A stretch of 64,000 nt of DNA, taken from contig NZ_SPNT01000012.1 in the NCBI RefSeq assembly GCF_004959855.1, positions 1-64,000 of the forward strand. Reading direction: 5' to 3'. This document shows, in pieces, positions 1 to 64,000 of the stretch. The DNA is from Nitratireductor sp. XY-223 (GTDB lineage Bacteria; Pseudomonadota; Alphaproteobacteria; Rhizobiales; Rhizobiaceae). The first letter of the stretch is position 1; each line of letters opens with the position of its first letter. The notes beneath the pieces are model-generated. The model did no database searches. It saw only the letters and a program-made list of their open reading frames with translations, and was not told the DNA's origin. Position numbers and translations under genes: made by a program.

Positions 1-1
1 A

Positions 2-442
2 AGATGGATCACCCAACTCTACCGTCGACGCTGGGTTGTCGAGCAAGTTTTTCGAGCCATTAAGACCAGGGGCTTCGACATCGAAAACGTGTCGATGGAA
101 GCCATGCCGTTCAAGAAACTGTGCGCAATGACGCTGATAGCGGGCGTATCCTGTATGCAACTCGTGCAGGACCGGGACGGCGAAGGCAAACGCCCGCTGG
201 AGGATGTCTTCGGGGCGGAGGATCAACCGGTCCTTGAGGCGGTATCCGCTACGCTTGAGGGCAAAACCGATAAACAGAAAAATCCGCATGCCAAAGGGTC
301 TCTGGCCTTTGCGGCATGGGTCTGCGCTCGGCTCGGCGGCTGGACCGGATATTACGGAAAACCTGGCCCCGTGGTCATGTTGCGCGGCCTCTATCAACTC
401 AGGTCAATCCAACTCGGATATGGGATCGCTGGAAATGTGTGA
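2..442 (+). CDS. IS4-family transposase, C-terminal part (5' end outside window)
   Basis: The open frame runs in from the window edge, so the true start is not visible. The first residues contain the complete IS4-family signature Y-x2-R-x3-E-x6-K (Y-RR-R-WVV-E-QVFRAI-K, bases about 20-64), whose Glu is the third residue of the DDE catalytic triad that cuts and joins transposon ends. The C-terminus (GYYGKPGPVVMLRGLYQL) resembles the end of transposases of this family. The stop at 440-442 lies at the broken 3' end of the indolepyruvate oxidoreductase gene, which suggests that the element inserted there. The first two catalytic Asp residues and the far end of the element are outside the window, so activity cannot be judged. 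Confidence 0.85.
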   Translation, partial: RWITQLYRRRWVVEQVFRAIKTRGFDIENVSMEAMPFKKLCAMTLIAGVSCMQLVQDRDGEGKRPLEDVFGAEDQPVLEAVSATLEGKTDKQKNPHAKGSLAFAAWVCARLGGWTGYYGKPGPVVMLRGLYQLRSIQLGYGIAGNV

Positions 443-2561
443 ATCGAGTAGCCTCCAGCGGATCGCCGGTCAGGGCCGCGCCTTCGGCCTTCCTGATTTT
501 CGCACCGTGAACGGTAACGAACGACGGGCAGAAGCCGTCGAGGCAGGAAAAATCCTTGTTGCAGCTCGACTGGTCGATGCGCCGCTTGCGGCCGAATTCG
601 GTTTCCAGGGGCTGGACCGAAACGCAGTTCGACTGCACCCCGCAATCGCCGCAGCCCTCGCACACCTGCTCGTTGATGAAGATACGCCGGTCAGGGTCCG
701 GATAGGTGCCGCGCTTGCGCCGCCGCCGCTTTTCGGCCGCGCAGGTCTGGTCGTAGAGCAGCACGCTGACGCCCTTGATTTCCCGCAGCTCGCGCTGCAC
801 ATCGTCCATCTGCAGACGGTGATGGAACGTGGCCCGAGCCGGCCAGTCCATGCCGGCGGGATACTTGTCCGGCTCGTCCGAAACGACGGCGATGCGCTCG
901 ACGCCCTCGGCGCGGACCTGCCGCGCTATGGCATCGACCGTCAGGCCGCCGTCCAGGTGCTGTCCGCCGGTCATCGCAACGGCGTCGTTGAACAGGATCT
1001 TGTAGGTGATGTCCGCCCCGGCAGCGAGCGCGAAGCGCAGCGCCAGGATGCCGGAATGATTATAGGTGCCGTCGCCGAGATTCTGGAAGATATGTGGTGC
1101 CTCGGTGAAGGGCTGCTGCCCGACCCACTGGGCGCCCTCTCCGCCCATCTGGGTGAAGCCCCTTGTGTCGCGGTCCATCCAGATCGCCATGAAATGACAG
1201 CCTATTCCGGCGGCGGCGGCGGACCCTTCCGGTACCTTTGTTGAGCTGTTGTGCGGACAGCCCGAGCAGAAATAGGGCGTGCGCACCGCGACGTCGGCAA
1301 TGTCCGACAGCATGGCCTGGGACTGCCTGATCCGCTTGACGCGGCTGTCGATCTCCTCGGAATGGCCGACCGTCCGCAGGATGCGCTCGCCTACGGCGAC
1401 GGAGATATCGTTCGGGTCGAGGGCACCCTTCACCGGAAACAGCCACTCGCCGATCTCGCTGCGCTTGCCGACGACGGTCGGCTGATGGGCGGTGCCGTAG
1501 AGTTCCTCGCGCAGCTGCGATTCAATCAGCGAGCGTTTTTCCTCGACCACGATAACCATCTCGAGGCCCTCGACAAAGGCGCGGAAATCCTCGTAGCCGA
1601 GCGGCCAGGGCGCCGCGATTTTCATCAGCCTGATACCGATCCGGCTGGCTGTCGCCTCGTCGATGCCGAGATCCGAAAGGCTCTGGCGCACGTCCAGATA
1701 GCTCTTGCCGACGCTGATGATGCCGATCTTCGGACTGGCGCCGCCGCTCCACACGGTCCGGTTCAGCCCGTTGGCGCGGATGAACGCACTCACCGCGTCG
1801 CGCTTGTACTCGTGCAGGCGGGCCTCCTGGCCGAGCATGTCCAGCTCACCGGGTCGGATATTGAGCCCTCCGGGCGGCATGTCGAACTCCGGGAAGACGA
1901 TGTTCAGACGCTCGACACCCGCCTCAACGGAGCCGGTCGATTCGATATTGTCCTTAACGCATTTGAGTGCCGTCCAGGTGCCGGCGAAACGCGACAGCGC
2001 GAAACCGTAGAGACCGTAATCGATGATTTCCTGCACACCGGCGGGATTGAGGATCGGAATCATCGTGTCGACGAACGACAACTCCGTCTGATGCGCGTTG
2101 GTCGAGGATTCCGCCGTGTGGTCGTCGCCCATCAGGGCGAGGACCCCGCCGTGCGGCGAACTGCCGGCCAGATTGGCGTGCCGGAAGACGTCGCACGACC
2201 GGTCGACGCCCGGGCCCTTGCCGTACCAGACGGAAAAGACGCCGTCATATTTGCCCTCGCCATACAGGTTGGCCTGTTGCGTGCCCCAGCATGCCGTTGC
2301 CGCCAGTTCCTCGTTGAGGCCGGGCTGGAAAACGACATCGCTCTCGGCGAGCAGGCGCCCTGCGCTGAACAGCTGCTGGTCGAGCGCCCCGATCGGCGAG
2401 CCGCGGTAGCCGGAAACGAAACCGGCCGTGTTGAGGCCGGCCCGCCGGTCGCGCTCTTTCTGCATGAGAAGCAGCCGCACGACCGCCTGCGTCCCGGTCA
2501 GGAATACCCGATCCTTTTCCAGGTCGAACTTGTCGTTAAGCGAGACATCATGCAGCGTCAT
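399..2561 (-). pseudogene. Indolepyruvate ferredoxin oxidoreductase, 3'-truncated by IS element
   Basis: This 720-residue product matches the N-terminal two thirds of single-chain indolepyruvate:ferredoxin oxidoreductases, which turn aryl-pyruvates into aryl-acetyl-CoA with thiamine diphosphate and FeS clusters. It is clearly paralogous to the 1143-residue protein at 49.7-53.1 kb: LTGTQAVVRLL, GLNTAGFVSGYRGSP, CSGCPHNSSTKVPEGS and the ferredoxin segment CEGCGDC...SSCNKDFSCLDGFC are all present. Homology stops just after CPSFVTVHGAKIRK; the last 20 or so codons read into sequence next to the transposase stop, and the entire gamma-type domain is missing. It is probably inactive. The ATG at 2561 has a GGAGG box five bases upstream. 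Confidence 0.85.
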
Positions 2562-2663
2562 CCAGTCCTCCGCGGCACAGCCAGGAAGGCCGGCACTGTT
2601 GCGCGCCCTTGCGACGCGAGGCCTATTTTGATTTTGGATCGCAACGCGTCAAATGAATTCGAT

Positions 2664-2676
2664 TGTGCACTGCACA
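2664..2676. promoter_or_regulatory. 13-bp palindrome upstream of truncated oxidoreductase
   Basis: TGTGCA-C-TGCACA is a perfect odd-length palindrome about 100 bp upstream of the ATG at 2561, in the 207-bp gap before the TRAP binding-protein gene. The shape suits a GntR- or CRP/FNR-type dimeric regulator. No regulator gene lies next to it, so the binding protein is unknown. Confidence 0.4.
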
Positions 2677-2768
2677 CACCCGAAACGTCGCCCGGGAGCC
2701 TTGAAATCAGCCGAATTCTGCGCCGCGGCAAACGTCTGTTCACGCGACATTTGCAGCGATGGTGCGCC

Positions 2769-3875
2769 TCAGAGCCTCCCTGCCCTTTGCTGCAGCATCA
2801 GGAACGTGTCCTGCGCATATTCCGAAAGCTGGAACCAGAGATAGGCTTCGCCGCGGTAGCTCATATAGGAATCGTGCAGTGTCTTGAAATCGGCGTTGTC
2901 GGCCGACAGCTCCGCATAGGTTTCCTTCGCGGCGTTGAAGCAGGCCAGCATGATGTCGCTGGAGTAGGGCCGCAGCACCGTTCCGAACTGAACGAGCTCG
3001 CGCAATGTCGGCGGGTTGAGCGTGTCGTAGCGCGCCATCATGACGGAATTGGCAAGCGCGGAAGCGTTGCGCACCGCTGCCTGGTAACTCTTCGGGAGCG
3101 CCTTCCACTTGTCGAGATTGATGAGGTTCATGACAGTCACGCCGCCTTCCCACCAACCCGGATAGTAGTAGTATTTCGCGACCCGGTTGAGGCCGAGCTT
3201 GTCGTCGTCATAGGGCCCGACGAATTCGGCTGCGTCGATGGTGCCGTTTTCAAGCGCGCCGTAGATGCGCTCGGCCGGCAGGTTGACGGGGTTCACGCCG
3301 ATCTTCTCGACGATCGCGCCGCCGAAGCCGCCGATCCTGAAATTGAGACCCTGCATGTCGTCCAGGGTGTTGATCTCCCTGCGGAACCAGCCGCCCATCT
3401 GTGCGCCGGTATTGCCGGTCGGAAATCCGATGATATTGTATTTGCTGTAGAATTCGTTGAGGAGCTCGAGGCCGCCGCCCTCATAGAGCCAGGCATTCAT
3501 CATCCTCTGGTTCAGGCCGAAGGGAACGCCGGTGCCGAATGCAAAGGCCGGATCCTCCTCCCAGAAAAAGGTGGAAGCGGTGCTGGCGATTTCGATCGTG
3601 CCTTCCCGCACGGCGGTAAGGCCGTCAAAGACGTCAACAATCTCGCCATCCGGAAAGACCTCGATATTGAATTGCCTGTCGGTCAGTTCCCGCACGGAAT
3701 CGGCAAACACCTCGGCGGCGCCGTAGATCGTGTCCAGCAGCTTCGGATAGCCGGACGAAAGCCGCCAGTTGATACTCGGCGGGGACTGCGCCACCGCCGG
3801 TGCCGCCAATGCCACCGACGCTGCCGCGCCGGTGCCTGCCACACCCGCCCTCTTGATGAATGAGCGACGGTCCAT
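2769..3875 (-). CDS. TRAP transporter substrate-binding protein, DctP family (orphan)
   Basis: This is a periplasmic solute receptor of 368 residues. It starts with a Tat-type signal (RRSFIKRAG, residues 3-11) and a hydrophobic Ala-rich stretch ending at AVAQ near residue 29. The segment EFVGPYDDDKLGLNRVAKYYYYPGWWEGG is typical of the DctP branch that includes the 2-oxo-acid binder TakP. LNFRIGGFGG holds the Arg that normally contacts the ligand carboxylate. An AGGAGG box precedes the ATG. No DctQ/DctM genes adjoin it, so it must use a permease encoded elsewhere, or be a relic. It is divergent from the C26 hydrolase gene. Confidence 0.88.
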   Translation of the reverse strand: MDRRSFIKRAGVAGTGAAASVALAAPAVAQSPPSINWRLSSGYPKLLDTIYGAAEVFADSVRELTDRQFNIEVFPDGEIVDVFDGLTAVREGTIEIASTASTFFWEEDPAFAFGTGVPFGLNQRMMNAWLYEGGGLELLNEFYSKYNIIGFPTGNTGAQMGGWFRREINTLDDMQGLNFRIGGFGGAIVEKIGVNPVNLPAERIYGALENGTIDAAEFVGPYDDDKLGLNRVAKYYYYPGWWEGGVTVMNLINLDKWKALPKSYQAAVRNASALANSVMMARYDTLNPPTLRELVQFGTVLRPYSSDIMLACFNAAKETYAELSADNADFKTLHDSYMSYRGEAYLWFQLSEYAQDTFLMLQQRAGRL

Positions 3876-4142
3876 GCTTGTCCTCCTATGGGGTTGTCGA
3901 ACGGCCGATTGCCGGATGGTGGGGCCGCAAATCAGACTACACCTTGTTTATGCACATGCAAATGAATCGCATGGGTTTTTTCGGCCCGTAGGGCAATCGT
4001 TCACAGGACCGTCGGGCCCGGCTGCGATGCCGGCGCACGAGCCCATGCGGCCGTCGTGCGCGGCATCGCGAATGCGGTGGGTTGCAAGATTGCCCGCATA
4101 CGCTAAATAGCCCGCAATCGATCAAGCAAGCCGGAGCCCGAA

Positions 4143-4913
4143 ATGCCCAGTGCCGTCGTCGCAATTCCCGCCGACACAAGAGAACTGGACGGCTATGTCT
4201 GGCATGCGAGCCCGTTCCAGTATGCGGCGGCGGCTTTCAAGGCAGCGGACGCAATCCCGCTGATCGTTCCCGCCCTCGGACGCGACCTGTCGGGCTACAC
4301 GGAGATCGACGCCATCCTTGACCGGGTCGACGGCGTAATGATCAGCGGCGCGCGCAGCAATGTCGGCCCGGAACTGTACGGCGAGCAGCCGACCGAACAA
4401 AACGGGCCCTACGACCCGGACCGCGACGCCACCAGCCTGCCGCTGATCCGGCGCACGATCGAACGGGGCATTCCGCTGCTTGCCATATGCCGCGGCATCC
4501 AGGAGCTCAATGTGGCGTTGGGCGGCACGCTGAAAACGGAAATCCACGAAACGCAAGGCAATCTCGATCACCGGCGACCGGAGCACGACGATCCGGATGT
4601 CCGTTTCGGCATCCGCCAGCAAATCGCCGTCGAACGGGACAGCTGTCTCTTCTCGATTCTTGAGGATGACGAGGCACAGGTCAATTCGCTGCACCGGCAG
4701 GCGATCGGCCGGCTCGCGCCCGGCCTCACGGTCGAGGCACGCACCGCCGATGGCGTGATCGAGGCGGTTTCGGTGGACGGCGCCAAGGCCTTCGCCGTCG
4801 GTGTCCAGTGGCATCCCGAATACTGGGCGCAGTCCGATCCCGCGTCCTACAAGCTGCTCAGGGCCTTCGGTGATGCCGCCCGCGAATACGCGCGCAAGAA
4901 CCGAGGCGATTAG
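4143..4913 (+). CDS. Gamma-glutamyl-gamma-aminobutyrate hydrolase family protein (peptidase C26)
   Basis: This 256-residue class I glutamine amidotransferase-like hydrolase has the nucleophile elbow AICRG (Cys116) and the C-terminal WHPE catalytic His/Glu pair near residue 222. Family members such as PuuD hydrolyse gamma-glutamyl amides of GABA or similar amines. GGAG lies nine bases before the ATG. The gene ends one base before the stop of the convergent LacI gene and is divergent from the TRAP receptor gene. The LacI regulator probably controls one or both, but the actual substrate is unknown. Confidence 0.85.
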   Translation: MPSAVVAIPADTRELDGYVWHASPFQYAAAAFKAADAIPLIVPALGRDLSGYTEIDAILDRVDGVMISGARSNVGPELYGEQPTEQNGPYDPDRDATSLPLIRRTIERGIPLLAICRGIQELNVALGGTLKTEIHETQGNLDHRRPEHDDPDVRFGIRQQIAVERDSCLFSILEDDEAQVNSLHRQAIGRLAPGLTVEARTADGVIEAVSVDGAKAFAVGVQWHPEYWAQSDPASYKLLRAFGDAAREYARKNRGD

Positions 4914-4914
4914 G

Positions 4915-5928
4915 TCATTTCAAGGGTGAGGTCGACTGGCGGATGCGCATTTCCGGCCGGATCAGGTGCAGGCCGTCGGCGTCGGAGGATCCGTTGAGCT
5001 TGTCGAGAAGCGCGCGGGCCGCCATGCGCCCGACTTCCGCCTGCCCGTTCCAGACCGTCGTCAGCGACGGCGTGGCGATGGAGGCCTCCTCGAGGTCATC
5101 GTAGCCGGTGACCGAGATATCCTTGCCCGGCACAAGACCGGCACGGGCAATGCCGTTCATCAGTCCGATGGCGACAAGGTCGTTCCAGCACACGGCCGCG
5201 GTCGGCTTCTGCGGCAGCGACAGGAAATTGACGGCCGCCTCGAATCCGGCCTGCTTGGTGCGCGGGCCCGGGATCCGCAAGTCGGGATCGACAGCGATAT
5301 TCGCCTTTTGCAGCGCCTGGACATAACCCTGGTAGCGATGCCGCCCGGTGGAAGTCTGGTCGGTGCCGCCGACCATGGCGATGCATTTGTGGCCGAGACC
5401 GATCAGGTGGTTCGTCGCCAGCGCAATTCCGTAGGCATCGTCCCCGCGATAGGTGGGCACGTCGACCTCGTCGACCGAGCGTGCGATCAGGATGGCAGGC
5501 ATGCCGTTTTCCTCGGCGAGATCGATATCGTGCTTGGGGGTGCCGATCGCCGGTGACATGATCACCCCGTCGCCGCCGAGCTGCAGCAGGGTTTCGATGA
5601 AATTGCGCTGCTTTTCAACCGAATCGTAGTGGTTCGACAGAATGAAGGTCTGCCGGTTGCGGTCGAGTTCACTTTCGATCGCGCGCAGGATCTCCGCGTA
5701 GAACGGGTTCATGATGTCATGGACGACGACACCGATGATGCCGGAGCGCGACGTGCGCAGGCTGGCGGCGCGCCGGTTATAGATATAACCCAGGGTCTGC
5801 GCCTGCTCCTTGATTTTCTCGCGCGTCGCATCGGCGACCAGCGGACTGTCGCGCAGCGCCAGCGAAACCGTTGCCGTCGACAGGCCAAGGGAATCGGCGA
5901 TCGTCGAGAGTTTGACCTTCTGGCCCAA
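4915..5928 (-). CDS. LacI-family transcriptional regulator
   Basis: This 337-residue repressor has the N-terminal helix-turn-helix (LSTIADSLGLSTATVSLALRDSPLVADATREKI, residues about 7-40), the hinge GYIYNRRAASLRTSRS and a periplasmic-binding-protein-like effector domain (GIIGVVVHDIMNPFYAEIL onward). Translation appears to start at a TTG at 5928, with AGGGGT six bases upstream; no in-frame ATG fits better. An AT-rich palindrome lies 60 bp upstream. Its neighbours (C26 hydrolase, TRAP receptor) suggest control of uptake and use of a small metabolite, which is inference. Confidence 0.88.
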   Translation of the reverse strand: MGQKVKLSTIADSLGLSTATVSLALRDSPLVADATREKIKEQAQTLGYIYNRRAASLRTSRSGIIGVVVHDIMNPFYAEILRAIESELDRNRQTFILSNHYDSVEKQRNFIETLLQLGGDGVIMSPAIGTPKHDIDLAEENGMPAILIARSVDEVDVPTYRGDDAYGIALATNHLIGLGHKCIAMVGGTDQTSTGRHRYQGYVQALQKANIAVDPDLRIPGPRTKQAGFEAAVNFLSLPQKPTAAVCWNDLVAIGLMNGIARAGLVPGKDISVTGYDDLEEASIATPSLTTVWNGQAEVGRMAARALLDKLNGSSDADGLHLIRPEMRIRQSTSPLK

Positions 5929-5987
5929 TGAATACCCCTAGAGCACCTTGCCGCGGCACGGTGCTTTCCGTTTGATTGTCGAATCGT

Positions 5988-6005
5988 TTTAATTTGAAAA
6001 TTAAA
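5988..6005. promoter_or_regulatory. AT-rich palindrome in lacI-like promoter region
   Basis: TTTAATTT-GA-AAATTAAA has two perfect 8-bp arms and sits about 60 bp upstream of the TTG start at 5928. It could be an operator for the LacI-type protein or an UP-like element. It also lies just past the 3' end of the MarR gene. Confidence 0.4.
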
Positions 6006-6032
6006 TTTTTTAAAGGGAGGGCGCGACTGTTG

Positions 6033-6503
6033 TCAGCCGAGCGCCGAAGCGATGTTCTGCTCGACCTTTTTCAGCAACCGGACCAGAGACTTCACATCCT
6101 TGGCACTGAGGTCCTGCAACGCGATCTTCTGCGATTTTCTGATCGCCTTGCGAACGGATTTGACCGCATCGTGTCCGGCGTCCGTCAGGTAGACATGCGA
6201 CAGCCGGGCATCGGTTTCGGAATCTCTTTTGTCGACAAATCCCTGCGCGGCAAGCCGGTTAATTGTTTTGGTCATCGTTGGCGCGCGAACACCGAGCTGG
6301 TCGGCAATCGCCGAAAGAGAAAGCCCGTCATTGGCGTCAAGTGCAAGTATAACGGCGTCCTGACCTGCATAAAGGCCGCTTGCGAGTAGTTGACGAGATA
6401 AAAGTGTGCGCGAATACCGGGCAGAAGCGGACAATTGCGAGAAAAGCTCCACCTTTTCTTCGTTGTTTTTCTTGTCATCGCCGGATTTATTCTTTTTGGC
6501 CAT
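6033..6503 (-). CDS. MarR-family transcriptional regulator
   Basis: This 156-residue winged-helix regulator has its recognition region in SLSAIADQLGVRAPTMTKTINRLAAQGFVDKRDSETDARLSHVYLTDAGH, followed by dimerisation helices (LVRLLKKVEQNIASAL). The ATG at 6503 is preferred over an upstream in-frame one because it has AAGGAGG at the right distance. The N-terminus is a Lys/Asn-rich tail (KKNKSGDDKKNNEEK). The gene is divergent from the creatininase-family gene. The ligand and targets are not evident. Confidence 0.88.
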   Translation of the reverse strand: MAKKNKSGDDKKNNEEKVELFSQLSASARYSRTLLSRQLLASGLYAGQDAVILALDANDGLSLSAIADQLGVRAPTMTKTINRLAAQGFVDKRDSETDARLSHVYLTDAGHDAVKSVRKAIRKSQKIALQDLSAKDVKSLVRLLKKVEQNIASALG

Positions 6504-6552
6504 CGAGGCCTCCTTATCCGCCCGCGCTCCTGAGCCATAGTCGGGCAACTAA

Positions 6553-6580
6553 ATTATAGCGCCTGACGGCACTATTTCAA
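6553..6580 (-). promoter_or_regulatory. Sigma70-type promoter of the marR-like gene
   Basis: Read on the minus strand, TTGAAA (6580-6575) is followed 16 bp later by a perfect TATAAT (6558-6553), placing the transcript start near 6546, about 43 nt before the ATG. This is the best sigma70 match seen in the window. The rest of the 338-bp divergent gap to 6842 holds only the short palindrome at 6804-6819. Confidence 0.6.
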
Positions 6581-6803
6581 AATCCGCAGGCTGACACGGG
6601 AACCCCCCGCTTCGTTTCGCTGCCCGGGTCGTTGGCGACGCCGCCGGCAACGGCCCAACACAGGTTTCAATCCGGCCAAATCGCGACTTGCGGCGCGAGG
6701 AAATCCCGGCTGGTGCGCCGGGAGCGCCACACCATGCCGGCAAAGGCGTTGCACGTTTTTTTTCAGGCTGCTACCAGTCGCCGACCGGAACGGGCGCGGT
6801 TGC

Positions 6804-6819
6804 GGCAATCGAAATTGCC
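6804..6819. repeat. Short palindromic hairpin, copy A
   Basis: GGCAAT-CGAA-ATTGCC forms a 6-bp stem with a 4-nt loop just upstream of the creatininase-family ribosome binding site. The same 16-mer plus the following GTG recurs in opposite orientation at 63017-63035. Confidence 0.55.
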
Positions 6820-6841
6820 GTGGCGCCAGGAGATTGGCCGC

Positions 6842-7633
6842 ATGGTGTTCCCCGCCAGGAGATGGGAAGAAAACGACGCGGGCCTTGATCCGCATGAGCG
6901 GCGCGACTGGATCGCCATCCTGCCGCTCGGCGCGCATGAGCAGCACGGCCCTCATCTGCCGCACGAGACCGACACGATCATTGCCCAGGGGATAGCGGAC
7001 GCGCTCTCCACGGCACTGCCCGCCGACCTTCCGGCGACCTTCCTGCCGTGCGAGCCGGTCGGCTATTCGATCGAGCACATGGATCTTGCCGGCACCCGCA
7101 GCCTGGGATGGCGCGAGGCGGTCGAGCGCTGGATCGGCATTGCGCAGATGCTGCACAAATCGGGCGTCCGCAAATTCGTGATGCTTAACGCCCACGGCGG
7201 AAATTCGCCCCTGATGACCATCGTCGCCACCGAAGCGCGGGTGCGCTTCAACATGCTGGCCGTGGCGACGAGCTGGACGCGGTTCGGCGTTCCGGACGGT
7301 GTCGTCTCCGCCCGCGAAAAGTCCATCGGAATACACGCCGGTGAAATCGAGACATCGGTCATGCTTGCGCTGCGCCCCGATCTTGTCGACATCGCCAGGG
7401 CGGCGGATTTCGAATCCTACCAGGAGACCATGGAAAAGACCGCCAAACATCTGCGCGCGTACGGCCCGCACGCTTTCGGCTGGAAAATCACCGATCTCAA
7501 CCCGGCCGGCGCCGCCGGCAACGCGCTTTCGGCGACGGCTGAGAAGGGCCGGGCGCTGATCGGGCACAGTGTCACCGGCCTGGTCGAACTGCTGGAGGAT
7601 GTCCACAGGTTTGATCCCCATCGGCTGCGCTGA
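6842..7633 (+). CDS. Creatininase-family amidohydrolase
   Basis: This 263-residue protein has the creatininase-family metal-binding motifs: LPLGAHEQHGPHLPHETDT (Glu and His ligands near the N-terminus), NAHGGN in the middle and GIHAGEIETS further on. Members hydrolyse cyclic amides such as creatinine or act as MftE-like peptidases. The ATG at 6842 is chosen because AGGAG lies nine bases upstream and homology begins there; the longer frame from 6632 adds an unrelated 70 residues. It ends 11 bp before the large repeat. The substrate is not identifiable from context. Confidence 0.85.
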   Translation: MVFPARRWEENDAGLDPHERRDWIAILPLGAHEQHGPHLPHETDTIIAQGIADALSTALPADLPATFLPCEPVGYSIEHMDLAGTRSLGWREAVERWIGIAQMLHKSGVRKFVMLNAHGGNSPLMTIVATEARVRFNMLAVATSWTRFGVPDGVVSAREKSIGIHAGEIETSVMLALRPDLVDIARAADFESYQETMEKTAKHLRAYGPHAFGWKITDLNPAGAAGNALSATAEKGRALIGHSVTGLVELLEDVHRFDPHRLR

Positions 7634-7644
7634 TTTGCAAGCCA

Positions 7645-7948
7645 CTAGAGCGAGTTGTGATCAGATTGAATCATTTGACCGAGGCGATTTTGGTCGCTGG
7701 CTAGGCGGATTGCGCGCGGTGGTGTACCCCCACCACAAGCGCAAGCCAACGACGCCAGGGGGCAAAATCGTCCGGCCCATTCAATGTTGGTTTTCAACAT
7801 CTTCTTCCTTTCCAGGGTGGGGAAAATCGGCCCATCGGCGTCGTTGCGCCGCTTGCACGATGCCCCACATCGCGCTGCGCGACGCGCCTAGCCGACTGAA
7901 CCGATTTTCCACCATCAAATGCTTCAATCTGATCACAACTCGCTCTAG
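7645..7948. repeat. 304-bp imperfect-palindrome repeat, copy 1
   Basis: The element is bounded by perfect 26-bp inverted arms (7645-7670 and 7923-7948; outer bases CTAGAGCGAGTTG). After one mismatch come 7 more paired bases (CATTTGA/TCAAATG), then weaker inverted similarity including CAACGACGCC on both sides, so the whole unit can fold on itself. A second copy lies inverted at 56003-56304 with an interior about 90% identical by eye. No transposase or conserved reading frame is present: the apparent reading frames of the two copies are out of register with each other. It fills the gap between the creatininase and cobW-like genes. Confidence 0.9.
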
Positions 7949-7999
7949 CGCGCGGCGCGTCAATTGCCTATATGCGGGATCAAATGACAGGAGCCGCTC

Positions 8000-9046
8000 A
8001 TGAGCGAGGCCTTCAATCCCATCCCCGTAACGGTGCTGACCGGCTATCTCGGATCCGGCAAGACGACGCTGCTGAACCGGATTCTCTCGGAGGATCATGG
8101 AAAGCGGTATGCGGTCATCGTCAACGAGTTCGGCGAAATCGGCATCGACAACGACCTCATCGTCGAATCGGACGAAGAAATCTACGAAATGAACAATGGC
8201 TGCGTGTGCTGCACCGTTCGCGGCGACCTCATTCGTGTCGTCGAAGGCCTGATGCGCCGCCCCGGCCGCTTCGACGCCATTGTCGTCGAGACAACCGGCC
8301 TCGCCGATCCGGCGCCCGTCGCCCAGACCTTCTTCATGGATGACGATGTGCGTCAAAAGACCAGGCTCGACGCTGTCGTGGCGCTGGTCGACGCGAAGCA
8401 TCTGCCGCTGCGGCTGAAGGACAGCCGCGAGGCCGAAGACCAGATCGCCTTCGCCGATGTCGTGCTCCTCAACAAGACGGATCTTGTCGGCGAGGAAGAG
8501 CTCAGCGACCGCGAACGGGCGATCCGGGCGATCAATCCGTCCGCCCGCATCCACCGCACCGAGCGGGCCGGCATCGCGCTGGACGATGTGCTCGACCGCG
8601 GCGCCTTCGATCTGCAGCGGGCGCTCGACAACGATCCGCACTTTCTCGACCATGATCATCCCGATCACGTTTGCGGACCGGACTGCGACCACGATCATCA
8701 TGATCATGACCATGATCATGATCATCACCACGCACCAGCAGATATCCACGACGCGACGATCCAGTCGATTTCGCTGAGGGCCGGGCCGCTCAAACCCGAC
8801 CGTTTCTTCCCCTGGATCCAGAAGACCACCCAGCTCGACGGGCCGAACATTCTGCGGCTGAAGGGCATCATCGCCTTCGACAATGATGACGACCGTTACG
8901 TCGTTCAGGGCATTCACATGCTCGTCGAGGGCGACCACCAGCGCGCCTGGAAGCCGGGCGAGGCGCGGGAAAGTCGCATCGTCTTCATCGGCCGAGACCT
9001 GGACCGCGATAAGCTCAAGCGCACCTTCGAAGCCTGCCAGGCATAA
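8000..9046 (+). CDS. CobW/P47K-family GTPase (COG0523 metallochaperone)
   Basis: This 348-residue G3E GTPase has Walker [10 protein letters not shown] (residues 15-23), the family hallmark CxCC (NNGCVCC, Cys68-Cys71) that binds zinc, and the base-recognition motif NKTD. A loop near residues 215-240 is packed with His and Asp ([15 protein letters not shown]), typical of metal-handling members. The C-terminal CobW domain follows. Known relatives deliver Zn or Co to client proteins under metal limitation. AGGAG precedes the ATG. It heads a same-strand group with the WD40, SnoaL-like and lyxose isomerase genes. No Zur box is recognisable upstream. Confidence 0.92.
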
Positions 9047-9056
9047 GGGAAGGTTC

Positions 9057-10031
9057 ATGCCGACAGTCGCACCCCTCGATCTCGAAGGTCATTGCCTCAT
9101 CGCGGCTTTCCTCGGAACGGTCCCCTTTTTCGCATTGGCCGACGGCTCGGTGCACTGGCTGGATCACGGCAAGAAATCCGCAACCATCCATGACGGGCTG
9201 CTGTGCGGGGCCGTCGATTGGCAGGGCCGGTCGCTGCTGACCGGCGGCGAGGACGGCAAAATCGTCAGGACGGCTGAAGACGGGACAAGCGAAACGCTGG
9301 CGGAAAATCCCGGCAAATGGATCAACTGCATCGCCGCCGGCCCGCGGGATTCGGTCGCGTTCTCGACCGGCCGCTCGTCGGTGGTGCGCACGGCCGACGG
9401 CACGCTTGCCGAGTTCCCGGAAGCGCGCACGGTCGAGGGGCTTGCCTTTGCGCCGAAAGGCCTGCGCATCGCTGCGGCCCGCTACAACGGCCTCTCCCTC
9501 CACTGGGCCGGGATGAAGGCACAGGCCGTCGAGCTCGAGTGGAAGGGCGCGCACAACCAGGTGAGTTTCTCGCCCGACGGCAACTATGTGGTCTCCAGCA
9601 TGCAGGAGAATGCGCTGCACGGCTGGCGCCTCGGCGACGGCAAGCATATGCGCATGTCGGGTTATCCGGCCAAGGTCAAGTCCCTGAGCTGGAGCGCCAA
9701 GGGCAAGTGGCTTGCCTCTTCCGGCGCGCCGGCGGCCGTCGTCTGGCCCTTCTCGGGCAAGGACGGCCCCATGGGAAAGGCGCCGCTGCAACTCGGAACC
9801 CGTGGCGATTGCGCCGTCACCTGCGTCGCCTGTCACCCCGCTGACGATGTCGTTGCCATCGGCTATTCCGATGGCATGATCCAGGCGGCCCGGATTTCGG
9901 ACGGCAAGGAAGCCCCGCTGCGGCGCGGCGGCAAGGGCGCCATCAGCGCGTTGCAGTGGAACGGCAAGGGCCTGCAGCTCGCCTTTGGTGCGGAATCCGG
10001 CGATTGCGGTATCATAGACCTGACGGCTTGA
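9057..10031 (+). CDS. WD40-repeat beta-propeller protein
   Basis: This 324-residue protein is built of WD40-like blades, for example VSFSPDGNYVVSSMQENALHGWRL, VKSLSWSAKGKWLASSGAPAAVVW and ISALQWNGKGLQLAFGAESGDCGIIDL. There is no signal peptide, so it is probably cytoplasmic. The ATG at 9057 lies 10 bases after the cobW-like stop and has AAGGGAAGG upstream. Its tight coupling to the COG0523 GTPase suggests that the propeller is a partner or client platform in metal delivery; that is inference from gene order. Confidence 0.8.
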   Translation: MPTVAPLDLEGHCLIAAFLGTVPFFALADGSVHWLDHGKKSATIHDGLLCGAVDWQGRSLLTGGEDGKIVRTAEDGTSETLAENPGKWINCIAAGPRDSVAFSTGRSSVVRTADGTLAEFPEARTVEGLAFAPKGLRIAAARYNGLSLHWAGMKAQAVELEWKGAHNQVSFSPDGNYVVSSMQENALHGWRLGDGKHMRMSGYPAKVKSLSWSAKGKWLASSGAPAAVVWPFSGKDGPMGKAPLQLGTRGDCAVTCVACHPADDVVAIGYSDGMIQAARISDGKEAPLRRGGKGAISALQWNGKGLQLAFGAESGDCGIIDLTA

Positions 10032-10047
10032 CTGCGGAGGACTGGAT

Positions 10048-10473
10048 ATGGACGTAACCCCGGCCCGGCTCATTGAGCGGTTTTACCACGAGGTCTGGAA
10101 CACCGGCGACGAAGACGTCGCCCGGCAGATACTGCACAAGGATTTCATATTCCGCGGCTCGCTCGGGTCCGAGCGCAACGGTCCCGACGGTTTCATCGAC
10201 TATCTGCGTGCCGTGCGCCGCTCGCTGCCGGATTTCGTCTGCAACATCCAGGAGATCGTCACCGAGGGACACCGGGCGGTGGCGCGCATGGAATTTGTCG
10301 GCACTCACGAGGGAACGTTCTACGGCGTGCCCCAGACCGGCGAGAAGATCACCTGGGCGGGCGCCGCGTTCTTCACCACCGACGGCCGGCAGATCACCGA
10401 ATTGTGGGTTCTCGGCGACATCGACGCGGTCAAGCGCCAACTGGGCCTTCAGGACGGGCGTGACTTCGACTGA
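10048..10473 (+). CDS. SnoaL-like / ester cyclase family protein (NTF2 fold)
   Basis: This 141-residue protein of the SnoaL-like NTF2-fold family contains ERFYHEVWNTGDEDVARQIL, GPDGFIDYLRAVRRSLPDF and the closing ITELWVLGDIDAVKRQLG. Such proteins are small-molecule-binding barrels with mixed functions (cyclases, isomerases, unknown), so no reaction is assigned. CGGAGG lies upstream of the ATG and the gene starts 17 bp after the WD40 stop. Confidence 0.75.
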   Translation: MDVTPARLIERFYHEVWNTGDEDVARQILHKDFIFRGSLGSERNGPDGFIDYLRAVRRSLPDFVCNIQEIVTEGHRAVARMEFVGTHEGTFYGVPQTGEKITWAGAAFFTTDGRQITELWVLGDIDAVKRQLGLQDGRDFD

Positions 10474-10514
10474 CGGCCATTCGACGGAAATTCGCGCAAG
10501 GGAAGTGGACAGCA

Positions 10515-11192
10515 ATGCAACGATCTCAGATCAATGAAATCCTCGAGAGCGGAGACGCGTTTTTCCGCTCGTTCGGCTACGTGCTGCCGCCCTTTGCCTA
10601 TTGGAGCCCGGATCAGATGCGCGCACCCGAGGCATCGATGATCGTCGAGCGCGGCATGGGCTGGGACATCACCGACTACGGGCAGGGAAAGTTCGATGAG
10701 CTCGGCCTGTTCCTTTTCACGGTGCGCAACGGCGATCCCGCCGATCTCGGATCCGGCAGGGGCATGCTCTACGCGGAAAAGATCATGATCTCGCGCAAGG
10801 ACCAGCTCAGTCCCATGCACCGCCACATCGTCAAGGCCGAGGACATTATCAACCGCGGCGGCGGCACACTGGTGCTTGAACTGTTCACATCGGCCGAAGA
10901 CGGCTCCATCGACAGGGAAGGCGATGTCAGCGTGCCGGTCGACGGGCGCATGCGCACATTGCCCGCCGGCGGCCGGCTCAAGCTCGATCCCGGCGAGAGC
11001 GTGACGCTCATGCCGGGCATCTGGCACGCCTTCTGGGGCGAAGGCGACGACGTTCTGATCGGCGAGGTCTCGACGGTCAATGACGACCGCACGGACAATG
11101 TCTTCGAGATGCCGATCCCCCGATTCACGACCGTCGAGGAGGACGAACCGCCGGTCCGTCTGCTGGTGTCGGATTACGAGAATTTGGACTGA
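10515..11192 (+). CDS. D-lyxose ketol-isomerase family protein
   Basis: This 225-residue cupin sugar isomerase of the D-lyxose/D-mannose isomerase family interconverts aldoses and ketoses with a divalent metal. The metal site is visible as MHRH (His102, His104), KAED (Glu109) and IWHAFWGE (His171). The length matches the family. It is the last gene of the same-strand group and its stop codon touches the multi-hairpin element at 11193. Confidence 0.85.
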   Translation: MQRSQINEILESGDAFFRSFGYVLPPFAYWSPDQMRAPEASMIVERGMGWDITDYGQGKFDELGLFLFTVRNGDPADLGSGRGMLYAEKIMISRKDQLSPMHRHIVKAEDIINRGGGTLVLELFTSAEDGSIDREGDVSVPVDGRMRTLPAGGRLKLDPGESVTLMPGIWHAFWGEGDDVLIGEVSTVNDDRTDNVFEMPIPRFTTVEEDEPPVRLLVSDYENLD

Positions 11193-11375
11193 ATTGTCCT
11201 CACGGTTGAGCGAAATTTGTATTTCGCTCACGGCCGCACCGCCACTTCGCGGCCGACTGTTTTCGCTCATGCGTGAGCGCTAAGCAAACCACCCAACGCG
11301 CACGACTGTGCGCCGCCGATCGTTCGGCGCCCCGTCCGGAGCCAGCGCCGAAGGCGCGTACGGCGTGAGGACAAT
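11193..11375. repeat. 183-bp multi-hairpin element with 12-bp terminal inverted repeats
   Basis: ATTGTCCTCACG (11193-11204) and its exact complement CGTGAGGACAAT (11364-11375) bound the element. Inside lie at least six short hairpins: GAGCGAAAT/ATTTCGCTC (11208-11229), GGCCGC/GCGGCC (11232-11254), CGCTCA/TGAGCG (11264-11279), GCGCAC/GTGCGC (11298-11313), CGCCGA/TCGGCG (11314-11329) and GCGCC/GGCGC (11345-11357). It exactly fills the space between two convergent genes and could act as a bidirectional terminator. Its mosaic layout resembles the intergenic mosaic elements known in rhizobia, but no identity to a named family is claimed. Confidence 0.75.
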
Positions 11376-11378
11376 CAG

Positions 11379-12512
11379 TCAGATCACATAACTCTTCAGC
11401 GGCTCGAAACCGTTGAAGGCGACGGACGAATAGGTCGTCGTGTAGGCGCCGGTTCCCTCGATCAGCACCTCGTCGCCGATGGTCAGCGACACAGGCAGCG
11501 GATAGGGAGTCTTCTCGTAGAGCACGTCGGCGCTGTCGCAGGTCGGGCCGGCAAGCACGCAGGGCTCGGCACGGTCGTTGTCGCGCGCCGTGCGGATCGG
11601 GTAGCGGATGGATTCGTCCATCGTTTCGGCAAGGCCGCCGAACTTGCCGATATCGAGATAGACCCAGCGCACATTGTCGTTGTCGGCCTTGCGTGAGACC
11701 AGGACGACCTCGGCCTTGATCACCCCCGCATTGCCCACCATGCCGCGCCCGGGCTCGATGATCGTCTCCGGTATGCGGTTGCCGAAATGCCGGCTGAGCG
11801 CGTCGAAGATCGCCTGTCCATAGGCCTCGGCCGCCGGCACGTCCTTCAGGTAGCGGGTCGGAAACCCGCCGCCCATATTGACCATCTGAAGCACGATCCC
11901 GTCCTCGGCGAGGTCATTGAAGACGCGCCGCGCGTCGGCCAGCGCGCCGTCCCAGGCGTTGAGGTCGGTCTGCTGCGAGCCGACATGGAAGGAAACGCCA
12001 TAGGCTTCGAGACCGAGTGCGTCGGCGAAGCGAAGCACGTCGCAGGCCATTGCGGGAGCGCAGCCGAATTTGCGCGACAGCGGCCATTCCGCGCCCTCGC
12101 CGTCGGTCAGGACGCGGCAGAAAACGCGCGCACCGGGCGCTGCGCGGGCGACCTTCTCCACCTCTTCCCTGCTGTCGACGGCGTACATCGTCACGCCGAG
12201 CGAGAAGGCGCGGGCGATATCGCGCTCCTTCTTGATCGTGTTGCCGAAGGAGATGCGTTCCGGCGTCGCGCCGGCTTCCAGCGCCATCTCGACCTCGGCA
12301 ACCGACGCCGCGTCGAAATTCGAGCCCATGGAAGCAAGCAGGCGCAGGATTTCCGGCGCCGGATTGGCCTTGACCGCGTAGTAGATCGCACTGCCCGGCA
12401 GGGCCCGGCGAAACGCGGTGAAATTGTCGCGCACGACATCCAGGTCGACGACGAGGCAGGGGCCGTCCGGCCGTCGGGTGTTCAGAAAGTCAATAATACG
12501 TTCCGTGGTCAT
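11379..12512 (-). CDS. Ornithine/lysine decarboxylase, alanine-racemase fold (type III PLP)
   Basis: This 377-residue PLP enzyme forms putrescine (or cadaverine) from ornithine (or lysine). YYAVKANPAPEIL carries the Schiff-base Lys. EPGRGMVGNAG binds the cofactor phosphate. GPTCDSADVLYE provides the Cys and Asp that act at the substrate end of the dimer interface. The ATG at 12512, with GGGAG upstream, gives the normal family length; the longer frame extends into the leader. A roughly 400-nt leader precedes it, as expected for the alphaproteobacterial speF RNA. Confidence 0.9.
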   Translation of the reverse strand: MTTERIIDFLNTRRPDGPCLVVDLDVVRDNFTAFRRALPGSAIYYAVKANPAPEILRLLASMGSNFDAASVAEVEMALEAGATPERISFGNTIKKERDIARAFSLGVTMYAVDSREEVEKVARAAPGARVFCRVLTDGEGAEWPLSRKFGCAPAMACDVLRFADALGLEAYGVSFHVGSQQTDLNAWDGALADARRVFNDLAEDGIVLQMVNMGGGFPTRYLKDVPAAEAYGQAIFDALSRHFGNRIPETIIEPGRGMVGNAGVIKAEVVLVSRKADNDNVRWVYLDIGKFGGLAETMDESIRYPIRTARDNDRAEPCVLAGPTCDSADVLYEKTPYPLPVSLTIGDEVLIEGTGAYTTTYSSVAFNGFEPLKSYVI

Positions 12513-12528
12513 CGGTTTCTCCCAACAC

Positions 12529-12930
12529 TCCGGATCGCTCCGGATGACAAAGGGCATGCGAACACTTGCCTTGGACCCGATTGGTGGAAACACCGGTCCC
12601 GCAACGAAATGCTCGATGCGACAATGGAGCCGCGAACCTTGAAGGCGCGCGACCGTCTGCTTTGTCTGCCTTGGATTGGTTGGGAGACCCAGCCGCACTT
12701 CCGGCAATGAAGGTGTGCCTCTGCAGTAACCCCGGCCTTTGGACAGCCGGCAGACACCATAAAGGCCCGCACCGTCGTTGCTTCAAGATGTCCTCGATTT
12801 GACGGTTGGCCGGCAAACCGACTGGAGGGGTTAGTTCCAGGTACCTTACCGAGTTCCTCACCTTTTCGAGGGTCGGCGGACACCCACAGGCACGTGCGAC
12901 TTTGGGCAGCTGCGGACATAAGGCGTCACG
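12529..12930 (-). ncRNA. Long structured 5' leader of ornithine decarboxylase (candidate speF RNA)
   Basis: The 478-bp gap between the decarboxylase and the divergent amidase carries no credible gene but several hairpins on the minus strand. One, TCCGGA-GCGA-TCCGGA (12544-12529), ends 16 nt before the start codon and could occlude the ribosome site. Another pairs GGTTTGCC-side bases with GGCCAACC near 12800-12820. Alphaproteobacterial ornithine decarboxylase genes are known to carry the speF leader motif, linked to polyamine control. Assignment rests on gene context and leader length; a covariance-model search would decide it. Apparent reading frames here are spurious. Exact ends are approximate. 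Confidence 0.5.
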
Positions 12931-12990
12931 CTGTCACAATCAAGCTGTTTTTGTCCGATGCGTATGGACAACGGCGCGGAATTGTAAAAA

Positions 12991-14250
12991 ATGAACAATC
13001 CCGGCTCCCCGGTTCATTATCTTGAGACAATGGCCATGACTCTCGTGCTCAGCGACCCGTTCAACGCGTTTGTCGATTCAGACGGCCCGGCAATCCCCGC
13101 CGCAACCGACGGCCCGCTTGCCGGTTGCCTGCTTGCCGTGAAGGACATTTTCGACGTGGCCGGCCACAGGACGGGCTGCGGCAATCCGCACAAGCGCGAG
13201 GAATCCGGCCAGGCCGCCAATACCGCGCCGGCGGTTCAGGCATTGCTCGACGCCGGCGCCGCATTCATCGGCAAGACCCAGACCGACGAACTTGCCTTTT
13301 CGCTGACCGGCGACAACGCCCACTATCCGCGGCCGGTCAATCCGGCGGCGCCGGAGCGGGTGACGGGCGGTTCGTCCTCCGGATCGGCCGCCGCTGTCGC
13401 GGCCGGCCTCGCCGACATCGCCACCGGTTCGGACACCGGCGGGTCGATCCGCGCACCGGCATCCTATTGCGGTCTTGTCGGTCTGCGCATCACGCACGGC
13501 GGGATCTCGCTCGAAGGCACAATGCCGCTCGCACCGAGCTTCGACACTTTCGGCTGGTTCGCCCGCGATATCGAACTCTATACCACCGTCGCCGAGCTTC
13601 TCCTTCCGCCTTCGCAGTTCAGCCCCGCAAGGCTTCTGCGCCTTCCCGAACAGGAGGCCATGCTTGCCGGAACGGCCGAACAGAATGCCTATGCCGATGC
13701 CTTGCAGCTCGTGCAGGAGACTGCCGGCGGCGCCGTTGAGGCAGGCCTGGAGACGCTTGATATCGAGGCCCGCTACTGGTGCCTGCGCAAGCTGCAGGCG
13801 CACGAGGCCTGGCAGAACCACGGCGCCTGGATCAGTGCGGCCGATCGCGACCTCGGTCCGGGCGTCAAGGAACGGTTCGCATTCGGCAGCACCATCGACG
13901 ACGAGACCGTGGCGGCGGAAACCGCCAAGCGGGCGGCATTGTCCGCGGAACTGGGGGATCTGATCGGTGACGACGGCCTGGTGGTCATGCCGACGGTTCC
14001 CGGCGCCGCGCCGCTCGCCGCCGCCTCGTTCGACGACATACAGGACTACCGGGAGCGCGCCATTCGCCTGCTTTGCCTGTCCGGCCTTACCGGATTTCCG
14101 CAACTGACCCTGCCTGTCGCATCCGTCGAATGCGCACCTTTCGGAATATCGCTGATGGGACCGAAAGGCTCGGACCGGGCGCTGCTCTCAATCGGCCGGC
14201 AGATCATCAACAGCGCAAGCAGGAACGGGAAAGACCCATGGACACGCTGA
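12991..14250 (+). CDS. Amidase signature family hydrolase
   Basis: This 419-residue amidase shows the full Ser-cisSer-Lys triad: Lys51 in LLAVKDIF, the cis-Ser within GGSSSGS (126-132) and the nucleophilic Ser152 in GSDTGGSIRAP. Family members split linear amides; this one is shorter than the usual GatA of about 480 residues, closer to AtzE-like amidases. The start is uncertain: the ATG at 12991 has no good ribosome site, and those at 13030 or 13036 are alternatives. It overlaps the following LysR gene by 13 bp, so the two are co-transcribed. Confidence 0.82.
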   Translation: MNNPGSPVHYLETMAMTLVLSDPFNAFVDSDGPAIPAATDGPLAGCLLAVKDIFDVAGHRTGCGNPHKREESGQAANTAPAVQALLDAGAAFIGKTQTDELAFSLTGDNAHYPRPVNPAAPERVTGGSSSGSAAAVAAGLADIATGSDTGGSIRAPASYCGLVGLRITHGGISLEGTMPLAPSFDTFGWFARDIELYTTVAELLLPPSQFSPARLLRLPEQEAMLAGTAEQNAYADALQLVQETAGGAVEAGLETLDIEARYWCLRKLQAHEAWQNHGAWISAADRDLGPGVKERFAFGSTIDDETVAAETAKRAALSAELGDLIGDDGLVVMPTVPGAAPLAAASFDDIQDYRERAIRLLCLSGLTGFPQLTLPVASVECAPFGISLMGPKGSDRALLSIGRQIINSASRNGKDPWTR

Positions 14251-15146
14251 CCCGCATTCGCGCATTTATCGACGTGGTCGAGGCCGAGGGCTTTTCAGCG
14301 GCCGCGCGCAAGAACGGCCGCTCCAAGGCGCTTTTATCGAAATATGTCCGCGAGCTCGAGGACGATCTCGGCGCCCTGCTGCTCAACCGGACGACACGGC
14401 AGTTCTCGCTGACCGAGGCGGGGCACACCTATTACCGTTCGGCATCCGACATATTGAAGGAAATCGACAACCTGGCCGACCTCGTGCGCGAGACGAGCCG
14501 CGATCTCAAGGGCACCGTGCGGGTGTCCGCGCCGCGTACCTTCACAGACGCCGATATCGGCCAGTCGATGATCGACTTTGCGATGGAAAATCCCGAGATC
14601 AAGCTGGAGATCACCTCGGATGACCGGTTTGTCGACCTTGTCGAAGAAGGCTTCGACGTCGCGATCCGCATCACGCGCCTTTCTGATTCCGGCCTGATTG
14701 CCCGCAAGCTGGCGCCCTTCAAGGTCTATTGCTGCGCCAGCCCCGAATTCGTGAACCGCTATCCGGACCTGAAGGAGCCGACGGACCTCGTCAACGTCCC
14801 CTGCATCACCGACACCAATGCCCGCTCGCTCAACAACTGGCACTTCCGCGGCAAGGAGGGTGCGATGGAAACCGTTGCCGTCAAGGGTCCCATCGAGGTC
14901 AACAGCCCGGCGGCCACGATGAAGGCGGTCCAGGCGGGGCTGGGTGTATCCATGCTGCCTGACTTCGTTGTCTGGCCGCTGCTCAAGAGCGGCGAGATCG
15001 TGACGCTCTTCAACGACCGCCTGCCGGACGATGCCGGGATCTATGCCGTCTACCCGCACCGGCGCTACCTGCCGGCCAAGGTGCGGGCATTCGTCGATTA
15101 TCTGGCTGCCTGGTTCAAACAGTATGGCGGCTATTGCGACCGGTAA
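14238..15146 (+). CDS. LysR-family transcriptional regulator
   Basis: This 302-residue regulator has an N-terminal winged helix (MDTLTRIRAFIDVVEAEGFS, SKALLSKYVRELEDDLGALLLNRTTRQFSLTEAG) and a type 2 periplasmic-binding effector domain (GTVRVSAPRTFTDADIG onward). The ATG at 14238 gives the standard LysR N-terminus and lies inside the end of the amidase gene, which implies translational coupling. It is of the CrgA-like branch (RVSAPRTF). It most likely senses a metabolite linked to the amidase reaction, which is inference. Confidence 0.9.
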   Translation: MDTLTRIRAFIDVVEAEGFSAAARKNGRSKALLSKYVRELEDDLGALLLNRTTRQFSLTEAGHTYYRSASDILKEIDNLADLVRETSRDLKGTVRVSAPRTFTDADIGQSMIDFAMENPEIKLEITSDDRFVDLVEEGFDVAIRITRLSDSGLIARKLAPFKVYCCASPEFVNRYPDLKEPTDLVNVPCITDTNARSLNNWHFRGKEGAMETVAVKGPIEVNSPAATMKAVQAGLGVSMLPDFVVWPLLKSGEIVTLFNDRLPDDAGIYAVYPHRRYLPAKVRAFVDYLAAWFKQYGGYCDR

Positions 15147-15302
15147 TGACGTTTCTATTTATTGGGACGCGGGCGATTCCCCTGACAGAGAAATTGCAGT
15201 AAAGTGGCGACGCACGGGCATGGAAACGGTATTCGCACACCAGTCCAATTCCGGCCCAATTTGTCAGGCATGGGGCATTGTGCAACGGGAGCCCGATCGA
15301 CA

Positions 15303-15956
15303 ATGATCCGAATTCGCAGCATGAAGAGGGTGGGTTTGGCCTGCGCGCTCACAGCCGTGTCCGCCACGGCCGCGTTCTCCCATCCGCATGTTTTCGCCGA
15401 GGCGCGCATGGAAGTCATGCTCGGCGACCGGGGCACGGTCGATGAACTGCGGCATGTCTGGCGGTTCGACGAGCTGTTCTCCTCCACGGTCCTGCTGGAA
15501 TTCGACGCCAATGCCAATCTGAAGCTGGAGCCCGACGAGCTCGCCGAGGTCGGCAAGATCGTTCATGCCTCGCTCGCCGATTTCGACTATTACACTTCCA
15601 TCATTCACAACGGCAGGGACGTCGGCGTTGTCGCGCCCGATGCCATCCATGTCGATTTCCAGGACGGACAGCTCCTGATGTTCTTCGCGGTGCAGCCGGA
15701 GGGTGGACTGCCGCTCGACGGATCCATGAGCTTCGGCGTTTATGACCCGACCATGTACACGGCGATCGATTTCATCAACGATTCCGACCTGGTGGTCGAA
15801 GGCAAGACCAACGGCTGCGTGCGTGCGGTGATCCGCCCGGATCCGGATGAGATTCTTGCGCAGAACCAGCAGTCGCTGACGGAAGCTTTCTTCAACGATC
15901 CCGAAGGCAACGATTTTTCCAAGTTCTTTGCAACGCGACTCGAGCTGAAATGCTGA
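15303..15956 (+). CDS. DUF1007-family secreted protein
   Basis: This protein of 217 residues has a signal peptide (MKRVGLACALTAVSATAAFS, cleavage before HPHVF). The mature N-terminus HPHVFAEARMEV is the hallmark of DUF1007 proteins, which are usually encoded next to NicO-type metal transporters; the conserved His pair may bind metal in the periplasm. The ATG at 15321 is an alternative start just before the signal sequence. Its end overlaps the transporter start by 7 bp, so the pair is an operon. Confidence 0.85.
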   Translation: MIRIRSMKRVGLACALTAVSATAAFSHPHVFAEARMEVMLGDRGTVDELRHVWRFDELFSSTVLLEFDANANLKLEPDELAEVGKIVHASLADFDYYTSIIHNGRDVGVVAPDAIHVDFQDGQLLMFFAVQPEGGLPLDGSMSFGVYDPTMYTAIDFINDSDLVVEGKTNGCVRAVIRPDPDEILAQNQQSLTEAFFNDPEGNDFSKFFATRLELKC

Positions 15957-17023
15957 CAGAAAAACTGCGGTTCGCAGCGTTGGCCGCGCTCTGCGCGGGC
16001 CTCCTGCTTGCATCTCCGGTCTTCGCCCAGTCCTCTCTGGGCATCGGCTCGGCCGAGCCCGGCATCAGTGCGACCGGCACATTCGGCTCCTTGTTCGGCT
16101 GGATCAATGCCCAGCAGCAGGCTTTCTACCGGGCCCTGTCCGGCGCGCTCCAGGCCATGCGGGAAGACTCCCAGAAACTCTGGCTGCTGGTCGGTCTGTC
16201 CTTTGCCTACGGCGTCTTCCACGCAGCCGGCCCCGGACACGGCAAGGCCGTCATATCCTCCTACGTGATCGCCAACGAGCAGACCCTGCGGCGCGGCGTG
16301 GTCATCTCCTTCATGGCGGCGTTCATGCAGGGTGTCGTTGCTATCGTGATTGTCGGCCTGACCTATTTCGCCCTGCGCGGCACCGGTATTTCGATGACCG
16401 AAACGACCCATTCCCTGGAGATTGCCAGCTACGCACTGATTGCCGGCTTCGGCGGCTGGCTGCTTTACCGCAAGTTGCGGCCGGCGGTTCGCAAAATTGC
16501 GCACGTGCAAGCGAATGTACCTGCGCACGCCCATGTGCATGGCCGTGACCACCACAGCCACCATCACGATCATCACCATCACGATCGTCACCATCACCAT
16601 GATCATCATCACGATCACCATCACCATGATCACGGTCCGGACGGCGTGTGTGAAACCTGCGGCCATTCCCACGCACCCGACCCCGCGCTGCTGCAAGCGG
16701 AGAGACTGGATTTGCGGGAAGCCTGGTCGGCGGTCATCGCCATCGGCTTGCGGCCGTGCTCCGGCGCCCTGATCGTGCTGACCTTCGCACTGCTCAACGG
16801 GCTTTATCTCGGTGGCATCCTGTCCGTGACGGCCATGTCCATCGGCACCGCGATAACGGTGTCTATCCTCGCAACCCTTGCGGTTCTGGCAAAGAACACG
16901 GCCGTGCGCTTTGCCAGCAGCGAGTCGGCCGCGTCGCGTATCGGAAACGGTATCGAGATAGCCGGCGCCGGCCTTGTTCTCGTCCTCGGGCTTGTTTTGT
17001 TGATCGCCGCGCTGCAGGCATAG
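15950..17023 (+). CDS. NicO/RcnA-like nickel/cobalt transporter
   Basis: This membrane protein of 357 residues begins with a signal-like segment (FAALAALCAGLLLASPVFAQ) and then has about six membrane helices. The family motif FAYGVFHAAGPGHGKAVISSY lies in the first core helix and GLRPCSGALIVL in a later one. A cytoplasmic loop near residues 180-225 is almost pure His/Asp. Relatives export or import Ni2+ and Co2+. It is translationally coupled to the DUF1007 gene. No metal-responsive operator was recognised upstream. Confidence 0.88.
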   Translation: MLTEKLRFAALAALCAGLLLASPVFAQSSLGIGSAEPGISATGTFGSLFGWINAQQQAFYRALSGALQAMREDSQKLWLLVGLSFAYGVFHAAGPGHGKAVISSYVIANEQTLRRGVVISFMAAFMQGVVAIVIVGLTYFALRGTGISMTETTHSLEIASYALIAGFGGWLLYRKLRPAVRKIAHVQANVPAHAHVHGRDHHSHHHDHHHHDRHHHHDHHHDHHHHDHGPDGVCETCGHSHAPDPALLQAERLDLREAWSAVIAIGLRPCSGALIVLTFALLNGLYLGGILSVTAMSIGTAITVSILATLAVLAKNTAVRFASSESAASRIGNGIEIAGAGLVLVLGLVLLIAALQA

Positions 17024-17171
17024 CAGCAACTCCCGCAAAGACATCCTGATCGAAATGTCAGGAGTGTTGCCCGGCGAATACACCCGCCGGTAGCACTTTC
17101 GAAGGAATCGGTCTAAAAGGGCCACCTTCCATCAGGTGCCATTGCCCGCACGGATACCGAAAGAGACCATC

Positions 17172-18368
17172 ATGTCAGCCGGAATGTTGCGTTCGGCCGT
17201 AATACTCGGCCTTCTAGCCTGTGTCGGTCCGCTGTCGATCGACATGTACCTGCCGGCCCTGCCCTCCATCGCGGACGGGCTCGGCACGACGGTTGCATCC
17301 GTGCAGATGACGCTGACGGTGTTCTTCATCGCCTTCGGCGCGGCGCAGCTCGTCTATGGCCCGGTCGCCGACCAGGTCGGCCGCAAGCCGCCGCTTTATT
17401 TCGGTCTTGCCATCTTCATCATCGGCTCGGTCGGCTGCGCATTCGCGCCGAATATCGAAACCCTGACGGCCGCGCGCTTCGTGCAGGGACTGGGCGCGGC
17501 GGTGGTCATGGTGATCCCGCGCGCCATCATCCGGGACCTTCATACCGGCGTCCAGGCAACGCGCCTGATGGCGCTGATCATGCTGGTAATCAGCGTCTCG
17601 CCCATGTTGGCGCCGCTGGCCGGTAGCGGCATGATCCTGCTGGCCGGATGGCGGGCGATCTTCGGCCTGTTGTGTGTCGCGGCGGTGTTCAGCCTGTTGC
17701 TGACCGGGTTCATGCTGCCTGAAACGCTGAAGGCCGAGAACCGCGTCGTCTTCAACGGCCGCAGCTTCCTGCGCGGTTCGCGCACGCTGCTGACCGATCC
17801 GGAATTCATGGGCCTGACCTTTATCGGCGGCTTCGGCATGGCCAGCTTCTTCGTCTTCATCGCCAGCGCCTCCTTCGTCTATACCGGCCAGTTCGGCCTG
17901 ACGCCCACGGGCTTCAGCCTCGCCTTCGCCGTCAATGCGTTCGGGTTCTTTGCCGCTTCGCAGGCCGCGGCGGGACTGGGGCGGCGCATCGGCATGGGCC
18001 GCATGGTCTCCTACGCGGTCGCCGGGTTTGCTTTGTTTGCCCTGATCCTGCTGGCGATCGCGCTCGCCGGCCACGCGACGCTGTTCGTCATTATCGGCCT
18101 GCTGTTCGCCGCCAATGCATGCCTTGGCCTCGTCATCCCGACGACCATGGTCCTGGCGCTTGAAAATCACGGCGACATCGCCGGTCTCGCCTCGTCGCTG
18201 GGCGGAACGCTGCAGATGGTGGCCGGCGGTGCGATGATCGCCGTGGCCAGCCCCTTCTTCGACGGCACGGCAACCCCGATGATCGCCGCGATCGCCCTGT
18301 GCGCGATTGCCGCGCTCATTCTGTCATTCGTGACCGCGGCGAAGGTTTCCGCGCATCAGCCCGGGTAA
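17172..18368 (+). CDS. Bcr/CflA-type drug-resistance MFS transporter
   Basis: This 398-residue, 12-helix major-facilitator protein has the DHA1 Bcr/CflA signature LSIDMYLPALPSIADGLGTTVASVQMTLTVFF at the N-terminus and YGPVADQVGRKPPL after helix 2. FVQGLGAAVVMVIPRAIIRD follows in helix 4. Proton-driven efflux of small toxic compounds is the family role. The ATG at 17172, with AAAGAGA upstream, is preferred to one at 17136. It stands alone, convergent with a small membrane protein gene. Confidence 0.88.
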   Translation: MSAGMLRSAVILGLLACVGPLSIDMYLPALPSIADGLGTTVASVQMTLTVFFIAFGAAQLVYGPVADQVGRKPPLYFGLAIFIIGSVGCAFAPNIETLTAARFVQGLGAAVVMVIPRAIIRDLHTGVQATRLMALIMLVISVSPMLAPLAGSGMILLAGWRAIFGLLCVAAVFSLLLTGFMLPETLKAENRVVFNGRSFLRGSRTLLTDPEFMGLTFIGGFGMASFFVFIASASFVYTGQFGLTPTGFSLAFAVNAFGFFAASQAAAGLGRRIGMGRMVSYAVAGFALFALILLAIALAGHATLFVIIGLLFAANACLGLVIPTTMVLALENHGDIAGLASSLGGTLQMVAGGAMIAVASPFFDGTATPMIAAIALCAIAALILSFVTAAKVSAHQPG

Positions 18369-18383
18369 TCCGGCCGTATTCCC

Positions 18384-18608
18384 TCAAACGGTGTCGGTGG
18401 GCTCGTCCCGCCGGCGCTGATAGCGCGCGCGCAGCCAGAAGATGGCGAAGAAGCCGAGAATGAAAAGGGTCGCGACGCCGTAGCCGAGCCAGGGCGAGAT
18501 GTCGCCCAGCGTCAGCACGATCCTCGGCATGGCAAGAAAGCCGGCTGCGACGGCCACGAGAATGATCGCCGCCGCGATGGCAGATGATTTTGCGTTGCTG
18601 CCGGACAT
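18384..18608 (-). CDS. Small two-helix membrane protein, unknown
   Basis: This 74-residue product has two hydrophobic segments (AIAAAIILVAVAAGFLAM and LGYGVATLFILGFFAIFWL) followed by a basic tail ARYQRRR, so the C-terminus is probably cytoplasmic. The ATG at 18608 is favoured over 18650 because a GAGGG box sits next to it and the hydrophobic segment begins there. I do not recognise a family. Confidence 0.6.
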   Translation of the reverse strand: MSGSNAKSSAIAAAIILVAVAAGFLAMPRIVLTLGDISPWLGYGVATLFILGFFAIFWLRARYQRRRDEPTDTV

Positions 18609-18718
18609 CCCTCGCACCTTTCTAGTCTTTATCCGTTCCTCTTCACACACATCGCATTGAAATAACAGTCCCGATACGCCATGAAGGACCCGGATTTCAT
18701 ATATGCGAGGTAAATTTC

Positions 18719-19915
18719 ATGCACACCGTTGCCGCCTTCGACCGCATCGGCGAGGAGAATGCCTTCGCGGTGCTCGCACGCGCCGCGGCGCTTCAGGCCG
18801 AGGGCCGCGATATCGTCAATCTGGGCATCGGCCAGCCGGATTTCAAAACGCCGCAGCATATTGTCGAAGCCGCGATTAAAGCGCTGCGCGACGGCCATCA
18901 CGGCTACACGCCCGCCAACGGCCTCGTCGAGACGCGCGAGGCGGTGGTCCGCCGCACCCTGACGACAACCGGCGTCGAGGTGTCGCCCGACAATGTCATG
19001 ATCATGCCGGGCGGCAAGCCGACCATGTTCGCCGCGATCACCATGTTCGGCGAGCCGGGCGCCGAGATCCTCTATCCCGACCCCGGCTTTCCGATCTACC
19101 GCTCGATGATCGACTATACCGGTGCGAAGGCAGTTCCGGTGCCGATCCGCGAGGAAAACAACTTCGCCTTTTCCGCCGAGGAGACGCTTGCGAAGATCAC
19201 GCCGCAGACGCGGCTCCTCATCGTCAACTCGCCGGCCAACCCGACGGGCGGCGTCACGCCGAAGGCGGAGATCGAAAAACTGGTCAGCGGTCTCGAACGG
19301 CACCCGCATGTCGCGGTCCTGTCCGACGAGATCTACGACGTCATGACCTATGACGGCGAGACGCACACGTCGCTGCTGACATTCCCCGAGATCCGCGACC
19401 GGCTGATCGTTCTCAACGGCTGGTCCAAGACCTGGGCCATGACCGGCTGGCGCATGGGCTGGTCGATCTGGCCGAACGGCCCGCAAAGTGCGCACCTTTA
19501 CGACAAGGTCAGGAAACTCGCCGTCAACTGCTGGTCCTGCGTCAACACGCCGAGCCAGTATGCCGGCATTGCCGCCATCGACGGGCCGCAGGACGATGTC
19601 GAGGCGATGCTCGAAGCCTTCGACCGCAGGCGGCGCCTGGTCACCGATCGGCTGAACGCCCTGCCCGGCGTGGGCTGCGTGACGCCCAAGGGCGCCTTCT
19701 ATGCCTTCCCAAACATCTCGGCGACGGGCTTCAAGGCCAAGGATCTCGCCACGCGCCTCCTCGAAGACGCCGGGGTCGCGTTGGTCGGCGGCCCCGATTT
19801 CGGCGATTTCGGCGAAGGTTATGTGCGCCTGTCCTGCGCCGCGTCCGAGGACCGCATCGAAACGGCCATCGAGCGCATCGGAGACTATCTGGACAAGCAT
19901 GCCGGCGGTGCATGA
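18719..19915 (+). CDS. Class I/II PLP-dependent aminotransferase
   Basis: This 398-residue fold-type I aminotransferase has NLGIGQPDFKTP near the N-terminus, NSPANPTGG, LSDEIYD and the Schiff-base region NGWSKTWAMTGWRMGW (Lys in SKTW). RLSCAASED near the C-terminus carries the Arg that binds the substrate carboxylate. It belongs to the aspartate aminotransferase-like group, whose substrate range is broad, so the amino acid is not assigned. GCGAGG lies upstream of the ATG. It is convergent with the TRAP operon that follows. Confidence 0.88.
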   Translation: MHTVAAFDRIGEENAFAVLARAAALQAEGRDIVNLGIGQPDFKTPQHIVEAAIKALRDGHHGYTPANGLVETREAVVRRTLTTTGVEVSPDNVMIMPGGKPTMFAAITMFGEPGAEILYPDPGFPIYRSMIDYTGAKAVPVPIREENNFAFSAEETLAKITPQTRLLIVNSPANPTGGVTPKAEIEKLVSGLERHPHVAVLSDEIYDVMTYDGETHTSLLTFPEIRDRLIVLNGWSKTWAMTGWRMGWSIWPNGPQSAHLYDKVRKLAVNCWSCVNTPSQYAGIAAIDGPQDDVEAMLEAFDRRRRLVTDRLNALPGVGCVTPKGAFYAFPNISATGFKAKDLATRLLEDAGVALVGGPDFGDFGEGYVRLSCAASEDRIETAIERIGDYLDKHAGGA

Positions 19916-19933
19916 TCTCACCGCCGGCATTCG

Positions 19934-21550
19934 TCAACGTGTCACGATCTCCGGTCCCATCAGCGCATAGGGCAGCATCGTCGACAGATCCGGCACATAG
20001 GTGACCAGGATCAGGAAGGCGAAGAGCACGGCGACGAACGGCAGCGCCGCCTTGACCACCTGGAGCAGGCTCATCCCGGTGATGCCGGACGTGACGAACA
20101 GGTTCAGCCCGATCGGCGGCGTGATCATGCCGATCTCCATGTTGACCACCATGATGATGCCGAGGTGAACCGGATCGACACCGAGCTCGATGGCGATCGG
20201 GAAGACCACCGGCGCGACGATCAGCAAGAGACCCGACGGCTCCATGAACTGGCCGCCGATCAAAAGCAGCACATTGACCGCGATCAGGAAGGTGAACCAG
20301 GTGAAGCCGGCGTCGAGCATGACTTCCGTGATCGCCTGCGGGATCCGCTCGCCCGTCAGCACATGGGCAAAGAGCAGCGCGTTGACGATGATGAACATCA
20401 GCATGATCGTCGTTTTCGACGCGTCGACCATCACCTTGCGGGTGTCTTCGTTGAAGAAGACCGTGAAGATGTTGCGGCCCATGAGTGCGAGGTTGCGGCC
20501 CCAGATCGGCAGGCCGGCGACGAGATGGGCGGGCACCTTGTGGATGCTCTCCTTGCCGCGCCACATGACATAGGCCGTCATGATGACCAGCGACAGGACG
20601 ACGCCGAGCTGCGCCCGGCCGGCGACAGTGACGGTGCCCGTCTCGGCGGTTGCGAAGAACGACAGGATCATCCACACGAAGAAGAAGGCGGCGCCGTAGA
20701 CCGTGCCGTTGAAGCCGACCCGCGCGCGGTCCGTATCGTCGCCCGAGACCCAGGGCGTGTCCTTCATCGGCCCCATGTCGCGATAGATGAAGAGAGCGAT
20801 GAAGAACGCATAGACGGCCGCCACCGCCGCCGCTTCCGTCGGCGTGAAGACGCCGCCGTAGATGCCGCCGAGGATGATGATGATCAGGAACAGGCCCCAG
20901 CCGGCCTCCTTGCCGCCTTCCATCAGCTCCAGGAAGCCTTTCCACGGTTCGGCCGGAAGGTTCTTGACCCGCGCCATGAAATAGATCGCGATCATCAGCA
21001 TCAGGCCGGCGACAATGCCGGGGATGACCCCCGCCAGGAACATGCGCCCAACCGAGACGTCCGTCGCGGCGGAATAGACGACCATGACGATGGACGGTGG
21101 AATGAGGATGCCGAGCGTGCCGGCATTGGCGATGACGCCGGAAGCGAATTCCTTGGTGTAGCCGACCTGCCGCATGCCGGCGATGGCAATGGTGCCGATC
21201 GCAACCACCGTCGCCGGCGAGGAACCTGAGAGCGCGGCAAAAAGCATGCACGCAAGCACGCTCGCCATGGCCAGGCCGCCGCGGAAATGACCGACCGTCG
21301 CGATGGCGAAGCGGATGATGCGCCGGGCAACGCCGCCGGTGGACATGAACGCCGAGGCCAGCACGAAGAAGGGAATCGCGAGCAACGTGTAGTTCTGCGA
21401 CGCGGTGAAAAGCTGCAGCGCCACGGAGGACATGGAGTCTTCGGAAAAAAAGGCGATCACCAGGATCGACGAGAGACCCAGCGACACCGCCACCGGCACG
21501 CCGAGAAAGAGTAGCCCCAGAACCAGGACAAAAAGAATAATCGCATCCAT
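19934..21550 (-). CDS. dctM: TRAP transporter large permease DctM, long form
   Basis: This 538-residue membrane protein is the Na+-coupled transport subunit. FALSGSSPATVVAIGTIAIAGM and GTLGILIPPSIVMVVYSAATDVSVG are DctM hallmarks, and GIIMVVNMEIGMITPPIGLNLFVTSGI closes the second half. The family norm is about 430 residues. The excess is an insert of roughly 100 residues near 245-350 that carries extra hydrophobic helices. It starts four bases after the dctQ stop and is last in the dctPQM operon, probably for C4-dicarboxylates given dctBD upstream. Confidence 0.92.
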   Translation of the reverse strand: MDAIILFVLVLGLLFLGVPVAVSLGLSSILVIAFFSEDSMSSVALQLFTASQNYTLLAIPFFVLASAFMSTGGVARRIIRFAIATVGHFRGGLAMASVLACMLFAALSGSSPATVVAIGTIAIAGMRQVGYTKEFASGVIANAGTLGILIPPSIVMVVYSAATDVSVGRMFLAGVIPGIVAGLMLMIAIYFMARVKNLPAEPWKGFLELMEGGKEAGWGLFLIIIILGGIYGGVFTPTEAAAVAAVYAFFIALFIYRDMGPMKDTPWVSGDDTDRARVGFNGTVYGAAFFFVWMILSFFATAETGTVTVAGRAQLGVVLSLVIMTAYVMWRGKESIHKVPAHLVAGLPIWGRNLALMGRNIFTVFFNEDTRKVMVDASKTTIMLMFIIVNALLFAHVLTGERIPQAITEVMLDAGFTWFTFLIAVNVLLLIGGQFMEPSGLLLIVAPVVFPIAIELGVDPVHLGIIMVVNMEIGMITPPIGLNLFVTSGITGMSLLQVVKAALPFVAVLFAFLILVTYVPDLSTMLPYALMGPEIVTR

Positions 21551-21554
21551 TGTC

Positions 21555-22235
21555 TCAGTCCTTCAGCACGTCTTTGTTTTCCGCCACAAGCTCCTCGGCT
21601 TCGTGGCTGGCGATGATCATCTTGCGCTCGCCGCGCCAGATCTCGACCATCGCCTGCAGGCTGCGGTAGGCGAAGATCGCAAGGCCGATCGGCAGGATGA
21701 GATAGGCGATCCAGCGCTGCACGCGCTCCTGCAGGCCGAAGGTCTCCTGCATCCACACGGGATAGCGCAGGTCGTCGAGACCGATGCCGATCTTGAACAT
21801 GCGCTCCCAGTAGAAGACCGCTCCGCCCTTGGTGTCCGCACCGAAGAAGTTCAGCCAGGTTGAAGAGATCAGGATCACCGCGTAGAGCACGCAGCACAGC
21901 GCGCCGGCGATTGCCACCGCCCGGAAAATGCGCTGCGGCAGCAGCGTGATGACCGCGTCAACCCCGAGATGCGAGCCGATCTTGATCCCGTAGCTCATGC
22001 CGAACAGGATCATCCAGGCAAACAGGATGCGGGTGAATTCCAGCGCTCCGCCCCATCCGGTGTTGAAACCGTAGCGGGCGATCACCTGCACGAACGAGAC
22101 GATGGTGATCATCGCGAGCAGAGTGGCGAGGACATTTTCCTCGAACCGCGTCACGGCGTCGGGCCGGACCCGCTCGATCAGATAGAGCGCGACCACGATC
22201 ACAACCATGCCGAAATAAGGCCAGTAGGCAGCCAT
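21555..22235 (-). CDS. dctQ: TRAP transporter small permease DctQ
   Basis: This protein of 226 residues has four membrane helices (AYWPYFGMVVIVVALYLI, VLATLLAMITIVSFVQVI, IFRAVAIAGALCCVLYAVILI and WIAYLILPIGLAIFAYRSL). The motif LEFTRILFAWMILFGMSYGIKIGSHLGVD is the DctQ signature. It is longer than usual because of a segment of about 45 residues between helices 3 and 4. The small subunit stabilises DctM and docks the loaded binding protein. GGGGGAGGG precedes the ATG. Confidence 0.9.
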   Translation of the reverse strand: MAAYWPYFGMVVIVVALYLIERVRPDAVTRFEENVLATLLAMITIVSFVQVIARYGFNTGWGGALEFTRILFAWMILFGMSYGIKIGSHLGVDAVITLLPQRIFRAVAIAGALCCVLYAVILISSTWLNFFGADTKGGAVFYWERMFKIGIGLDDLRYPVWMQETFGLQERVQRWIAYLILPIGLAIFAYRSLQAMVEIWRGERKMIIASHEAEELVAENKDVLKD

Positions 22236-22328
22236 TTATCCCTCCCCCGGGATGCGCATTGGGATGCGCGAATGCCCGCCGCACACGGCGGGCATTGCTT
22301 TCGTTTAAGTCAATATTTGACGCTGATG

Positions 22329-23324
22329 TCAGCTGTTGGCGTCAACCGCGGCAGCGATGACATCCTTTCCGATGTCGTCTTCGAACTGGTCCCAGACCGG
22401 CCTCATCGTCTCGACCCACTCCCGACGCTCTTCCGGTGTCAGCTGACGGATCGTGCCGCCGGCGGCGATAATGCCTTCCTTGGCCTTCTCGTTGATGGCC
22501 TCGGCCTTTGCGTTCGCCGCCGTCACCTCTTCGGCGAAGATGGTCATGAACTGCTCGCGCACATCCTGCGGCAGGCTGTCCAGCCACTCCGTCGAAGTGA
22601 TGGCGAGATAGGTCAGAAGCTGGTGGTTGGTCTCGGTGACACCGTCCTGGACCTCGAAGAACTTCTGCTTGTAGATGTTCGACCAGGTGTTCTCCTGCCC
22701 GTCCACGACGCCGGTCTGCAAGGCGCCATACACCTCCTTGAAGGCAAGCTTCTGCGCCGAGGCATCCATCGCCTCGATCATGGCCACCGCAACGTCCGAG
22801 GTCTGCACGCGGAACTTCAGGCCGTGGGCGTCGGTCGGCACCATCAGCGGCTTGTTCGCGGAGAAGTGCTTCAGGCCGTTATAGACGTAGCCGAGACCCG
22901 TATAGCCCTTGTCCTCGACAGCGCCGAGAAGCTCCTGTCCGACCGGACCCTGCGTGAACCGGTTGACCGCTTCCATGTTCGAAAACAGGAACGGCAGGTC
23001 GAAGAGGCGGTACTTCTTCGTGTAGGCCTCGAATTTCGAAAGCGACGGTGCGGCAACCTGCACGTCGCCGAGAAGCAGCGCTTCCATCACCTTGTCGTCG
23101 TCGAACAGCGTCGAGCTCGGATAGACCTCCATGCACGCCTTGCCGTTCATTTCCTTGTTGATGCGGGCGGCGATCGCGCGCGCGGCATCGCCCTTCGGAT
23201 GGCCCGAATCCGCCGTCACATGGCTGAACTTGATGACGATCTCGCCATCGTCGCAATCCGCCAGCGCCTGACCCGCCGACATCATCAAGGCAATCGCCGA
23301 TACGGCACCCAATAGTTTTTTCAT
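22329..23324 (-). CDS. dctP: TRAP transporter substrate-binding protein DctP
   Basis: This 331-residue periplasmic receptor has a Sec signal (MKKLLGAVSAIALMMSAGQALA). IVIKFSHVTADSGHPKGDAA and GLKFRVQTSDVAVAMIEAMDA are typical of DctP proteins that bind C4-dicarboxylates through the Arg of FRVQ. The ATG at 23324 has AGGAGG seven bases upstream. Transcription very likely starts at the sigma54 promoter at 23495-23510 under DctD, encoded directly upstream. The substrate is inferred from dctBD context. Confidence 0.92.
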   Translation of the reverse strand: MKKLLGAVSAIALMMSAGQALADCDDGEIVIKFSHVTADSGHPKGDAARAIAARINKEMNGKACMEVYPSSTLFDDDKVMEALLLGDVQVAAPSLSKFEAYTKKYRLFDLPFLFSNMEAVNRFTQGPVGQELLGAVEDKGYTGLGYVYNGLKHFSANKPLMVPTDAHGLKFRVQTSDVAVAMIEAMDASAQKLAFKEVYGALQTGVVDGQENTWSNIYKQKFFEVQDGVTETNHQLLTYLAITSTEWLDSLPQDVREQFMTIFAEEVTAANAKAEAINEKAKEGIIAAGGTIRQLTPEERREWVETMRPVWDQFEDDIGKDVIAAAVDANS

Positions 23325-23494
23325 GACTAACCTCCTGGAGGCGTGTTCGACACGCCCTGTTCTCCCATTGACCGGACGGGCCGGTCGACCTGCTGCCGCC
23401 ATGCGGGTTCTTTCCGCCCGCGGCAAACGAAAATCGGCAACTGTTTGGATCTTTTGCTCCTCCCATGTCGACGGTTTTCCGTCGCTCCTGTTTT

Positions 23495-23510
23495 TGCAAG
23501 CCGCGTGCCA
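23495..23510 (-). promoter_or_regulatory. Sigma54 (-24/-12) promoter of dctPQM
   Basis: Read on the minus strand the sequence is TGGCACGCGGCTTGCA. This matches the consensus TGGCACG-N4-TTGCW exactly, with the invariant GG and GC at the right spacing. Transcription should start near 23484. An RpoN promoter with a DctD-type activator gene immediately upstream is the expected arrangement for dicarboxylate uptake. Confidence 0.88.
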
Positions 23511-23534
23511 GTTTGAAAGCGGAACACGCAGTTT

Positions 23535-23551
23535 CAGAATTTCATATTCTG
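23535..23551. promoter_or_regulatory. Promoter-proximal palindrome upstream of dctP
   Basis: CAGAAT-TTCAT-ATTCTG, a perfect 6-bp inverted repeat, is centred about 59 bp upstream of the predicted transcript start. It differs in sequence from the distal GTAG/CTAC palindromes. IHF or a second regulator could bind here; function is not assigned. Confidence 0.4.
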
Positions 23552-23609
23552 TTTCAACGCGTTAAATAATCTGATCGGCACGTCTGCAAATTAAACGGAC
23601 TGACTTCAT

Positions 23610-23658
23610 GTGTAGGAATCTACCCATCACCCATTCCCGCATGGGTAGTGCCCTACCC
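23610..23658. promoter_or_regulatory. Tandem upstream activator sites, probable DctD binding
   Basis: Two related palindromes lie between the dctD stop and the dctP promoter: GTGTAG-GAAT-CTACCC (23610-23625) and GGGTAG-TGCC-CTACCC (23643-23658). Their centres are 33 bp apart, about three helical turns, and roughly 133 and 166 bp upstream of the predicted start site. That spacing suits an oligomeric sigma54 activator such as DctD. Confidence 0.7.
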
Positions 23659-23671
23659 GCCAGAGGGCGCA

Positions 23672-25015
23672 CTATTGCGCCTCATAGGAGATGCCGAGAC
23701 GCTTGATCTTGTCATAGAGCCCCTTGCGGGAAATACCGAGCGCCTCGTAGACCGGCTTCAGCGCGCCGCCATGGCGGGCAAGCTCGGCCTCGATCGCCGC
23801 CTTCTCGAAGGCCGCCACCCGCTCTGAAAGGGTCGGGTCCTGACCCTCCCCGCGCGGCGCCTCGGCGTCGAAACCGTGCCACATGCCGAGCACGAAGCGT
23901 TCGGCATAGTTGCGCAGTTCGCGCACATTTCCCGGCCAGTCATGGGCGATCAGTTCCGATTCCAGATGGTGATCGATTTCCGGGATCTCGCGGCGGTAGC
24001 GCGCCCGCGCATCCCGGGCAAGGTGAAAGAAAAGCAGCGGGATGTCGTCCTTGCGCTCGCGCAGCGGCGGGATGGTGAGCGTGATCACGTTGAGCCGGTA
24101 GTAGAGGTCGGACCGGAACGTCCCCCTCGCGCCCTCCCTTTCCAGGTCGAACTTCGTCGCCGCCACGAAACGCACGTCGAGCGGAATGATCCTGTTGGAA
24201 CCTAGCCGCTCGATGGTCCGCTGTTCGATGGCCCTTAGAAGTTTCGCCTGAAGGTCGAGCGGCATGGATTCGATCTCGTCAAGGAAGATGGTGCCGCCAT
24301 GGGCGTGCTCCAGCTTGCCGATCCGCTGCTTCTGCGCGCCGGTGAATGCACCGGATTCGTGGCCGAACAGCTCCGATTCGAAAATGTCCGCCGGCAGCGC
24401 CGCACAGTTGATGGCAACGAAGTTGCCCTTGGCGCGCGGGCCGTAGTCATGCAGGGCGCGGGCGACGACCTCCTTGCCGGCACCTGTCTCGCCGACGATG
24501 AGGACATCGGCATCCGCGTCGGCGACGGCCGCGATCTGGCCGCGCAGCCGGACGATCTGCGCCGAGCGCCCGACCAGGCGCTGCGTCAGGTCGTGTCGCT
24601 GGTCCAGCTCGTTGCGCAACGAGCGGTTCTCAAGCACCAGCCGGCGCTTTTCCAGCGCCCGTTCGATGACCGTCGACAGCCGCGACACCGGAAACGGTTT
24701 TTCGATGAAATCATAGGCTCCGCCGCGCATCGCCTCGACAGCCAGTTGAATGTCGCCGTGGCCGGTGATCAGGATGACGGGATAGGTCGCGTCGATCGCC
24801 AGCACCTTCTTCAGCAGTGTCATGCCGTCATCACCCGGCATGCGGATGTCGGTGACCATGACGCCGTAGTCGTCGCGACCGATATGGTCGAGCACGCTTT
24901 CGGCGCTGTCGTAGACGCTGACCGAAAGCCCCTCCAGTTCCAGCCCCTGTGCCAGCGCGTGGCGCAGGTCATCGTCGTCATCGACCAGATGAATTGTCGG
25001 AATGGCGCTGTCCAA
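23672..25015 (-). CDS. dctD: Sigma54-dependent response regulator DctD
   Basis: This NtrC-family regulator of 447 residues has three domains. The receiver domain has phospho-acceptor Asp in [10 protein letters not shown]. The AAA+ domain has Walker A GETGAGKE and the sigma54-contacting loop ESGAFTGA, plus [24 protein letters not shown]. The C-terminal Fis-type helix-turn-helix ends in [25 protein letters not shown] prefer a TTG start at 25015, with GGAG eight bases upstream and directly after the dctB stop; an in-frame ATG at 25057 would lie inside dctB. It should activate the dctP promoter downstream. Confidence 0.92.
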
Positions 25016-25020
25016 TCCTT

Positions 25021-26778
25021 CTACTCCGCTGCAATGTCGGAAGCGTCGGCGGCACACAGGCGGACAGTGAAACAGGCGCCGCCGCTTCCGCTTTCCCCGA
25101 TCGCGACGCTGCCGCCGAAATCGGCGACGATGTTGCTGGCGATCGACAGCCCGATGCCGATGCCGGCGCCGACTTCCTTGGTGGTAAAGAAAGGCTCGAA
25201 TACGCTGTCGCGCCGCTCGGGCGGAATGCCCGGCCCGTTGTCCTCGACCCGGACCACGACGCTGTCGCCTTCCCCGGCGACCGTCAGCATCACCTTGCCG
25301 CGGTCGCGGCCCGATCCCGAGATCGCGTCAATGCCGTTGTTGATCAGGTTGACGAAAACCTGCGACAGGCGGATCTGTCCGCCAAGCACCCGGTGCGGAC
25401 CGCCTTCGATTCTGGTTTCCACCGCGACGCCCGCCTTGCGCGCCCTGGGCAGGACGAGCATCAGCGCCTCGTCCAGAACCGGGGCCAGCGCGATAGCTTT
25501 GACGGTCGTGCCCGGCTTGCGCGAAAACGAAAGCAGGCTCTGCGAAAGCTGCGCCATGCGGTCGACGAGGCCGCTGATACGCGTCAGATTGTCCGACACC
25601 GATCCCGTATTGCCCTTTTCGAGAAAGCGGCGCGCATTGTCCGAATAGGTCCGTATGGCGGCCAGCGGCTGGTTGTACTCGTGGCTGATCGCCGCCGACA
25701 TCTGGCCGAGCGCCGCCATTTTTGCCGCCTGAACCAGCTCCGCCTGGGTCTTGCGCAGTTGCTCCTCCGTCTGCCGCCGCTCATCGATCTCTCGCGACAG
25801 CGACACGTTGGTCTCGCTGAGCGCCTTCGTACGCTCGCGCACCAGGCGCTCGAGCCGCAGTGCCGCGGCGCGGTCGCGGCGCATGCGCAGCAACTGCCCC
25901 TCGCGGCGCATCACGACGACGAATGCGAGGGCGCCGACCAGCAGGCCGACTAGCCCGGCAATAATCCCGCCGGTCCAGGCGGCCGTCACCAGCGGACGTT
26001 CGTCCGAAAGCACGTGGAGCTGCCAGTCCAGCAACGGAAGATGCAGCGTCAGGTCGCTGTGCAGCACCTTGCCGCCGACGAGGAAATGGCCGGGCGTTCC
26101 CGCCTCCGACATCAGTGCGTCGAGATGCTGGAGCCGCCACAGCGGCTGGTTGGTCAGGAAAACGGTTCCGGTGGGATCGGTTATGAATATCGGGTTGGTG
26201 GACAAAGACCACGTCGCTTCCACCGGATCGAAGTCCACATAGACCGCGATGGCCCCGATAAGCACATTGTCCTGCCGTACGCCGAATGCGAACGCATAGG
26301 CGCGCTGTTCGGAATCCAGCGAAATCGCCTGCCGGCCGAGGCGGCCCTGCCGCACCGCCTCGAGCAGGAGTACATGCTCCTCCCGGTTGTCGGTGAAAAG
26401 GCCGCCCGCCGTCGCCAGGACGCGCCCGTCCGGATAAAGAAAAGCCACCTCCTTGGCACCCGACATGCCGCCGATCTCGATGGCCTTGCGCCGCGCCGCC
26501 TCGCTGGTGTCGCGGTCCGGATCGCTGAACAGCGCCACGATCGATTCCTCGCGGGAAAGCAGGGGCGGCAGCAACCGGTACTTGTCGAGAATGCCGGACA
26601 GCGCCTCGGCTTGCACGGCCAGCGTCTCCGCCGCCTTCGATTCGAGCTGCTGCTCGGCCCGGTCGCGCCACCACTGGGCGGTCACGAACACGGCGGCCAG
26701 GCCGAACAGGCACACCAGGCAGGCGGTGATGACCCGCGTGCGGCGAAAATTGCGGCGAATGGTGGCTCCACTGACCAT
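25021..26778 (-). CDS. dctB: C4-dicarboxylate sensor histidine kinase DctB
   Basis: This 585-residue membrane kinase has a first helix at ITACLVCLFGLAAVFVTA and a periplasmic double-PAS type sensor domain of about 230 residues (KYRLLPPLLSREESIVALF is typical of DctB). A second helix follows at IIAGLVGLLVGALAFVVV, then a coiled coil, the H-box AAISHEYNQPLAAIRTY and the ATPase motifs NLINNGIDAI, VEDNGPGIP and GIGIGLSIA. It senses external dicarboxylates and phosphorylates DctD. The dctD gene follows directly in the same operon. Confidence 0.92.
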   Translation of the reverse strand: MVSGATIRRNFRRTRVITACLVCLFGLAAVFVTAQWWRDRAEQQLESKAAETLAVQAEALSGILDKYRLLPPLLSREESIVALFSDPDRDTSEAARRKAIEIGGMSGAKEVAFLYPDGRVLATAGGLFTDNREEHVLLLEAVRQGRLGRQAISLDSEQRAYAFAFGVRQDNVLIGAIAVYVDFDPVEATWSLSTNPIFITDPTGTVFLTNQPLWRLQHLDALMSEAGTPGHFLVGGKVLHSDLTLHLPLLDWQLHVLSDERPLVTAAWTGGIIAGLVGLLVGALAFVVVMRREGQLLRMRRDRAAALRLERLVRERTKALSETNVSLSREIDERRQTEEQLRKTQAELVQAAKMAALGQMSAAISHEYNQPLAAIRTYSDNARRFLEKGNTGSVSDNLTRISGLVDRMAQLSQSLLSFSRKPGTTVKAIALAPVLDEALMLVLPRARKAGVAVETRIEGGPHRVLGGQIRLSQVFVNLINNGIDAISGSGRDRGKVMLTVAGEGDSVVVRVEDNGPGIPPERRDSVFEPFFTTKEVGAGIGIGLSIASNIVADFGGSVAIGESGSGGACFTVRLCAADASDIAAE

Positions 26779-26831
26779 GCCGGAAGACTATTCGCTCCCG
26801 TCGGAAAAAGCCACGTGGCGGCAACCCGTGT

Positions 26832-27926
26832 TCATCGCCGGCCGGAGAGCATGCGCTGGCCGATGGCCACCGACTTGATCATGGCGAAGACCGGCAGGCC
26901 GGGTCGGATTCCCAGCGCGTCGAAGGCGTGGCGCGTTATGCGGGCCCGCAGGGCCTGGCCTCCGACATCCAGCACGATCTCGACGAACGGACTTTCGTCG
27001 CGCGCGAAATCGCGCACGGTCGCCGGCAGCACGTTGCGCACGCTGACACCCTCGGGTGCCTTAAGCGAAAGCGCCACGTCGCGTGCCTTGACCCGCATGC
27101 GCAGCCGGTCGCCGACCTGCGCCCGCTCGCTGACGAGGAACAGCCTGTTCTCCTCGCTCAGCGATATCTCGCACAGGCCGTACTGCGCGTCGATGCCGCT
27201 GATGGTGCCGCTGAGGAGCGAACTCGCCTCGTGGCGCCCCAGCGCCGGGCCGAACTCGAGCTTTGAGAACATCTCGACGGCATCGCCGGATCCGAGCACC
27301 TTGCCGTCCGACAGGAGCACCAGCGTGTCGGCAAGCCGCGCCACCTCGTCCACCTCGTGGCTGACATAGACGATCGGCAGGCCCATCTCGTCGCGCACCT
27401 CTTCCAGATAGGGCAGGATCTCGCGTTTTCGTTCCTGGTCGAGCGAAGCCAGCGGCTCGTCCATCAACAACAGCGCCGGATCGGCCAGGAGGGCGCGGCC
27501 GATGGCGACCCGCTGCATCTCGCCGCCGGAGAGCGTTGCCGGGTAGCGGTCGAGCAGGGCCTCGATACCGAGGAGCTCCGTAATGCGCCGGAAATCGGCG
27601 CCGCTGCCCCGGTTGCCGGCCCAGCGCCCATAGGTGAGATTGCGGCCGACGGACATGTGCGGAAACAGCCTTGCGTCCTGGAACACCATGCCGATGCGGC
27701 GTTTCGGCGGTGCAAGGTCGGTGCCCGTATCGCTGTCGAACAGCGTGCGGCCCTCGGCCATGATGCGGCCGGATTGCGGGCGGACCAACCCGGCAATCAT
27801 CTTCAGGATGCTGGTCTTGCCAGAACCCGAATGCCCGAAGAGCGCGGTGACACCGGCGCCAGCCTCGAATTCGGCGGCGATCTCGAAGCTGCCGAGACGT
27901 GAATGAATCCGGACCTCGAGGCTCAT
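26832..27926 (-). CDS. modC: Molybdate ABC transporter ATP-binding protein ModC
   Basis: This 364-residue ATPase has Walker A FGHSGSGKTS, the signature LSGGEMQRVAIGRAL, Walker B LLLMDEPLASLD and the switch His in YVSHEVDEV. The C-terminal quarter is the molybdopterin/molybdate-binding (TOBE/MOP) domain (GDRLRMRVKARDVALSL). The ATG at 27926 overlaps the modB stop as ATGA and has an AAAGGGGG box. It completes modABC, which supplies molybdenum; the CO dehydrogenase in this window is one likely consumer. Confidence 0.93.
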   Translation of the reverse strand: MSLEVRIHSRLGSFEIAAEFEAGAGVTALFGHSGSGKTSILKMIAGLVRPQSGRIMAEGRTLFDSDTGTDLAPPKRRIGMVFQDARLFPHMSVGRNLTYGRWAGNRGSGADFRRITELLGIEALLDRYPATLSGGEMQRVAIGRALLADPALLLMDEPLASLDQERKREILPYLEEVRDEMGLPIVYVSHEVDEVARLADTLVLLSDGKVLGSGDAVEMFSKLEFGPALGRHEASSLLSGTISGIDAQYGLCEISLSEENRLFLVSERAQVGDRLRMRVKARDVALSLKAPEGVSVRNVLPATVRDFARDESPFVEIVLDVGGQALRARITRHAFDALGIRPGLPVFAMIKSVAIGQRMLSGRR

Positions 27927-28606
27927 GCGCGCCCCCTTTGCCCGATCCGCCGGCCGACCCACTCAGAAATCAGGACCGATCCGATGGCAAGGCATGCCGA
28001 TATCGCGATCAGCAGTCCTGCCGCACGGTCGCCGGCGGGACTCTGCAGCAGCGAGTAGATGGCCAGCGACAGCGTCTGCGTCTCGCCCGGAATGTTGGAA
28101 ACGAACGTGATCGTCGCGCCGAACTCGCCGAGCGCCTTGGCGAAGCCGAGCACCGCGCCGGCGATCACGCCGGGCAGCACCAGCGGCAGCGTTATGGTGA
28201 AGAACCGCATCGCGCGCCCGGCGCCGAGCGTCGCCGCCGCCTCCTCGAGGCCGCGGTCGAGCGTTTCGATCGACAGCCGCATCGGCCGTACCAAAAGCGG
28301 GAACGCCATCACACCCGCGGCGAGGGCCGCGCCCTCCCAGCGGAATGCGAAATCGACGCCGACGGCGCGGAAGGCCCGGCCCAGAAAGCCGTTGAAACCG
28401 AAAAGGACCAGCAGGAAATAACCGGTGACGACCGGCGGCATGACCAACGGCAACGTCACCAGTGCCTGCAGCAGGCTCTTTCCGGCAAAGTCGTACCGCG
28501 CGAGAATCCATGCGACGGCAAAGGCCATCGGCACCGCGAAAAGCATCGCCGTCGCCGACACCTGCAGCGACAGAAGAACAATGCCGGTGACGTCCCCCTC
28601 GGTCAT
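27923..28606 (-). CDS. modB: Molybdate ABC transporter permease ModB
   Basis: This 227-residue inner-membrane permease has five or six helices. It carries the ABC permease coupling motif EEAAATLGAGRAMRFFTITLPLVLPGVIAG and FAKALGEFGATITFVSNIPGETQTL, the latter characteristic of ModB. It starts three bases after the modA stop and overlaps modC by 4 bp. Confidence 0.93.
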   Translation of the reverse strand: MTEGDVTGIVLLSLQVSATAMLFAVPMAFAVAWILARYDFAGKSLLQALVTLPLVMPPVVTGYFLLVLFGFNGFLGRAFRAVGVDFAFRWEGAALAAGVMAFPLLVRPMRLSIETLDRGLEEAAATLGAGRAMRFFTITLPLVLPGVIAGAVLGFAKALGEFGATITFVSNIPGETQTLSLAIYSLLQSPAGDRAAGLLIAISACLAIGSVLISEWVGRRIGQRGRA

Positions 28607-28609
28607 GGG

Positions 28610-29359
28610 TTACATGCCCGATCCGGCGGGCGGCGTGAATCCGAAGGGCGTCAGCGCCCCCTTTGCCGCCTCGGTGCGCAGGAAGGCGTAAAACGCCCGC
28701 GCGTCGTCATCGGCCGACGGGGTCAGGGCCGCGGGATAGACGATCGGCGCATGGCTTTCCTGCGGGAAGGTGTAGACAACCGTAAGGCTGTCGTTCAGTT
28801 TCGAATCCGATCCGTAAACGACGGCAAAGGCGACATCGCCGCGCGCCGCCAGCGCCATGGCGATGCGGACATTCTCACCAAGGGCGGCCTGCGGCCGCAG
28901 ATCCTCCCACAATCCGAGCCCGCTCAGCGCCTGCCTCGCGTAGACACCGGCCGGCACGTGCGCCGGATCGCCCATGGCGAAGCGGCCGGAGCGCAGGATC
29001 CCTTCCGGATCGCCGGAAGGTTTCTCCGCGTCGCCGCGCGACACGACGACCAATGTGTTGCCGGCGATGTCCGTCCGGCTTCCGGCGTCGATCAGGTTCC
29101 TGTCTTCGAGATAATCCATCCAGTCGGGATTCGCGGCGATGAACACGTCCGCCGGTGCCCCGGCTTCGATCTGCCGGGCGAGAACGCCGGAACTTGCCAC
29201 GGAAACGACCACTGGGTTCCCCGTGCGGTCCTCGTAGGCCCGGGCGACGGCCTCCACGGCGTCCTTCATGCTGGCGGCGGCGAAGACCAGCGTCCGGTCC
29301 GCCGAAAAGGCGTCCGAAGCCGGCAGGATCAATGCCAATAACAGAACCGCGATACGCAC
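28610..29359 (-). CDS. modA: Molybdate-binding periplasmic protein ModA
   Basis: This 249-residue binding protein has a signal peptide (MRIAVLLLALILPASDAFSA). LVFAAASMKDAVEAVARAYE contains the Ser residue that ligates molybdate, and ASSGVLARQIEAGAPADVFIAAN is family-typical. Translation seems to begin with GTG at 29359. No clear ModE box was seen in the short upstream region. Confidence 0.92.
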   Translation of the reverse strand: MRIAVLLLALILPASDAFSADRTLVFAAASMKDAVEAVARAYEDRTGNPVVVSVASSGVLARQIEAGAPADVFIAANPDWMDYLEDRNLIDAGSRTDIAGNTLVVVSRGDAEKPSGDPEGILRSGRFAMGDPAHVPAGVYARQALSGLGLWEDLRPQAALGENVRIAMALAARGDVAFAVVYGSDSKLNDSLTVVYTFPQESHAPIVYPAALTPSADDDARAFYAFLRTEAAKGALTPFGFTPPAGSGM

Positions 29360-29456
29360 CCGCGCGCCGTCCCTTCATCCGTTCAAGACGGCGCCGACAT
29401 TAGAGCAAAACGCATTCGAAAAGAAACATTTGGCGCCGATAATCGTCACGCGTGGT

Positions 29457-30158
29457 TTACGCTGATGCACCGGCAACCGTTGCCTCGATATGGTCGACCA
29501 GCGCGTCATCGAGACCCAGCCTTCCGGCGAGCATGTCGAGATAGCCGCGTTCCGCCCGGGTGTTCGGGTCGATGGCCAGCCGCGACGCGGTATAGATCTC
29601 GACCTTCTGTTCCTCGGTGCGCGCCGCCGTGAGAATATCGTCAAGCACCGTCGGCTCTTCCAGCTCGCTGTTTATGAAGGCCTGGGCATCGTCGGCGAGG
29701 CCCGAGACGGCCAGCTTGTCGGCAATGCGGGCCCGCTCGCTGTCGTCGACGTGGCCGTCGCTGCGCGCCGCGGCGATCATCGCCCGCATCAGAGAAAGCG
29801 CGAAATCGTCGTCGATCTTGGCGACATCGGTATCGAAACCGGATTGGCTCGCCTCCGGGACGATTTCGGCCTCGATCTGCGGCGGCGCGGCCTGTTCGGG
29901 CGACTTGCCGGCCTTGTAGTTCTTGTAGGCCTGGTAGCCGAGACCGGCGACGACGGCGAGACCGCCCAGTTTCAGGGCCGATCCGGTCAGCGACCGGCCG
30001 GTGCTCGTGCCCAGGAGCACGGCGGCGATGGCGCCGGTTGCCAACGGATTGTCCTTGGCAAGCTGGGCCGCCTGCCCGGCCTTGCCGCGCACGGTGTCTT
30101 CGGTGCCCGGAACCTTCGAGCCGAGAAACTGATCGAGGAGCTGTTTTGGATCGAACAT
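29457..30158 (-). CDS. TerB-like DUF533 (YebE-type) membrane protein
   Basis: This 233-residue protein has an N-terminal Gly-rich hydrophobic region (LATGAIAAVLLGTSTGRSLTGSALKLGGLAVVAGLGYQAYKNY). It is followed by an acidic linker and a TerB-type helical domain (LMRAMIAAARSDGHVDDSERARIADKL, with the Asp/Glu pattern of TerB metal sites). The ATG at 30158 with AAAGGCGG upstream is the sensible start; the longer frame begins in the eda gene. The function of this family is unresolved. Confidence 0.75.
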   Translation of the reverse strand: MFDPKQLLDQFLGSKVPGTEDTVRGKAGQAAQLAKDNPLATGAIAAVLLGTSTGRSLTGSALKLGGLAVVAGLGYQAYKNYKAGKSPEQAAPPQIEAEIVPEASQSGFDTDVAKIDDDFALSLMRAMIAAARSDGHVDDSERARIADKLAVSGLADDAQAFINSELEEPTVLDDILTAARTEEQKVEIYTASRLAIDPNTRAERGYLDMLAGRLGLDDALVDHIEATVAGASA

Positions 30159-30268
30159 CGAGCCGCCTTTCTGAAGAGGAATTGTCTCCTGCACCAGATA
30201 AGAAACGGCGTCCCGCGATTCAAACCCGCGAGCGGCGGTAATCTCGCGGCCAACTGTATATTCGGGAT

Positions 30269-30907
30269 TTAGACCGCGAGTTTCGCAGCATCCGCAGCGA
30301 GCGCCGTGATCGCCGGCCAGTCGCCGGCCTCGACCAGGTCCTTCGGCGCCACCCAGGAGCCGCCGACACAAACAACGTTCGGCAGGGACAGATAGGTTGC
30401 GGCGCTCTGCGCCGTGATGCCGCCCGTCGGGCAGAAGCTGATGCCACCGAAGGGCGATGCCAGCGATTTCAGGTATGCGGCGCCGCCAGCCTGCTCCGCC
30501 GGGAAGAACTTCATGACGGCGTAACCCTCCTCGCGCAGCGCCATGATCTCGCTCGGCGTCGCCGCGCCGGGCAGCATCGGCACATCTGAGCGCGCGGCCG
30601 CGTCGAGCAGTTCCTGTGTCGTCCCGGGACTAACGATGAACCTCGAACCGGCCTTCACGGCCGCCTCGTACTGCCGCGCATTGAGGATGGTCCCCGCGCC
30701 GACCTCGGCGCCGTCGACCTCGTCCGCGACCGCCTTGATCGCATCGAGCGCGGCATCGGTGCGCAGCGTGATCTCGATCGCCTTGAGCCCGCCCTCGACC
30801 AGCGCCCGGGCAAGCGGGATGGCCGTGGCCACGCGGTCGACGACCAGCACCGGAACGACCGGCTGGAGTTGCAGGATCGACAGCAGCTTCTCGGTCTTCT
30901 TACCCAT
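30269..30907 (-). CDS. eda: 2-dehydro-3-deoxyphosphogluconate aldolase
   Basis: This 212-residue class I aldolase has EITLRTDAALDAI with the catalytic Glu, GAGTILNARQYEAAVKAGSRFIVSPGT, and VMKFFPAEQAGG with the Schiff-base Lys. It splits KDPG into pyruvate and glyceraldehyde 3-phosphate in the Entner-Doudoroff pathway. No edd or zwf gene adjoins it here. The length is normal for Eda. Confidence 0.9.
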   Translation of the reverse strand: MGKKTEKLLSILQLQPVVPVLVVDRVATAIPLARALVEGGLKAIEITLRTDAALDAIKAVADEVDGAEVGAGTILNARQYEAAVKAGSRFIVSPGTTQELLDAAARSDVPMLPGAATPSEIMALREEGYAVMKFFPAEQAGGAAYLKSLASPFGGISFCPTGGITAQSAATYLSLPNVVCVGGSWVAPKDLVEAGDWPAITALAADAAKLAV

Positions 30908-31063
30908 GTCGCACCACCTTGGAGGAGTTTTTCAATCGATTAACCCGCTGCGTCCGCATTGTCCACCGCCCTGGCGGCAATATTCGCGCGCCACATATGA
31001 TGGTCATGGTTCCGGCCCTCGCGTGCGATTGCGCGGCCGGGCAAGACACGCTATGGCGAAGCC

Positions 31064-32005
31064 ATGAAAGAACCCGTCCACAAAGAAGATAAGGCGAAAG
31101 GCGGCTTCCTTGTTGCCGCCCTCTATCATTTCACGCCGCTGCCCCGTTTCGTGGCGCTGCAGCAACAGATACAGGCGGCCTGTGACGATCACGGGGTCAA
31201 GGGTACGCTGCTCCTGGCCGATGAGGGCATCAACGGAACCATCGCCGGCACCGAAGCGGGCATCGCGGCGGTGCTGTCGTTCCTGCGGTCCATTCCGGAG
31301 TTTGCCGGGCTCGAACACAAGGAAAGCCGCGCCGCGGAAATGCCATTCCACCGCATGAAGGTGCGCCTCAAGAAAGAGATCGTCACGATGGGTGTCGACG
31401 GCATCGATCCGCTGGTGAGCGTCGGGACCTATGTCGAACCCGGGGACTGGAACGCGCTTATCTCCGATCCCGACACCATCGTCATCGACACCCGCAACGA
31501 TTACGAAACCGCCATCGGGACCTTCCGGGGCGCGATCGATCCGCACACCAGCACGTTCCGCGAGTTTCCGGCCTGGGTGCGCAGCCAGACGGGCCTTCAC
31601 GACAAGCCGAAGGTCGCCATGTACTGCACCGGCGGCATCCGCTGCGAGAAGGCCACGGCCTTCATGAAGGCAGAGGGCTTCGAGGACGTCTTTCACCTGA
31701 AGGGCGGCATCCTGAAATATCTCGAGGAAGTGCCGGAGGAGGAAAGTCTGTGGGACGGCGCCTGCTTCGTCTTCGACGAACGCGTTTCGGTGACTCACGG
31801 GCTGAAGGAAGGCAACCACATCCTGTGCCGCGCCTGCCGCCATCCGCTGACGCCGCAGGAGGCCCGGGACCCGGCCTTCGAGGACGGCGTCTCCTGCCCC
31901 TATTGCATCGAAACGCGCAGCGATGCCGACCGCCAGCGCTATCGCGAACGTCAAAAACAGGTCGAACTGGCGCAAAGGCGCGGCAAGACCCATATCGGCC
32001 GGTAG
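31064..32005 (+). CDS. trhO: tRNA uridine-34 hydroxylase TrhO, rhodanese family
   Basis: This 313-residue protein has an N-terminal acylphosphatase-like domain ([19 protein letters not shown]) and a rhodanese domain with active-site Cys188 in [16 protein letters not shown]. The C-terminal Cys motif [12 protein letters not shown]...CPYCIE is also present. The family performs oxygen-dependent hydroxylation of uridine 34 in tRNA, the precursor of cmo5U or mo5U. The gene is convergent with the DapA-like gene, with one base between the stops. Confidence 0.9.
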
Positions 32006-32006
32006 A

Positions 32007-32909
32007 TCACTGTCCGTTGCGTGGCGGATACGCGCGTTCGATTTCGCGTGCCAATCCGTCTGTAACGGGCATCAACGGCAATCGAACTTCCGGACTGTCG
32101 ATCAATCCGGCGCGCCATAGCCAGTGCTTGACCGGCGCCGGGCTGGGCTCCTTGAACAGGAGCTGCGGCAGTGGGCTAAGCTGCCGCCAGTCCGACAGCG
32201 CGCCCTGGCGATCGCCCTCAATCATCCTGTTGAGTATTTCGGCAAAGGCGGCCGTCGAGACATGCGCGGACATCAAGATACCCCCGTCGGCCCCTTGAGC
32301 CAGAGCGTCGTGGAACTGGACATCTTCACCAGTCAGGACGGCGAAGCCGGACGGTCGACGCCTCAAAAGATCGAGCGACTGCTCCTGGTCTGCGCAGCAA
32401 TCCTTGACCCCGACAATATTGGAGCGTTCGGCCAGTCGCAGCATGGCATCGTTGCCGAGATTGACGCCCGTGCGATAGGGAATGTTGTAAATCAGGACTG
32501 GCCTTTCCGTATTGTCAGCCAGGGCTGAAAAATGCTGGACCAGCCCTTCTTGAGAGGGGCGCGTGTAATACGGACAGGCGATCAGGTAGCCGTCGACGGA
32601 CCACGTTGCGGTCCGTCCGAGTGCCGCAACGACCTTGCGCGTGTCGCTGCCGGAAAGGCCAAGATACAACGGCATTGCCCTTCCGCTTTCGGCAACTTCG
32701 GCCGAAGCGACGGAAACGACGCGCTGCAACTCGTCTTCATCGAGCGTCAACCCCTCACCGGTTGTCGCTCCAAGAACGAGGCCGTCAACCTGTTCAGCGG
32801 CATAGTGCCTTACAAGCCGTCGCAATGACGCCTCATCGAGCCGCCCGTCGCGAAACGGTGTAATGAGAGGCAGCCACAAGCCCCGCACCTCTGGTTGATT
32901 GATTTCCAT
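32007..32909 (-). CDS. Dihydrodipicolinate synthase family protein (DapA-like)
   Basis: This 300-residue TIM-barrel aldolase has the loop GATTGEGLTLDEDE, the catalytic Tyr in YNIPYRTGVNL and the Schiff-base Lys in NIVGVKDCCAD. It belongs to the DapA/NanA superfamily. No lysine-pathway genes surround it, so the true substrate may be another pyruvate-derived adduct. A GGAGGAG box lies ten bases before the ATG. A Rho-independent hairpin stands just upstream of this box, suggesting attenuation. Confidence 0.85.
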   Translation of the reverse strand: MEINQPEVRGLWLPLITPFRDGRLDEASLRRLVRHYAAEQVDGLVLGATTGEGLTLDEDELQRVVSVASAEVAESGRAMPLYLGLSGSDTRKVVAALGRTATWSVDGYLIACPYYTRPSQEGLVQHFSALADNTERPVLIYNIPYRTGVNLGNDAMLRLAERSNIVGVKDCCADQEQSLDLLRRRPSGFAVLTGEDVQFHDALAQGADGGILMSAHVSTAAFAEILNRMIEGDRQGALSDWRQLSPLPQLLFKEPSPAPVKHWLWRAGLIDSPEVRLPLMPVTDGLAREIERAYPPRNGQ

Positions 32910-32944
32910 GGTTCTTCATCTCCTCCAATGCCGGAGACGAGAAC

Positions 32945-32973
32945 GAAAAAACCCCGTCCAAACCGGCGGGGTT
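32945..32973 (-). terminator. Intrinsic terminator in the leader of the dapA-like gene
   Basis: On the minus strand AACCCCG (32973-32967) pairs with CGGGGTT (32956-32950) and is followed by a run of T. It lies 36 nt before the ATG at 32909. A competing hairpin TCCCC-tatga-GGGGA sits at 33022-33036. The element may end the upstream iron-binding-protein transcript or attenuate the dapA-like gene. The remaining 33040-33228 of the 319-bp gap shows no gene. Confidence 0.7.
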
Positions 32974-33228
32974 CAACTCGATCCTCAGTGGCCACTAGCA
33001 AATGCGCGCAATGATCTCGGCTCCCCTATGAGGGGAACTGTTTCACCTGCTTGCTTTTGTTGCACATAAAGATCATGGCGACCGTATCGCAACAAAAGAA
33101 GATACCGTCAAGGCGAACCGGGGTTTTCTCACGGCGTTCTCCCAAACCGGCACTCTCCGCCGCCAAAGGGAAACGGGCAGCCAATGCCGCCCGTCCCATG
33201 TGGCTTATGTGTCGGTTCGCCGGTCCGA

Positions 33229-34254
33229 TCAGTTGTTGAATCCGACCTTGTCGACAAGCTCGGATGCCTTCGGACGGTTCTTGGCAATATCGGCCAGCGG
33301 CAGCGAGTCCGGGTTGATTTCGCCGAAACCCTTCACGGTTTCCGAAGCCTCTGCATTCGGATCGACCGGGTATTCGTAGACCCGTTCGGCATAGAGTTCC
33401 TGGCCTTTCGGGCTGGCGAGGAATTCCATCAGCTTGATTGCGTCGTCCTTGTTCGGCGAATGCTTGGCCAGCGCCATGCCGGAAATGTTGACATGGGTGC
33501 CGCGGTCGCCGGAATTGGGGAACAGCACCTTGATGGATTTGGCCCAGTCCTTCTGTTCCGGCTCTTTCTCGTTGTTCTGCATCAGGCCGACATAATAGGT
33601 GTTGCCGATGCCGATATCGCATTCGCCGGCAAAGATGCCCTTGGCCTGGGCGCGGTCATTGCCGTTCGGCTTGCGGGCAAGGTTGTCCTTGACGCCGGCC
33701 AGCCACTTTTCCGTTTCTTCCTCACCGTTGTGAGCGATCATTGAGGCGATAAGCGCGACATTGTAGGCGTGCTGTCCGCTGCGGATGCAGATCTTGCCCT
33801 TCCACTTGGGGTCCGCCAGTTCTTCATAAGTGATTGTATCCTGCGGAACGCGGTCCCTGGAGGCGTAGACGACGCGGCCGCGGGTCGTCAGGCCGTACCA
33901 GTGACCTTCCGGATCGCGGAAATTCTCCGGGATCGCATCCTTGATGGCGGCATTGTCGACCGGCTGCGTGACGCCCTCGTTCTTGGCATTGCTCAGCCGA
34001 CCGATGTCGACCGTGAAGATCAGGTCGGCGGGCGAATTCTCGCCTTCGGCCTTCATGCGTTCCACAAGGCCCTTGTTGAGAAACAGGACATTGGTTTTGA
34101 CGCCCGTTTCCTCCGTGAAGGCCTCGAGCAGCGGAGCGATGAGGTCCGGTTGACGGTAGGAGTAGATGTTGACTTCCGCCGCAAGCGCCGTCGTTCCGAC
34201 CGACGCCGCAATCAGGGCGCTCAATCCGGCTGCTTGGATTGATTTGACGTGCAT
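33229..34254 (-). CDS. Ferric iron ABC transporter substrate-binding protein, FbpA/FutA family
   Basis: This 341-residue periplasmic protein has a signal peptide (MHVKSIQAAGLSALIAASVGTTALA) followed by AEVNIYSYRQPDLIAPLLEAF, the usual mature N-terminus of Fe3+ receptors. The pairs of Tyr that ligate iron are present in GIGNTYYVGLM. The ATG at 34254 has AAGGGA upstream. No permease or ATPase adjoins it. An IRO-type box lies 78-92 bp upstream of the start and rirA is divergent, so repression by iron is likely. Confidence 0.88.
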   Translation of the reverse strand: MHVKSIQAAGLSALIAASVGTTALAAEVNIYSYRQPDLIAPLLEAFTEETGVKTNVLFLNKGLVERMKAEGENSPADLIFTVDIGRLSNAKNEGVTQPVDNAAIKDAIPENFRDPEGHWYGLTTRGRVVYASRDRVPQDTITYEELADPKWKGKICIRSGQHAYNVALIASMIAHNGEEETEKWLAGVKDNLARKPNGNDRAQAKGIFAGECDIGIGNTYYVGLMQNNEKEPEQKDWAKSIKVLFPNSGDRGTHVNISGMALAKHSPNKDDAIKLMEFLASPKGQELYAERVYEYPVDPNAEASETVKGFGEINPDSLPLADIAKNRPKASELVDKVGFNN

Positions 34255-34331
34255 GATGGTTCCCTTGTGCCTGAGAAAATCCGATAACATGACCCAGATA
34301 CTCCATTTTGAAACCGGAACGCAACTAAAGA

Positions 34332-34346
34332 TGAGTAAAAATTTCA
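34332..34346. promoter_or_regulatory. IRO box (RirA site) upstream of the iron-binding-protein gene
   Basis: TGA-GTAAAAATT-TCA fits the rhizobial iron-responsive operator TGA-N9-TCA exactly. It lies between a plausible minus-strand -10 (TACAAT, 34367-34362) and the start codon. The rirA gene is divergent, 200 bp away. Confidence 0.65.
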
Positions 34347-34360
34347 ATTTTTTGCCTACA

Positions 34361-34376
34361 TTGTAATCATTCTAAT
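34361..34376. promoter_or_regulatory. Degenerate ICE-like (Irr) motif
   Basis: TTGTAA-TCA-TTCTAAT resembles the Irr control element TTTAGAA-N3-TTCTAAA with one half-site degenerate. It overlaps the likely -10 of the iron-binding-protein gene. Confidence 0.35.
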
Positions 34377-34433
34377 AAGACGATGATTTTGCGCGATAAT
34401 TTCGAAGACGGCGCCATCGCTGACGGCCTCCGG

Positions 34434-34495
34434 TCCCGTTGTTGCGCAACGGGATAAACTTGACAAAAACAGTCCCGTTAAATAGAACGATTCTA
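34434..34495 (+). promoter_or_regulatory. rirA promoter with palindromic operator and ICE-like box
   Basis: TTGACA (34460-34465) is followed 17 bp later by TAGAAC (34483-34488). The palindrome TCCCGTTG-N5-CAACGGGA (34434-34454) lies just upstream of -35, and a third half-site TCCCGTT (34473-34479) lies between -35 and -10. TAGAA-CGA-TTCTA (34483-34495), an ICE-type Irr box, covers the -10. The arrangement suggests at least two regulators acting on rirA. Confidence 0.6.
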
Positions 34496-34535
34496 ATCTC
34501 AATCAGAACAAGGCACAGCGTGCCACGGAGCAAGA

Positions 34536-34997
34536 ATGCGGGTAACCAAGCAGACCAACTACGCCGTTCGAATGCTGATGTACTGCGCCGCCGATCCCAA
34601 CGACTTGAGCCGGGTGCCGGACATCGCGAAGGCCTACGGCGTCTCCGAGCTCTTCCTGTTCAAGATCCTCAAGCCGCTCGTCAAGGCCGGTATCATCGAG
34701 ACCGTACGCGGCCGCAATGGCGGTATCCGGCTCGGCCGCGCGGCGGACAAGATCAGCCTGTTCGACGTGATCCGCGTCACCGAAGACAGCTTCGCGATGG
34801 CGGAGTGCTTCGAGAACGATGCCGCCGAATGCCCGCTGGTCGACAGCTGTGCGCTGAACTCGGCATGGCGCGAGGCGCTGAACGCCTTTCTGGGCGTTCT
34901 GGCAACCTATTCGATCGCCGATCTGTCGGCGGCGCGCTTCAACATTGGCAGCCGCCTCGGGCTGGACGATTTGCACAGGGCGGCCGGTACGTCCTGA
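34536..34997 (+). CDS. rirA: Iron-responsive Rrf2-family regulator RirA
   Basis: This 153-residue protein starts MRVTKQTNYAVRMLMYCAA, as in rhizobial RirA, and has the winged helix SRVPDIAKAYGVSELFLFKIL plus VRGRNGGIRLGR. The three cluster-binding Cys are in AECFENDAAECPLVDSCALN. With its 4Fe-4S cluster intact RirA represses iron-uptake genes; it loses the cluster when iron is scarce. GGAG precedes the ATG. It faces the iron-receptor gene, which has an IRO box. Confidence 0.92.
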   Translation: MRVTKQTNYAVRMLMYCAADPNDLSRVPDIAKAYGVSELFLFKILKPLVKAGIIETVRGRNGGIRLGRAADKISLFDVIRVTEDSFAMAECFENDAAECPLVDSCALNSAWREALNAFLGVLATYSIADLSAARFNIGSRLGLDDLHRAAGTS

Positions 34998-35005
34998 CCC
35001 CCGGG

Positions 35006-35677
35006 TCAGAAATAGGCCAGCGGGTCGACACCGATCAGGTCGCCGTGAAACGCCAGCATCAGCGCATAGAGCGCCAGGCCACATGCCGCTTCGACCGCAA
35101 GCCGCGGTGAGAGCGCTCTGCGGAGCCTGTCACCGATCGATCCGGAAGTCACCGAGATTGCTGCGGCGTAATCGTCTGCGGACAGGCGCGAGCGGGCGCG
35201 CCTTTCGAGCACCGGCCGGCTGGTGACGCAAAACGCCGCGAAACTTCCGAACATGACGACCCCGACCGCATCGCCATTGGCGATGCAGTGAGCCACGGAC
35301 CAGAGAAAGAGCGCCCAAAGGACGGGATGGCGCGTCAGCGCCAGGATGCCCGGATGTTGCGGATCGGCAGTCCCGCCGCGCAGCGATATGGAGACCGGGC
35401 TGGGGCGCGTCGCGCCGCAGGACAGAAGCACCGCCGCAATTGCCGTCAGAATGAGCGCCAAAATGACGGACATTCGGGTGGTCTGCCAGAGCGCGATGTG
35501 CGGAGCCCGCGCCGCGGCGGCGATCAGCCACGCAAGCAGCGCCAGCGACAACACCGAGTAGAGGACCAGGTAGGCACGCCGGCCGAGGATGCCGATCAGG
35601 CGGTCGCGCAGCCCGGTGCGCGCCGGCAGCACATGCGCGCCGATGAACACCAGGAACGCGACAACGAATTCGGCCAT
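35006..35677 (-). CDS. NnrU-family membrane protein
   Basis: This 223-residue protein has about six membrane helices (VVAFLVFIGAHVLPA, AYLVLYSVLSLALLAWLIAAAA and others). It carries the NnrU motif GILALTRHPVLWALFLWSVAHCIANGD, whose conserved His residues could hold a cofactor. NnrU was named for its link to nitric oxide/denitrification genes, but family members also occur elsewhere, as here. The biochemical role is not established. It is convergent with rirA. Confidence 0.82.
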   Translation of the reverse strand: MAEFVVAFLVFIGAHVLPARTGLRDRLIGILGRRAYLVLYSVLSLALLAWLIAAAARAPHIALWQTTRMSVILALILTAIAAVLLSCGATRPSPVSISLRGGTADPQHPGILALTRHPVLWALFLWSVAHCIANGDAVGVVMFGSFAAFCVTSRPVLERRARSRLSADDYAAAISVTSGSIGDRLRRALSPRLAVEAACGLALYALMLAFHGDLIGVDPLAYF

Positions 35678-35756
35678 CAGGATGCACCCTCCAATTCAAC
35701 CGCTTCTTAAGCGACGGGAGGAATGGGTGAAAGACCCGCGGATGCGGCCAATCCGC

Positions 35757-36209
35757 TCAGAGCTTCTTCAGGCAGTCGATACAGGTTTTGCGGATCGCCC
35801 GGAGTTCGCCGAGCGTGTCGTCGATCATCGCCCTCTTCTGTTGCAGTTCCGCGATCGCCTTGTCCGATTCGCTGACCACATATTCCAGTTGCGAGCGCTG
35901 CCCCTCGCCGTGTTCGCCGTAGAGATCGAGGAAATGCCTGATCTGCGCCAGGGTCGAGCCGATGGCCTTGGCGCGCAGGATCAGCGCCAACCGCGCCCTG
36001 TCGCGCCGCGTATAGACACGGGCCCCATTCACCCGCGCCGGATGAATGAGATCCTTGTTTTCATAGAAGCGGATGGTGCGTGTGGTGATGCCGAATTCTT
36101 CGGCGAGTTCCGCGATGCCGAAAAGATCGCGGCCTTCCTCGGCCGGCCGCGGCTCCAGCGCCAAACCGGCGTCCTTGACCGCATTCCGCTCCTGGCCGGT
36201 CTGGCTCAC
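35757..36209 (-). CDS. MerR-family regulator, LiuR-like
   Basis: This 150-residue regulator has the MerR winged helix LFGIAELAEEFGITTRTIRFYENKDLIHPARVNGARVYTRRDRARLALILRAKAIG, a coiled-coil helix and a C-terminal CIDCLKKL pair of Cys. The sequence resembles LiuR, which controls branched-chain amino acid and acyl-CoA catabolism. It starts with GTG at 36209, four bases after the SCP2 stop. It probably binds the palindrome at 36585-36598 between SCP2 and acyl-CoA dehydrogenase genes. Confidence 0.85.
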   Translation of the reverse strand: MSQTGQERNAVKDAGLALEPRPAEEGRDLFGIAELAEEFGITTRTIRFYENKDLIHPARVNGARVYTRRDRARLALILRAKAIGSTLAQIRHFLDLYGEHGEGQRSQLEYVVSESDKAIAELQQKRAMIDDTLGELRAIRKTCIDCLKKL

Positions 36210-36212
36210 CGG

Positions 36213-36494
36213 CTAAAGAACCTGCCCGAGTTTCATGGCGACGCTCATGTCGCCGTCGACCTTGAGTTTGCCTTGCATGAATGCGCCTGTCGGATCGAGT
36301 TCGCCGGCTATGATCGACTGCAGGTCCTCAAGGCTGACGCTGATCGTGCAATCGGCTTCCTGGTCTTCCGTGCTGACGGTCTGGTTGTCGATGACCAGTA
36401 CGCCGTCATCGCCGCAATCGAATTTGACGACACTGTCGAAGGACCCCTCGGCGACACGGTCTTTCATCGATTCCGCAATTTCAGCAACACTCAT
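36213..36494 (-). CDS. SCP2 sterol-binding domain protein
   Basis: This 93-residue single-domain SCP2 protein (MSVAEIAESMKDRV, DCTISVSLEDLQSIIAGELDPTGAFMQGKLKVDGDMSVAMKL) is a small lipid/acyl-CoA-binding fold. Two start codons lie six bases apart; that at 36494 is chosen because AAGGAG is seven bases upstream of it and directly abuts the other. It is transcribed with the MerR gene and divergent from the acyl-CoA dehydrogenase gene. Confidence 0.85.
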   Translation of the reverse strand: MSVAEIAESMKDRVAEGSFDSVVKFDCGDDGVLVIDNQTVSTEDQEADCTISVSLEDLQSIIAGELDPTGAFMQGKLKVDGDMSVAMKLGQVL

Positions 36495-36584
36495 GTCCAT
36501 ACTCCTTGGCTCTGATGTGGGTGCTTCAATGGTATACGCATAGCCGCACTTCACTGCAACGAGTTTTCGCATGGTCGAATTGAT

Positions 36585-36598
36585 TGACGTATACGTCA
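36585..36598. promoter_or_regulatory. 14-bp perfect palindrome, probable MerR/LiuR operator
   Basis: TGACGTATACGTCA lies in the 190-bp divergent gap between SCP2 and acyl-CoA dehydrogenase genes, 91 bp from one start and 88 from the other. The symmetric placement suggests control of both promoters by the MerR-type protein encoded in the same unit. Confidence 0.65.
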
Positions 36599-36685
36599 CT
36601 TAATGAAATGATCGTCCAGCCGGTTCCCGTCGGGCCGGCACAATCAGGCGCGAATTGGCCGGGTTCGGCAGCGAGGAGGAAACAA

Positions 36686-37834
36686 ATGCAGCTTACCGAG
36701 GAACATGAGCAACTGCGCAACACGGTCACCAGGTTCGTCGAAACGGAGATCAATCCATATGTCGACGAATGGGAGGAGGCGGAACTGTTCCCGGCCCATG
36801 AAGTGTTCGCCAAGCTCGGTGCACTCGGCCTGCTCGGCATAAAATACGATCCCGACTGCGGCGGACTGGGTCTCGATTTTTCCTATTCCATGGTTATGGC
36901 CGAGGCGCTCGGCAATGTTCACTGCGGCGGCGTGCCGATGGCCATCGGCGTTCAGACCGATATGTGCACGCCGGCGCTCAACCGCTTCGGCACGGACGAG
37001 TTGAAACAGGAATGGCTGACGCCCTCCATCGCCGGCGAGATGGTCGGTTGCATCGGCGTCTCCGAGGCCGGCGGCGGCTCCGATGTCGCCGCCATCCGCA
37101 CAACGGCGACGGTCGACGGCGGCGACTACGTGATAAACGGCTCGAAAATGTGGATCACCAACGGCCTGCAGGCCGACTGGTGCTGTCTCCTGGCGAACAC
37201 CGGCGAAGGCGCCGTGCACAAGAACAAGTCGCTGATCATCGTGCCCCTAAACGCCAAGGGCGTCGAGCGCCAGAAAATCCACAAGATCGGCATGCACGCT
37301 TCGGATACGGCGCAGCTCTTCTTCGACAATGTCCGTGTTCCCAGGCGCAACCTTATCGGCCAGGAGGGCATGGGATTCACTATGCAGATGATGCAGTTTC
37401 AGGAGGAGCGGCTTTGGGTCGCCGCGTCCAGCCTGCTGGCGCTGGACCGGCTGATCGACCTGACGATCGAATACACCCGCGAGCGGCGGACCTTTGGCCG
37501 GCCGATCCTCGACAACCAGGTCGTGCATTTCCGGCTGGCCGAGCTGCGCACCGAGGTCGAGGCGCTGCGCGCGCTGACCTGGCGCGCGGTAGACGAATAT
37601 GTTGGCGGCAAGGACGTCACCAAGACCGCCTCCATGGCAAAGCTGAAAAGCGGCAGGCTCTACCGCGAAGTGGCCGATTCCTGCCTGCAGTACTGGGGCG
37701 GCATGGGCTTTACCGCCGACAATCCGATCAGCCGCGCCTACCGGGACGGACGGATCGCCTCGATCGGCGGCGGCGCCGACGAGATCATGCTCGGTATTAT
37801 CAGCAAGCTGGAAGGCACGCTGCCCGCCGGCTAG
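36686..37834 (+). CDS. Acyl-CoA dehydrogenase, isovaleryl/long-chain type
   Basis: This 382-residue flavoenzyme has VSEAGGGSDVAAIRTTA and WITNGLQADW for FAD and substrate, and RRTFGRPILDNQVV. At the usual catalytic Glu position near the C-terminus (YEGT in short- and medium-chain enzymes) it has IGGGADE. A Glu instead occurs in QEERLW (240-241), the place used by isovaleryl- and long-chain enzymes. That implies branched or long acyl-CoA substrates. GAGGAGG precedes the ATG at 36686. The LiuR-like regulator and SCP2 lie divergently. Confidence 0.9.
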   Translation: MQLTEEHEQLRNTVTRFVETEINPYVDEWEEAELFPAHEVFAKLGALGLLGIKYDPDCGGLGLDFSYSMVMAEALGNVHCGGVPMAIGVQTDMCTPALNRFGTDELKQEWLTPSIAGEMVGCIGVSEAGGGSDVAAIRTTATVDGGDYVINGSKMWITNGLQADWCCLLANTGEGAVHKNKSLIIVPLNAKGVERQKIHKIGMHASDTAQLFFDNVRVPRRNLIGQEGMGFTMQMMQFQEERLWVAASSLLALDRLIDLTIEYTRERRTFGRPILDNQVVHFRLAELRTEVEALRALTWRAVDEYVGGKDVTKTASMAKLKSGRLYREVADSCLQYWGGMGFTADNPISRAYRDGRIASIGGGADEIMLGIISKLEGTLPAG

Positions 37835-37861
37835 CCAGACACGCTCCAGAGCCCAACAGGG

Positions 37862-38611
37862 TCAGGTGTTTTGAGCTGGCGGCGGGTTCCAACCCATCAG
37901 ATTGTATAGGTCGTAGCGCGCAATGCCGATATATTCGTGCAGGGCGATATCCGCCAACGCGGTATTGTAGGCCAGCGGCAGGCGCGACCTTACTGGCTGC
38001 AGGACGAAAACCGCCATTGGCCGGGCATCGATACCGAAATGCCCGAAATAGAGCAGGCTGCGGCGCATATGAAAGGCTGAAGTGACGAGGAAATAGCGGT
38101 CGAAGGGCGTGTTCTTCACCAGTTCGCCCGTGTATCTGGCGTTTTCGAACGTATTGCGGCTGCGGGTTTCGGTCAGGATATCCGATGACGGAACGCCGAG
38201 ATCGGCGAGCGCGGCGGCGTATATGTCGGCCTCAGCCACGCCGGCAACTCTCGGATCGCCGCCGCTCGCGACGATTTTGCAGGACCGTTGCGCGGATTTG
38301 CAGGAGCGGTAGGCCTCGGCCGCGCCGGCAATGCGGCCATAGGCGATAAGGCCGGGGCGTTCACGACCATCCGTGACGACAACATCCGCTCCCAAAAGAA
38401 TGATGGCGTTGGAAGCCGCCCATTCCGGCGCTGACTGGTCTACATAGGGCGCCCGCAGGCCGTCCAGGACGATCTGCGGTACCGGCCTGGTACCGGCAAG
38501 CACCAGCAGGGCCAGTGCGGGTAAAACCAGCAACGCAGACAGCAATCGCCGAGCGAACAGCGCGCTTGCCAGCGCAAGCAGCAGGAGAACGGAGACGGCA
38601 GGCAGGATCAT
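37862..38611 (-). CDS. YdcF/ElyC-like DUF218 membrane protein
   Basis: This 249-residue protein has two N-terminal membrane helices (VLLLLALASALFARRLLSALLVLPALALLVLAG) and a DUF218 domain exposed outside (AIILLGADVVV, KIVASGGDPRVAGVAEADIYAAALADLGVPSSDILTETRSRNTFENA, FLVTSAFHMRRSLLYF). The motif pattern ASGG...E..SRNT.EN...SAFHM.R is characteristic. ElyC and SanA relatives act in envelope integrity; the substrate is not known. It stands alone. Confidence 0.8.
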   Translation of the reverse strand: MILPAVSVLLLLALASALFARRLLSALLVLPALALLVLAGTRPVPQIVLDGLRAPYVDQSAPEWAASNAIILLGADVVVTDGRERPGLIAYGRIAGAAEAYRSCKSAQRSCKIVASGGDPRVAGVAEADIYAAALADLGVPSSDILTETRSRNTFENARYTGELVKNTPFDRYFLVTSAFHMRRSLLYFGHFGIDARPMAVFVLQPVRSRLPLAYNTALADIALHEYIGIARYDLYNLMGWNPPPAQNT

Positions 38612-38688
38612 GAGGCGGCACTCCTTGAAGAACGGGCACGATAGCGATTGCGACAGATGGCAACGTCAGTCGGTCGACTTCAAGGCCG

Positions 38689-39327
38689 TCACGGATTTTT
38701 CAGATATCCGCGGATCATCTTGATCATCTCTTCGAGAATCTGGTCGGACTTGTATTTGTCCGTGATCTCGATCAGGTCGAATGTTGCACTCACACACTCC
38801 GCGATGATGCGTGCCCGCAACCGCTGGTCGCCCTTGTAGCCGGGATCCGTCTGCTGGAAAAATTCTTCCAGCCTGTCGGCAACCGTTTCCAGCGCCTCCT
38901 GTCCGAGTCCGGTGAGATGCGGTGTTGAGCGCAAAGCGCTGTTGACGACTGCGGCGCCGCGCTGCTTGGTCCTCAGGCGGGCAAGGTCCCGCAGGGATTC
39001 GACGAAATTCTCCACCCAGTCGCCATCCATCTGCAGCAGTTCCTGCAGCTTCTGACGACGGATTTCGTCCCTCTCCGCGACCTGGCGGCGGCTGATCTCG
39101 GCGATCACCTGGTGCTTGTTCGGAAAGTAGCTGTAGACGGCGGCCACGTTGATGCCGGCGCGGTCGGCGATTTTTTGCATGGTTATGCCGGAGAATCCCT
39201 CAACCTCCAGCATCTCGACCGTCGCCCCGAGTATCTGCCGCACCGTTTCCCTCGAGCGCTGCTGCTTGGGCAATCTGCGCCCAGGCACGAGCAACGGATT
39301 GGTTTTCTGATCCTGATTAGATGGCAT
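38689..39327 (-). CDS. TetR-family transcriptional regulator
   Basis: This 212-residue regulator has the helix-turn-helix QRSRETVRQILGATVEMLEVEGFSGITMQKIADRAGINVAAVYSYFPNKHQVIAEI. The ligand domain is helical and without obvious similarity. Its likely operator is the palindrome at 39383-39396. No catabolic or efflux gene adjoins it on the same strand, so its targets are unknown. Confidence 0.85.
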   Translation of the reverse strand: MPSNQDQKTNPLLVPGRRLPKQQRSRETVRQILGATVEMLEVEGFSGITMQKIADRAGINVAAVYSYFPNKHQVIAEISRRQVAERDEIRRQKLQELLQMDGDWVENFVESLRDLARLRTKQRGAAVVNSALRSTPHLTGLGQEALETVADRLEEFFQQTDPGYKGDQRLRARIIAECVSATFDLIEITDKYKSDQILEEMIKMIRGYLKNP

Positions 39328-39382
39328 TCGCCCCCCGAATGTTCCGCGCCTATTTCTAACAGGTACCGGCTATGACCGCTAC

Positions 39383-39396
39383 AAAACCACGGTTTT
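39383..39396. promoter_or_regulatory. 14-bp palindrome upstream of tetR-like gene
   Basis: AAAACC-AC-GGTTTT is a perfect inverted repeat centred 62 bp upstream of the TetR-type start codon, suiting autoregulation. Confidence 0.55.
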
Positions 39397-39864
39397 AATT
39401 GCATATACGCATCTTATAATGTGTTGATGCGCGGCCGATCATCGGCCTCCGCAAATCGCTATCCGTAACCCTTTGTAAAATAACATTTTATTTCTGGAAG
39501 CCGCGCTTAAAACGGGGCAAATATCCCTTTCCGGCGCGCCGAATTTCGAGAGTCTTGCTTAACGATCCGAAAAAAACTTTGTGAAAACATGAAAAAAATT
39601 CGCGTTTTTGGCGAGTGGAAATCGGCACAATCGAATCCGCCCGCGGCTCTATTGCCCTTGGCACGCGTCTGTTGATAATCTCCACTTTGGAGCCGCTCTA
39701 AGAATGGGCTGCCCGTGATTTCTCGATGAAGCGGTGCCGGGAACCGACCTGCAGAATCGCGGTGGCGTCCGCGAATTCAGCCGCAAGGACGAGAACGACA
39801 GCGGACGAACGCAGCCGGCGCCCGGCGCGAAAGGACGTGCAACCGGGAGGAAGAAAATCCAATA
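39397..39864. other. AT-richer non-coding gap before the cox regulator
   Basis: No gene is supported between the tetR operator and the MHYT-LytTR gene. The stretch 39470-39620 has several A/T runs and is less GC-rich than its surroundings. Short reading frames here lack ribosome sites and family resemblance. It probably contains the promoter of the MHYT-LytTR gene, but I cannot place -35/-10 boxes with confidence. Confidence 0.5.
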
Positions 39865-41025
39865 ATGCTGGAGGTGCACTACTCTCCATTTCTCGTCGGT
39901 GCGTCCGTGCTTGTCGCCGTCATGGCTGCTTTTACCTGCCTGCGCCTCACGAACGGGCTGCGCAATCTTCCGGTGCCGCGCCGCAAGGTGCGTATCGCGC
40001 AGGCCTCCGTCGCGCTCGGCGGCGGTATCTGGTCCATGCACTTCATCGGCATGCTGGCCGTCACGCTGCCCTTCATTGTTTCATACGACCCCTTGCTGAC
40101 CCTGAGTTCGGCGCTCATCGCCATACTGATCACCGGTTGCGGCCTGCTTCTGCTGCACTTCGGCGAGCGCACCAATCTCCGCATCCTGCTGTCCGGGACG
40201 CTGACCGGCATCGGCATAGCCTCCATGCACTACACCGGCATGGCAGCCATATCCGCGAACTGTGTCGTCAGCTACCGTCCCGCCGGCATCGTGCTGTCGG
40301 TGCTGATCGCCATCGCCGCCTCGACGCTGGCCATGTGGCTGGCCTATTCCAACCGCTCGCTCCTGCGCACCGCCATAGGCGCCGTTGTGCTCGGCCTGTC
40401 GATCTCCGCCATGCATTACGCGGCGATGCTCAATACGAGTTTTGCCCAGGCCGTTGACTTCGTCGCCGAACCGATCCCGGCACTCGATCCGCAGATCCTG
40501 GCGATTTCCGTGAGCCTCAGCGCGTTTGTCATCTGCGGCCTGTTCCTGCTGCTGGCGGTTCCCATGGAAGAAACCGCCGAAGAGGCCGACTCACCGCAGG
40601 AAGCGGTAAAGGAAACTGCATCGGCCGGCACCCGGCAGGCTGCGCGCGCACCCAATGTCTCGCTGAGCCGCGCGGGAAAGATGATCCCGCCCGTCAAGAA
40701 CAGCATTCCTTATGAGAAGGAAGGAACCGTCCGCTTCATGAACACCGACCGCATTCTGGCGATCGAGAGCGACGGTCACTACACCAAGATACGCACGGAC
40801 GAAGATGCGCTTTTCTGCCCTTGGTCGCTGTCGAAGGTCGAGAAGAGCCAGCTTGCCGACCGCTTCCTGAAGACCCACCGCCGCTACCTGGTCAACCCGG
40901 CCCACATCAACGGGCTCAAGAAGGTGGGCGACCAGATGTTCTGCTATGTCGGCAAGGCCGCTGAGCTGGAAGTTCCGGTCAGCCGGTCGCGCGCCAAGGA
41001 CCTGCGCAACCTGCTCGGCGTCTGA
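39865..41025 (+). CDS. MHYT-LytTR membrane-bound transcription regulator (CoxC/CoxH-like)
   Basis: This 386-residue protein has an N-terminal seven-helix MHYT sensor domain with three motifs (MHFIGM 58-63, MHYTGM 121-126, MHYAAM 183-188), thought to bind metal or a diatomic gas. A Glu/Ala-rich linker follows, then a C-terminal LytTR DNA-binding domain (ILAIESDGHYTKIRTDEDALFCPWSL and FLKTHRRYLVNPAHINGLKK). Proteins of this architecture, CoxC and CoxH, are encoded in the Oligotropha cox cluster. The gene lies directly upstream of coxMSL, and a LytTR-like direct repeat follows it. Confidence 0.88.
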   Translation: MLEVHYSPFLVGASVLVAVMAAFTCLRLTNGLRNLPVPRRKVRIAQASVALGGGIWSMHFIGMLAVTLPFIVSYDPLLTLSSALIAILITGCGLLLLHFGERTNLRILLSGTLTGIGIASMHYTGMAAISANCVVSYRPAGIVLSVLIAIAASTLAMWLAYSNRSLLRTAIGAVVLGLSISAMHYAAMLNTSFAQAVDFVAEPIPALDPQILAISVSLSAFVICGLFLLLAVPMEETAEEADSPQEAVKETASAGTRQAARAPNVSLSRAGKMIPPVKNSIPYEKEGTVRFMNTDRILAIESDGHYTKIRTDEDALFCPWSLSKVEKSQLADRFLKTHRRYLVNPAHINGLKKVGDQMFCYVGKAAELEVPVSRSRAKDLRNLLGV

Positions 41026-41033
41026 TTGCGGCT

Positions 41034-41069
41034 GCCGTTCGTGCAAAATAAGGACCGTTTGTGCAAAAT
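41034..41069 (+). promoter_or_regulatory. Direct repeats upstream of coxM, candidate LytTR binding site
   Basis: CCGTTYGTGCAAAAT occurs at 41035-41049 and 41055-41069, one mismatch apart and offset by exactly 20 bp (two helical turns). The embedded 9-mers GCCGTTCGT and ACCGTTTGT fit the general LytTR consensus [TA][AC][CA]GTTN[AG][TG], the second perfectly. Such tandem 9-mers with about 10-13 bp between them are the usual LytTR operator. A hairpin GCCGCT/AGCGGC follows at 41070-41090. Confidence 0.7.
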
Positions 41070-41149
41070 GCCGCTCATTGGTGAAGCGGCAATTCTTTCT
41101 CCCGGGCTGACGCGTCCAAGATGGGCGCATCAGTTTTGGGAGGAACTTC

Positions 41150-42013
41150 ATGATACCCGGATCATTCGATTACCACCGGCCGCGCACGCTCAATGAAGCG
41201 GTCGGCCTCTTGGCCGACCATGCGGGTGATGCATTCATCCTCGCCGGCGGACACAGCCTAATTCCGATGATGAAGCTCAGGATGGCGACACCGGAGCATC
41301 TCATCGACATCCAGGACATCGGCGAGCTCACCGGCATCAATGTGGCGGGCGGCACCATCGAAATCGGCGCCGCGGTAACACAGGCTGCCCTGATCTCCTC
41401 AGCTGCTCTGGCGGATGCATGCCCGATCCTGCGCGAGACGTCTCTGCAGATCGCCGATCCGCAAATCCGCAATGTCGGAACCATCGGCGGCAATGTCGCC
41501 AACGGCGATCCGGGCAACGACATGCCGGCCGTCATGCAGGCGCTCGATGCAGAATACCTGCTGCACGGCGGCGGCGGCGAGCGCACCGTAAAGGCACGCG
41601 ACTTCTACGAGGCCGCCTATTTCACCGCCCGCGACGAATCCGAGATCCTGACCTCCATCCGCATACCCGTGCCGGCGCAGGGTCACGGCTACAGCTACCA
41701 GAAGCAGAAGCGCAAGATCGGCGACTACGCCACCGCCGCCGCCGCTGTCATCCTGTCCGTGTCTAACGGCAACTGCACTGCCGCCTCCATCGCGCTCACC
41801 AACGTGGCCGACACGCCGCTCTGGGCACAGGCGGCGTCTGACGCACTGGTCGGCACCGACCTGGGCGCCGCCGCGGTTACGGCAGCGGTGGATGCCGCGC
41901 GCGCCATCACCGATCCGGCCTCCGACGGGCGCGGCCCGTCCGAATACCGCACCCATGTCGCCGGCATCATGGTCAAACGCGCCATCGAGGCGGCCCACGA
42001 GAGAGCTGCCTGA
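41150..42013 (+). CDS. coxM: Carbon monoxide dehydrogenase medium (FAD) subunit CoxM
   Basis: This 287-residue flavoprotein subunit passes electrons from the FeS protein to the quinone pool. Its FAD motifs lie exactly where they do in the Oligotropha enzyme: AGGHS at 32-36 and TIGG at 111-114, followed by NVANGDPGNDMPA. GGGAGG precedes the ATG. It is first in coxMSLDEF-mobA-like-coxG, with coxS 27 bp downstream. Confidence 0.95.
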   Translation: MIPGSFDYHRPRTLNEAVGLLADHAGDAFILAGGHSLIPMMKLRMATPEHLIDIQDIGELTGINVAGGTIEIGAAVTQAALISSAALADACPILRETSLQIADPQIRNVGTIGGNVANGDPGNDMPAVMQALDAEYLLHGGGGERTVKARDFYEAAYFTARDESEILTSIRIPVPAQGHGYSYQKQKRKIGDYATAAAAVILSVSNGNCTAASIALTNVADTPLWAQAASDALVGTDLGAAAVTAAVDAARAITDPASDGRGPSEYRTHVAGIMVKRAIEAAHERAA

Positions 42014-42040
42014 GCGGCGCCCGGATTTTCGGAGAATTCC

Positions 42041-42532
42041 ATGTCAAAGACACACGTAAAGATGACCGTCAACGGCAAGGCGGTGGAAGCACTCGCCGAA
42101 CCGCGCACCCTGCTCATCCACTTCCTGCGCGAAGAGCTTGACCTGACCGGCCCGCATATCGGCTGCGACACCAGCCACTGCGGCGCCTGCACGGTCGATA
42201 TCGACGGCAAATCCGTCAAGTCATGCACCGTCTTCGTCGGCCAGGTCGAAGGAGCGGACGTCACCACGATCGAGGGGATCGCCCAACCCGACGGCACGTT
42301 GCACGCCGTCCAGGAGGCGTTCCGCCAGCATCACGGACTGCAGTGCGGCTTCTGTACGCCGGGCATGATCACCCGCGCCTGGCGGCTGCTGCAGGAGAAC
42401 CCGAACCCGACCGAAGAGGAGATCCGCTTCGGCATCAGCGGCAACCTGTGCCGTTGCACCGGCTACCAGAACATCGTCAAGGCCATCCAGGCCGCCGCCG
42501 AGGAGCTTTCGGTCAAGGAGGCAGCAGAATGA
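42041..42532 (+). CDS. coxS: Carbon monoxide dehydrogenase small (2Fe-2S) subunit CoxS
   Basis: This 163-residue iron-sulfur subunit has two 2Fe-2S clusters: Cys42, Cys47, Cys50 and Cys62 ([10 protein letters not shown]...SC) and Cys102, Cys105, Cys137 and Cys139 (CGFC...CRC). It relays electrons from the Mo-Cu site to FAD in CoxM. It ends by overlapping coxL as ATGA. Confidence 0.95.
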
Positions 42533-44952
42533 ACGTCCAGACACCCCCCAGCGCCGAAGAGCGCGTCGAGAAACTCCAGGGCCTCGGATCCTCCCGCAAG
42601 CGCGTCGAGGACGCCCGCTTCACGCAAGGCAAGGGCAACTATGTCGACGATATCAAGCTGCCCGGCATGCTGTTCGGCGACTTCGTCCGCTCGCCCTACG
42701 GCCACGCCCGCATCAAATCCATCAACAAGGACGCGGCGCTCGCCCTTCCCGGCGTTGTCGCGGTTCTGACCGCGGAGGACCTCAAGCCGCTGAACCTGCA
42801 CTACATGCCGACGCTGGCGGGCGACGTCCAGGCGGTGCTTGCCGACGAGAAGGTGCTGTTCCAGAACCAGGAGGTCGCCTTTGTCGTGGCCGAGGACCGC
42901 TACATCGCCGCCGACGCGACTGAGCTGGTCGAGGTGGACTATGAGGAACTTCCCGCCCTCACCGACGCCTTCAAGGCGATGGATGCCGACGCGCCGCTGC
43001 TGCGCGAAGACATCAAGGACAAGATGGAAGGCGCGCACGGCCCGCGCAAGCATCACAACCACATCTTCCACTGGGAAGAGGGTGACGAGGCCGGCGCCAG
43101 CCAGGCGCTCGCCGACGCCGAAGTGACGGTCGAGGAACTGATCACCTACCAGCGTGTTCATCCCTGCCCGCTCGAGACCTGCGGCTGCGTTGCTTCGATG
43201 GACAAGATCAACGGCAAGCTGACCCTGTGGGGCACCTTCCAGGCGCCGCACGCGGTGCGCACCGTCGCCTCGCTGATCACCAATATCCCGGAGCACAATA
43301 TCCGGGTCATCTCGCCGGATATCGGCGGCGGATTCGGCAACAAGGTCGGCGTCTATCCGGGTTACATCTGCTCGGCGGTCGCCTCGATCGTGACCGGCGT
43401 CCCGATCAAATGGGTCGAGGACCGCATCGAGAACCTGACGGCCACCGCCTTTGCCCGCGACTACCACATGACCGGTAAGCTGGCGGCGACCAGCGACGGC
43501 AAGATCACCGGCCTGCACTGCCACGTCCTTGCCGATCACGGCGCTTTCGACGCCTGCGCCGATCCGACCAAGTTCCCGGCGGGCTTCTTCCACATCTGCA
43601 CCGGTTCATACGACATTCCCGTCGCCTATGTCGGCGTCGACGGCGTCTACACCAACAAGGCGCCGGGCGGCGTTGCCTATCGCTGCTCGTTCCGCGTCAC
43701 GGAAGCCGCCTACATGATCGAGCGCATGATCGACATCCTCGCGCTCAAGCTGAAGATGGACCCGGTCGAACTGCGGATGAAGAACTTCATCGGCAAGGAG
43801 CAGTTTCCCTACGCATCGGCGCTCGGCTGGGAATATGACAGCGGCGACTACCACACCGCGATGCAGAAGGCGATGGACAGCGTCAGCTACCAGGCCCTTC
43901 GCGACGAACAGGCGCAGAACCGCGCCGCGTTCGACCGCGGCGAGACCCGCAAGCTGATGGGGATTGGGGTGGCCCACTTCACCGAAATAGTCGGCGCCGG
44001 GCCGGTTAAGAACTGCGACATCCTCGGGCTCGGCATGTTCGACAGCTGCGAGATCCGCATCCACCCGACCGGATCGGCTATCGCCCGCCTCGGCACCATC
44101 AGCCAGGGCCAGGGCCATGCGACGACCTTCGCGCAGATCCTCGCCAGCGAAATCGGCATCCCCGCCGAGGACATCACGCTCGAGGAAGGCGACACCGACA
44201 CCGCGCCCTACGGCCTCGGCACTTACGGATCGCGCTCGACCCCGGTGGCCGGCGCCGCGACGGCCATGGCCGGCCGCAAGATCCGCGCCAAGGCGCAGAT
44301 GATCGCCGCCTATCTTCTGGAAGTGCACGAGGACGATCTCGAATGGGATATCGACCGCTTCCAGGTCAAAGGCAACCCCGAGGCGCACAAGACGATGAAG
44401 GAAATCGCCTTTGCGTCCTACAACCAGGCGATCCCCGGGCTGGAACCCGGTCTCGAGGCGGTGTCCTACTACGATCCGCCCAACATGACCTATCCGTTCG
44501 GCGCCTATATCTGCGTCGTCGATGTCGATGTCGACACCGGTGTCACAGACGTTCGCAGCTTCTACGCGCTCGACGATTGCGGCACCCGCATCAACCCGAT
44601 GATCATCGAGGGCCAGGTCCATGGCGGCCTGACCGAGGCGCTGGCGATCGCCATGGGACAGGACATCTCCTATGACGAGATCGGCAACGTTCAGGGCGGC
44701 AGCTTGATGGACTTCTTCCTGCCGACCGCCGTCGAGACGCCGATGTGGGAGACCGACCACACGACGACGCCCAGCCCGCATCACCCGATCGGTGCCAAGG
44801 GTGTCGGCGAAAGCCCCAATGTCGGCGGCGTTCCGGCCTTCTCCAACGCCGTCAACGACGCCTTCGCCCACAAGGGCCTGACCCACACGCAGATGCCGCA
44901 CGATCACTGGCGCGTCTGGAAGACGGCCCAAAGCCTCGGGCTGACCGGTTGA
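42529..44952 (+). CDS. coxL: Carbon monoxide dehydrogenase large (Mo-Cu) subunit CoxL, form I
   Basis: This 807-residue catalytic subunit oxidises CO to CO2 at a molybdopterin-cytosine-dinucleotide Mo bridged through S to Cu. The active-site loop VAYRCSFR (Cys386 binds Cu) is the form I signature, as opposed to AYRGAGR of form II. Gln238 in TFQAPHA and Glu761 in KGVGESP match the catalytic Gln240 and Glu763 of Oligotropha, all with the same offset of two. The start at 42529 overlaps the coxS stop; the longer frame is a shadow. Length is nearly identical to the known enzyme. Confidence 0.97.
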
Positions 44953-45023
44953 GGCATGACCCGCGCCGCCATTGAATTCCGGCGGCGCGGCGACACTTAT
45001 GAACCAATAGGCTTCGGCTGTTT

Positions 45024-45902
45024 ATGAATAAGCAAAACGATATCGGCCCCAAATTGCTGGCCGCCGGCTATGTCGCCGACGATGCGTTGGCGACCGCCCT
45101 GCAACTGACGCTCACCCTTCAGCGTCCGCTCCTGCTCGAGGGCGAGGCCGGGGTCGGCAAGACCGAGACGGCAAAGGCCCTCGCGGCGGCGCTCGACACG
45201 CGGCTGATCCGCCTGCAGTGCTACGAGGGCCTCGACGCGACGGCGACGATCTACGAGTGGAATTACCAGAAGCAGCTCCTGGCGATCCGGGCGCGCGAAC
45301 ACGACAACATTTCTGCAGAGGCGATCGAGAAGCAGATCTTCTCCGAGGATTTTCTTCTGCGCCGGCCCCTGCTGGAAGCGATCAGCCAGGATCGGAGCCC
45401 CGTTCTGCTGATTGACGAGATCGACCGCGCCGACGAGGAGTTCGAGGCCTATCTGCTGGAGATCCTCTCGGACTTCCAGGTGACGATCCCCGAACTCGGC
45501 ACCATCGCGGCGACCAGCCGGCCCTATGTCATCCTGACCTCGAACGGCACGCGCGAACTTTCCGACGCGCTGCGACGCCGCTGCCTTTACTCCTATGTCG
45601 AATTCCCCGATCACGCGCGGGAACTTGCCATCCTGAAGGCGCGCATGCCGGACCTCGAGGAGAAGCTCGCCGATTCAATCATCGGCTTCGTCCAGCAGCT
45701 TCGCAAGGAAGACCTCGAGAAGAAGCCCGGCATCGCCGAGACGCTGGACTGGGCGGCGGCACTCAGCGGCCTCGGTCTCAATGCGCTCGGCGACGACATC
45801 GACAAGGTCACGCAGACGATGATCTGCCTGTTGAAGACCGAGTCCGACCTGAAATCGGTCCCCCGCGAACTGGTTTCGCGGCTGGCCGGAAAGGCCGCCT
45901 GA
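45024..45902 (+). CDS. coxD: CoxD, MoxR-type AAA+ ATPase for active-site assembly
   Basis: This 292-residue AAA+ ATPase has Walker A GEAGVGKT (40-47), Walker B VLLIDEIDRADEE and sensor-1 ILTSNGTRELSDALRRRC. CoxD is known to help insert sulfur and copper into apo-CoxL. It follows coxL by 71 bp and overlaps coxE at TGATG. The ribosome site is weak. Confidence 0.92.
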   Translation: MNKQNDIGPKLLAAGYVADDALATALQLTLTLQRPLLLEGEAGVGKTETAKALAAALDTRLIRLQCYEGLDATATIYEWNYQKQLLAIRAREHDNISAEAIEKQIFSEDFLLRRPLLEAISQDRSPVLLIDEIDRADEEFEAYLLEILSDFQVTIPELGTIAATSRPYVILTSNGTRELSDALRRRCLYSYVEFPDHARELAILKARMPDLEEKLADSIIGFVQQLRKEDLEKKPGIAETLDWAAALSGLGLNALGDDIDKVTQTMICLLKTESDLKSVPRELVSRLAGKAA

Positions 45903-47107
45903 TGGCCGGGGGCGCAACAGTGACCGGGGGCGTAACAGTGACCGCGCGCGCGACACTGACCGACCGTATCGTCGGTTTCATCGATCACCTGCGCGCCAAC
46001 GGCTTCACGGTCGGGACCGAGGAAAGCGGCCGCATCGCGGCCTTTCTCGCCGAGCGGCCGCTTCCGCCGCTGTCCAAAATCCGCCAGGAGCTGAAGATCC
46101 TTCTGACCGGCAACAAGGAGGAATGGCTGCGTTTCGATGAGTTGTTCGAAGCCTACTGGCTTGCGACGGGACGGGTCCGCACCCACCTGCAGCGCACCAC
46201 CTCGCCGCATGTCAAAAACCCGTTGCGCCACGCGCCGGTGTGGCAGGACCATCTGGCCGACACGCATGCCGGCACCGAAGCCCCGCAGATCGAGAGCGAC
46301 GGCGCCGGCGAACGCGCCGGCGAGGCGACGGGCCGCCTGATTGCCGCCAGGCATTCGGTCGACCGGAAGACCGACCTCAAGCACATTGTCGATCCGGAGG
46401 AGATGCGGGCCGCGGAGGCGCTTGCCCTGCGGCTGGCTCAGGCGATGCGGTACCGTCTTTCCAGGCGCCACAGGGCGGCGCGTCGCGGCAGGCGCATCGA
46501 CCTGCGCCGCACCATTCGCCGTGCCCTGCCGCGCGGCGGCGAACCCATCGAGCTGTTCAGGCGAACGACACCCGACCGCCCGGTGCATATCATCATCTTT
46601 CTCGACGTCTCCGGCTCGATGAAGCACTACAGCCGCTTCTTCTTGCAATTCGTCAAGGGACTGGTGTGTTCGTGGATGCAATCGGACGCCTTCGTCTTCC
46701 ACACCCGCCTCATCCGCGTGACGGACGCCGTGCGCGACCGCAATTCGGCCCGCGCCATGACCCGGCTGGCACTGATGGCCGAAGGGTTCGGCGGCGGCAC
46801 GAAACTGGGCGAGAGCCTTGCCAAGTTCAACCGGTCCTATGCGCGCCGGCTCACCAATTCACGCACTGTCGCCATCATCCTGAGCGACGGATACGACACC
46901 GGCTCGCCCGAGGAACTCGCAACCGAACTGGCGCGGCTGAAGCGCCATATCCGCCGCCTCGTCTGGCTTAATCCGCTGCTTGGCTGGCGCGACTACGCGC
47001 CCGTCACCGCAGCCATGCAGGCGGCGCAGCCCCATATCGACCATTTTGCCGCCGCCAACTCGCTGGAGAGCCTGGCGGCGCTCGAGCCGCAGCTGGCGCA
47101 GCTTTGA
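45902..47107 (+). CDS. coxE: CoxE, von Willebrand factor A domain protein
   Basis: This 401-residue protein has a C-terminal VWA domain (IIIFLDVSGSMKHYSRFFLQF with the MIDAS DxSxS motif, and GGGTKLGESL, ILSDGYDTG). It is the usual partner of the MoxR-type CoxD in metal-site maturation. The first 17 residues are a Gly/Thr/Val repeat (GGATVTGGVTVTARATLT) and an internal start is conceivable. It overlaps coxD by one base. Confidence 0.92.
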   Translation: MAGGATVTGGVTVTARATLTDRIVGFIDHLRANGFTVGTEESGRIAAFLAERPLPPLSKIRQELKILLTGNKEEWLRFDELFEAYWLATGRVRTHLQRTTSPHVKNPLRHAPVWQDHLADTHAGTEAPQIESDGAGERAGEATGRLIAARHSVDRKTDLKHIVDPEEMRAAEALALRLAQAMRYRLSRRHRAARRGRRIDLRRTIRRALPRGGEPIELFRRTTPDRPVHIIIFLDVSGSMKHYSRFFLQFVKGLVCSWMQSDAFVFHTRLIRVTDAVRDRNSARAMTRLALMAEGFGGGTKLGESLAKFNRSYARRLTNSRTVAIILSDGYDTGSPEELATELARLKRHIRRLVWLNPLLGWRDYAPVTAAMQAAQPHIDHFAAANSLESLAALEPQLAQL

Positions 47108-47117
47108 GACGACCGCC

Positions 47118-47954
47118 ATGAAGCTATCGCAAAACACGCTGGACCTGATCGAGACGCTGCGCGGCAGCGGCCGAAGCTTCTGCGTCGCCACCATCGTGCG
47201 CACCAAGGACGCCACCTCGGCCAAGCCCGGCGCAAAGGCCGTGGTGACGGAAGACGGCGAACTGCACGGCTTTCTCGGCGGCGGCTGCGTCACCGGCGCG
47301 GTCAGGAAGGAGGCCATGGCCGCGCTCGCGTGCCAGCAGCCGAAACTGATGCGCGTCAGGCCGAAAGACGAGGTCGTCGCGCCGGTCGACAAGGACGGCA
47401 CCACGCTGCACAAATCCTCCTGCCCGAGCGGCGGAACCGTGGAGATTTTCCTCGAACCGATGAAGGCCCGCCGCCGCCTGGTCATCCTCGGCGATTCGCC
47501 GATCGCGCAGACGCTTGTCGCGATTGCCGGCACCATCGGCTATCAGACGATCGCCGGCGCGCCGGGCGAACCGGACGAGGCGATGGAGAAGGCCGATTCC
47601 TGTTTCTCGGATTTCGCGGAAGCCGCCGCGCAGGCCGGCCCCGGCGATGCGCTGATCCTGTCGACGCAGGGGCGCCGTGACCGCGAGGCGTTGCGCGCGG
47701 CACTGCAGTCGCAGGCCGGCTATATCGGCATGGTGGCGAGCCGCCGCAAGTTCGCGGTGCTGGCCGAGGAATTCTCCGCCGACCCGCAACTGCGCGCGCG
47801 TCTTGCCGATGTGCGCGCCCCCGCCGGCCTCGACATCAAGGCGGTGGAGCCCGAGGAGATCGCCCTGTCGATCATGGGCGAGATCATCGCCCTGCGCCGC
47901 GCCGGGCAGTTCAGCAAAGCCGAAACCGTCAAGGACGAGGCGGCGCGATCATGA
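47118..47954 (+). CDS. coxF: CoxF, XdhC/CoxI-family maturation protein
   Basis: This 278-residue XdhC-like protein has an N-terminal CoxI-type domain (CVATIVRTKDATSAKPGAKAVV, GFLGGGCVTGAVRKEA) and a Rossmann part (RRLVILGDSPIAQTLVAIA, LSTQGRRDREAL, YIGMVASRRKFAVL). Relatives hold and sulfurate the molybdenum cofactor before insertion. The ATG at 47118 starts homology; the longer frame lies within coxE. It overlaps the next gene as ATGA. Confidence 0.9.
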   Translation: MKLSQNTLDLIETLRGSGRSFCVATIVRTKDATSAKPGAKAVVTEDGELHGFLGGGCVTGAVRKEAMAALACQQPKLMRVRPKDEVVAPVDKDGTTLHKSSCPSGGTVEIFLEPMKARRRLVILGDSPIAQTLVAIAGTIGYQTIAGAPGEPDEAMEKADSCFSDFAEAAAQAGPGDALILSTQGRRDREALRAALQSQAGYIGMVASRRKFAVLAEEFSADPQLRARLADVRAPAGLDIKAVEPEEIALSIMGEIIALRRAGQFSKAETVKDEAARS

Positions 47955-48601
47955 AACCGGCAACGCACAATCTCGACGCGGTGCTCCTGGCCGCCGGCCT
48001 TTCGCGGCGCATGGGCGGAGAAAACAAGCTGCTGCTGCGGTTTCAGGGGCAGCCGCTGGTCAGGCACACCGCCGCAACGCTGTCAATGGCGGGATTCCGC
48101 AAGGTTCTGGTGGTCACCGGCCATGACGCCGCACGGATCGAAGAGGCGCTTGAAGGCCTCGACGTTGTCACGAGCCGCAATCCGGATTACCGCAAGGGGC
48201 AGATGTCCTCCGTCGTTCACGGCCTGCGTGAATTGTTGCCGGGCGAAGGGACCGCACCACCGGCCGAAGGCATCATGATCGCGCTCGCCGACATGCCCTA
48301 TCTGGAGGCCTGCGACTACCGCGATCTCGCCCGTACCTTCCGCGATGACGGATGCCGGCGCATCATCGTTCCCGAATATCTCGGCCAGCGCGGCAACCCG
48401 ATCATCCTGCCGCCGGAACTGGCTGCCGTGGCGTCCGCCGGAGACCTCAATACCGGCTGCCGCCGGCTGATCGAAAACCGCCCCGACGACGTGCGCACCG
48501 TCGACGTCGGCAATTCGGCATTCGTGCGCGACATCGACACCGCGGCCGATTACGGCCGTGCCGTGCGATCGTCCTATCCCGCGGCGCCCTGCTGCGGATA
48601 A
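47951..48601 (+). CDS. MobA-like molybdenum cofactor nucleotidyltransferase
   Basis: This 216-residue NTP transferase has LLAAGLSRRMGGENKLLLRFQGQPLVRHTAATL (nucleotide loop and Lys) and MIALADMPYLEACDY with the metal Asp, then GQRGNPIILP. It resembles MocA, which adds CMP to molybdopterin. CoxL needs exactly this cytosine dinucleotide form, so the placement between coxF and coxG is functionally sensible. Confidence 0.88.
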   Translation: MKPATHNLDAVLLAAGLSRRMGGENKLLLRFQGQPLVRHTAATLSMAGFRKVLVVTGHDAARIEEALEGLDVVTSRNPDYRKGQMSSVVHGLRELLPGEGTAPPAEGIMIALADMPYLEACDYRDLARTFRDDGCRRIIVPEYLGQRGNPIILPPELAAVASAGDLNTGCRRLIENRPDDVRTVDVGNSAFVRDIDTAADYGRAVRSSYPAAPCCG

Positions 48602-48627
48602 ATCCCCGAAAGACAAGGAACCGCCCT

Positions 48628-49080
48628 ATGGAAATGAGCGACTCGCAACGCATCCGCGCCCCGCGCCAGACCGTCTACCACGCATTGAACGACCCGGAAA
48701 TCCTTAAACAGTCCATACCGGGCTGCGAGGAACTCGAAATGGTCTCCGACACGGAAATGACGGCCACCGTCGTGCTGCGCGTCGGCCCCGTCAAGGCGCG
48801 CTTCGCCGGCAACGTGGAACTCTCCGACCTTGTCCCGCCGGAAAGCTACACGATCAGCGGCGAAGGCAAGGGCGGCGTTGCCGGTTTCGCCAAGGGCGGC
48901 GCGACGGTCAAGCTGATCGAGGACGGCGACGACACCATCCTGGAATACGACGTGAGGGCTGATATCGGCGGCAAGCTGGCCCAGCTCGGCAGCCGGCTGA
49001 TCAACTCGACCTCGAAAAAACTGGCCGGCCAGTTCTTCTCCAATTTCAGCGCCATCGTGGAAAAGGAGGCGGTCGCCTGA
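48628..49080 (+). CDS. coxG: CoxG, SRPBCC-family protein
   Basis: This 150-residue SRPBCC-fold protein (APRQTVYHALNDPEILKQSIPGCEELEMVSD, VELSDLVPPESYTISGEGKGG, GGKLAQLGSRLINSTSKKLAGQFFSNF) is characteristic of CoxG, implicated in recruiting CO dehydrogenase to the membrane. The ATG at 48628 begins the family N-terminus. It is last in the cox operon and convergent with an Lrp gene. Confidence 0.92.
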   Translation: MEMSDSQRIRAPRQTVYHALNDPEILKQSIPGCEELEMVSDTEMTATVVLRVGPVKARFAGNVELSDLVPPESYTISGEGKGGVAGFAKGGATVKLIEDGDDTILEYDVRADIGGKLAQLGSRLINSTSKKLAGQFFSNFSAIVEKEAVA

Positions 49081-49094
49081 CCGCCCGGGCCTGA

Positions 49095-49553
49095 TCACAC
49101 CGGGATATAGGCCTGCGACTTGATCTCCTTCAGGATCAGGCTCGTCTTGACATGGGCGATGCCCGGAAGCTGGAACAGGAACTCCTCCAGGAGCTGGTTG
49201 TAGGCGGCCTGGTCCTCGCAGATCACCCGCAGGTGGTAGTCCGCGTCGCCCGTCGTTGCCAGGCATTCGAGCACCTCCTCGCGCTGCGTGACGGCGGCGA
49301 TGAATTCCTTCAGCCGGCTGGTCTCGTGCCGCACCAGCGATACATAGACGATTGCCTGGAACCCGAGCCCCGTCGACGGGCCGTCGACGATCGCCGAGTA
49401 GCGGCGGATGATGCCGGATTTTTCCAGCGCGTTGACACGCCGCCAGCACACCGATGCCGACAGACCCACCTTGTCGGCCAGTGCCTGGTTGGTGATCTGG
49501 CAATCCTTCTGCAATTCCCGAAGCAATGCGCGGTCATGCCGGTCAAGCCGCAT
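49095..49553 (-). CDS. Lrp/AsnC-family regulator
   Basis: This 152-residue regulator has the N-terminal HTH (DRALLRELQKDCQITNQALADKVGLSASVCWRRVNALEKSGIIRRYSAIV) and the RAM ligand domain (AIVYVSLVRHETSRLKEF, CLATTGDADYHLRVICEDQAAYNQLLEEFLFQLPGIAHVKTSLILKEIK). The ATG at 49553 with GGAG is preferred to a TTG four codons upstream. It is divergent from the indolepyruvate oxidoreductase gene and probably controls it in response to an amino acid. Confidence 0.9.
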   Translation of the reverse strand: MRLDRHDRALLRELQKDCQITNQALADKVGLSASVCWRRVNALEKSGIIRRYSAIVDGPSTGLGFQAIVYVSLVRHETSRLKEFIAAVTQREEVLECLATTGDADYHLRVICEDQAAYNQLLEEFLFQLPGIAHVKTSLILKEIKSQAYIPV

Positions 49554-49692
49554 TCCGATCTCCAAATTTTTCGAGTTAGTGCCGCTTTTTGGTGAATTTA
49601 TCCTATTCGCCGCGATTTCACAAACAAAATGGACAGATTTACCGGGGGATTCGGGCTAAACTGTTGCAAACAAAACTCAGGGGATGCGCATC

Positions 49693-52600
49693 ATGAACGT
49701 TCATGCTCCCATGCCGCTGGTGGAGTATAGCCTGGACGACCGTTACCAGCGGCGCTCGGGCCGGGTCTACATGACCGGCACCCAGGCCATCACACGCATT
49801 GTCCTCGACCAGGCTCTGCGCGACCGCCAGGCCGGCCTCAACACCGCCGGCTTCGTCTCCGGCTATCGCGGCTCGCCCCTCGGCGGCGTCGATCTCGAAA
49901 TGTGGCGCAGCGCAGCGCTCCTGAAGGAACGCAATATTGAGTTCCTGCCGGCCGTCAACGAGGATCTGGCGGCGACCGCCGTGCTCGGCTCGCAGCAGGT
50001 CGAGACCGACCCGAACAGGCAGGTCGACGGCGTTTTCGGCCTCTGGTACGGCAAGGGTCCGGGCGTCGACCGAGCCGGCGATGCGCTTAAGCATGGCAAC
50101 GCCTACGGCTCCTCCCCGCATGGTGGCGTCCTCGTCGTTGCGGGCGACGACCATGGCTGCGTCTCCTCCTCCATGCCGCACCAGTCGGACGTTGCCTTCA
50201 TGGCCTGGTTCATGCCGACGCTCAATCCTTCCAATGTCGGCGAATACCTGCAATTCGGCGAATACGGCTACGCGCTCAGCCGCTATTCAGGCATGTGGGT
50301 CGGCTTCAAGGCGATTTCCGAGACGGTGGAATCCGCCGCCTCGGTCGAGATCCTGCCGGATCGGGTTTTCAGAACGCCCGATTTCGATATTCCGCCGACC
50401 GGCCTTCACTACCGCTGGCCCGATCTTCCCGGTCCCCAGATCGAGGAGCGCATGGAGGCCAAGAAACAGGCCGTCTTCGCCTTTGCCGAGGCCAATCCCA
50501 TCGACCGGCGCATCTACAATCACGACGACGCCACCTTCGGCATCGTCACAACGGGCAAGGGTCACCTCGACCTGATGGAGGCGCTGCGCCTGCTCGGCCT
50601 CAACCGAAAGGCCTGCCGCGATCTCGGCATCGACATCTACAAGGTCGGCATGGTCTGGCCGCTGCCGCGGCGCGACGCCCTGTCGTTCGTCAAGGGCAAG
50701 CGCGAGGTGCTTGTGATCGAGGAAAAGCGCGGCATCATCGAAAGCCAGTTCAAGGAATATTTCTACGACCATCCGGGCGACAAGCCCGACCACATGGTCG
50801 GCAAGCGCGACGAGGACGGCGACCGCCTCGTGCCGTGGACCGGCGAATTGTCGCCGCTGCAACTGGCGCCGCTCGTCGCCCGGCGCCTCGACCTCATCTT
50901 CGATACCGACCGTTTCAGCAAGCGCGCCGAACATCTGAGCGAAAACCGGCTGGCGCCGATCGCCGTCGCGGGCGCCACCCGCACCCCCTATTTCTGCTCC
51001 GGCTGCCCGCACAATTCCTCGACAAAGGTTCCCGAAGGCTCCAAGGCGCTCGCCGGCATCGGCTGCCATTTCATGGCCAGCTGGATGGACCGCGAGACCA
51101 CCTCGCTGATCCAGATGGGCGGCGAGGGCGTCAACTGGGCGGCCTCCTCGAAATTCACCGGCAACGGCCATATCTTCCAGAATCTCGGCGAAGGCACCTA
51201 CTACCATTCCGGATCGATGGCCATCCGCCAGTCGATCGCCGCCGGCGCCAACATCACCTACAAGATCCTCTTCAACGACGCCGTCGCCATGACCGGCGGC
51301 CAGCCGGTCGACGGGCCGATCAGCGTCCAGGCGATCGCCCACGAGGTGCGCGCCGAGGGCGTCGAGCGCATCGCCCTCGTCTCTGACGAACCCGGCAAGT
51401 TCTCGCTGTCGGATTTTCCGGCCCGCACCACGCTGCACCACCGCCGCGAACTCGATCCGTTGCAGCGCGAGCTGCGCGAGGTACCCGGCGTTTCGGCGCT
51501 GATCTACGAGCAGACCTGCGCCACGGAAAAGCGCCGTCGCCGCAAGCGCGGCCAGATGGAGGATCCCAAACGCTTCGCCTTCATCAACGAACTCGTCTGC
51601 GAGGGCTGCGGTGACTGCTCGGTCGAATCCAACTGCCTGAGCATCGAGCCGGTGGAAACGGAGTTCGGCCGCAAGCGGCGCGTCAACCTGTCCTCCTGCA
51701 ACAAGGATTTTTCCTGCCTCGACGGATTCTGCCCCAGTTTCGTGACGGTCGAGGGCGCCGAGCGCCGCAAGAGCCAGGGCACGAAGACCGACGCGGCGGA
51801 ACTGGCGGAAGAACTGCCCCTGCCGAAGCGGCACAGCCTGGAAAAACCCTATAACCTCCTCGTCACCGGCGTCGGCGGCACGGGCGTCGTCACCGTCGGC
51901 GCGCTTATCACCATGGCCGCCCATCTTGAGGCGAAGGGCGCATCGGTTCTCGATTTCACCGGCTTTGCGCAAAAATTCGGCCCGGTGCTGAGCTTCATCC
52001 GGCTGGCCGACGATCCGGCGGCGATCAACCAGGTGCGCATCGACGACGGTTCCGCCGACGCGCTGATCGGCGGCGACATTGTCGTTTCCTCCTCACCCAA
52101 GGCATCGCGTTCATATCGCCCGGACATGAAAGCGGTTCTCAACCTTGCCGAATCGCCGACCGGCGACATCGTACGCAATCGCGACGCCAGCCTCGCCGTT
52201 GACCGGCGCCAGGCGGAAATCGAAAGCGCCGTCGGCGCCGACAACGTATCGTCGCTCGACGCCAACCGCCTGTCTGAGAAGCTGCTGGGCGACACGGTCT
52301 ATTCGAACATCATCCTGCTCGGCTTTGCCTGGCAGCGGGGACTGGTGCCGGTCTCGCTCGAGGCGCTGATGCGCGCCATCGAATTGAACGGCGTTGCCAT
52401 TGACGCCAACATCCAGGCCTTCTCCTGGGGACGGATCGCCGCCGCCCGGCCAGACCTTCTTCCCGACTTTGCGGAAGCGGGCAACCCGGAGGAACAGACC
52501 CTCGAAACGGTCGTCGAGCGCCGCGAAGCCTTCCTGGCCGACTATCAGGACAAGGCCTATGCGGACCGTTTCCGGCGCACCGTCGATGCGGTCAAGACGC

Positions 52601-53124
52601 ATGAGCGGGCAATCGGCACCAGCGGCCTTGCCGAAACCGTCGCCTGGTCGCTGTTCAAGCTGATGGCCTACAAGGACGAATACGAGGTGGCGCGGCTGCA
52701 CGCCGATCCGGCCTTCCTGGACAAGCTGAAGGAGCGCTTCGACGGCGATTTCACGATCAAATACTATCTTGCGCCGCCGCTGCTGCCGCTCGGCAAGGAC
52801 GCGCGCGGCCGGCCGCGCAAACGCCAGTTCGGCAACTGGATGCTGCCGGTCTTCCGCGCGCTTGCGCGCATGAGACGGCTGCGCGGCACGGCGTTCGATC
52901 CGTTCGGATACGGACACGACCGCAAGCTGGAAAGAAGCCTGATCTCCTGGTTCGAGACCCTGGTCGGCGACAACCTCGACAAGATCACGGCAGAAAACGC
53001 CGGGGACTGGCGCGAACTGTTCGAGTTGCCGATGCAGATACGCGGCTATGGACCTGTGAAGGAAGAAGCGGTAGCAAAGGCCAGATCGCAGGCCGAAACG
53101 GGCCTCGCCAAACTCACCGCCTAA
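49693..53124 (+). CDS. Indolepyruvate ferredoxin oxidoreductase, single-chain, intact
   Basis: This 1143-residue fused alpha/gamma-type enzyme oxidises aryl-pyruvates to aryl-acetyl-CoA. The N-terminal domains include GLNTAGFVSGYRGSPLGG and the TPP-binding region CSGCPHNSSTKVPEG...GGEGVNW. The ferredoxin motif is CEGCGDC...SCNKDFSCLDGFCPSF, then the gamma domain TGVGGTGVVTVGALITMAAH and GFAQKFGPVLSF. The ATG at 49693 has AGGGG nine bases upstream; one at 49684 is too close. It is followed by an aminotransferase, consistent with aromatic amino acid breakdown. It is a paralogue of the broken copy at 0.4-2.6 kb. Confidence 0.92.
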   Translation: MNVHAPMPLVEYSLDDRYQRRSGRVYMTGTQAITRIVLDQALRDRQAGLNTAGFVSGYRGSPLGGVDLEMWRSAALLKERNIEFLPAVNEDLAATAVLGSQQVETDPNRQVDGVFGLWYGKGPGVDRAGDALKHGNAYGSSPHGGVLVVAGDDHGCVSSSMPHQSDVAFMAWFMPTLNPSNVGEYLQFGEYGYALSRYSGMWVGFKAISETVESAASVEILPDRVFRTPDFDIPPTGLHYRWPDLPGPQIEERMEAKKQAVFAFAEANPIDRRIYNHDDATFGIVTTGKGHLDLMEALRLLGLNRKACRDLGIDIYKVGMVWPLPRRDALSFVKGKREVLVIEEKRGIIESQFKEYFYDHPGDKPDHMVGKRDEDGDRLVPWTGELSPLQLAPLVARRLDLIFDTDRFSKRAEHLSENRLAPIAVAGATRTPYFCSGCPHNSSTKVPEGSKALAGIGCHFMASWMDRETTSLIQMGGEGVNWAASSKFTGNGHIFQNLGEGTYYHSGSMAIRQSIAAGANITYKILFNDAVAMTGGQPVDGPISVQAIAHEVRAEGVERIALVSDEPGKFSLSDFPARTTLHHRRELDPLQRELREVPGVSALIYEQTCATEKRRRRKRGQMEDPKRFAFINELVCEGCGDCSVESNCLSIEPVETEFGRKRRVNLSSCNKDFSCLDGFCPSFVTVEGAERRKSQGTKTDAAELAEELPLPKRHSLEKPYNLLVTGVGGTGVVTVGALITMAAHLEAKGASVLDFTGFAQKFGPVLSFIRLADDPAAINQVRIDDGSADALIGGDIVVSSSPKASRSYRPDMKAVLNLAESPTGDIVRNRDASLAVDRRQAEIESAVGADNVSSLDANRLSEKLLGDTVYSNIILLGFAWQRGLVPVSLEALMRAIELNGVAIDANIQAFSWGRIAAARPDLLPDFAEAGNPEEQTLETVVERREAFLADYQDKAYADRFRRTVDAVKTHERAIGTSGLAETVAWSLFKLMAYKDEYEVARLHADPAFLDKLKERFDGDFTIKYYLAPPLLPLGKDARGRPRKRQFGNWMLPVFRALARMRRLRGTAFDPFGYGHDRKLERSLISWFETLVGDNLDKITAENAGDWRELFELPMQIRGYGPVKEEAVAKARSQAETGLAKLTA

Positions 53125-53146
53125 TCCCAATCAGGAAAGCAGGACG

Positions 53147-54331
53147 ATGTTCGAAAAGCTCCAGCCCGCCCCGCCCGACAAGATCCTCGCGCTGATGGCG
53201 CAGTACCGCGAGGACAGCCGCACCGACAAGGTCGATCTCGGGGTCGGCGTCTACAAGGACGCGGACGGCAACACCGCCATCATGCGGGCGATACGCGCCG
53301 CCGCGAAACGCCTGCACGACGAACAGACCACAAAGACCTATGTCGGCCTGCAGGGCGACAAGGATTTCTGCGCCGCCATGGGCGAGATCGTCCTCGGCGA
53401 CGCGGTGTCCGCGGACCGCTTGCGCGTATGCCAGGCACCCGGTGGCTCCGGCGCGCTCAGCATCATTGCCATGATGCTGAACCGTGCCCGCCCGGGCGCG
53501 ACCGTCTGGATTTCCGATCCGTCCTGGCCGAACCATATCCCGCTGCTCAGCGGCGCCGGCCTGACCCCGCAATCCTACCCCTACTATGACGCCGCAACCG
53601 GGTCCGTCCGTTTCGACGAAATGAAGGAGGCGCTGCGCGGCGCGGCAGCAGGCGACATCGTTCTGCTGCACGGCTGCTGCCACAACCCGACCGGCGCCGA
53701 CCTGACGGTCCCCCAGTGGGAGGCGATTGCGGATCTGTGCAACGAAAAGGGCCTTTTTCCGTTCGTCGACTTCGCCTATCTCGGCTTTGGCGACGGTCTT
53801 GAGGAGGATTGCGCGGGCCTGCGGGCGCTGGCGCGAAGAGTGCCGGAACTGGCCATAGCCGCGAGCTGCTCGAAGAACTTTGCCGTCTACCGCGAGCGCG
53901 TCGGCGCGGCCATGCTGGTGGGTGCCAATGCTTTGGACGTCGACACCGCCTTCAGCCAGTTGCTGTCCGTCACCAGAAGCGTCTACTCCATGCCGCCCGA
54001 CCACGGCGCTGCCATCGTGCGCATCGTGCTCGACGACCCGGAGCTGCGCGCCGACTGGATGGAGGAGCTCGAGGGCATGCGCAGCCGCATGGTGACGCTG
54101 CGCCGCGATTTTGCCGATGCGCTGCGGCGCGCGTCGAACAGCGGCCGCTACGATTTCATCGCCGATCAGAAGGGCATGTTCTCGCGCCTCGGCCTCGCCA
54201 CCGAACAGATCGACACACTGCGCAACGAGCACGGCATCTACATCGTCGGCGACAGCCGCATCAACATCGCCGGCCTGCATCACGACAAGCTGGACGATCT
54301 GGCCCGCGCCATCGTCGCGGTCGCCGGCTGA
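53147..54331 (+). CDS. Aromatic/aspartate aminotransferase (class I, TyrB-like)
   Basis: This 394-residue fold-type I aminotransferase of the Iab subgroup has VDLGVGVYKDADGNTAIM, GGSGAL, HGCCHNPTGADLT, DFAYLGFGDGLEEDC and the Lys region AASCSKNFAVYRERVGA. The sequence type matches TyrB/AatA, which transaminates aspartate and aromatic amino acids. It begins 22 bp after the oxidoreductase stop, so the pair would turn Phe, Tyr or Trp into aryl-acetyl-CoA. A terminator hairpin follows. Confidence 0.9.
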   Translation: MFEKLQPAPPDKILALMAQYREDSRTDKVDLGVGVYKDADGNTAIMRAIRAAAKRLHDEQTTKTYVGLQGDKDFCAAMGEIVLGDAVSADRLRVCQAPGGSGALSIIAMMLNRARPGATVWISDPSWPNHIPLLSGAGLTPQSYPYYDAATGSVRFDEMKEALRGAAAGDIVLLHGCCHNPTGADLTVPQWEAIADLCNEKGLFPFVDFAYLGFGDGLEEDCAGLRALARRVPELAIAASCSKNFAVYRERVGAAMLVGANALDVDTAFSQLLSVTRSVYSMPPDHGAAIVRIVLDDPELRADWMEELEGMRSRMVTLRRDFADALRRASNSGRYDFIADQKGMFSRLGLATEQIDTLRNEHGIYIVGDSRINIAGLHHDKLDDLARAIVAVAG

Positions 54332-54340
54332 CGCAAACAA

Positions 54341-54364
54341 AAACGGGGTCTTTCGGCCCCGTTT
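54341..54364. terminator. Bidirectional intrinsic terminator
   Basis: AAACGGGG (54341-54348) pairs with CCCCGTTT (54357-54364) across an 8-nt loop, between the convergent aminotransferase and aldehyde dehydrogenase genes. The minus-strand side continues in T-rich sequence (TTGTTTG). Confidence 0.75.
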
Positions 54365-54385
54365 CGATTTCGGATGGATTTCGGC

Positions 54386-55873
54386 CTAGGCGCCGATGCC
54401 GCCGAAGCACAGATATTTGATCTCGACGAAATCCTCGATCCCGTATTTCGAGCCTTCGCGGCCGAGGCCGGACTGCTTAACGCCACCGAAGGGCGCCACT
54501 TCCGTCGAAATCAGGCCGGTATTGATGCCGACCATGCCGTATTCCAGCGCCTCGGCGACCGTCCAGACCCGAGACAGGTCGCGGGCGTAGAAATAGGACG
54601 CGAGGCCGAATTCCGTCGCATTGGCAAGTTCGATCACCTCCTCAACGGTCTCGAAGCGGAACAGCGGCGCCACGGGCCCGAAGGTCTCCTCGCGCGCCAC
54701 CTTCATCTCGGTCGAGACGCCGGTCAGGACCGTCGGCTCGTAGAATGTGCCGCCGTGCACGTCGGGCTTGCCGCCCGTCAGCACCGTGGCGCCGTGGGCC
54801 AGCGCATCCGAGACGTGTTCCTCGACCTTCGATAGGCCCTGCTTGTCGATGAGCGGACCGGTGGTCACGCCGTCCTCGAAGCCGTCGCCCACCTTCAGCT
54901 CGCGCACCTTGACGGCGAGCTTCTCGGCGAATTCGTCATAGACCCCGGCCTGCACGTAGATCCGGTTGGCGCACACGCAGGTCTGGCCGGCATTGCGGTA
55001 TTTGGAGATCATGGCACCGTCGACCGCCGCATCGATATCGGCGTCGTCGAAGACGATGAAAGGCGCGTTGCCGCCGAGTTCCAGGCCGATCTTCTTGATC
55101 TGGTCCGAGCACTGCCGCATCAGGATGCGGCCGACCTCGGTCGAGCCGGTGAAGGTCAGCTTGCGCACCTTGTCATTGTCCGACAACTCGCGGCCAATGG
55201 CCGGTCCGTCCTCACCGACGATCAGGTTGAAGACACCTGCGGGCATGCCGGCGCGCTCGGCGAGCACGCCCAGCGCAATGGCCGACAGCGGCGTCTGCTC
55301 GGCCGGCTTGACGACCACCGTGCAGCCGGTGGCCAGCGCCGGAGCGATCTTGCGGGTGATCATCGCGTTCGGGAAGTTCCACGGCGTGATCGCGCCGACG
55401 ACACCGATCGGCTGCTTGATCACCACCAGCCGCTTGTCGCCCTGGTGGCCGGGGATGGTGTCGCCATAGACCCGCTTGGCCTCTTCCGCGAACCATTCCA
55501 TGAACGACGCGCCATAGACAATCTCGCCGCGCGCTTCCGCGAACGGCTTGCCCATCTCCATGGTCAGGATGGTCGCCAGGTCGTCGGCATTCTCCAGTTG
55601 CAGCTCATAAAGACGGCGCATGATCGTGCCGCGTTCCTTGGCGGTCATCGCCGCCCAGGACTTCTGCGCCTCGTGTGCGGCATCGATTGCCTGGCGGGTG
55701 TTTTGCGCCCCCATGTCCGGCAAGCTGGCGATCACCTCGCCGTTCGACGGATTGTCGACGTCGAACCGGCGGCCGGTATCCGCCTCGGTGATCCAGGTGC
55801 CGCCGACGAGGCCCGCGGCGGGCAACAGCGACGGATCGGACAGTCGCGACAGGAGATTATCGGAAATGCTCAT
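54386..55873 (-). CDS. NAD(P)-dependent succinate-semialdehyde dehydrogenase, GabD family
   Basis: This 495-residue aldehyde dehydrogenase has the cofactor motif TPWNFPNAMITRKIAPALATGCTVVVKPAEQTP, GSTEVGR, the catalytic Glu in LELGGNAPFIVF and the catalytic Cys in NAGQTCVCANRIYVQ. This form (GQTCVCANR) is typical of GabD. The ATG at 55873 has GGAGG; the longer frame runs into the repeat. It would oxidise succinate semialdehyde from GABA. No gabT is adjacent. The LacI gene lies upstream across repeat copy 2. Confidence 0.88.
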   Translation of the reverse strand: MSISDNLLSRLSDPSLLPAAGLVGGTWITEADTGRRFDVDNPSNGEVIASLPDMGAQNTRQAIDAAHEAQKSWAAMTAKERGTIMRRLYELQLENADDLATILTMEMGKPFAEARGEIVYGASFMEWFAEEAKRVYGDTIPGHQGDKRLVVIKQPIGVVGAITPWNFPNAMITRKIAPALATGCTVVVKPAEQTPLSAIALGVLAERAGMPAGVFNLIVGEDGPAIGRELSDNDKVRKLTFTGSTEVGRILMRQCSDQIKKIGLELGGNAPFIVFDDADIDAAVDGAMISKYRNAGQTCVCANRIYVQAGVYDEFAEKLAVKVRELKVGDGFEDGVTTGPLIDKQGLSKVEEHVSDALAHGATVLTGGKPDVHGGTFYEPTVLTGVSTEMKVAREETFGPVAPLFRFETVEEVIELANATEFGLASYFYARDLSRVWTVAEALEYGMVGINTGLISTEVAPFGGVKQSGLGREGSKYGIEDFVEIKYLCFGGIGA

Positions 55874-56002
55874 CGGGAGGCCTCCACGAAACGCGTAATC
55901 GGGAATAGATGCGGCTTTGCGCCGGTCGCCAGATGTATTGACCATCGGCGACGACAACGCAAGCAGCGACGTCGAGAATCTGCGGTGAACGGATTGTCCG
56001 CC

Positions 56003-56304
56003 AGAGCAAGATGAGGTCAGGTTTGGACATTTGATGGCGGAAAATCTGTCCACTCGGCGAGGCGCGTCGCGCAGCGCGATGTGGGGCATCGGGCAAGCGG
56101 CGCAACGACGCCGATGGGCCGATTTTCCCCACCCTTGAAAGGGAGGTGGATATTGAAAACCAACAGTGAACGGGCCGGGCGAATTTTGGCCCCTGGCGTC
56201 GTTGGCTTGCGCTTGTGGTGGGGTGGCACCACGGCGCGCAACCCGCCTAGCCAGCGACCAAAATCGCCACGGTCAAATGACCAAACCTGACCTCATCTTG
56301 CTCT
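56003..56304. repeat. 302-bp imperfect-palindrome repeat, copy 2
   Basis: Perfect 24-bp inverted arms (56003-56026 and 56281-56304; outer bases AGAGCAAGATGAGG) enclose an interior about 90% identical to copy 1 in inverted orientation. Its arms match copy 1 arms at only 16 of 24 positions. After one mismatch the same CATTTGA/TCAAATG pairing continues. Its right end touches the LacI gene and supplies part of that stop codon. The 428-bp gap to 55874 holds nothing else recognisable apart from the gabD-like upstream region. Confidence 0.9.
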
Positions 56305-57319
56305 AATGCGGAGCGGTGCCGGTCGACTGCCGGACGACCAGCTCGGTCCGCATTTCGATGGTCTCGGGCGCCGTGCGCCGCGCTCCTATGATGTCGAGAA
56401 GCATGGTCATCGCGGTGCGGCCGATCTCCACGCGCGGCTGGCTGATGGTGGTCAACGGCGGGCTGTAGCTTTCGCTGATGAAAAGATCGTCGAAGCCGAC
56501 GACGGACACGTCCTCGGGCACCCGCAACCCGCGCCGCCGCAATTCGCCGATCGCCCCGAACGCCATTTCATCGTTGGCAACGAACAGGGCCGTCGGCGGG
56601 CTGTCGGCGTCGAAAAGCCCGGCGCAGCACTCTCGTCCGCTCCGGATCGAGTAGTCGCCCACCGGCTCGTAATTGTCCGGTATGGCGAGGCCGGCCTCGG
56701 CCATCGCCTTGCGGTAGCCGTCGAGCCGCAGCCGGCTGAGGATTTCCGGCAGCGGGCCGCAGATATGGGCGATGCGACGATGACCGAGCGCCGCCAGATG
56801 GCGCACCGCCTGCTTGGCCGCCGTGCAATTGTCGATCCGCACATGCGCGAGCCGGCAGTTTTCCACCGCCTCCAGCGCAACGACGATCGGCGCGATGCCG
56901 GCTTCGGTATCGAGGACCGCGTGGCTGTCCGGAAGCGTGCCGGTCATCAGGATCATGCCGTCCGCGCGGCCGTCGCGCAGCATGTCGAAATACTCGGCCT
57001 CGCGCTCGGGATCGTCTTCCGTGTTGCCCATCAAAAGCACATAGCCGGCCGCGCGCGCCACGGCTTCGACACCCCTGAATATTTCCAGATAGAAGGGGTT
57101 GCGCATGTTGCGCACGACGAGCAGCACCGCCATCGACTTCTGGATGCGCAGATTGCGCGCCCGCACGTTGAGCCGGTAGTTGAGCTTGCTTGCCGCCTCG
57201 CGGACCTTCTCGCGCGTCGCATCGGTCACCAGCGACGAATCGCTCAGCGCCCGCGACACGGTCGCCGTCGATACGCCGGCAACGCGCGCAATGTCCTTGA
57301 TCCTGGTCCGTTCGCTCAT
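56303..57319 (-). CDS. LacI-family transcriptional regulator
   Basis: This 338-residue repressor has the DNA-binding N-terminus TRIKDIARVAGVSTATVSRALSDSSLVTDATREKVREAASKLNYRLN and a sugar-binding-type effector domain (AVLLVVRNMRNPFYLEIF onward, ending MRTELVVRQSTG). The ATG at 57319 begins the family sequence. The TAG stop is formed with the terminal AG of repeat copy 2, suggesting that the repeat arrived at the gene end. A LacI-type operator lies 81-94 bp upstream, implying autoregulation. It may control the downstream gabD-like gene. Confidence 0.9.
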   Translation of the reverse strand: MSERTRIKDIARVAGVSTATVSRALSDSSLVTDATREKVREAASKLNYRLNVRARNLRIQKSMAVLLVVRNMRNPFYLEIFRGVEAVARAAGYVLLMGNTEDDPEREAEYFDMLRDGRADGMILMTGTLPDSHAVLDTEAGIAPIVVALEAVENCRLAHVRIDNCTAAKQAVRHLAALGHRRIAHICGPLPEILSRLRLDGYRKAMAEAGLAIPDNYEPVGDYSIRSGRECCAGLFDADSPPTALFVANDEMAFGAIGELRRRGLRVPEDVSVVGFDDLFISESYSPPLTTISQPRVEIGRTAMTMLLDIIGARRTAPETIEMRTELVVRQSTGTAPH

Positions 57320-57399
57320 CTTCTGTTCCGCCGGTGACCGCCGCAATGGCCTCTGGAGACGTGTTGCCAGATCGCGCTCAAACGCCGTTATACTGGATT

Positions 57400-57413
57400 T
57401 GTAATCGATTGCA
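57400..57413. promoter_or_regulatory. LacI-type operator upstream of lacI-like gene
   Basis: TGTAATCGATTGCA is a palindrome with the central CG and one mismatched pair, the usual LacI-family operator shape. It is about 80 bp from the start codon at 57319. Confidence 0.6.
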
Positions 57414-57480
57414 AAATCACGGATGAGCATACCCGTGCGGAGACAGGTCATCATCTTCCGGCCACCGCAAGCCTGTGAAA

Positions 57481-57924
57481 TCAGCGCAGGAACAAATGGC
57501 CGGCCGACGCAGACAACGTGTCCTGAATTTCTCCTGCAAGAGATATAAAATCGTGTGGTGGATGACGGGAGGTATACAGGCAGTTAACGCTGCCGACGCA
57601 ATCGGATCCGCGAACAACCGGCACATTCAAAATTGCGTGGATTGCATTTGCCAATATGACGTCATGATCCGGAAAGGTTGCCTCAATCGCCTCAGCACCA
57701 ACCAGCAATGCGGGCTTCTTCAGTTCGATGATCTGTCTGGCCCATTCACCACCGGGCACAGGCTTTGAGCCAAATGTCGGAAACACGAGGGGCATGGAGG
57801 AAAAGACACGGTGCATCCGTGAGCCGCCGTCGCTCAACAGGAGAATTGTGACATGGTCGCAGGAAGCCCGTTCCTTGATCAAGTTTGCACAATCGGCAAT
57901 TTCCAGATCATCTGATCGGGTCAT
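57481..57924 (-). CDS. GAF-domain protein
   Basis: This 147-residue single-domain protein resembles a GAF sensor fold (CDHVTILLLSDGGSRMHRVFSS at the start, ILNVPVVRGSDCVGSVNCLYTSRHPPHDFISLAGEIQDTLS at the end). No output domain is present. It is the last gene of the TetR-TRAP-M24 operon, 37 bp after the M24 stop. It may sense or buffer the imported compound; that is inference. Confidence 0.7.
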   Translation of the reverse strand: MTRSDDLEIADCANLIKERASCDHVTILLLSDGGSRMHRVFSSMPLVFPTFGSKPVPGGEWARQIIELKKPALLVGAEAIEATFPDHDVILANAIHAILNVPVVRGSDCVGSVNCLYTSRHPPHDFISLAGEIQDTLSASAGHLFLR

Positions 57925-57961
57925 GACCGCGGCCGTCTTATGAATTTCGGGACCACTCTGT

Positions 57962-59116
57962 TCAGATGGTGAGTTCGTTGAGGGCGTCAGGGGCTTCAGT
58001 CAGGCAGACCGGACCATGGTCCGTCGCGACGACCGTATCGGAATGCCTGAACCCGCCGACGCCCGGAATGTAGATTCCGGGCTCCAAGGTGAACACCATG
58101 CCCTTCTTGATGACACCTTCGTCGCCATCTGCGAGAAATGGCCCTTCATGGGAGGTAACGCCCATCCCGTGGCCGGCGCGATGACGGCGCGCCGAAGAAA
58201 ATCCGCGCTTGTCGAAGAGTGCATTCACTTCGCGATCGATATCTCCCATCAGATTTCCGGCCCTCGTCCGCTCAAAACAGATGCTTCGGGCCTCCATCAT
58301 CGTCTCATAAGGCCCCTTCGCCTCCTCGGGCACCGCTCCGAGAAAGAACGTGCGCTCGATCTCCGCGCCGTATCCGTTGAGCACCGAATTGAACACGGTG
58401 ACATGGGGCCCGCCGGGCAGCATCTTCATGTCGAGATCGGTGAAGTTGTGGGGGTCGTGAGACACTTCGGCATTCTGGATCAAGGTCATTATGGACGTCG
58501 CGAGAGGGTTGATGGACGGGTTGTCCGCGGCGATCTTTGCGTGAAGCGATTTTCCGATCGAAAGATTGATCTCGCTTTGGGAGAGGCCGGGTCTTGCTTT
58601 TGCCAGCAAATCCGAGTGCGCCTCGCTCAACAATCGGCAACCATAGGCAATCCGGCCAAGTTCGTAGTCGGATTTGACCTCCCGCAGCCGGTCCACAAGG
58701 TCGATCGGCAGTGCCCGCTCGCCGATGCAGCGCAACATTGCGCCCGGCAGCATGTCCTCAACGCCGACAAGGCCGGAATCGGGCAGCAGGTCGCAAAAAC
58801 GGTCGGTCCAGCGCTGCCCCTCGGGAGCCGGAAACTCGGCGTAGGTAGCGAGTTCAACATCTCCGGCAATCCGGTGGACCGCATGATCCAGTTCAAGAAA
58901 CGGGACAAGGAAAACCGGGCGACCCGATTTTGGCACCGTGAGAATGAAAGGTCGCTCGTGGACGAAATTTGCAAAATTGGTCAGCCAGAGGATATTCGCC
59001 GGAGAAAAGCAGATATAGGCTTCCAAACCGTACCGCCCGAGCGCGTCCTGCAACCGGGACACCCTTCCGCGCATTTCGTGGACGGTCGGTGCAGTAAAGG
59101 TCTCTTCAATTTTCAC
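57962..59116 (-). CDS. M24 (creatinase/aminopeptidase P) family hydrolase with altered metal site
   Basis: This 384-residue protein has the two-domain pita-bread fold: a creatinase N-terminal domain (LQDALGRYGLEAYICFSPANILWLTNF) and a C-terminal catalytic domain. Of the five metal ligands in prolidases only the His in HRAGHGMGV and the Glu in TLEPGIYIPG are plainly kept. The two Asp positions read FNSVLNGYGAEIERT (Asn and Glu) and the last Glu reads FRHSDTV (Ser). It may be a metal-free hydrolase like creatinase. It starts at GTG, nine bases after dctM. Confidence 0.8.
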   Translation of the reverse strand: MKIEETFTAPTVHEMRGRVSRLQDALGRYGLEAYICFSPANILWLTNFANFVHERPFILTVPKSGRPVFLVPFLELDHAVHRIAGDVELATYAEFPAPEGQRWTDRFCDLLPDSGLVGVEDMLPGAMLRCIGERALPIDLVDRLREVKSDYELGRIAYGCRLLSEAHSDLLAKARPGLSQSEINLSIGKSLHAKIAADNPSINPLATSIMTLIQNAEVSHDPHNFTDLDMKMLPGGPHVTVFNSVLNGYGAEIERTFFLGAVPEEAKGPYETMMEARSICFERTRAGNLMGDIDREVNALFDKRGFSSARRHRAGHGMGVTSHEGPFLADGDEGVIKKGMVFTLEPGIYIPGVGGFRHSDTVVATDHGPVCLTEAPDALNELTI

Positions 59117-59125
59117 GTTAACACC

Positions 59126-60436
59126 TCAAAAGAATCTGGAGGGAAGCCACAGCGCAATCGCCGGGACCGCTATGAGAATGGCCAGTGTCAGGATGTCCAT
59201 TGCGATAAACCAGGTAACGCCGCCGAAAATTGTCGGAAGTCGCACCTTGCCGTCCAGCGCACTTTGAATGACGAAAATGTTCAGGCCGATTGGCGGCGTA
59301 ATCAGCCCGATTTCCAGCAGTTTGATCAGGATGATGCCGAACCAGATGAGATCCATGTCAAGCGAACCGGCCAATGGCAGGATAAGCGGGGCCGTCAGCA
59401 ACAGCAGCCCGATCGAGTCAATGAACATGCCAAGGACGATATAGAGAAGCGAGACCGCCAGTATCAGTACAAGAGGTCCGGCTGCGCTCCGTTGAAACAG
59501 ATCTTCCAGCATCCCGTTCAAGCCGACAACGGCCGAATACCGGGTCAACAGCGCGCCTCCGATGACGATTATGAAGATAGCCGTAAAGGACAATGCGCTT
59601 TGTTGCAGCGCCCGAAGGAACGCGGCAAGCCGAAACCTGCCGCTCACCACCGCGATCGCGACCGCCCCCAACGCGCCCAGCGCACCGGCCTCTGTCGGGG
59701 TGGCGATGCCAAGGGATATGCTTCCCATGACAATCAGGATCAGCAGCGGCAGCGGCGCAATGTCAAAAAGGAGTTTCCTTGTGAAGGGCTCGATTTCATC
59801 ATCCGTTGCCGCACCCCCAAGCGCGGGATTGAGCCCGCATCGCACGACAATCATCGTCATGTAGATCAGAACCGACAGAATTCCCGGCAGAACACCCGCC
59901 AGGAACAGGCCGCCGATGGAGACATCGGCATAAACACCGTAGAGAATCATCAAGATACTCGGCGGGATGAGCGAACCCAGCGTACCCGATGCAGCGATTG
60001 TTCCGCACGCCAGTCCCGGATCGTATTTGCGGCTCAACATCTCCGGAATCGCGATACGGGACATGGATGCCGCCGTTGCGACCGACGAGCCGGACGCCGC
60101 CGCAAACAGGGCACTTGCCAATACACTGGCGCAGGCAAGCGCGCCGGGAAGTCTCGCCAGAAGCGCCCTCGACGCGTTGAACAGCCCCTTTGTCAATCCC
60201 GTTTCCGAAGCGACAAATCCCATGAGCAAGAACATCGGGACCGCTGAGAAACTCCAGTTGGTCGACAGTTCATAGGGCAACCTGGAAATCGATCCGATGG
60301 CCGCGCGCAGGCTCGTCTCATGGGCGATACCGACAAATGAAACCGTGATGAGTGAAAGACCGATCGGAACGCGTATCGCGATCAGACCGAGCAAGGCTCC
60401 GAAGGTCAGCAGGACGGAGAACAATGGCTCAGACAT
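59126..60436 (-). CDS. TRAP transporter large permease DctM
   Basis: This 436-residue permease is of the standard length. Hallmarks are LFAAASGSSVATAASMSRIAIPEM, SGTLGSLIPPSILMILYGVYADVSIGGLFLAG and FGIILIKLLEIGLITPPIGLNIFVIQS. It overlaps dctQ by 8 bp and precedes the M24 hydrolase gene, so import and hydrolysis of one compound are probably coupled. Confidence 0.92.
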   Translation of the reverse strand: MSEPLFSVLLTFGALLGLIAIRVPIGLSLITVSFVGIAHETSLRAAIGSISRLPYELSTNWSFSAVPMFLLMGFVASETGLTKGLFNASRALLARLPGALACASVLASALFAAASGSSVATAASMSRIAIPEMLSRKYDPGLACGTIAASGTLGSLIPPSILMILYGVYADVSIGGLFLAGVLPGILSVLIYMTMIVVRCGLNPALGGAATDDEIEPFTRKLLFDIAPLPLLILIVMGSISLGIATPTEAGALGALGAVAIAVVSGRFRLAAFLRALQQSALSFTAIFIIVIGGALLTRYSAVVGLNGMLEDLFQRSAAGPLVLILAVSLLYIVLGMFIDSIGLLLLTAPLILPLAGSLDMDLIWFGIILIKLLEIGLITPPIGLNIFVIQSALDGKVRLPTIFGGVTWFIAMDILTLAILIAVPAIALWLPSRFF

Positions 60437-60926
60437 CCTGGTCCCGACCGCGGAAGCGTTTCACGCACAGCAGGAAAGCCGCTATGGCCGAAGTGGCGAA
60501 GACAATTGGAAGCACCCAACGGACCGGCCATATCGGCAAATGGCTTATCCCCATGGAGACCTCGCCATTGTTCGTGGAAATGACCGCCTGTTTGAAGGTG
60601 AAGTAGGCCAGCACAAGATAGATGGCCGTGGTCAACAGGACGGAGACGACAATGGAAATCTGTTTCAATCGACGTGGAAAAAGCCTGTAGAACAGGTCGG
60701 TATCGATGTGCCCGCCGGTCAGTTCGAGCATCATGATCGGAAAGAACACCAGCGGAATCATGTAGTAGAATGAAACGATTTCTATCGTGGCACCGATCGG
60801 CGCGTTGACGGACGCCCGCAAAAGCACATCAACCGAAACGGTCAGCAATATCGCAAATACCGCAAGGGCGGCGATCGCAAGTTGCAGGCGGGCAAGAGAC
60901 CCAGCCAGTCGGATTACAGTTTGCAT
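60429..60926 (-). CDS. TRAP transporter small permease DctQ
   Basis: This 165-residue protein has four membrane helices (LQLAIAALAVFAILLTVSVDVLLRA, IVSFYYMIPLVFFPIMMLELTGGHIDTDLFYRL, ISIVVSVLLTTAIYLVLAYFTF and LPIVFATSAIAAFLL). It has the normal length and topology of DctQ. It lies between dctP and dctM of the second TRAP system. Confidence 0.88.
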   Translation of the reverse strand: MQTVIRLAGSLARLQLAIAALAVFAILLTVSVDVLLRASVNAPIGATIEIVSFYYMIPLVFFPIMMLELTGGHIDTDLFYRLFPRRLKQISIVVSVLLTTAIYLVLAYFTFKQAVISTNNGEVSMGISHLPIWPVRWVLPIVFATSAIAAFLLCVKRFRGRDQDV

Positions 60927-60987
60927 GATGGTTTTCCCGGCATGGAGCCTGGCACGGGACCGGCAGGCCGGCCCCGTTGAGGTCGGA

Positions 60988-62121
60988 TCAGTTCAACCCG
61001 TAGGTTTCGACATCAACCTTGCCGTAGATCTCTTGTCTTATCAGTTCGGCGAACGCCTGCTTGTCCTCGACGGGAACGTCCTTGAGAAGGTCTTCCCATT
61101 TGTTCACCGTCGCCTGGAAACGGCCCAGCAATGCCTCGGGATCTTCAATGCCGAAGGTGGATTTGGCGATCTCAGCCGCAACAGTCGGCTGCGCCTTGCG
61201 AAACGCGTCGATCGATGCCTTGAGATCCTCGGTGGGCTCATGAAACGAAACGCCTTTTTCCGTCAGGCTGTCGCGCGCTTCCTGTTCGGCCAACAACGTG
61301 CCATCGACAATGAAGGTCGCGATCGTATCGGCCTCGGCATCGAGAACCGCCCGTCTCTGCTCGGTCGTGAGCTCCGCCCATGCATCCTTGTTGTAGCCGT
61401 GCCCCAGCCCCGCCCAGAACAAGGTGATGGGCAAATCGGTGATGTGGTAGGCGACTTCATACAGCTTGCGTGACTGGGCATCGACCGCGGTTGTGGTCGT
61501 GCATGTCAGGGCACCCTTTTCCAGAGCGCCATACTGCTCGTTCGTGTTGAACGCGACCGTCACGCCCCCCGCTGAATTCGCCCAGGCCGCAGGAGCTCGT
61601 CCGGGCAGCCTGAGCTTGGCCCCCTTCAACTCGGCGAGGCTGGTTACAGGTACATTGCAGACCAGCTTGTAGTGATTGGTCGCATAGGAACTGCCGAACA
61701 CGACGCCGTGTCTTTTCCACTCGGCACTGAGTTCGGGATCGAAGATATTGAACTCCGTCGCCGCGGCAATGATCACCCTGGGATCCGAAAAGGTCATCCC
61801 CAGTTCCTCCACCGCATTGGAAACCGGCAGATCCGACGGTGTATATTGGGCAAAATGTCCGGAGACGTCGGCAAGTCCGTCCGCGAGCTCCGAGAGATTG
61901 CCTAGCGCAGTCACGCGCGGTGATCCCAGCTCCACTTCCGCGGTTAGCGTCCCGTTTGAATGATGCGCCACGCGTTCAGCCCAATAATCATAGAGGTAGC
62001 GCGAGTACATGTGGGTGGGCGGCAGCCACGTCGCGGCCACAAGGCTGTCTCTGGCCAATGCAGTGCCGGATGTCGCGGTCATCGCTGTACAAAAAGCCAG
62101 CGCGAATGGAAGCATTCTCAT
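60988..62121 (-). CDS. TRAP transporter substrate-binding protein DctP
   Basis: This 377-residue periplasmic receptor has a signal peptide (MRMLPFALAFCTAMTATSGTALA). Family features are the ligand-binding Arg in GAKLRLPGRAP, followed by the middle region FNTNEQYGALEKGALTCTTTTAVDAQSRKLYEVAYHITDLPITLFW. The ATG at 62121 has GGGAGG five bases upstream. It starts 16 bp after the TetR stop. The ligand is not the C4-dicarboxylate type by context and remains unknown. Confidence 0.9.
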   Translation of the reverse strand: MRMLPFALAFCTAMTATSGTALARDSLVAATWLPPTHMYSRYLYDYWAERVAHHSNGTLTAEVELGSPRVTALGNLSELADGLADVSGHFAQYTPSDLPVSNAVEELGMTFSDPRVIIAAATEFNIFDPELSAEWKRHGVVFGSSYATNHYKLVCNVPVTSLAELKGAKLRLPGRAPAAWANSAGGVTVAFNTNEQYGALEKGALTCTTTTAVDAQSRKLYEVAYHITDLPITLFWAGLGHGYNKDAWAELTTEQRRAVLDAEADTIATFIVDGTLLAEQEARDSLTEKGVSFHEPTEDLKASIDAFRKAQPTVAAEIAKSTFGIEDPEALLGRFQATVNKWEDLLKDVPVEDKQAFAELIRQEIYGKVDVETYGLN

Positions 62122-62137
62122 GGTTTCCTCCCGAATG

Positions 62138-62791
62138 TCATGATTTGCTTTTGGTATTGATTGAAACGACGCGTTCGTTTGCGGGACGAATGACTGCAGC
62201 TTCCAGAAACAGTTTTGGAAACCCCCGCATAAGGCGCTCTCGCGCCTGAGGCGCGGCACCGAACGAAGTGGAAAACGCGTAACCACGAAGGACATTCGAC
62301 GCCATTGCCCAGTGATCCGAGCGTTGCTCCTGATCATATCCGGGCAATTCGAACGTATTGTCCCAGAACTCGAAAAGGGACTGTCGCCAGTCGGCGACCG
62401 CTTCCTGAACAAGGGACGAAAGCGTCAACTCCGCCCGGATGCCGAGAGCAATCTCCATGCAACCGACAAAGAGATCGCTCGCAATCGTATCGCCTGTCTC
62501 TGAAACGAATTCTTCCAGAGTGATTTCGCCCTTGCGCAACCGGGATGCGATTTCGTGCAATTGGCCGGCGAACTCGACCAGAAGATCGCCGAACGCAGCG
62601 GCGATCAGGTGATCCTTCGTCGGGAAGTGATGGAACAGCGCCCCACGCGACACGCCCGCCTTCTTCAGAATCGGCAGGATCGACAGGCCGGCATATCCAT
62701 TCGTTATGAGTTGGCCCACCGTCGCCCTTTTCAACAGCGCGATGGTCCGTTCAGCGTCACGGATACGCTCATTCGATTTTTCTTCGCCCAT
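62138..62791 (-). CDS. TetR-family transcriptional regulator
   Basis: This 217-residue regulator has the HTH TIALLKRATVGQLITNGYAGLSILPILKKAGVSRGALFHHFPTKDHLIAAAF and a helical ligand domain. The ATG at 62791 is chosen because the frame upstream is non-homologous and the operator lies there. It is the first gene of the operon with dctPQM, M24 and GAF genes and probably represses the whole unit until the substrate appears. Confidence 0.88.
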   Translation of the reverse strand: MGEEKSNERIRDAERTIALLKRATVGQLITNGYAGLSILPILKKAGVSRGALFHHFPTKDHLIAAAFGDLLVEFAGQLHEIASRLRKGEITLEEFVSETGDTIASDLFVGCMEIALGIRAELTLSSLVQEAVADWRQSLFEFWDNTFELPGYDQEQRSDHWAMASNVLRGYAFSTSFGAAPQARERLMRGFPKLFLEAAVIRPANERVVSINTKSKS

Positions 62792-62829
62792 TGCTTTCTT
62801 CCGGATTTCGGTTTGCTGATCGGCACATA

Positions 62830-62853
62830 TACATACAGACCGGTTGGTATGTA
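62830..62853. promoter_or_regulatory. TetR-type operator upstream of the tetR-TRAP-M24-GAF operon
   Basis: TACATAC-N10-GTATGTA is an inverted repeat with perfect 7-bp arms. The centre ACCGGT is itself self-complementary, so nearly the whole 24 bp is symmetric. It lies 39 bp upstream of the start codon, where it would cover the promoter. Confidence 0.7.
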
Positions 62854-63201
62854 AAGAATTTTTTGCAGGGGCAGCCGGATAGGGCTGCGTCGATGGCGTC
62901 AAAACCGTTGAAAAAGGGCAAACCCTGCGCCCGGGGCGCAGGGCCGAGGATTTGTGGTGCAAATACCTCTACCGGAAAACCGGTGCGAAAGTCGTAGCGC
63001 AAGTGGCGTTCCGGGTCACGGCAATTTCGATTGCCTAAAAAAGCGCCATCGCCACCTGCCTATTTTGTGAGCAGCATACCGCAGCGCACAAAAAATCATC
63101 GTACCCCAATGTGAAAACGATCGTTCGGATCTGTCCGGACGGCAGAAAATTATCCATTAAAAACAAAGCAATAGTCGTCCGGATATAAAGATTCGGGAAT
63201 C
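62854..63201. other. Non-coding divergent gap before urtA
   Basis: No gene is seen here. The stretch holds the short palindrome copy B (63017-63035) and an inverted repeat TTTTGTG (63063-63069) / CACAAAA (63087-63093) with 17 bases between the arms, about 110-140 bp upstream of the sigma54-like box. The latter could be an enhancer site, but it does not match the NtrC consensus. Confidence 0.45.
63017..63035. repeat. Short palindromic hairpin, copy B
   Basis: CACGGCAATTTCGATTGCC is the exact reverse complement of 6804-6822. The stem is GGCAAT/ATTGCC with loop TTCG. No T-run follows on either strand, so it is not an intrinsic terminator. Confidence 0.55.
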
Positions 63202-63216
63202 TGGCACGATTCCTGC
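63202..63216 (+). promoter_or_regulatory. Sigma54-type promoter of urtA
   Basis: TGGCACG-ATTC-CTGC matches the -24/-12 consensus TGGCACG-N4-TTGC with one change (C for the first T of the -12 box); the essential GG and GC are kept. It lies 49 bp before the urtA start. Urea-uptake genes are commonly under NtrC-RpoN control. Confidence 0.7.
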
Positions 63217-63264
63217 GAGGTAAAGGCCGGTGCAAATACTTCTACGCAGATCATGGAGATCAAT

Positions 63265-64000
63265 ATGAATGCTCTGAAAAACCGGATCCGGTCCTTCGGC
63301 CTGGCAACGATCGTCGCCGGCATGACCGCATCGTCCGCCGCCTGGGCCGAGGACACGATCAAGGTCGGCATCCTGCATTCCCTGTCAGGAACGATGGCGA
63401 TATCCGAGACCACACTGAAAGACGTCATGCTCATGCTCATCGAGGAGCAGAACAAGAAGGGCGGCCTTCTGGGCAAACAGCTCGAGGCGGTTGTCGTCGA
63501 TCCCGCTTCCGACTGGCCGCTCTTTGCCGAAAAGGCCCGCGAACTGCTGGAGGTCCATGAGGTTTCCGCCGTCTTCGGAAACTGGACTTCGGTCAGCCGC
63601 AAGTCTGTGCTTCCGGTCTTCGACGAGCTCAACGGCATCCTGTTCTATCCCGTCCAGTACGAGGGCGAGGAAAGCCAGCGCAACGTCTTCTACACGGGTG
63701 CCGCACCCAACCAGCAGGCCATTCCCGCCGTCGACTATCTGCTGGAGAACGAGGAAGTCGAGCGCTGGGTGCTCGCGGGAACGGACTATGTCTACCCGCG
63801 CACGACCAACAAGATCCTGGAGGCCTACCTCAAGGCCAAGGGCGTGTCCGATGAGGACATCATGATCAACTACACGCCGTTCGGCCATTCCGACTGGCAG
63901 ACCATCGTCGCCGACATCAAGGCCTTCGGCTCGGAAGGCAAGAAGACCGCGGTCGTCTCCACCATCAACGGCGACGCCAACGTGCCGTTCTACAAGGAAC
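63265..64000 (+). CDS. urtA: Urea ABC transporter substrate-binding protein UrtA (3' end outside window)
   Basis: The reading frame continues past the window end; 245 codons are visible. A signal peptide ([16 protein letters not shown]) is followed by [67 protein letters not shown] and [33 protein letters not shown], which are characteristic of UrtA. The ATG at 63265 has GGAG six bases upstream. The remaining urt genes should lie downstream outside the window. Confidence 0.92.

Follow-up and report, generated by a model that had tools for sequence, protein, structure and literature searches.

A dispersed repeat of the Rhizobiales with MITE-like features and end arms that change together

The window analysed here, a 64,000-nucleotide stretch of Nitratireductor sp. 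XY-223, holds two copies of a dispersed repeat whose end arms differ between the copies and match each other within each copy. This pattern, first noticed in a sequence-only reading of the window, is real, strong and wider than first described, and the repeat family spans many genera of the order. Across the family we found signatures of mobility, matched arms of several types, weak linkage within the interior and a nearly fixed arm length. The explanation that we prefer, with a probability of about one half, is that the repeat is a non-autonomous, MITE-like element of the IS5 type, approximately 300 bp long, whose ends serve as its terminal inverted repeats and also form the stem that closes a folded strand. 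In part, the match of the arms is that of the terminal repeats of subfamilies; what is unusual is that the two ends change in concert at the level of single pairs within a type and that ends and interior are independent of each other.

The two copies in the window

Copy 1 runs from TA tip to TA tip at 7646-7947 on the plus strand; the span originally given for it, 7645-7948, does contain the element but includes one base too many on each side, the tips lying at 7646 and 7947. Its left arm (7646-7671, plus strand) is 26 nt long and consists of the TA tip, GAGC and a variable paired part. There follow the CATTTGACC junction with the left hairpin branch (7672-7778, plus strand), a poorly conserved middle linker (7779-7812, no strand assigned), the right hairpin branch with the CATCAAATG junction (7813-7921, plus strand) and the right arm (7922-7947, plus strand), which is complementary to the left arm at 25 of 26 positions. 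Copy 2 lies on the minus strand at 56002-56305 and so reads from right to left on the plus strand. Its right arm (56002-56027, minus strand) has CA instead of TA at the tip, and the TAG at the tip of its left arm (56280-56305, minus strand) is the stop codon of the ORF at 57454-56303.

The interiors of the two copies were judged by eye to be about 90% identical, and the alignment agrees: 228 of 250 ungapped columns are identical, with 2 further columns gapped. The left arms differ at positions 7, 10, 13, 15, 20, 23, 24 and 25 of 26 and the right arms at the same eight positions as well as at positions 1 and 26. When arm is compared with arm inside a copy, copy 1 is mismatched at position 26 alone and copy 2 at positions 1 and 26. 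It is therefore correct that the arms agree at 16 of 24 shared positions and that all 8 differences are compensated at the opposite end. The mismatch at position 26, described as kept, is present in both window copies, but in the family as a whole it is common and not universal (48 of 63 copies are unpaired there).

Facing arms change together

Further copies, in the window genome and its relatives, were sought by interior motifs on both strands, with no requirement that the arms pair. Duplicates, one spurious pair (L013) and pairs with an inner length of 114 were removed from the 137 detections, leaving 82 unique copies, of which 63 (inner length 240-262, no N) were aligned. Facing arms agree at 17.76 of 19 positions within a copy, compared with 10.38 for the left arms of different copies; when the right arms were permuted among the 82 copies the mean was 10.55 and the maximum of 2000 permutations 11.66. 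The result was similar inside single genomes, with a within-copy identity of 17.92 against a permuted maximum of 16.46 for the 13 copies of the window genome (G000), and of 18.14 against 15.31 for the 29 copies of a second genome (G007). Covariation of the arms is thus general and is not a coincidence of two copies. Pure independent decay of arms that were once equal is excluded as a source of the match by a within-copy identity above all 2000 permutations.

Most of the variable arm positions occur with several types of Watson-Crick pair. In the 63-copy alignment, 23 of the 32 pairs in the helix formed by the arm plus CATTTGA have changed on both sides, as have 14 of the 75 pairs in stems outside the arms. 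For the whole fold, 405 cells changed on both sides versus 113.7 in shuffles, which ignore relatedness, and 40-65 in slid controls, which keep relatedness but are biased in favour of a structure built from these sequences. Arm columns 7-25 contain 320 double Watson-Crick cells together with 12 G.T, 32 A.C and 26 other mismatched cells; G-T intermediates, reported earlier as absent, are therefore few in the arms but do exist. Some copies, such as L162 and L212, carry several arm mismatches, and the near-identical copies L008 and L010 share two besides that at position 26, which indicates that duplication tolerates mismatched arms.

Arm types alone would match the two ends of a copy, and permutation was also carried out within one arm type and one genome, using clusters of at least 3 copies (10 clusters, 58 copies). 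Counting cells and not events, we observed 33 matched double deviations against a permuted mean of 12.2 and a maximum of 24 (5000 permutations), and 56 mismatches against a permuted mean of 101 and a minimum of 75. Change is thus concerted at the level of the single pair, although hidden subtypes could contribute to this excess. Taken together, the data suggest that it is the match between the ends, besides their letters, that is being read or copied.

Insertion sites and subfamilies

The arms had been described as the opposite of transposon ends, and it is here that the sequence-only reading does not hold up. The locus corresponding to copy 1 is empty in genome G007, where the site reads CTAG, and the site of a G007 copy (L058) is unoccupied in genome G005, where one TA is aligned with CA. 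At the tip, 26 nt from the inner motif, T is found in 143 and the following A in 151 of 164 ends, and the preceding base is C in 89 and T in 65 (154 of the 164); a few distant members have the tip offset by a base. The element apparently inserts at YTAR with duplication of TA, the TA being deduced from the two empty sites and the tip statistics. The idea that a conserved core was inserted into pre-existing palindromes is disfavoured for the window family: no arm is present at the empty site of copy 1, and the 5 matches of one arm type in the window genome are made up of two element pairs and one truncated end.

A subfamily in genome G358, with arms TACCAAGTCTCGATGATAGG, gave 18 pattern matches: 14 are exact and form 7 pairs, and 4 are single and imperfect. 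In all 7 pairs the 20-nt arms are identical and are flanked by direct TNA repeats (TTA, TTA, TAA, TAA, TCA, TGA and TCA). Elements of the IS1031 group duplicate TNA. The interiors of the 7 pairs contain two, two, one, one, partial, no and no branches, and we read the two bare 57-bp hairpins as deletion forms. A member of this subfamily on a plasmid of Agrobacterium sp. MA01 has TCA on both sides and one position of the 20-nt arm changed on both sides. Versions of 213 bp without the right branch were also seen (L169, L171 and L014); their junctions are similar in two species and look like the result of losing the hairpin by deletion.

One cluster of 17 copies in G007 has arms that are alike, as do the 7 pairs in G358. 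Given the duplications, the empty sites and the likeness of arms within subfamilies, the ends look like transposon ends, but of several types, and of the features by which a MITE is recognised, terminal inverted repeats, target-site duplication and empty sites are present. Copies with conserved arms had been named in advance as evidence against the pattern. Such copies exist within subfamilies, whereas between subfamilies both arms change together. A second arm type, in G000 and G007, is represented by five bare arms (L251, L253, L254, L255 and L259) and one truncated end (L249), all of which we read as relics, and by one further single match (G007, C4:80619).

Independent assortment of arms and interior

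The tree of the interiors is not reflected in the arm types. Two copies in G005 have one interior difference in 237 columns, while their arms have 6 double and 2 single differences in 22 positions and the divergence starts at both arm/CATTTGA junctions. Among 28 copies of G007 (L166 was left out of the linkage test), mean r2 in the interior is 0.10 within 30 bp and 0.04-0.07 farther apart, and 946 of 1225 interior site pairs violate the four-gamete test; by comparison, facing arm sites approximately 280 bp apart have an r2 of 0.84 (11 pairs, 2 of them in violation). The corresponding figures for 12 copies of the window genome are 0.05-0.16 in the interior and 0.90 for facing arm sites (8 pairs). 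Different sites of one arm in G007 have an r2 of 0.25 and left-right pairs in general one of 0.33, values that several arm types would produce; linkage of facing sites is therefore not by itself proof of change at the level of pairs. Since the interiors recombine, permutation and linkage were used instead of a null simulated on a tree. Low interior linkage may be due in part to homoplasy. The simplest reading would be ectopic gene conversion of the interior that is stopped at arms of another type; if conversion cannot enter such arms, interiors would become alike and arms would not, but the matching of the arms would be left unexplained.

A possible transposase partner

The proposed link to the IS5 family consists of the duplication type, the GAGC-like ends of an IS in the window genome, one weak sequence match and the duplication length of the IS427 group. 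Duplications in the IS5/IS427 elements of Paracoccus are described as mostly 2-bp (PMC3281130). The sequence match involves a distant member, L291, whose arm occurs over 24 of 24 nt in one Sinorhizobium plasmid, in a stretch with no transposase, and over 33-34 nt at 91% in another, with an IS5-family transposase annotated immediately upstream. This match is weak (E 0.07); the left end of the IS differs at 5 of 21 positions, L291 has 5 arm mismatches of its own, and we infer the full extent of the plasmid IS. The window genome itself contains an IS (L298, G000:C8) with ends near positions 1440 and 2374 of the locus and TCA on both sides. Its ends, GAGCCGGATTYAAAAGT (GAGCCGGATT..), are GAGC-like, and it matches PF01609, with a match to PF13340 in the adjoining stretch.

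The search for a partner took in four Pfam families, in 2 or 8 genomes, and three patterns of ends, each in one or two genomes. Inverted-repeat scans that allowed 3-4 mismatches revealed no matching ends at 7 loci of PF13358 (IS630-type), 20 loci of PF13340 (IS5-type) or 11 loci, from two genomes, of PF01609 (IS5-type). No match was obtained between 63 elements and 54 transposase loci, and the 36 occurrences of one arm type in G007 (at most 1 mismatch) include no pair about 1 kb apart. Y1 transposases (PF01797) have matches in 6 of 8 genus genomes and none in the window genome or G003, and no element is near the Y1/RAYT genes in the loci examined.

The repeat is like IS5-family (IS427-type) MITEs in being small, in its terminal inverted repeats, TA/TNA duplications and GAGC-like tips, and in its many dispersed copies. 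It is unlike IS5-type MITEs in that (i) the arms are long and nearly perfect; (ii) several matched arm types occur per genome; (iii) there is a large conserved two-branch fold; (iv) the interior is common to the arm types and (v) no cognate IS was found among the loci inspected.

How might matched ends arise and persist?

Under our preferred explanation, the element would insert at YTAR and duplicate TA, and its sister subfamily would duplicate TNA, through an IS5-family-type transposase acting in trans. The ends would do double duty, as terminal inverted repeats of the mobile unit and as a closing stem above two large hairpin branches. If only copies with matching ends continue to move, changes in the arms would survive mostly in pairs. 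A double change could arise either by two mutations under selection or by hairpin-templated copying of one arm onto the other. Ectopic gene conversion would homogenise the interior and be unable to reach heterologous arms, with the consequence that arms and interior would assort independently.

The repeats could instead be ordinary MITE subfamilies, in which each arm type is the terminal repeat of another transposase, pairing is irrelevant and interiors are common through recombination. Arms alike within types, target duplications, IS5-type signatures and the independent assortment of arm and interior are all consistent with this. It predicts that arms change in blocks, however, and the single-position double changes exceed the within-type permutation (unrecognised subtypes could inflate them); stems outside the arms covary too (14 of 75 pairs), and a limited search yielded no cognate IS. 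We consider subfamilies of this kind rather unlikely as the whole explanation, if the least unlikely of the alternatives.

The usual view is that the transposase keeps the ends of a transposon constant. In this family a single genome has several end types on a common interior, with paired end changes above permutation. It is conceivable, although we doubt it, that the repeats belong to an order-wide mobile class whose machinery recognises ends by their pairing and fixed length and not by their sequence. If so, one enzyme could move copies with unrelated self-complementary ends, and the ends would drift as base pairs. The family offers a natural data set for asking whether the ends of mobile elements can be read by pairing and how fast hairpins template the rewriting of inverted repeats in bacteria.

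It is also possible to account for the double changes, and for the scarcity of intermediates, by arm-to-arm copying, in which a hairpin forms on a single strand, the polymerase switches template and one arm is copied over the other, with selection playing no part. Template switching has been proposed as a route to compensatory changes, one that would produce perfect stems, and keep them so, in a single step (PMC8794818). Deletion derivatives that have lost a branch fit this idea, as does L079, in which both ends are of the R type: apart from the tip base, its outer 47 positions are mirror images, as fold-back copying could leave, though the inner part of the mirror is the branch's own stem. 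Maintenance by template switching is, unlike the repeat, a mutational process and not an element, and it should erase an adjacent mismatch, which is mostly kept here: the mismatch at position 26, adjoining the arm, is still there in 48 of 63 copies. Two further mismatches are common to L008 and L010, the branches have mismatches and bulges that reappear from copy to copy, and most ends keep a spacing of 26 nt between tip and inner motif, which free copying does not need. On balance, we regard copying without selection as unlikely.

Fold and strand

Consensus folding of both strands predicts an arm stem with two hairpin branches, and the nine distant members that we inspected are likewise predicted to have the arms paired as a closing stem, with large hairpins inside it. 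For the minus-type strand of L006 and for L357, the minimum-energy fold pairs both halves into one long hairpin. Counted on a one-strand predicted structure, the ratio of G.T to A.C cells is 52:12 for the left branch, 21:37 for the right and 12:32 for the arms. These opposite ratios indicate that no single strand is favoured throughout, and to that extent they lend weak support to the earlier suggestion of a DNA-level process. When arm mismatches were counted once per genome, position and pair, there was no significant strand bias (31 A.C versus 18 G.T, p 0.085).

Like REPINs (REP doublets), the repeat is a dispersed non-autonomous hairpin. REPINs are not known to produce target duplications and carry their variable paired part in the spacer; here that part is at the ends, target duplications are found, the predicted stem bears two branches instead of one hairpin, and the window genome has no Y1 match. 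Compensatory changes on both sides of REPIN hairpins have been called common (PMC3116915). As has been proposed for REPINs, the folded single strand could be the mobile or replicating form, with an enzyme that reads pairing and stem length. The arm length is nearly fixed while the sequence turns over, and the nine distant members keep the predicted closing stem and large hairpins, as this would require. We nevertheless find it improbable, as a DDE transposase accounts better than insertion of single-stranded DNA for the TNA duplications seen in 7 of 7 copies, and neither the window genome nor G003 has a match to Y1 transposases.

A structured RNA gene or attenuator spread by transposition, with the stem selected as RNA, is very improbable: strong folding is predicted on both strands and many copies are at ORF 3' ends, but the G.T versus A.C preference indicates opposite strands in the two branches, and in the window no Rfam match at gathering score overlaps the element. 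The only Rfam matches in the window are adjacent ones to the alphaproteobacterial ar45 sRNA and the speF leader, at 12598-12907 (minus strand).

Distribution and gene context

In the window genome (6.19 Mb, 59 contigs) the element has 28 BLAST matches, a figure that includes arm-to-arm matches, and element matches occur in 7 of 7 relatives within the genus. In a sample of the order it was detected in at least 37 of 397 genomes and at least 28 of 142 genera, its own genome being counted and 2 candidates per genome scored; copies are also present in MAG records named Anderseniella and Tepidamorphus. A 3305-bp stretch of G007 is 100% identical to a record of Hoeflea poritis E7-10, so the window genome is probably related to that species. 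Several element matches in G004 lie at contig ends, and thus assemblies may break in the repeat and copy numbers may be underestimates. In the distant set, an arm pair was recognised at 43 of 56 loci, 38 of them distinct, and the 35 with at most 4 mismatches were compared. Facing arms agree at 17.0 of 18 positions within a copy versus 7.3 between copies; the set was chosen by arm pairing (at most 6 mismatches in 26), which biases the within-copy value upwards, and single entries may be chance.

A literature search, which covered titles and abstract openings and few subscription journals, found no description of this repeat. By description, it is like RIME, Sm and AB/C of rhizobia and Bru-RS of Brucella (names from PMC2573895 and PMC2267715), which are repeated, partly palindromic and intergenic.

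Gene context was evaluated with mechanically called ORFs and a GC3-weighted choice among them. Among the genus copies, 30 of 126 usable flanks have a GC3-best ORF that stops at the TAG of the element tip, copy 2 in the window being an example, which suggests insertion into stop codons; 79 of the 126 point a 3' end toward the element. A different short palindromic repeat is found in L228 (2249-2351) and L221, and its tips in L228 are TAGAGC and TAGACC.
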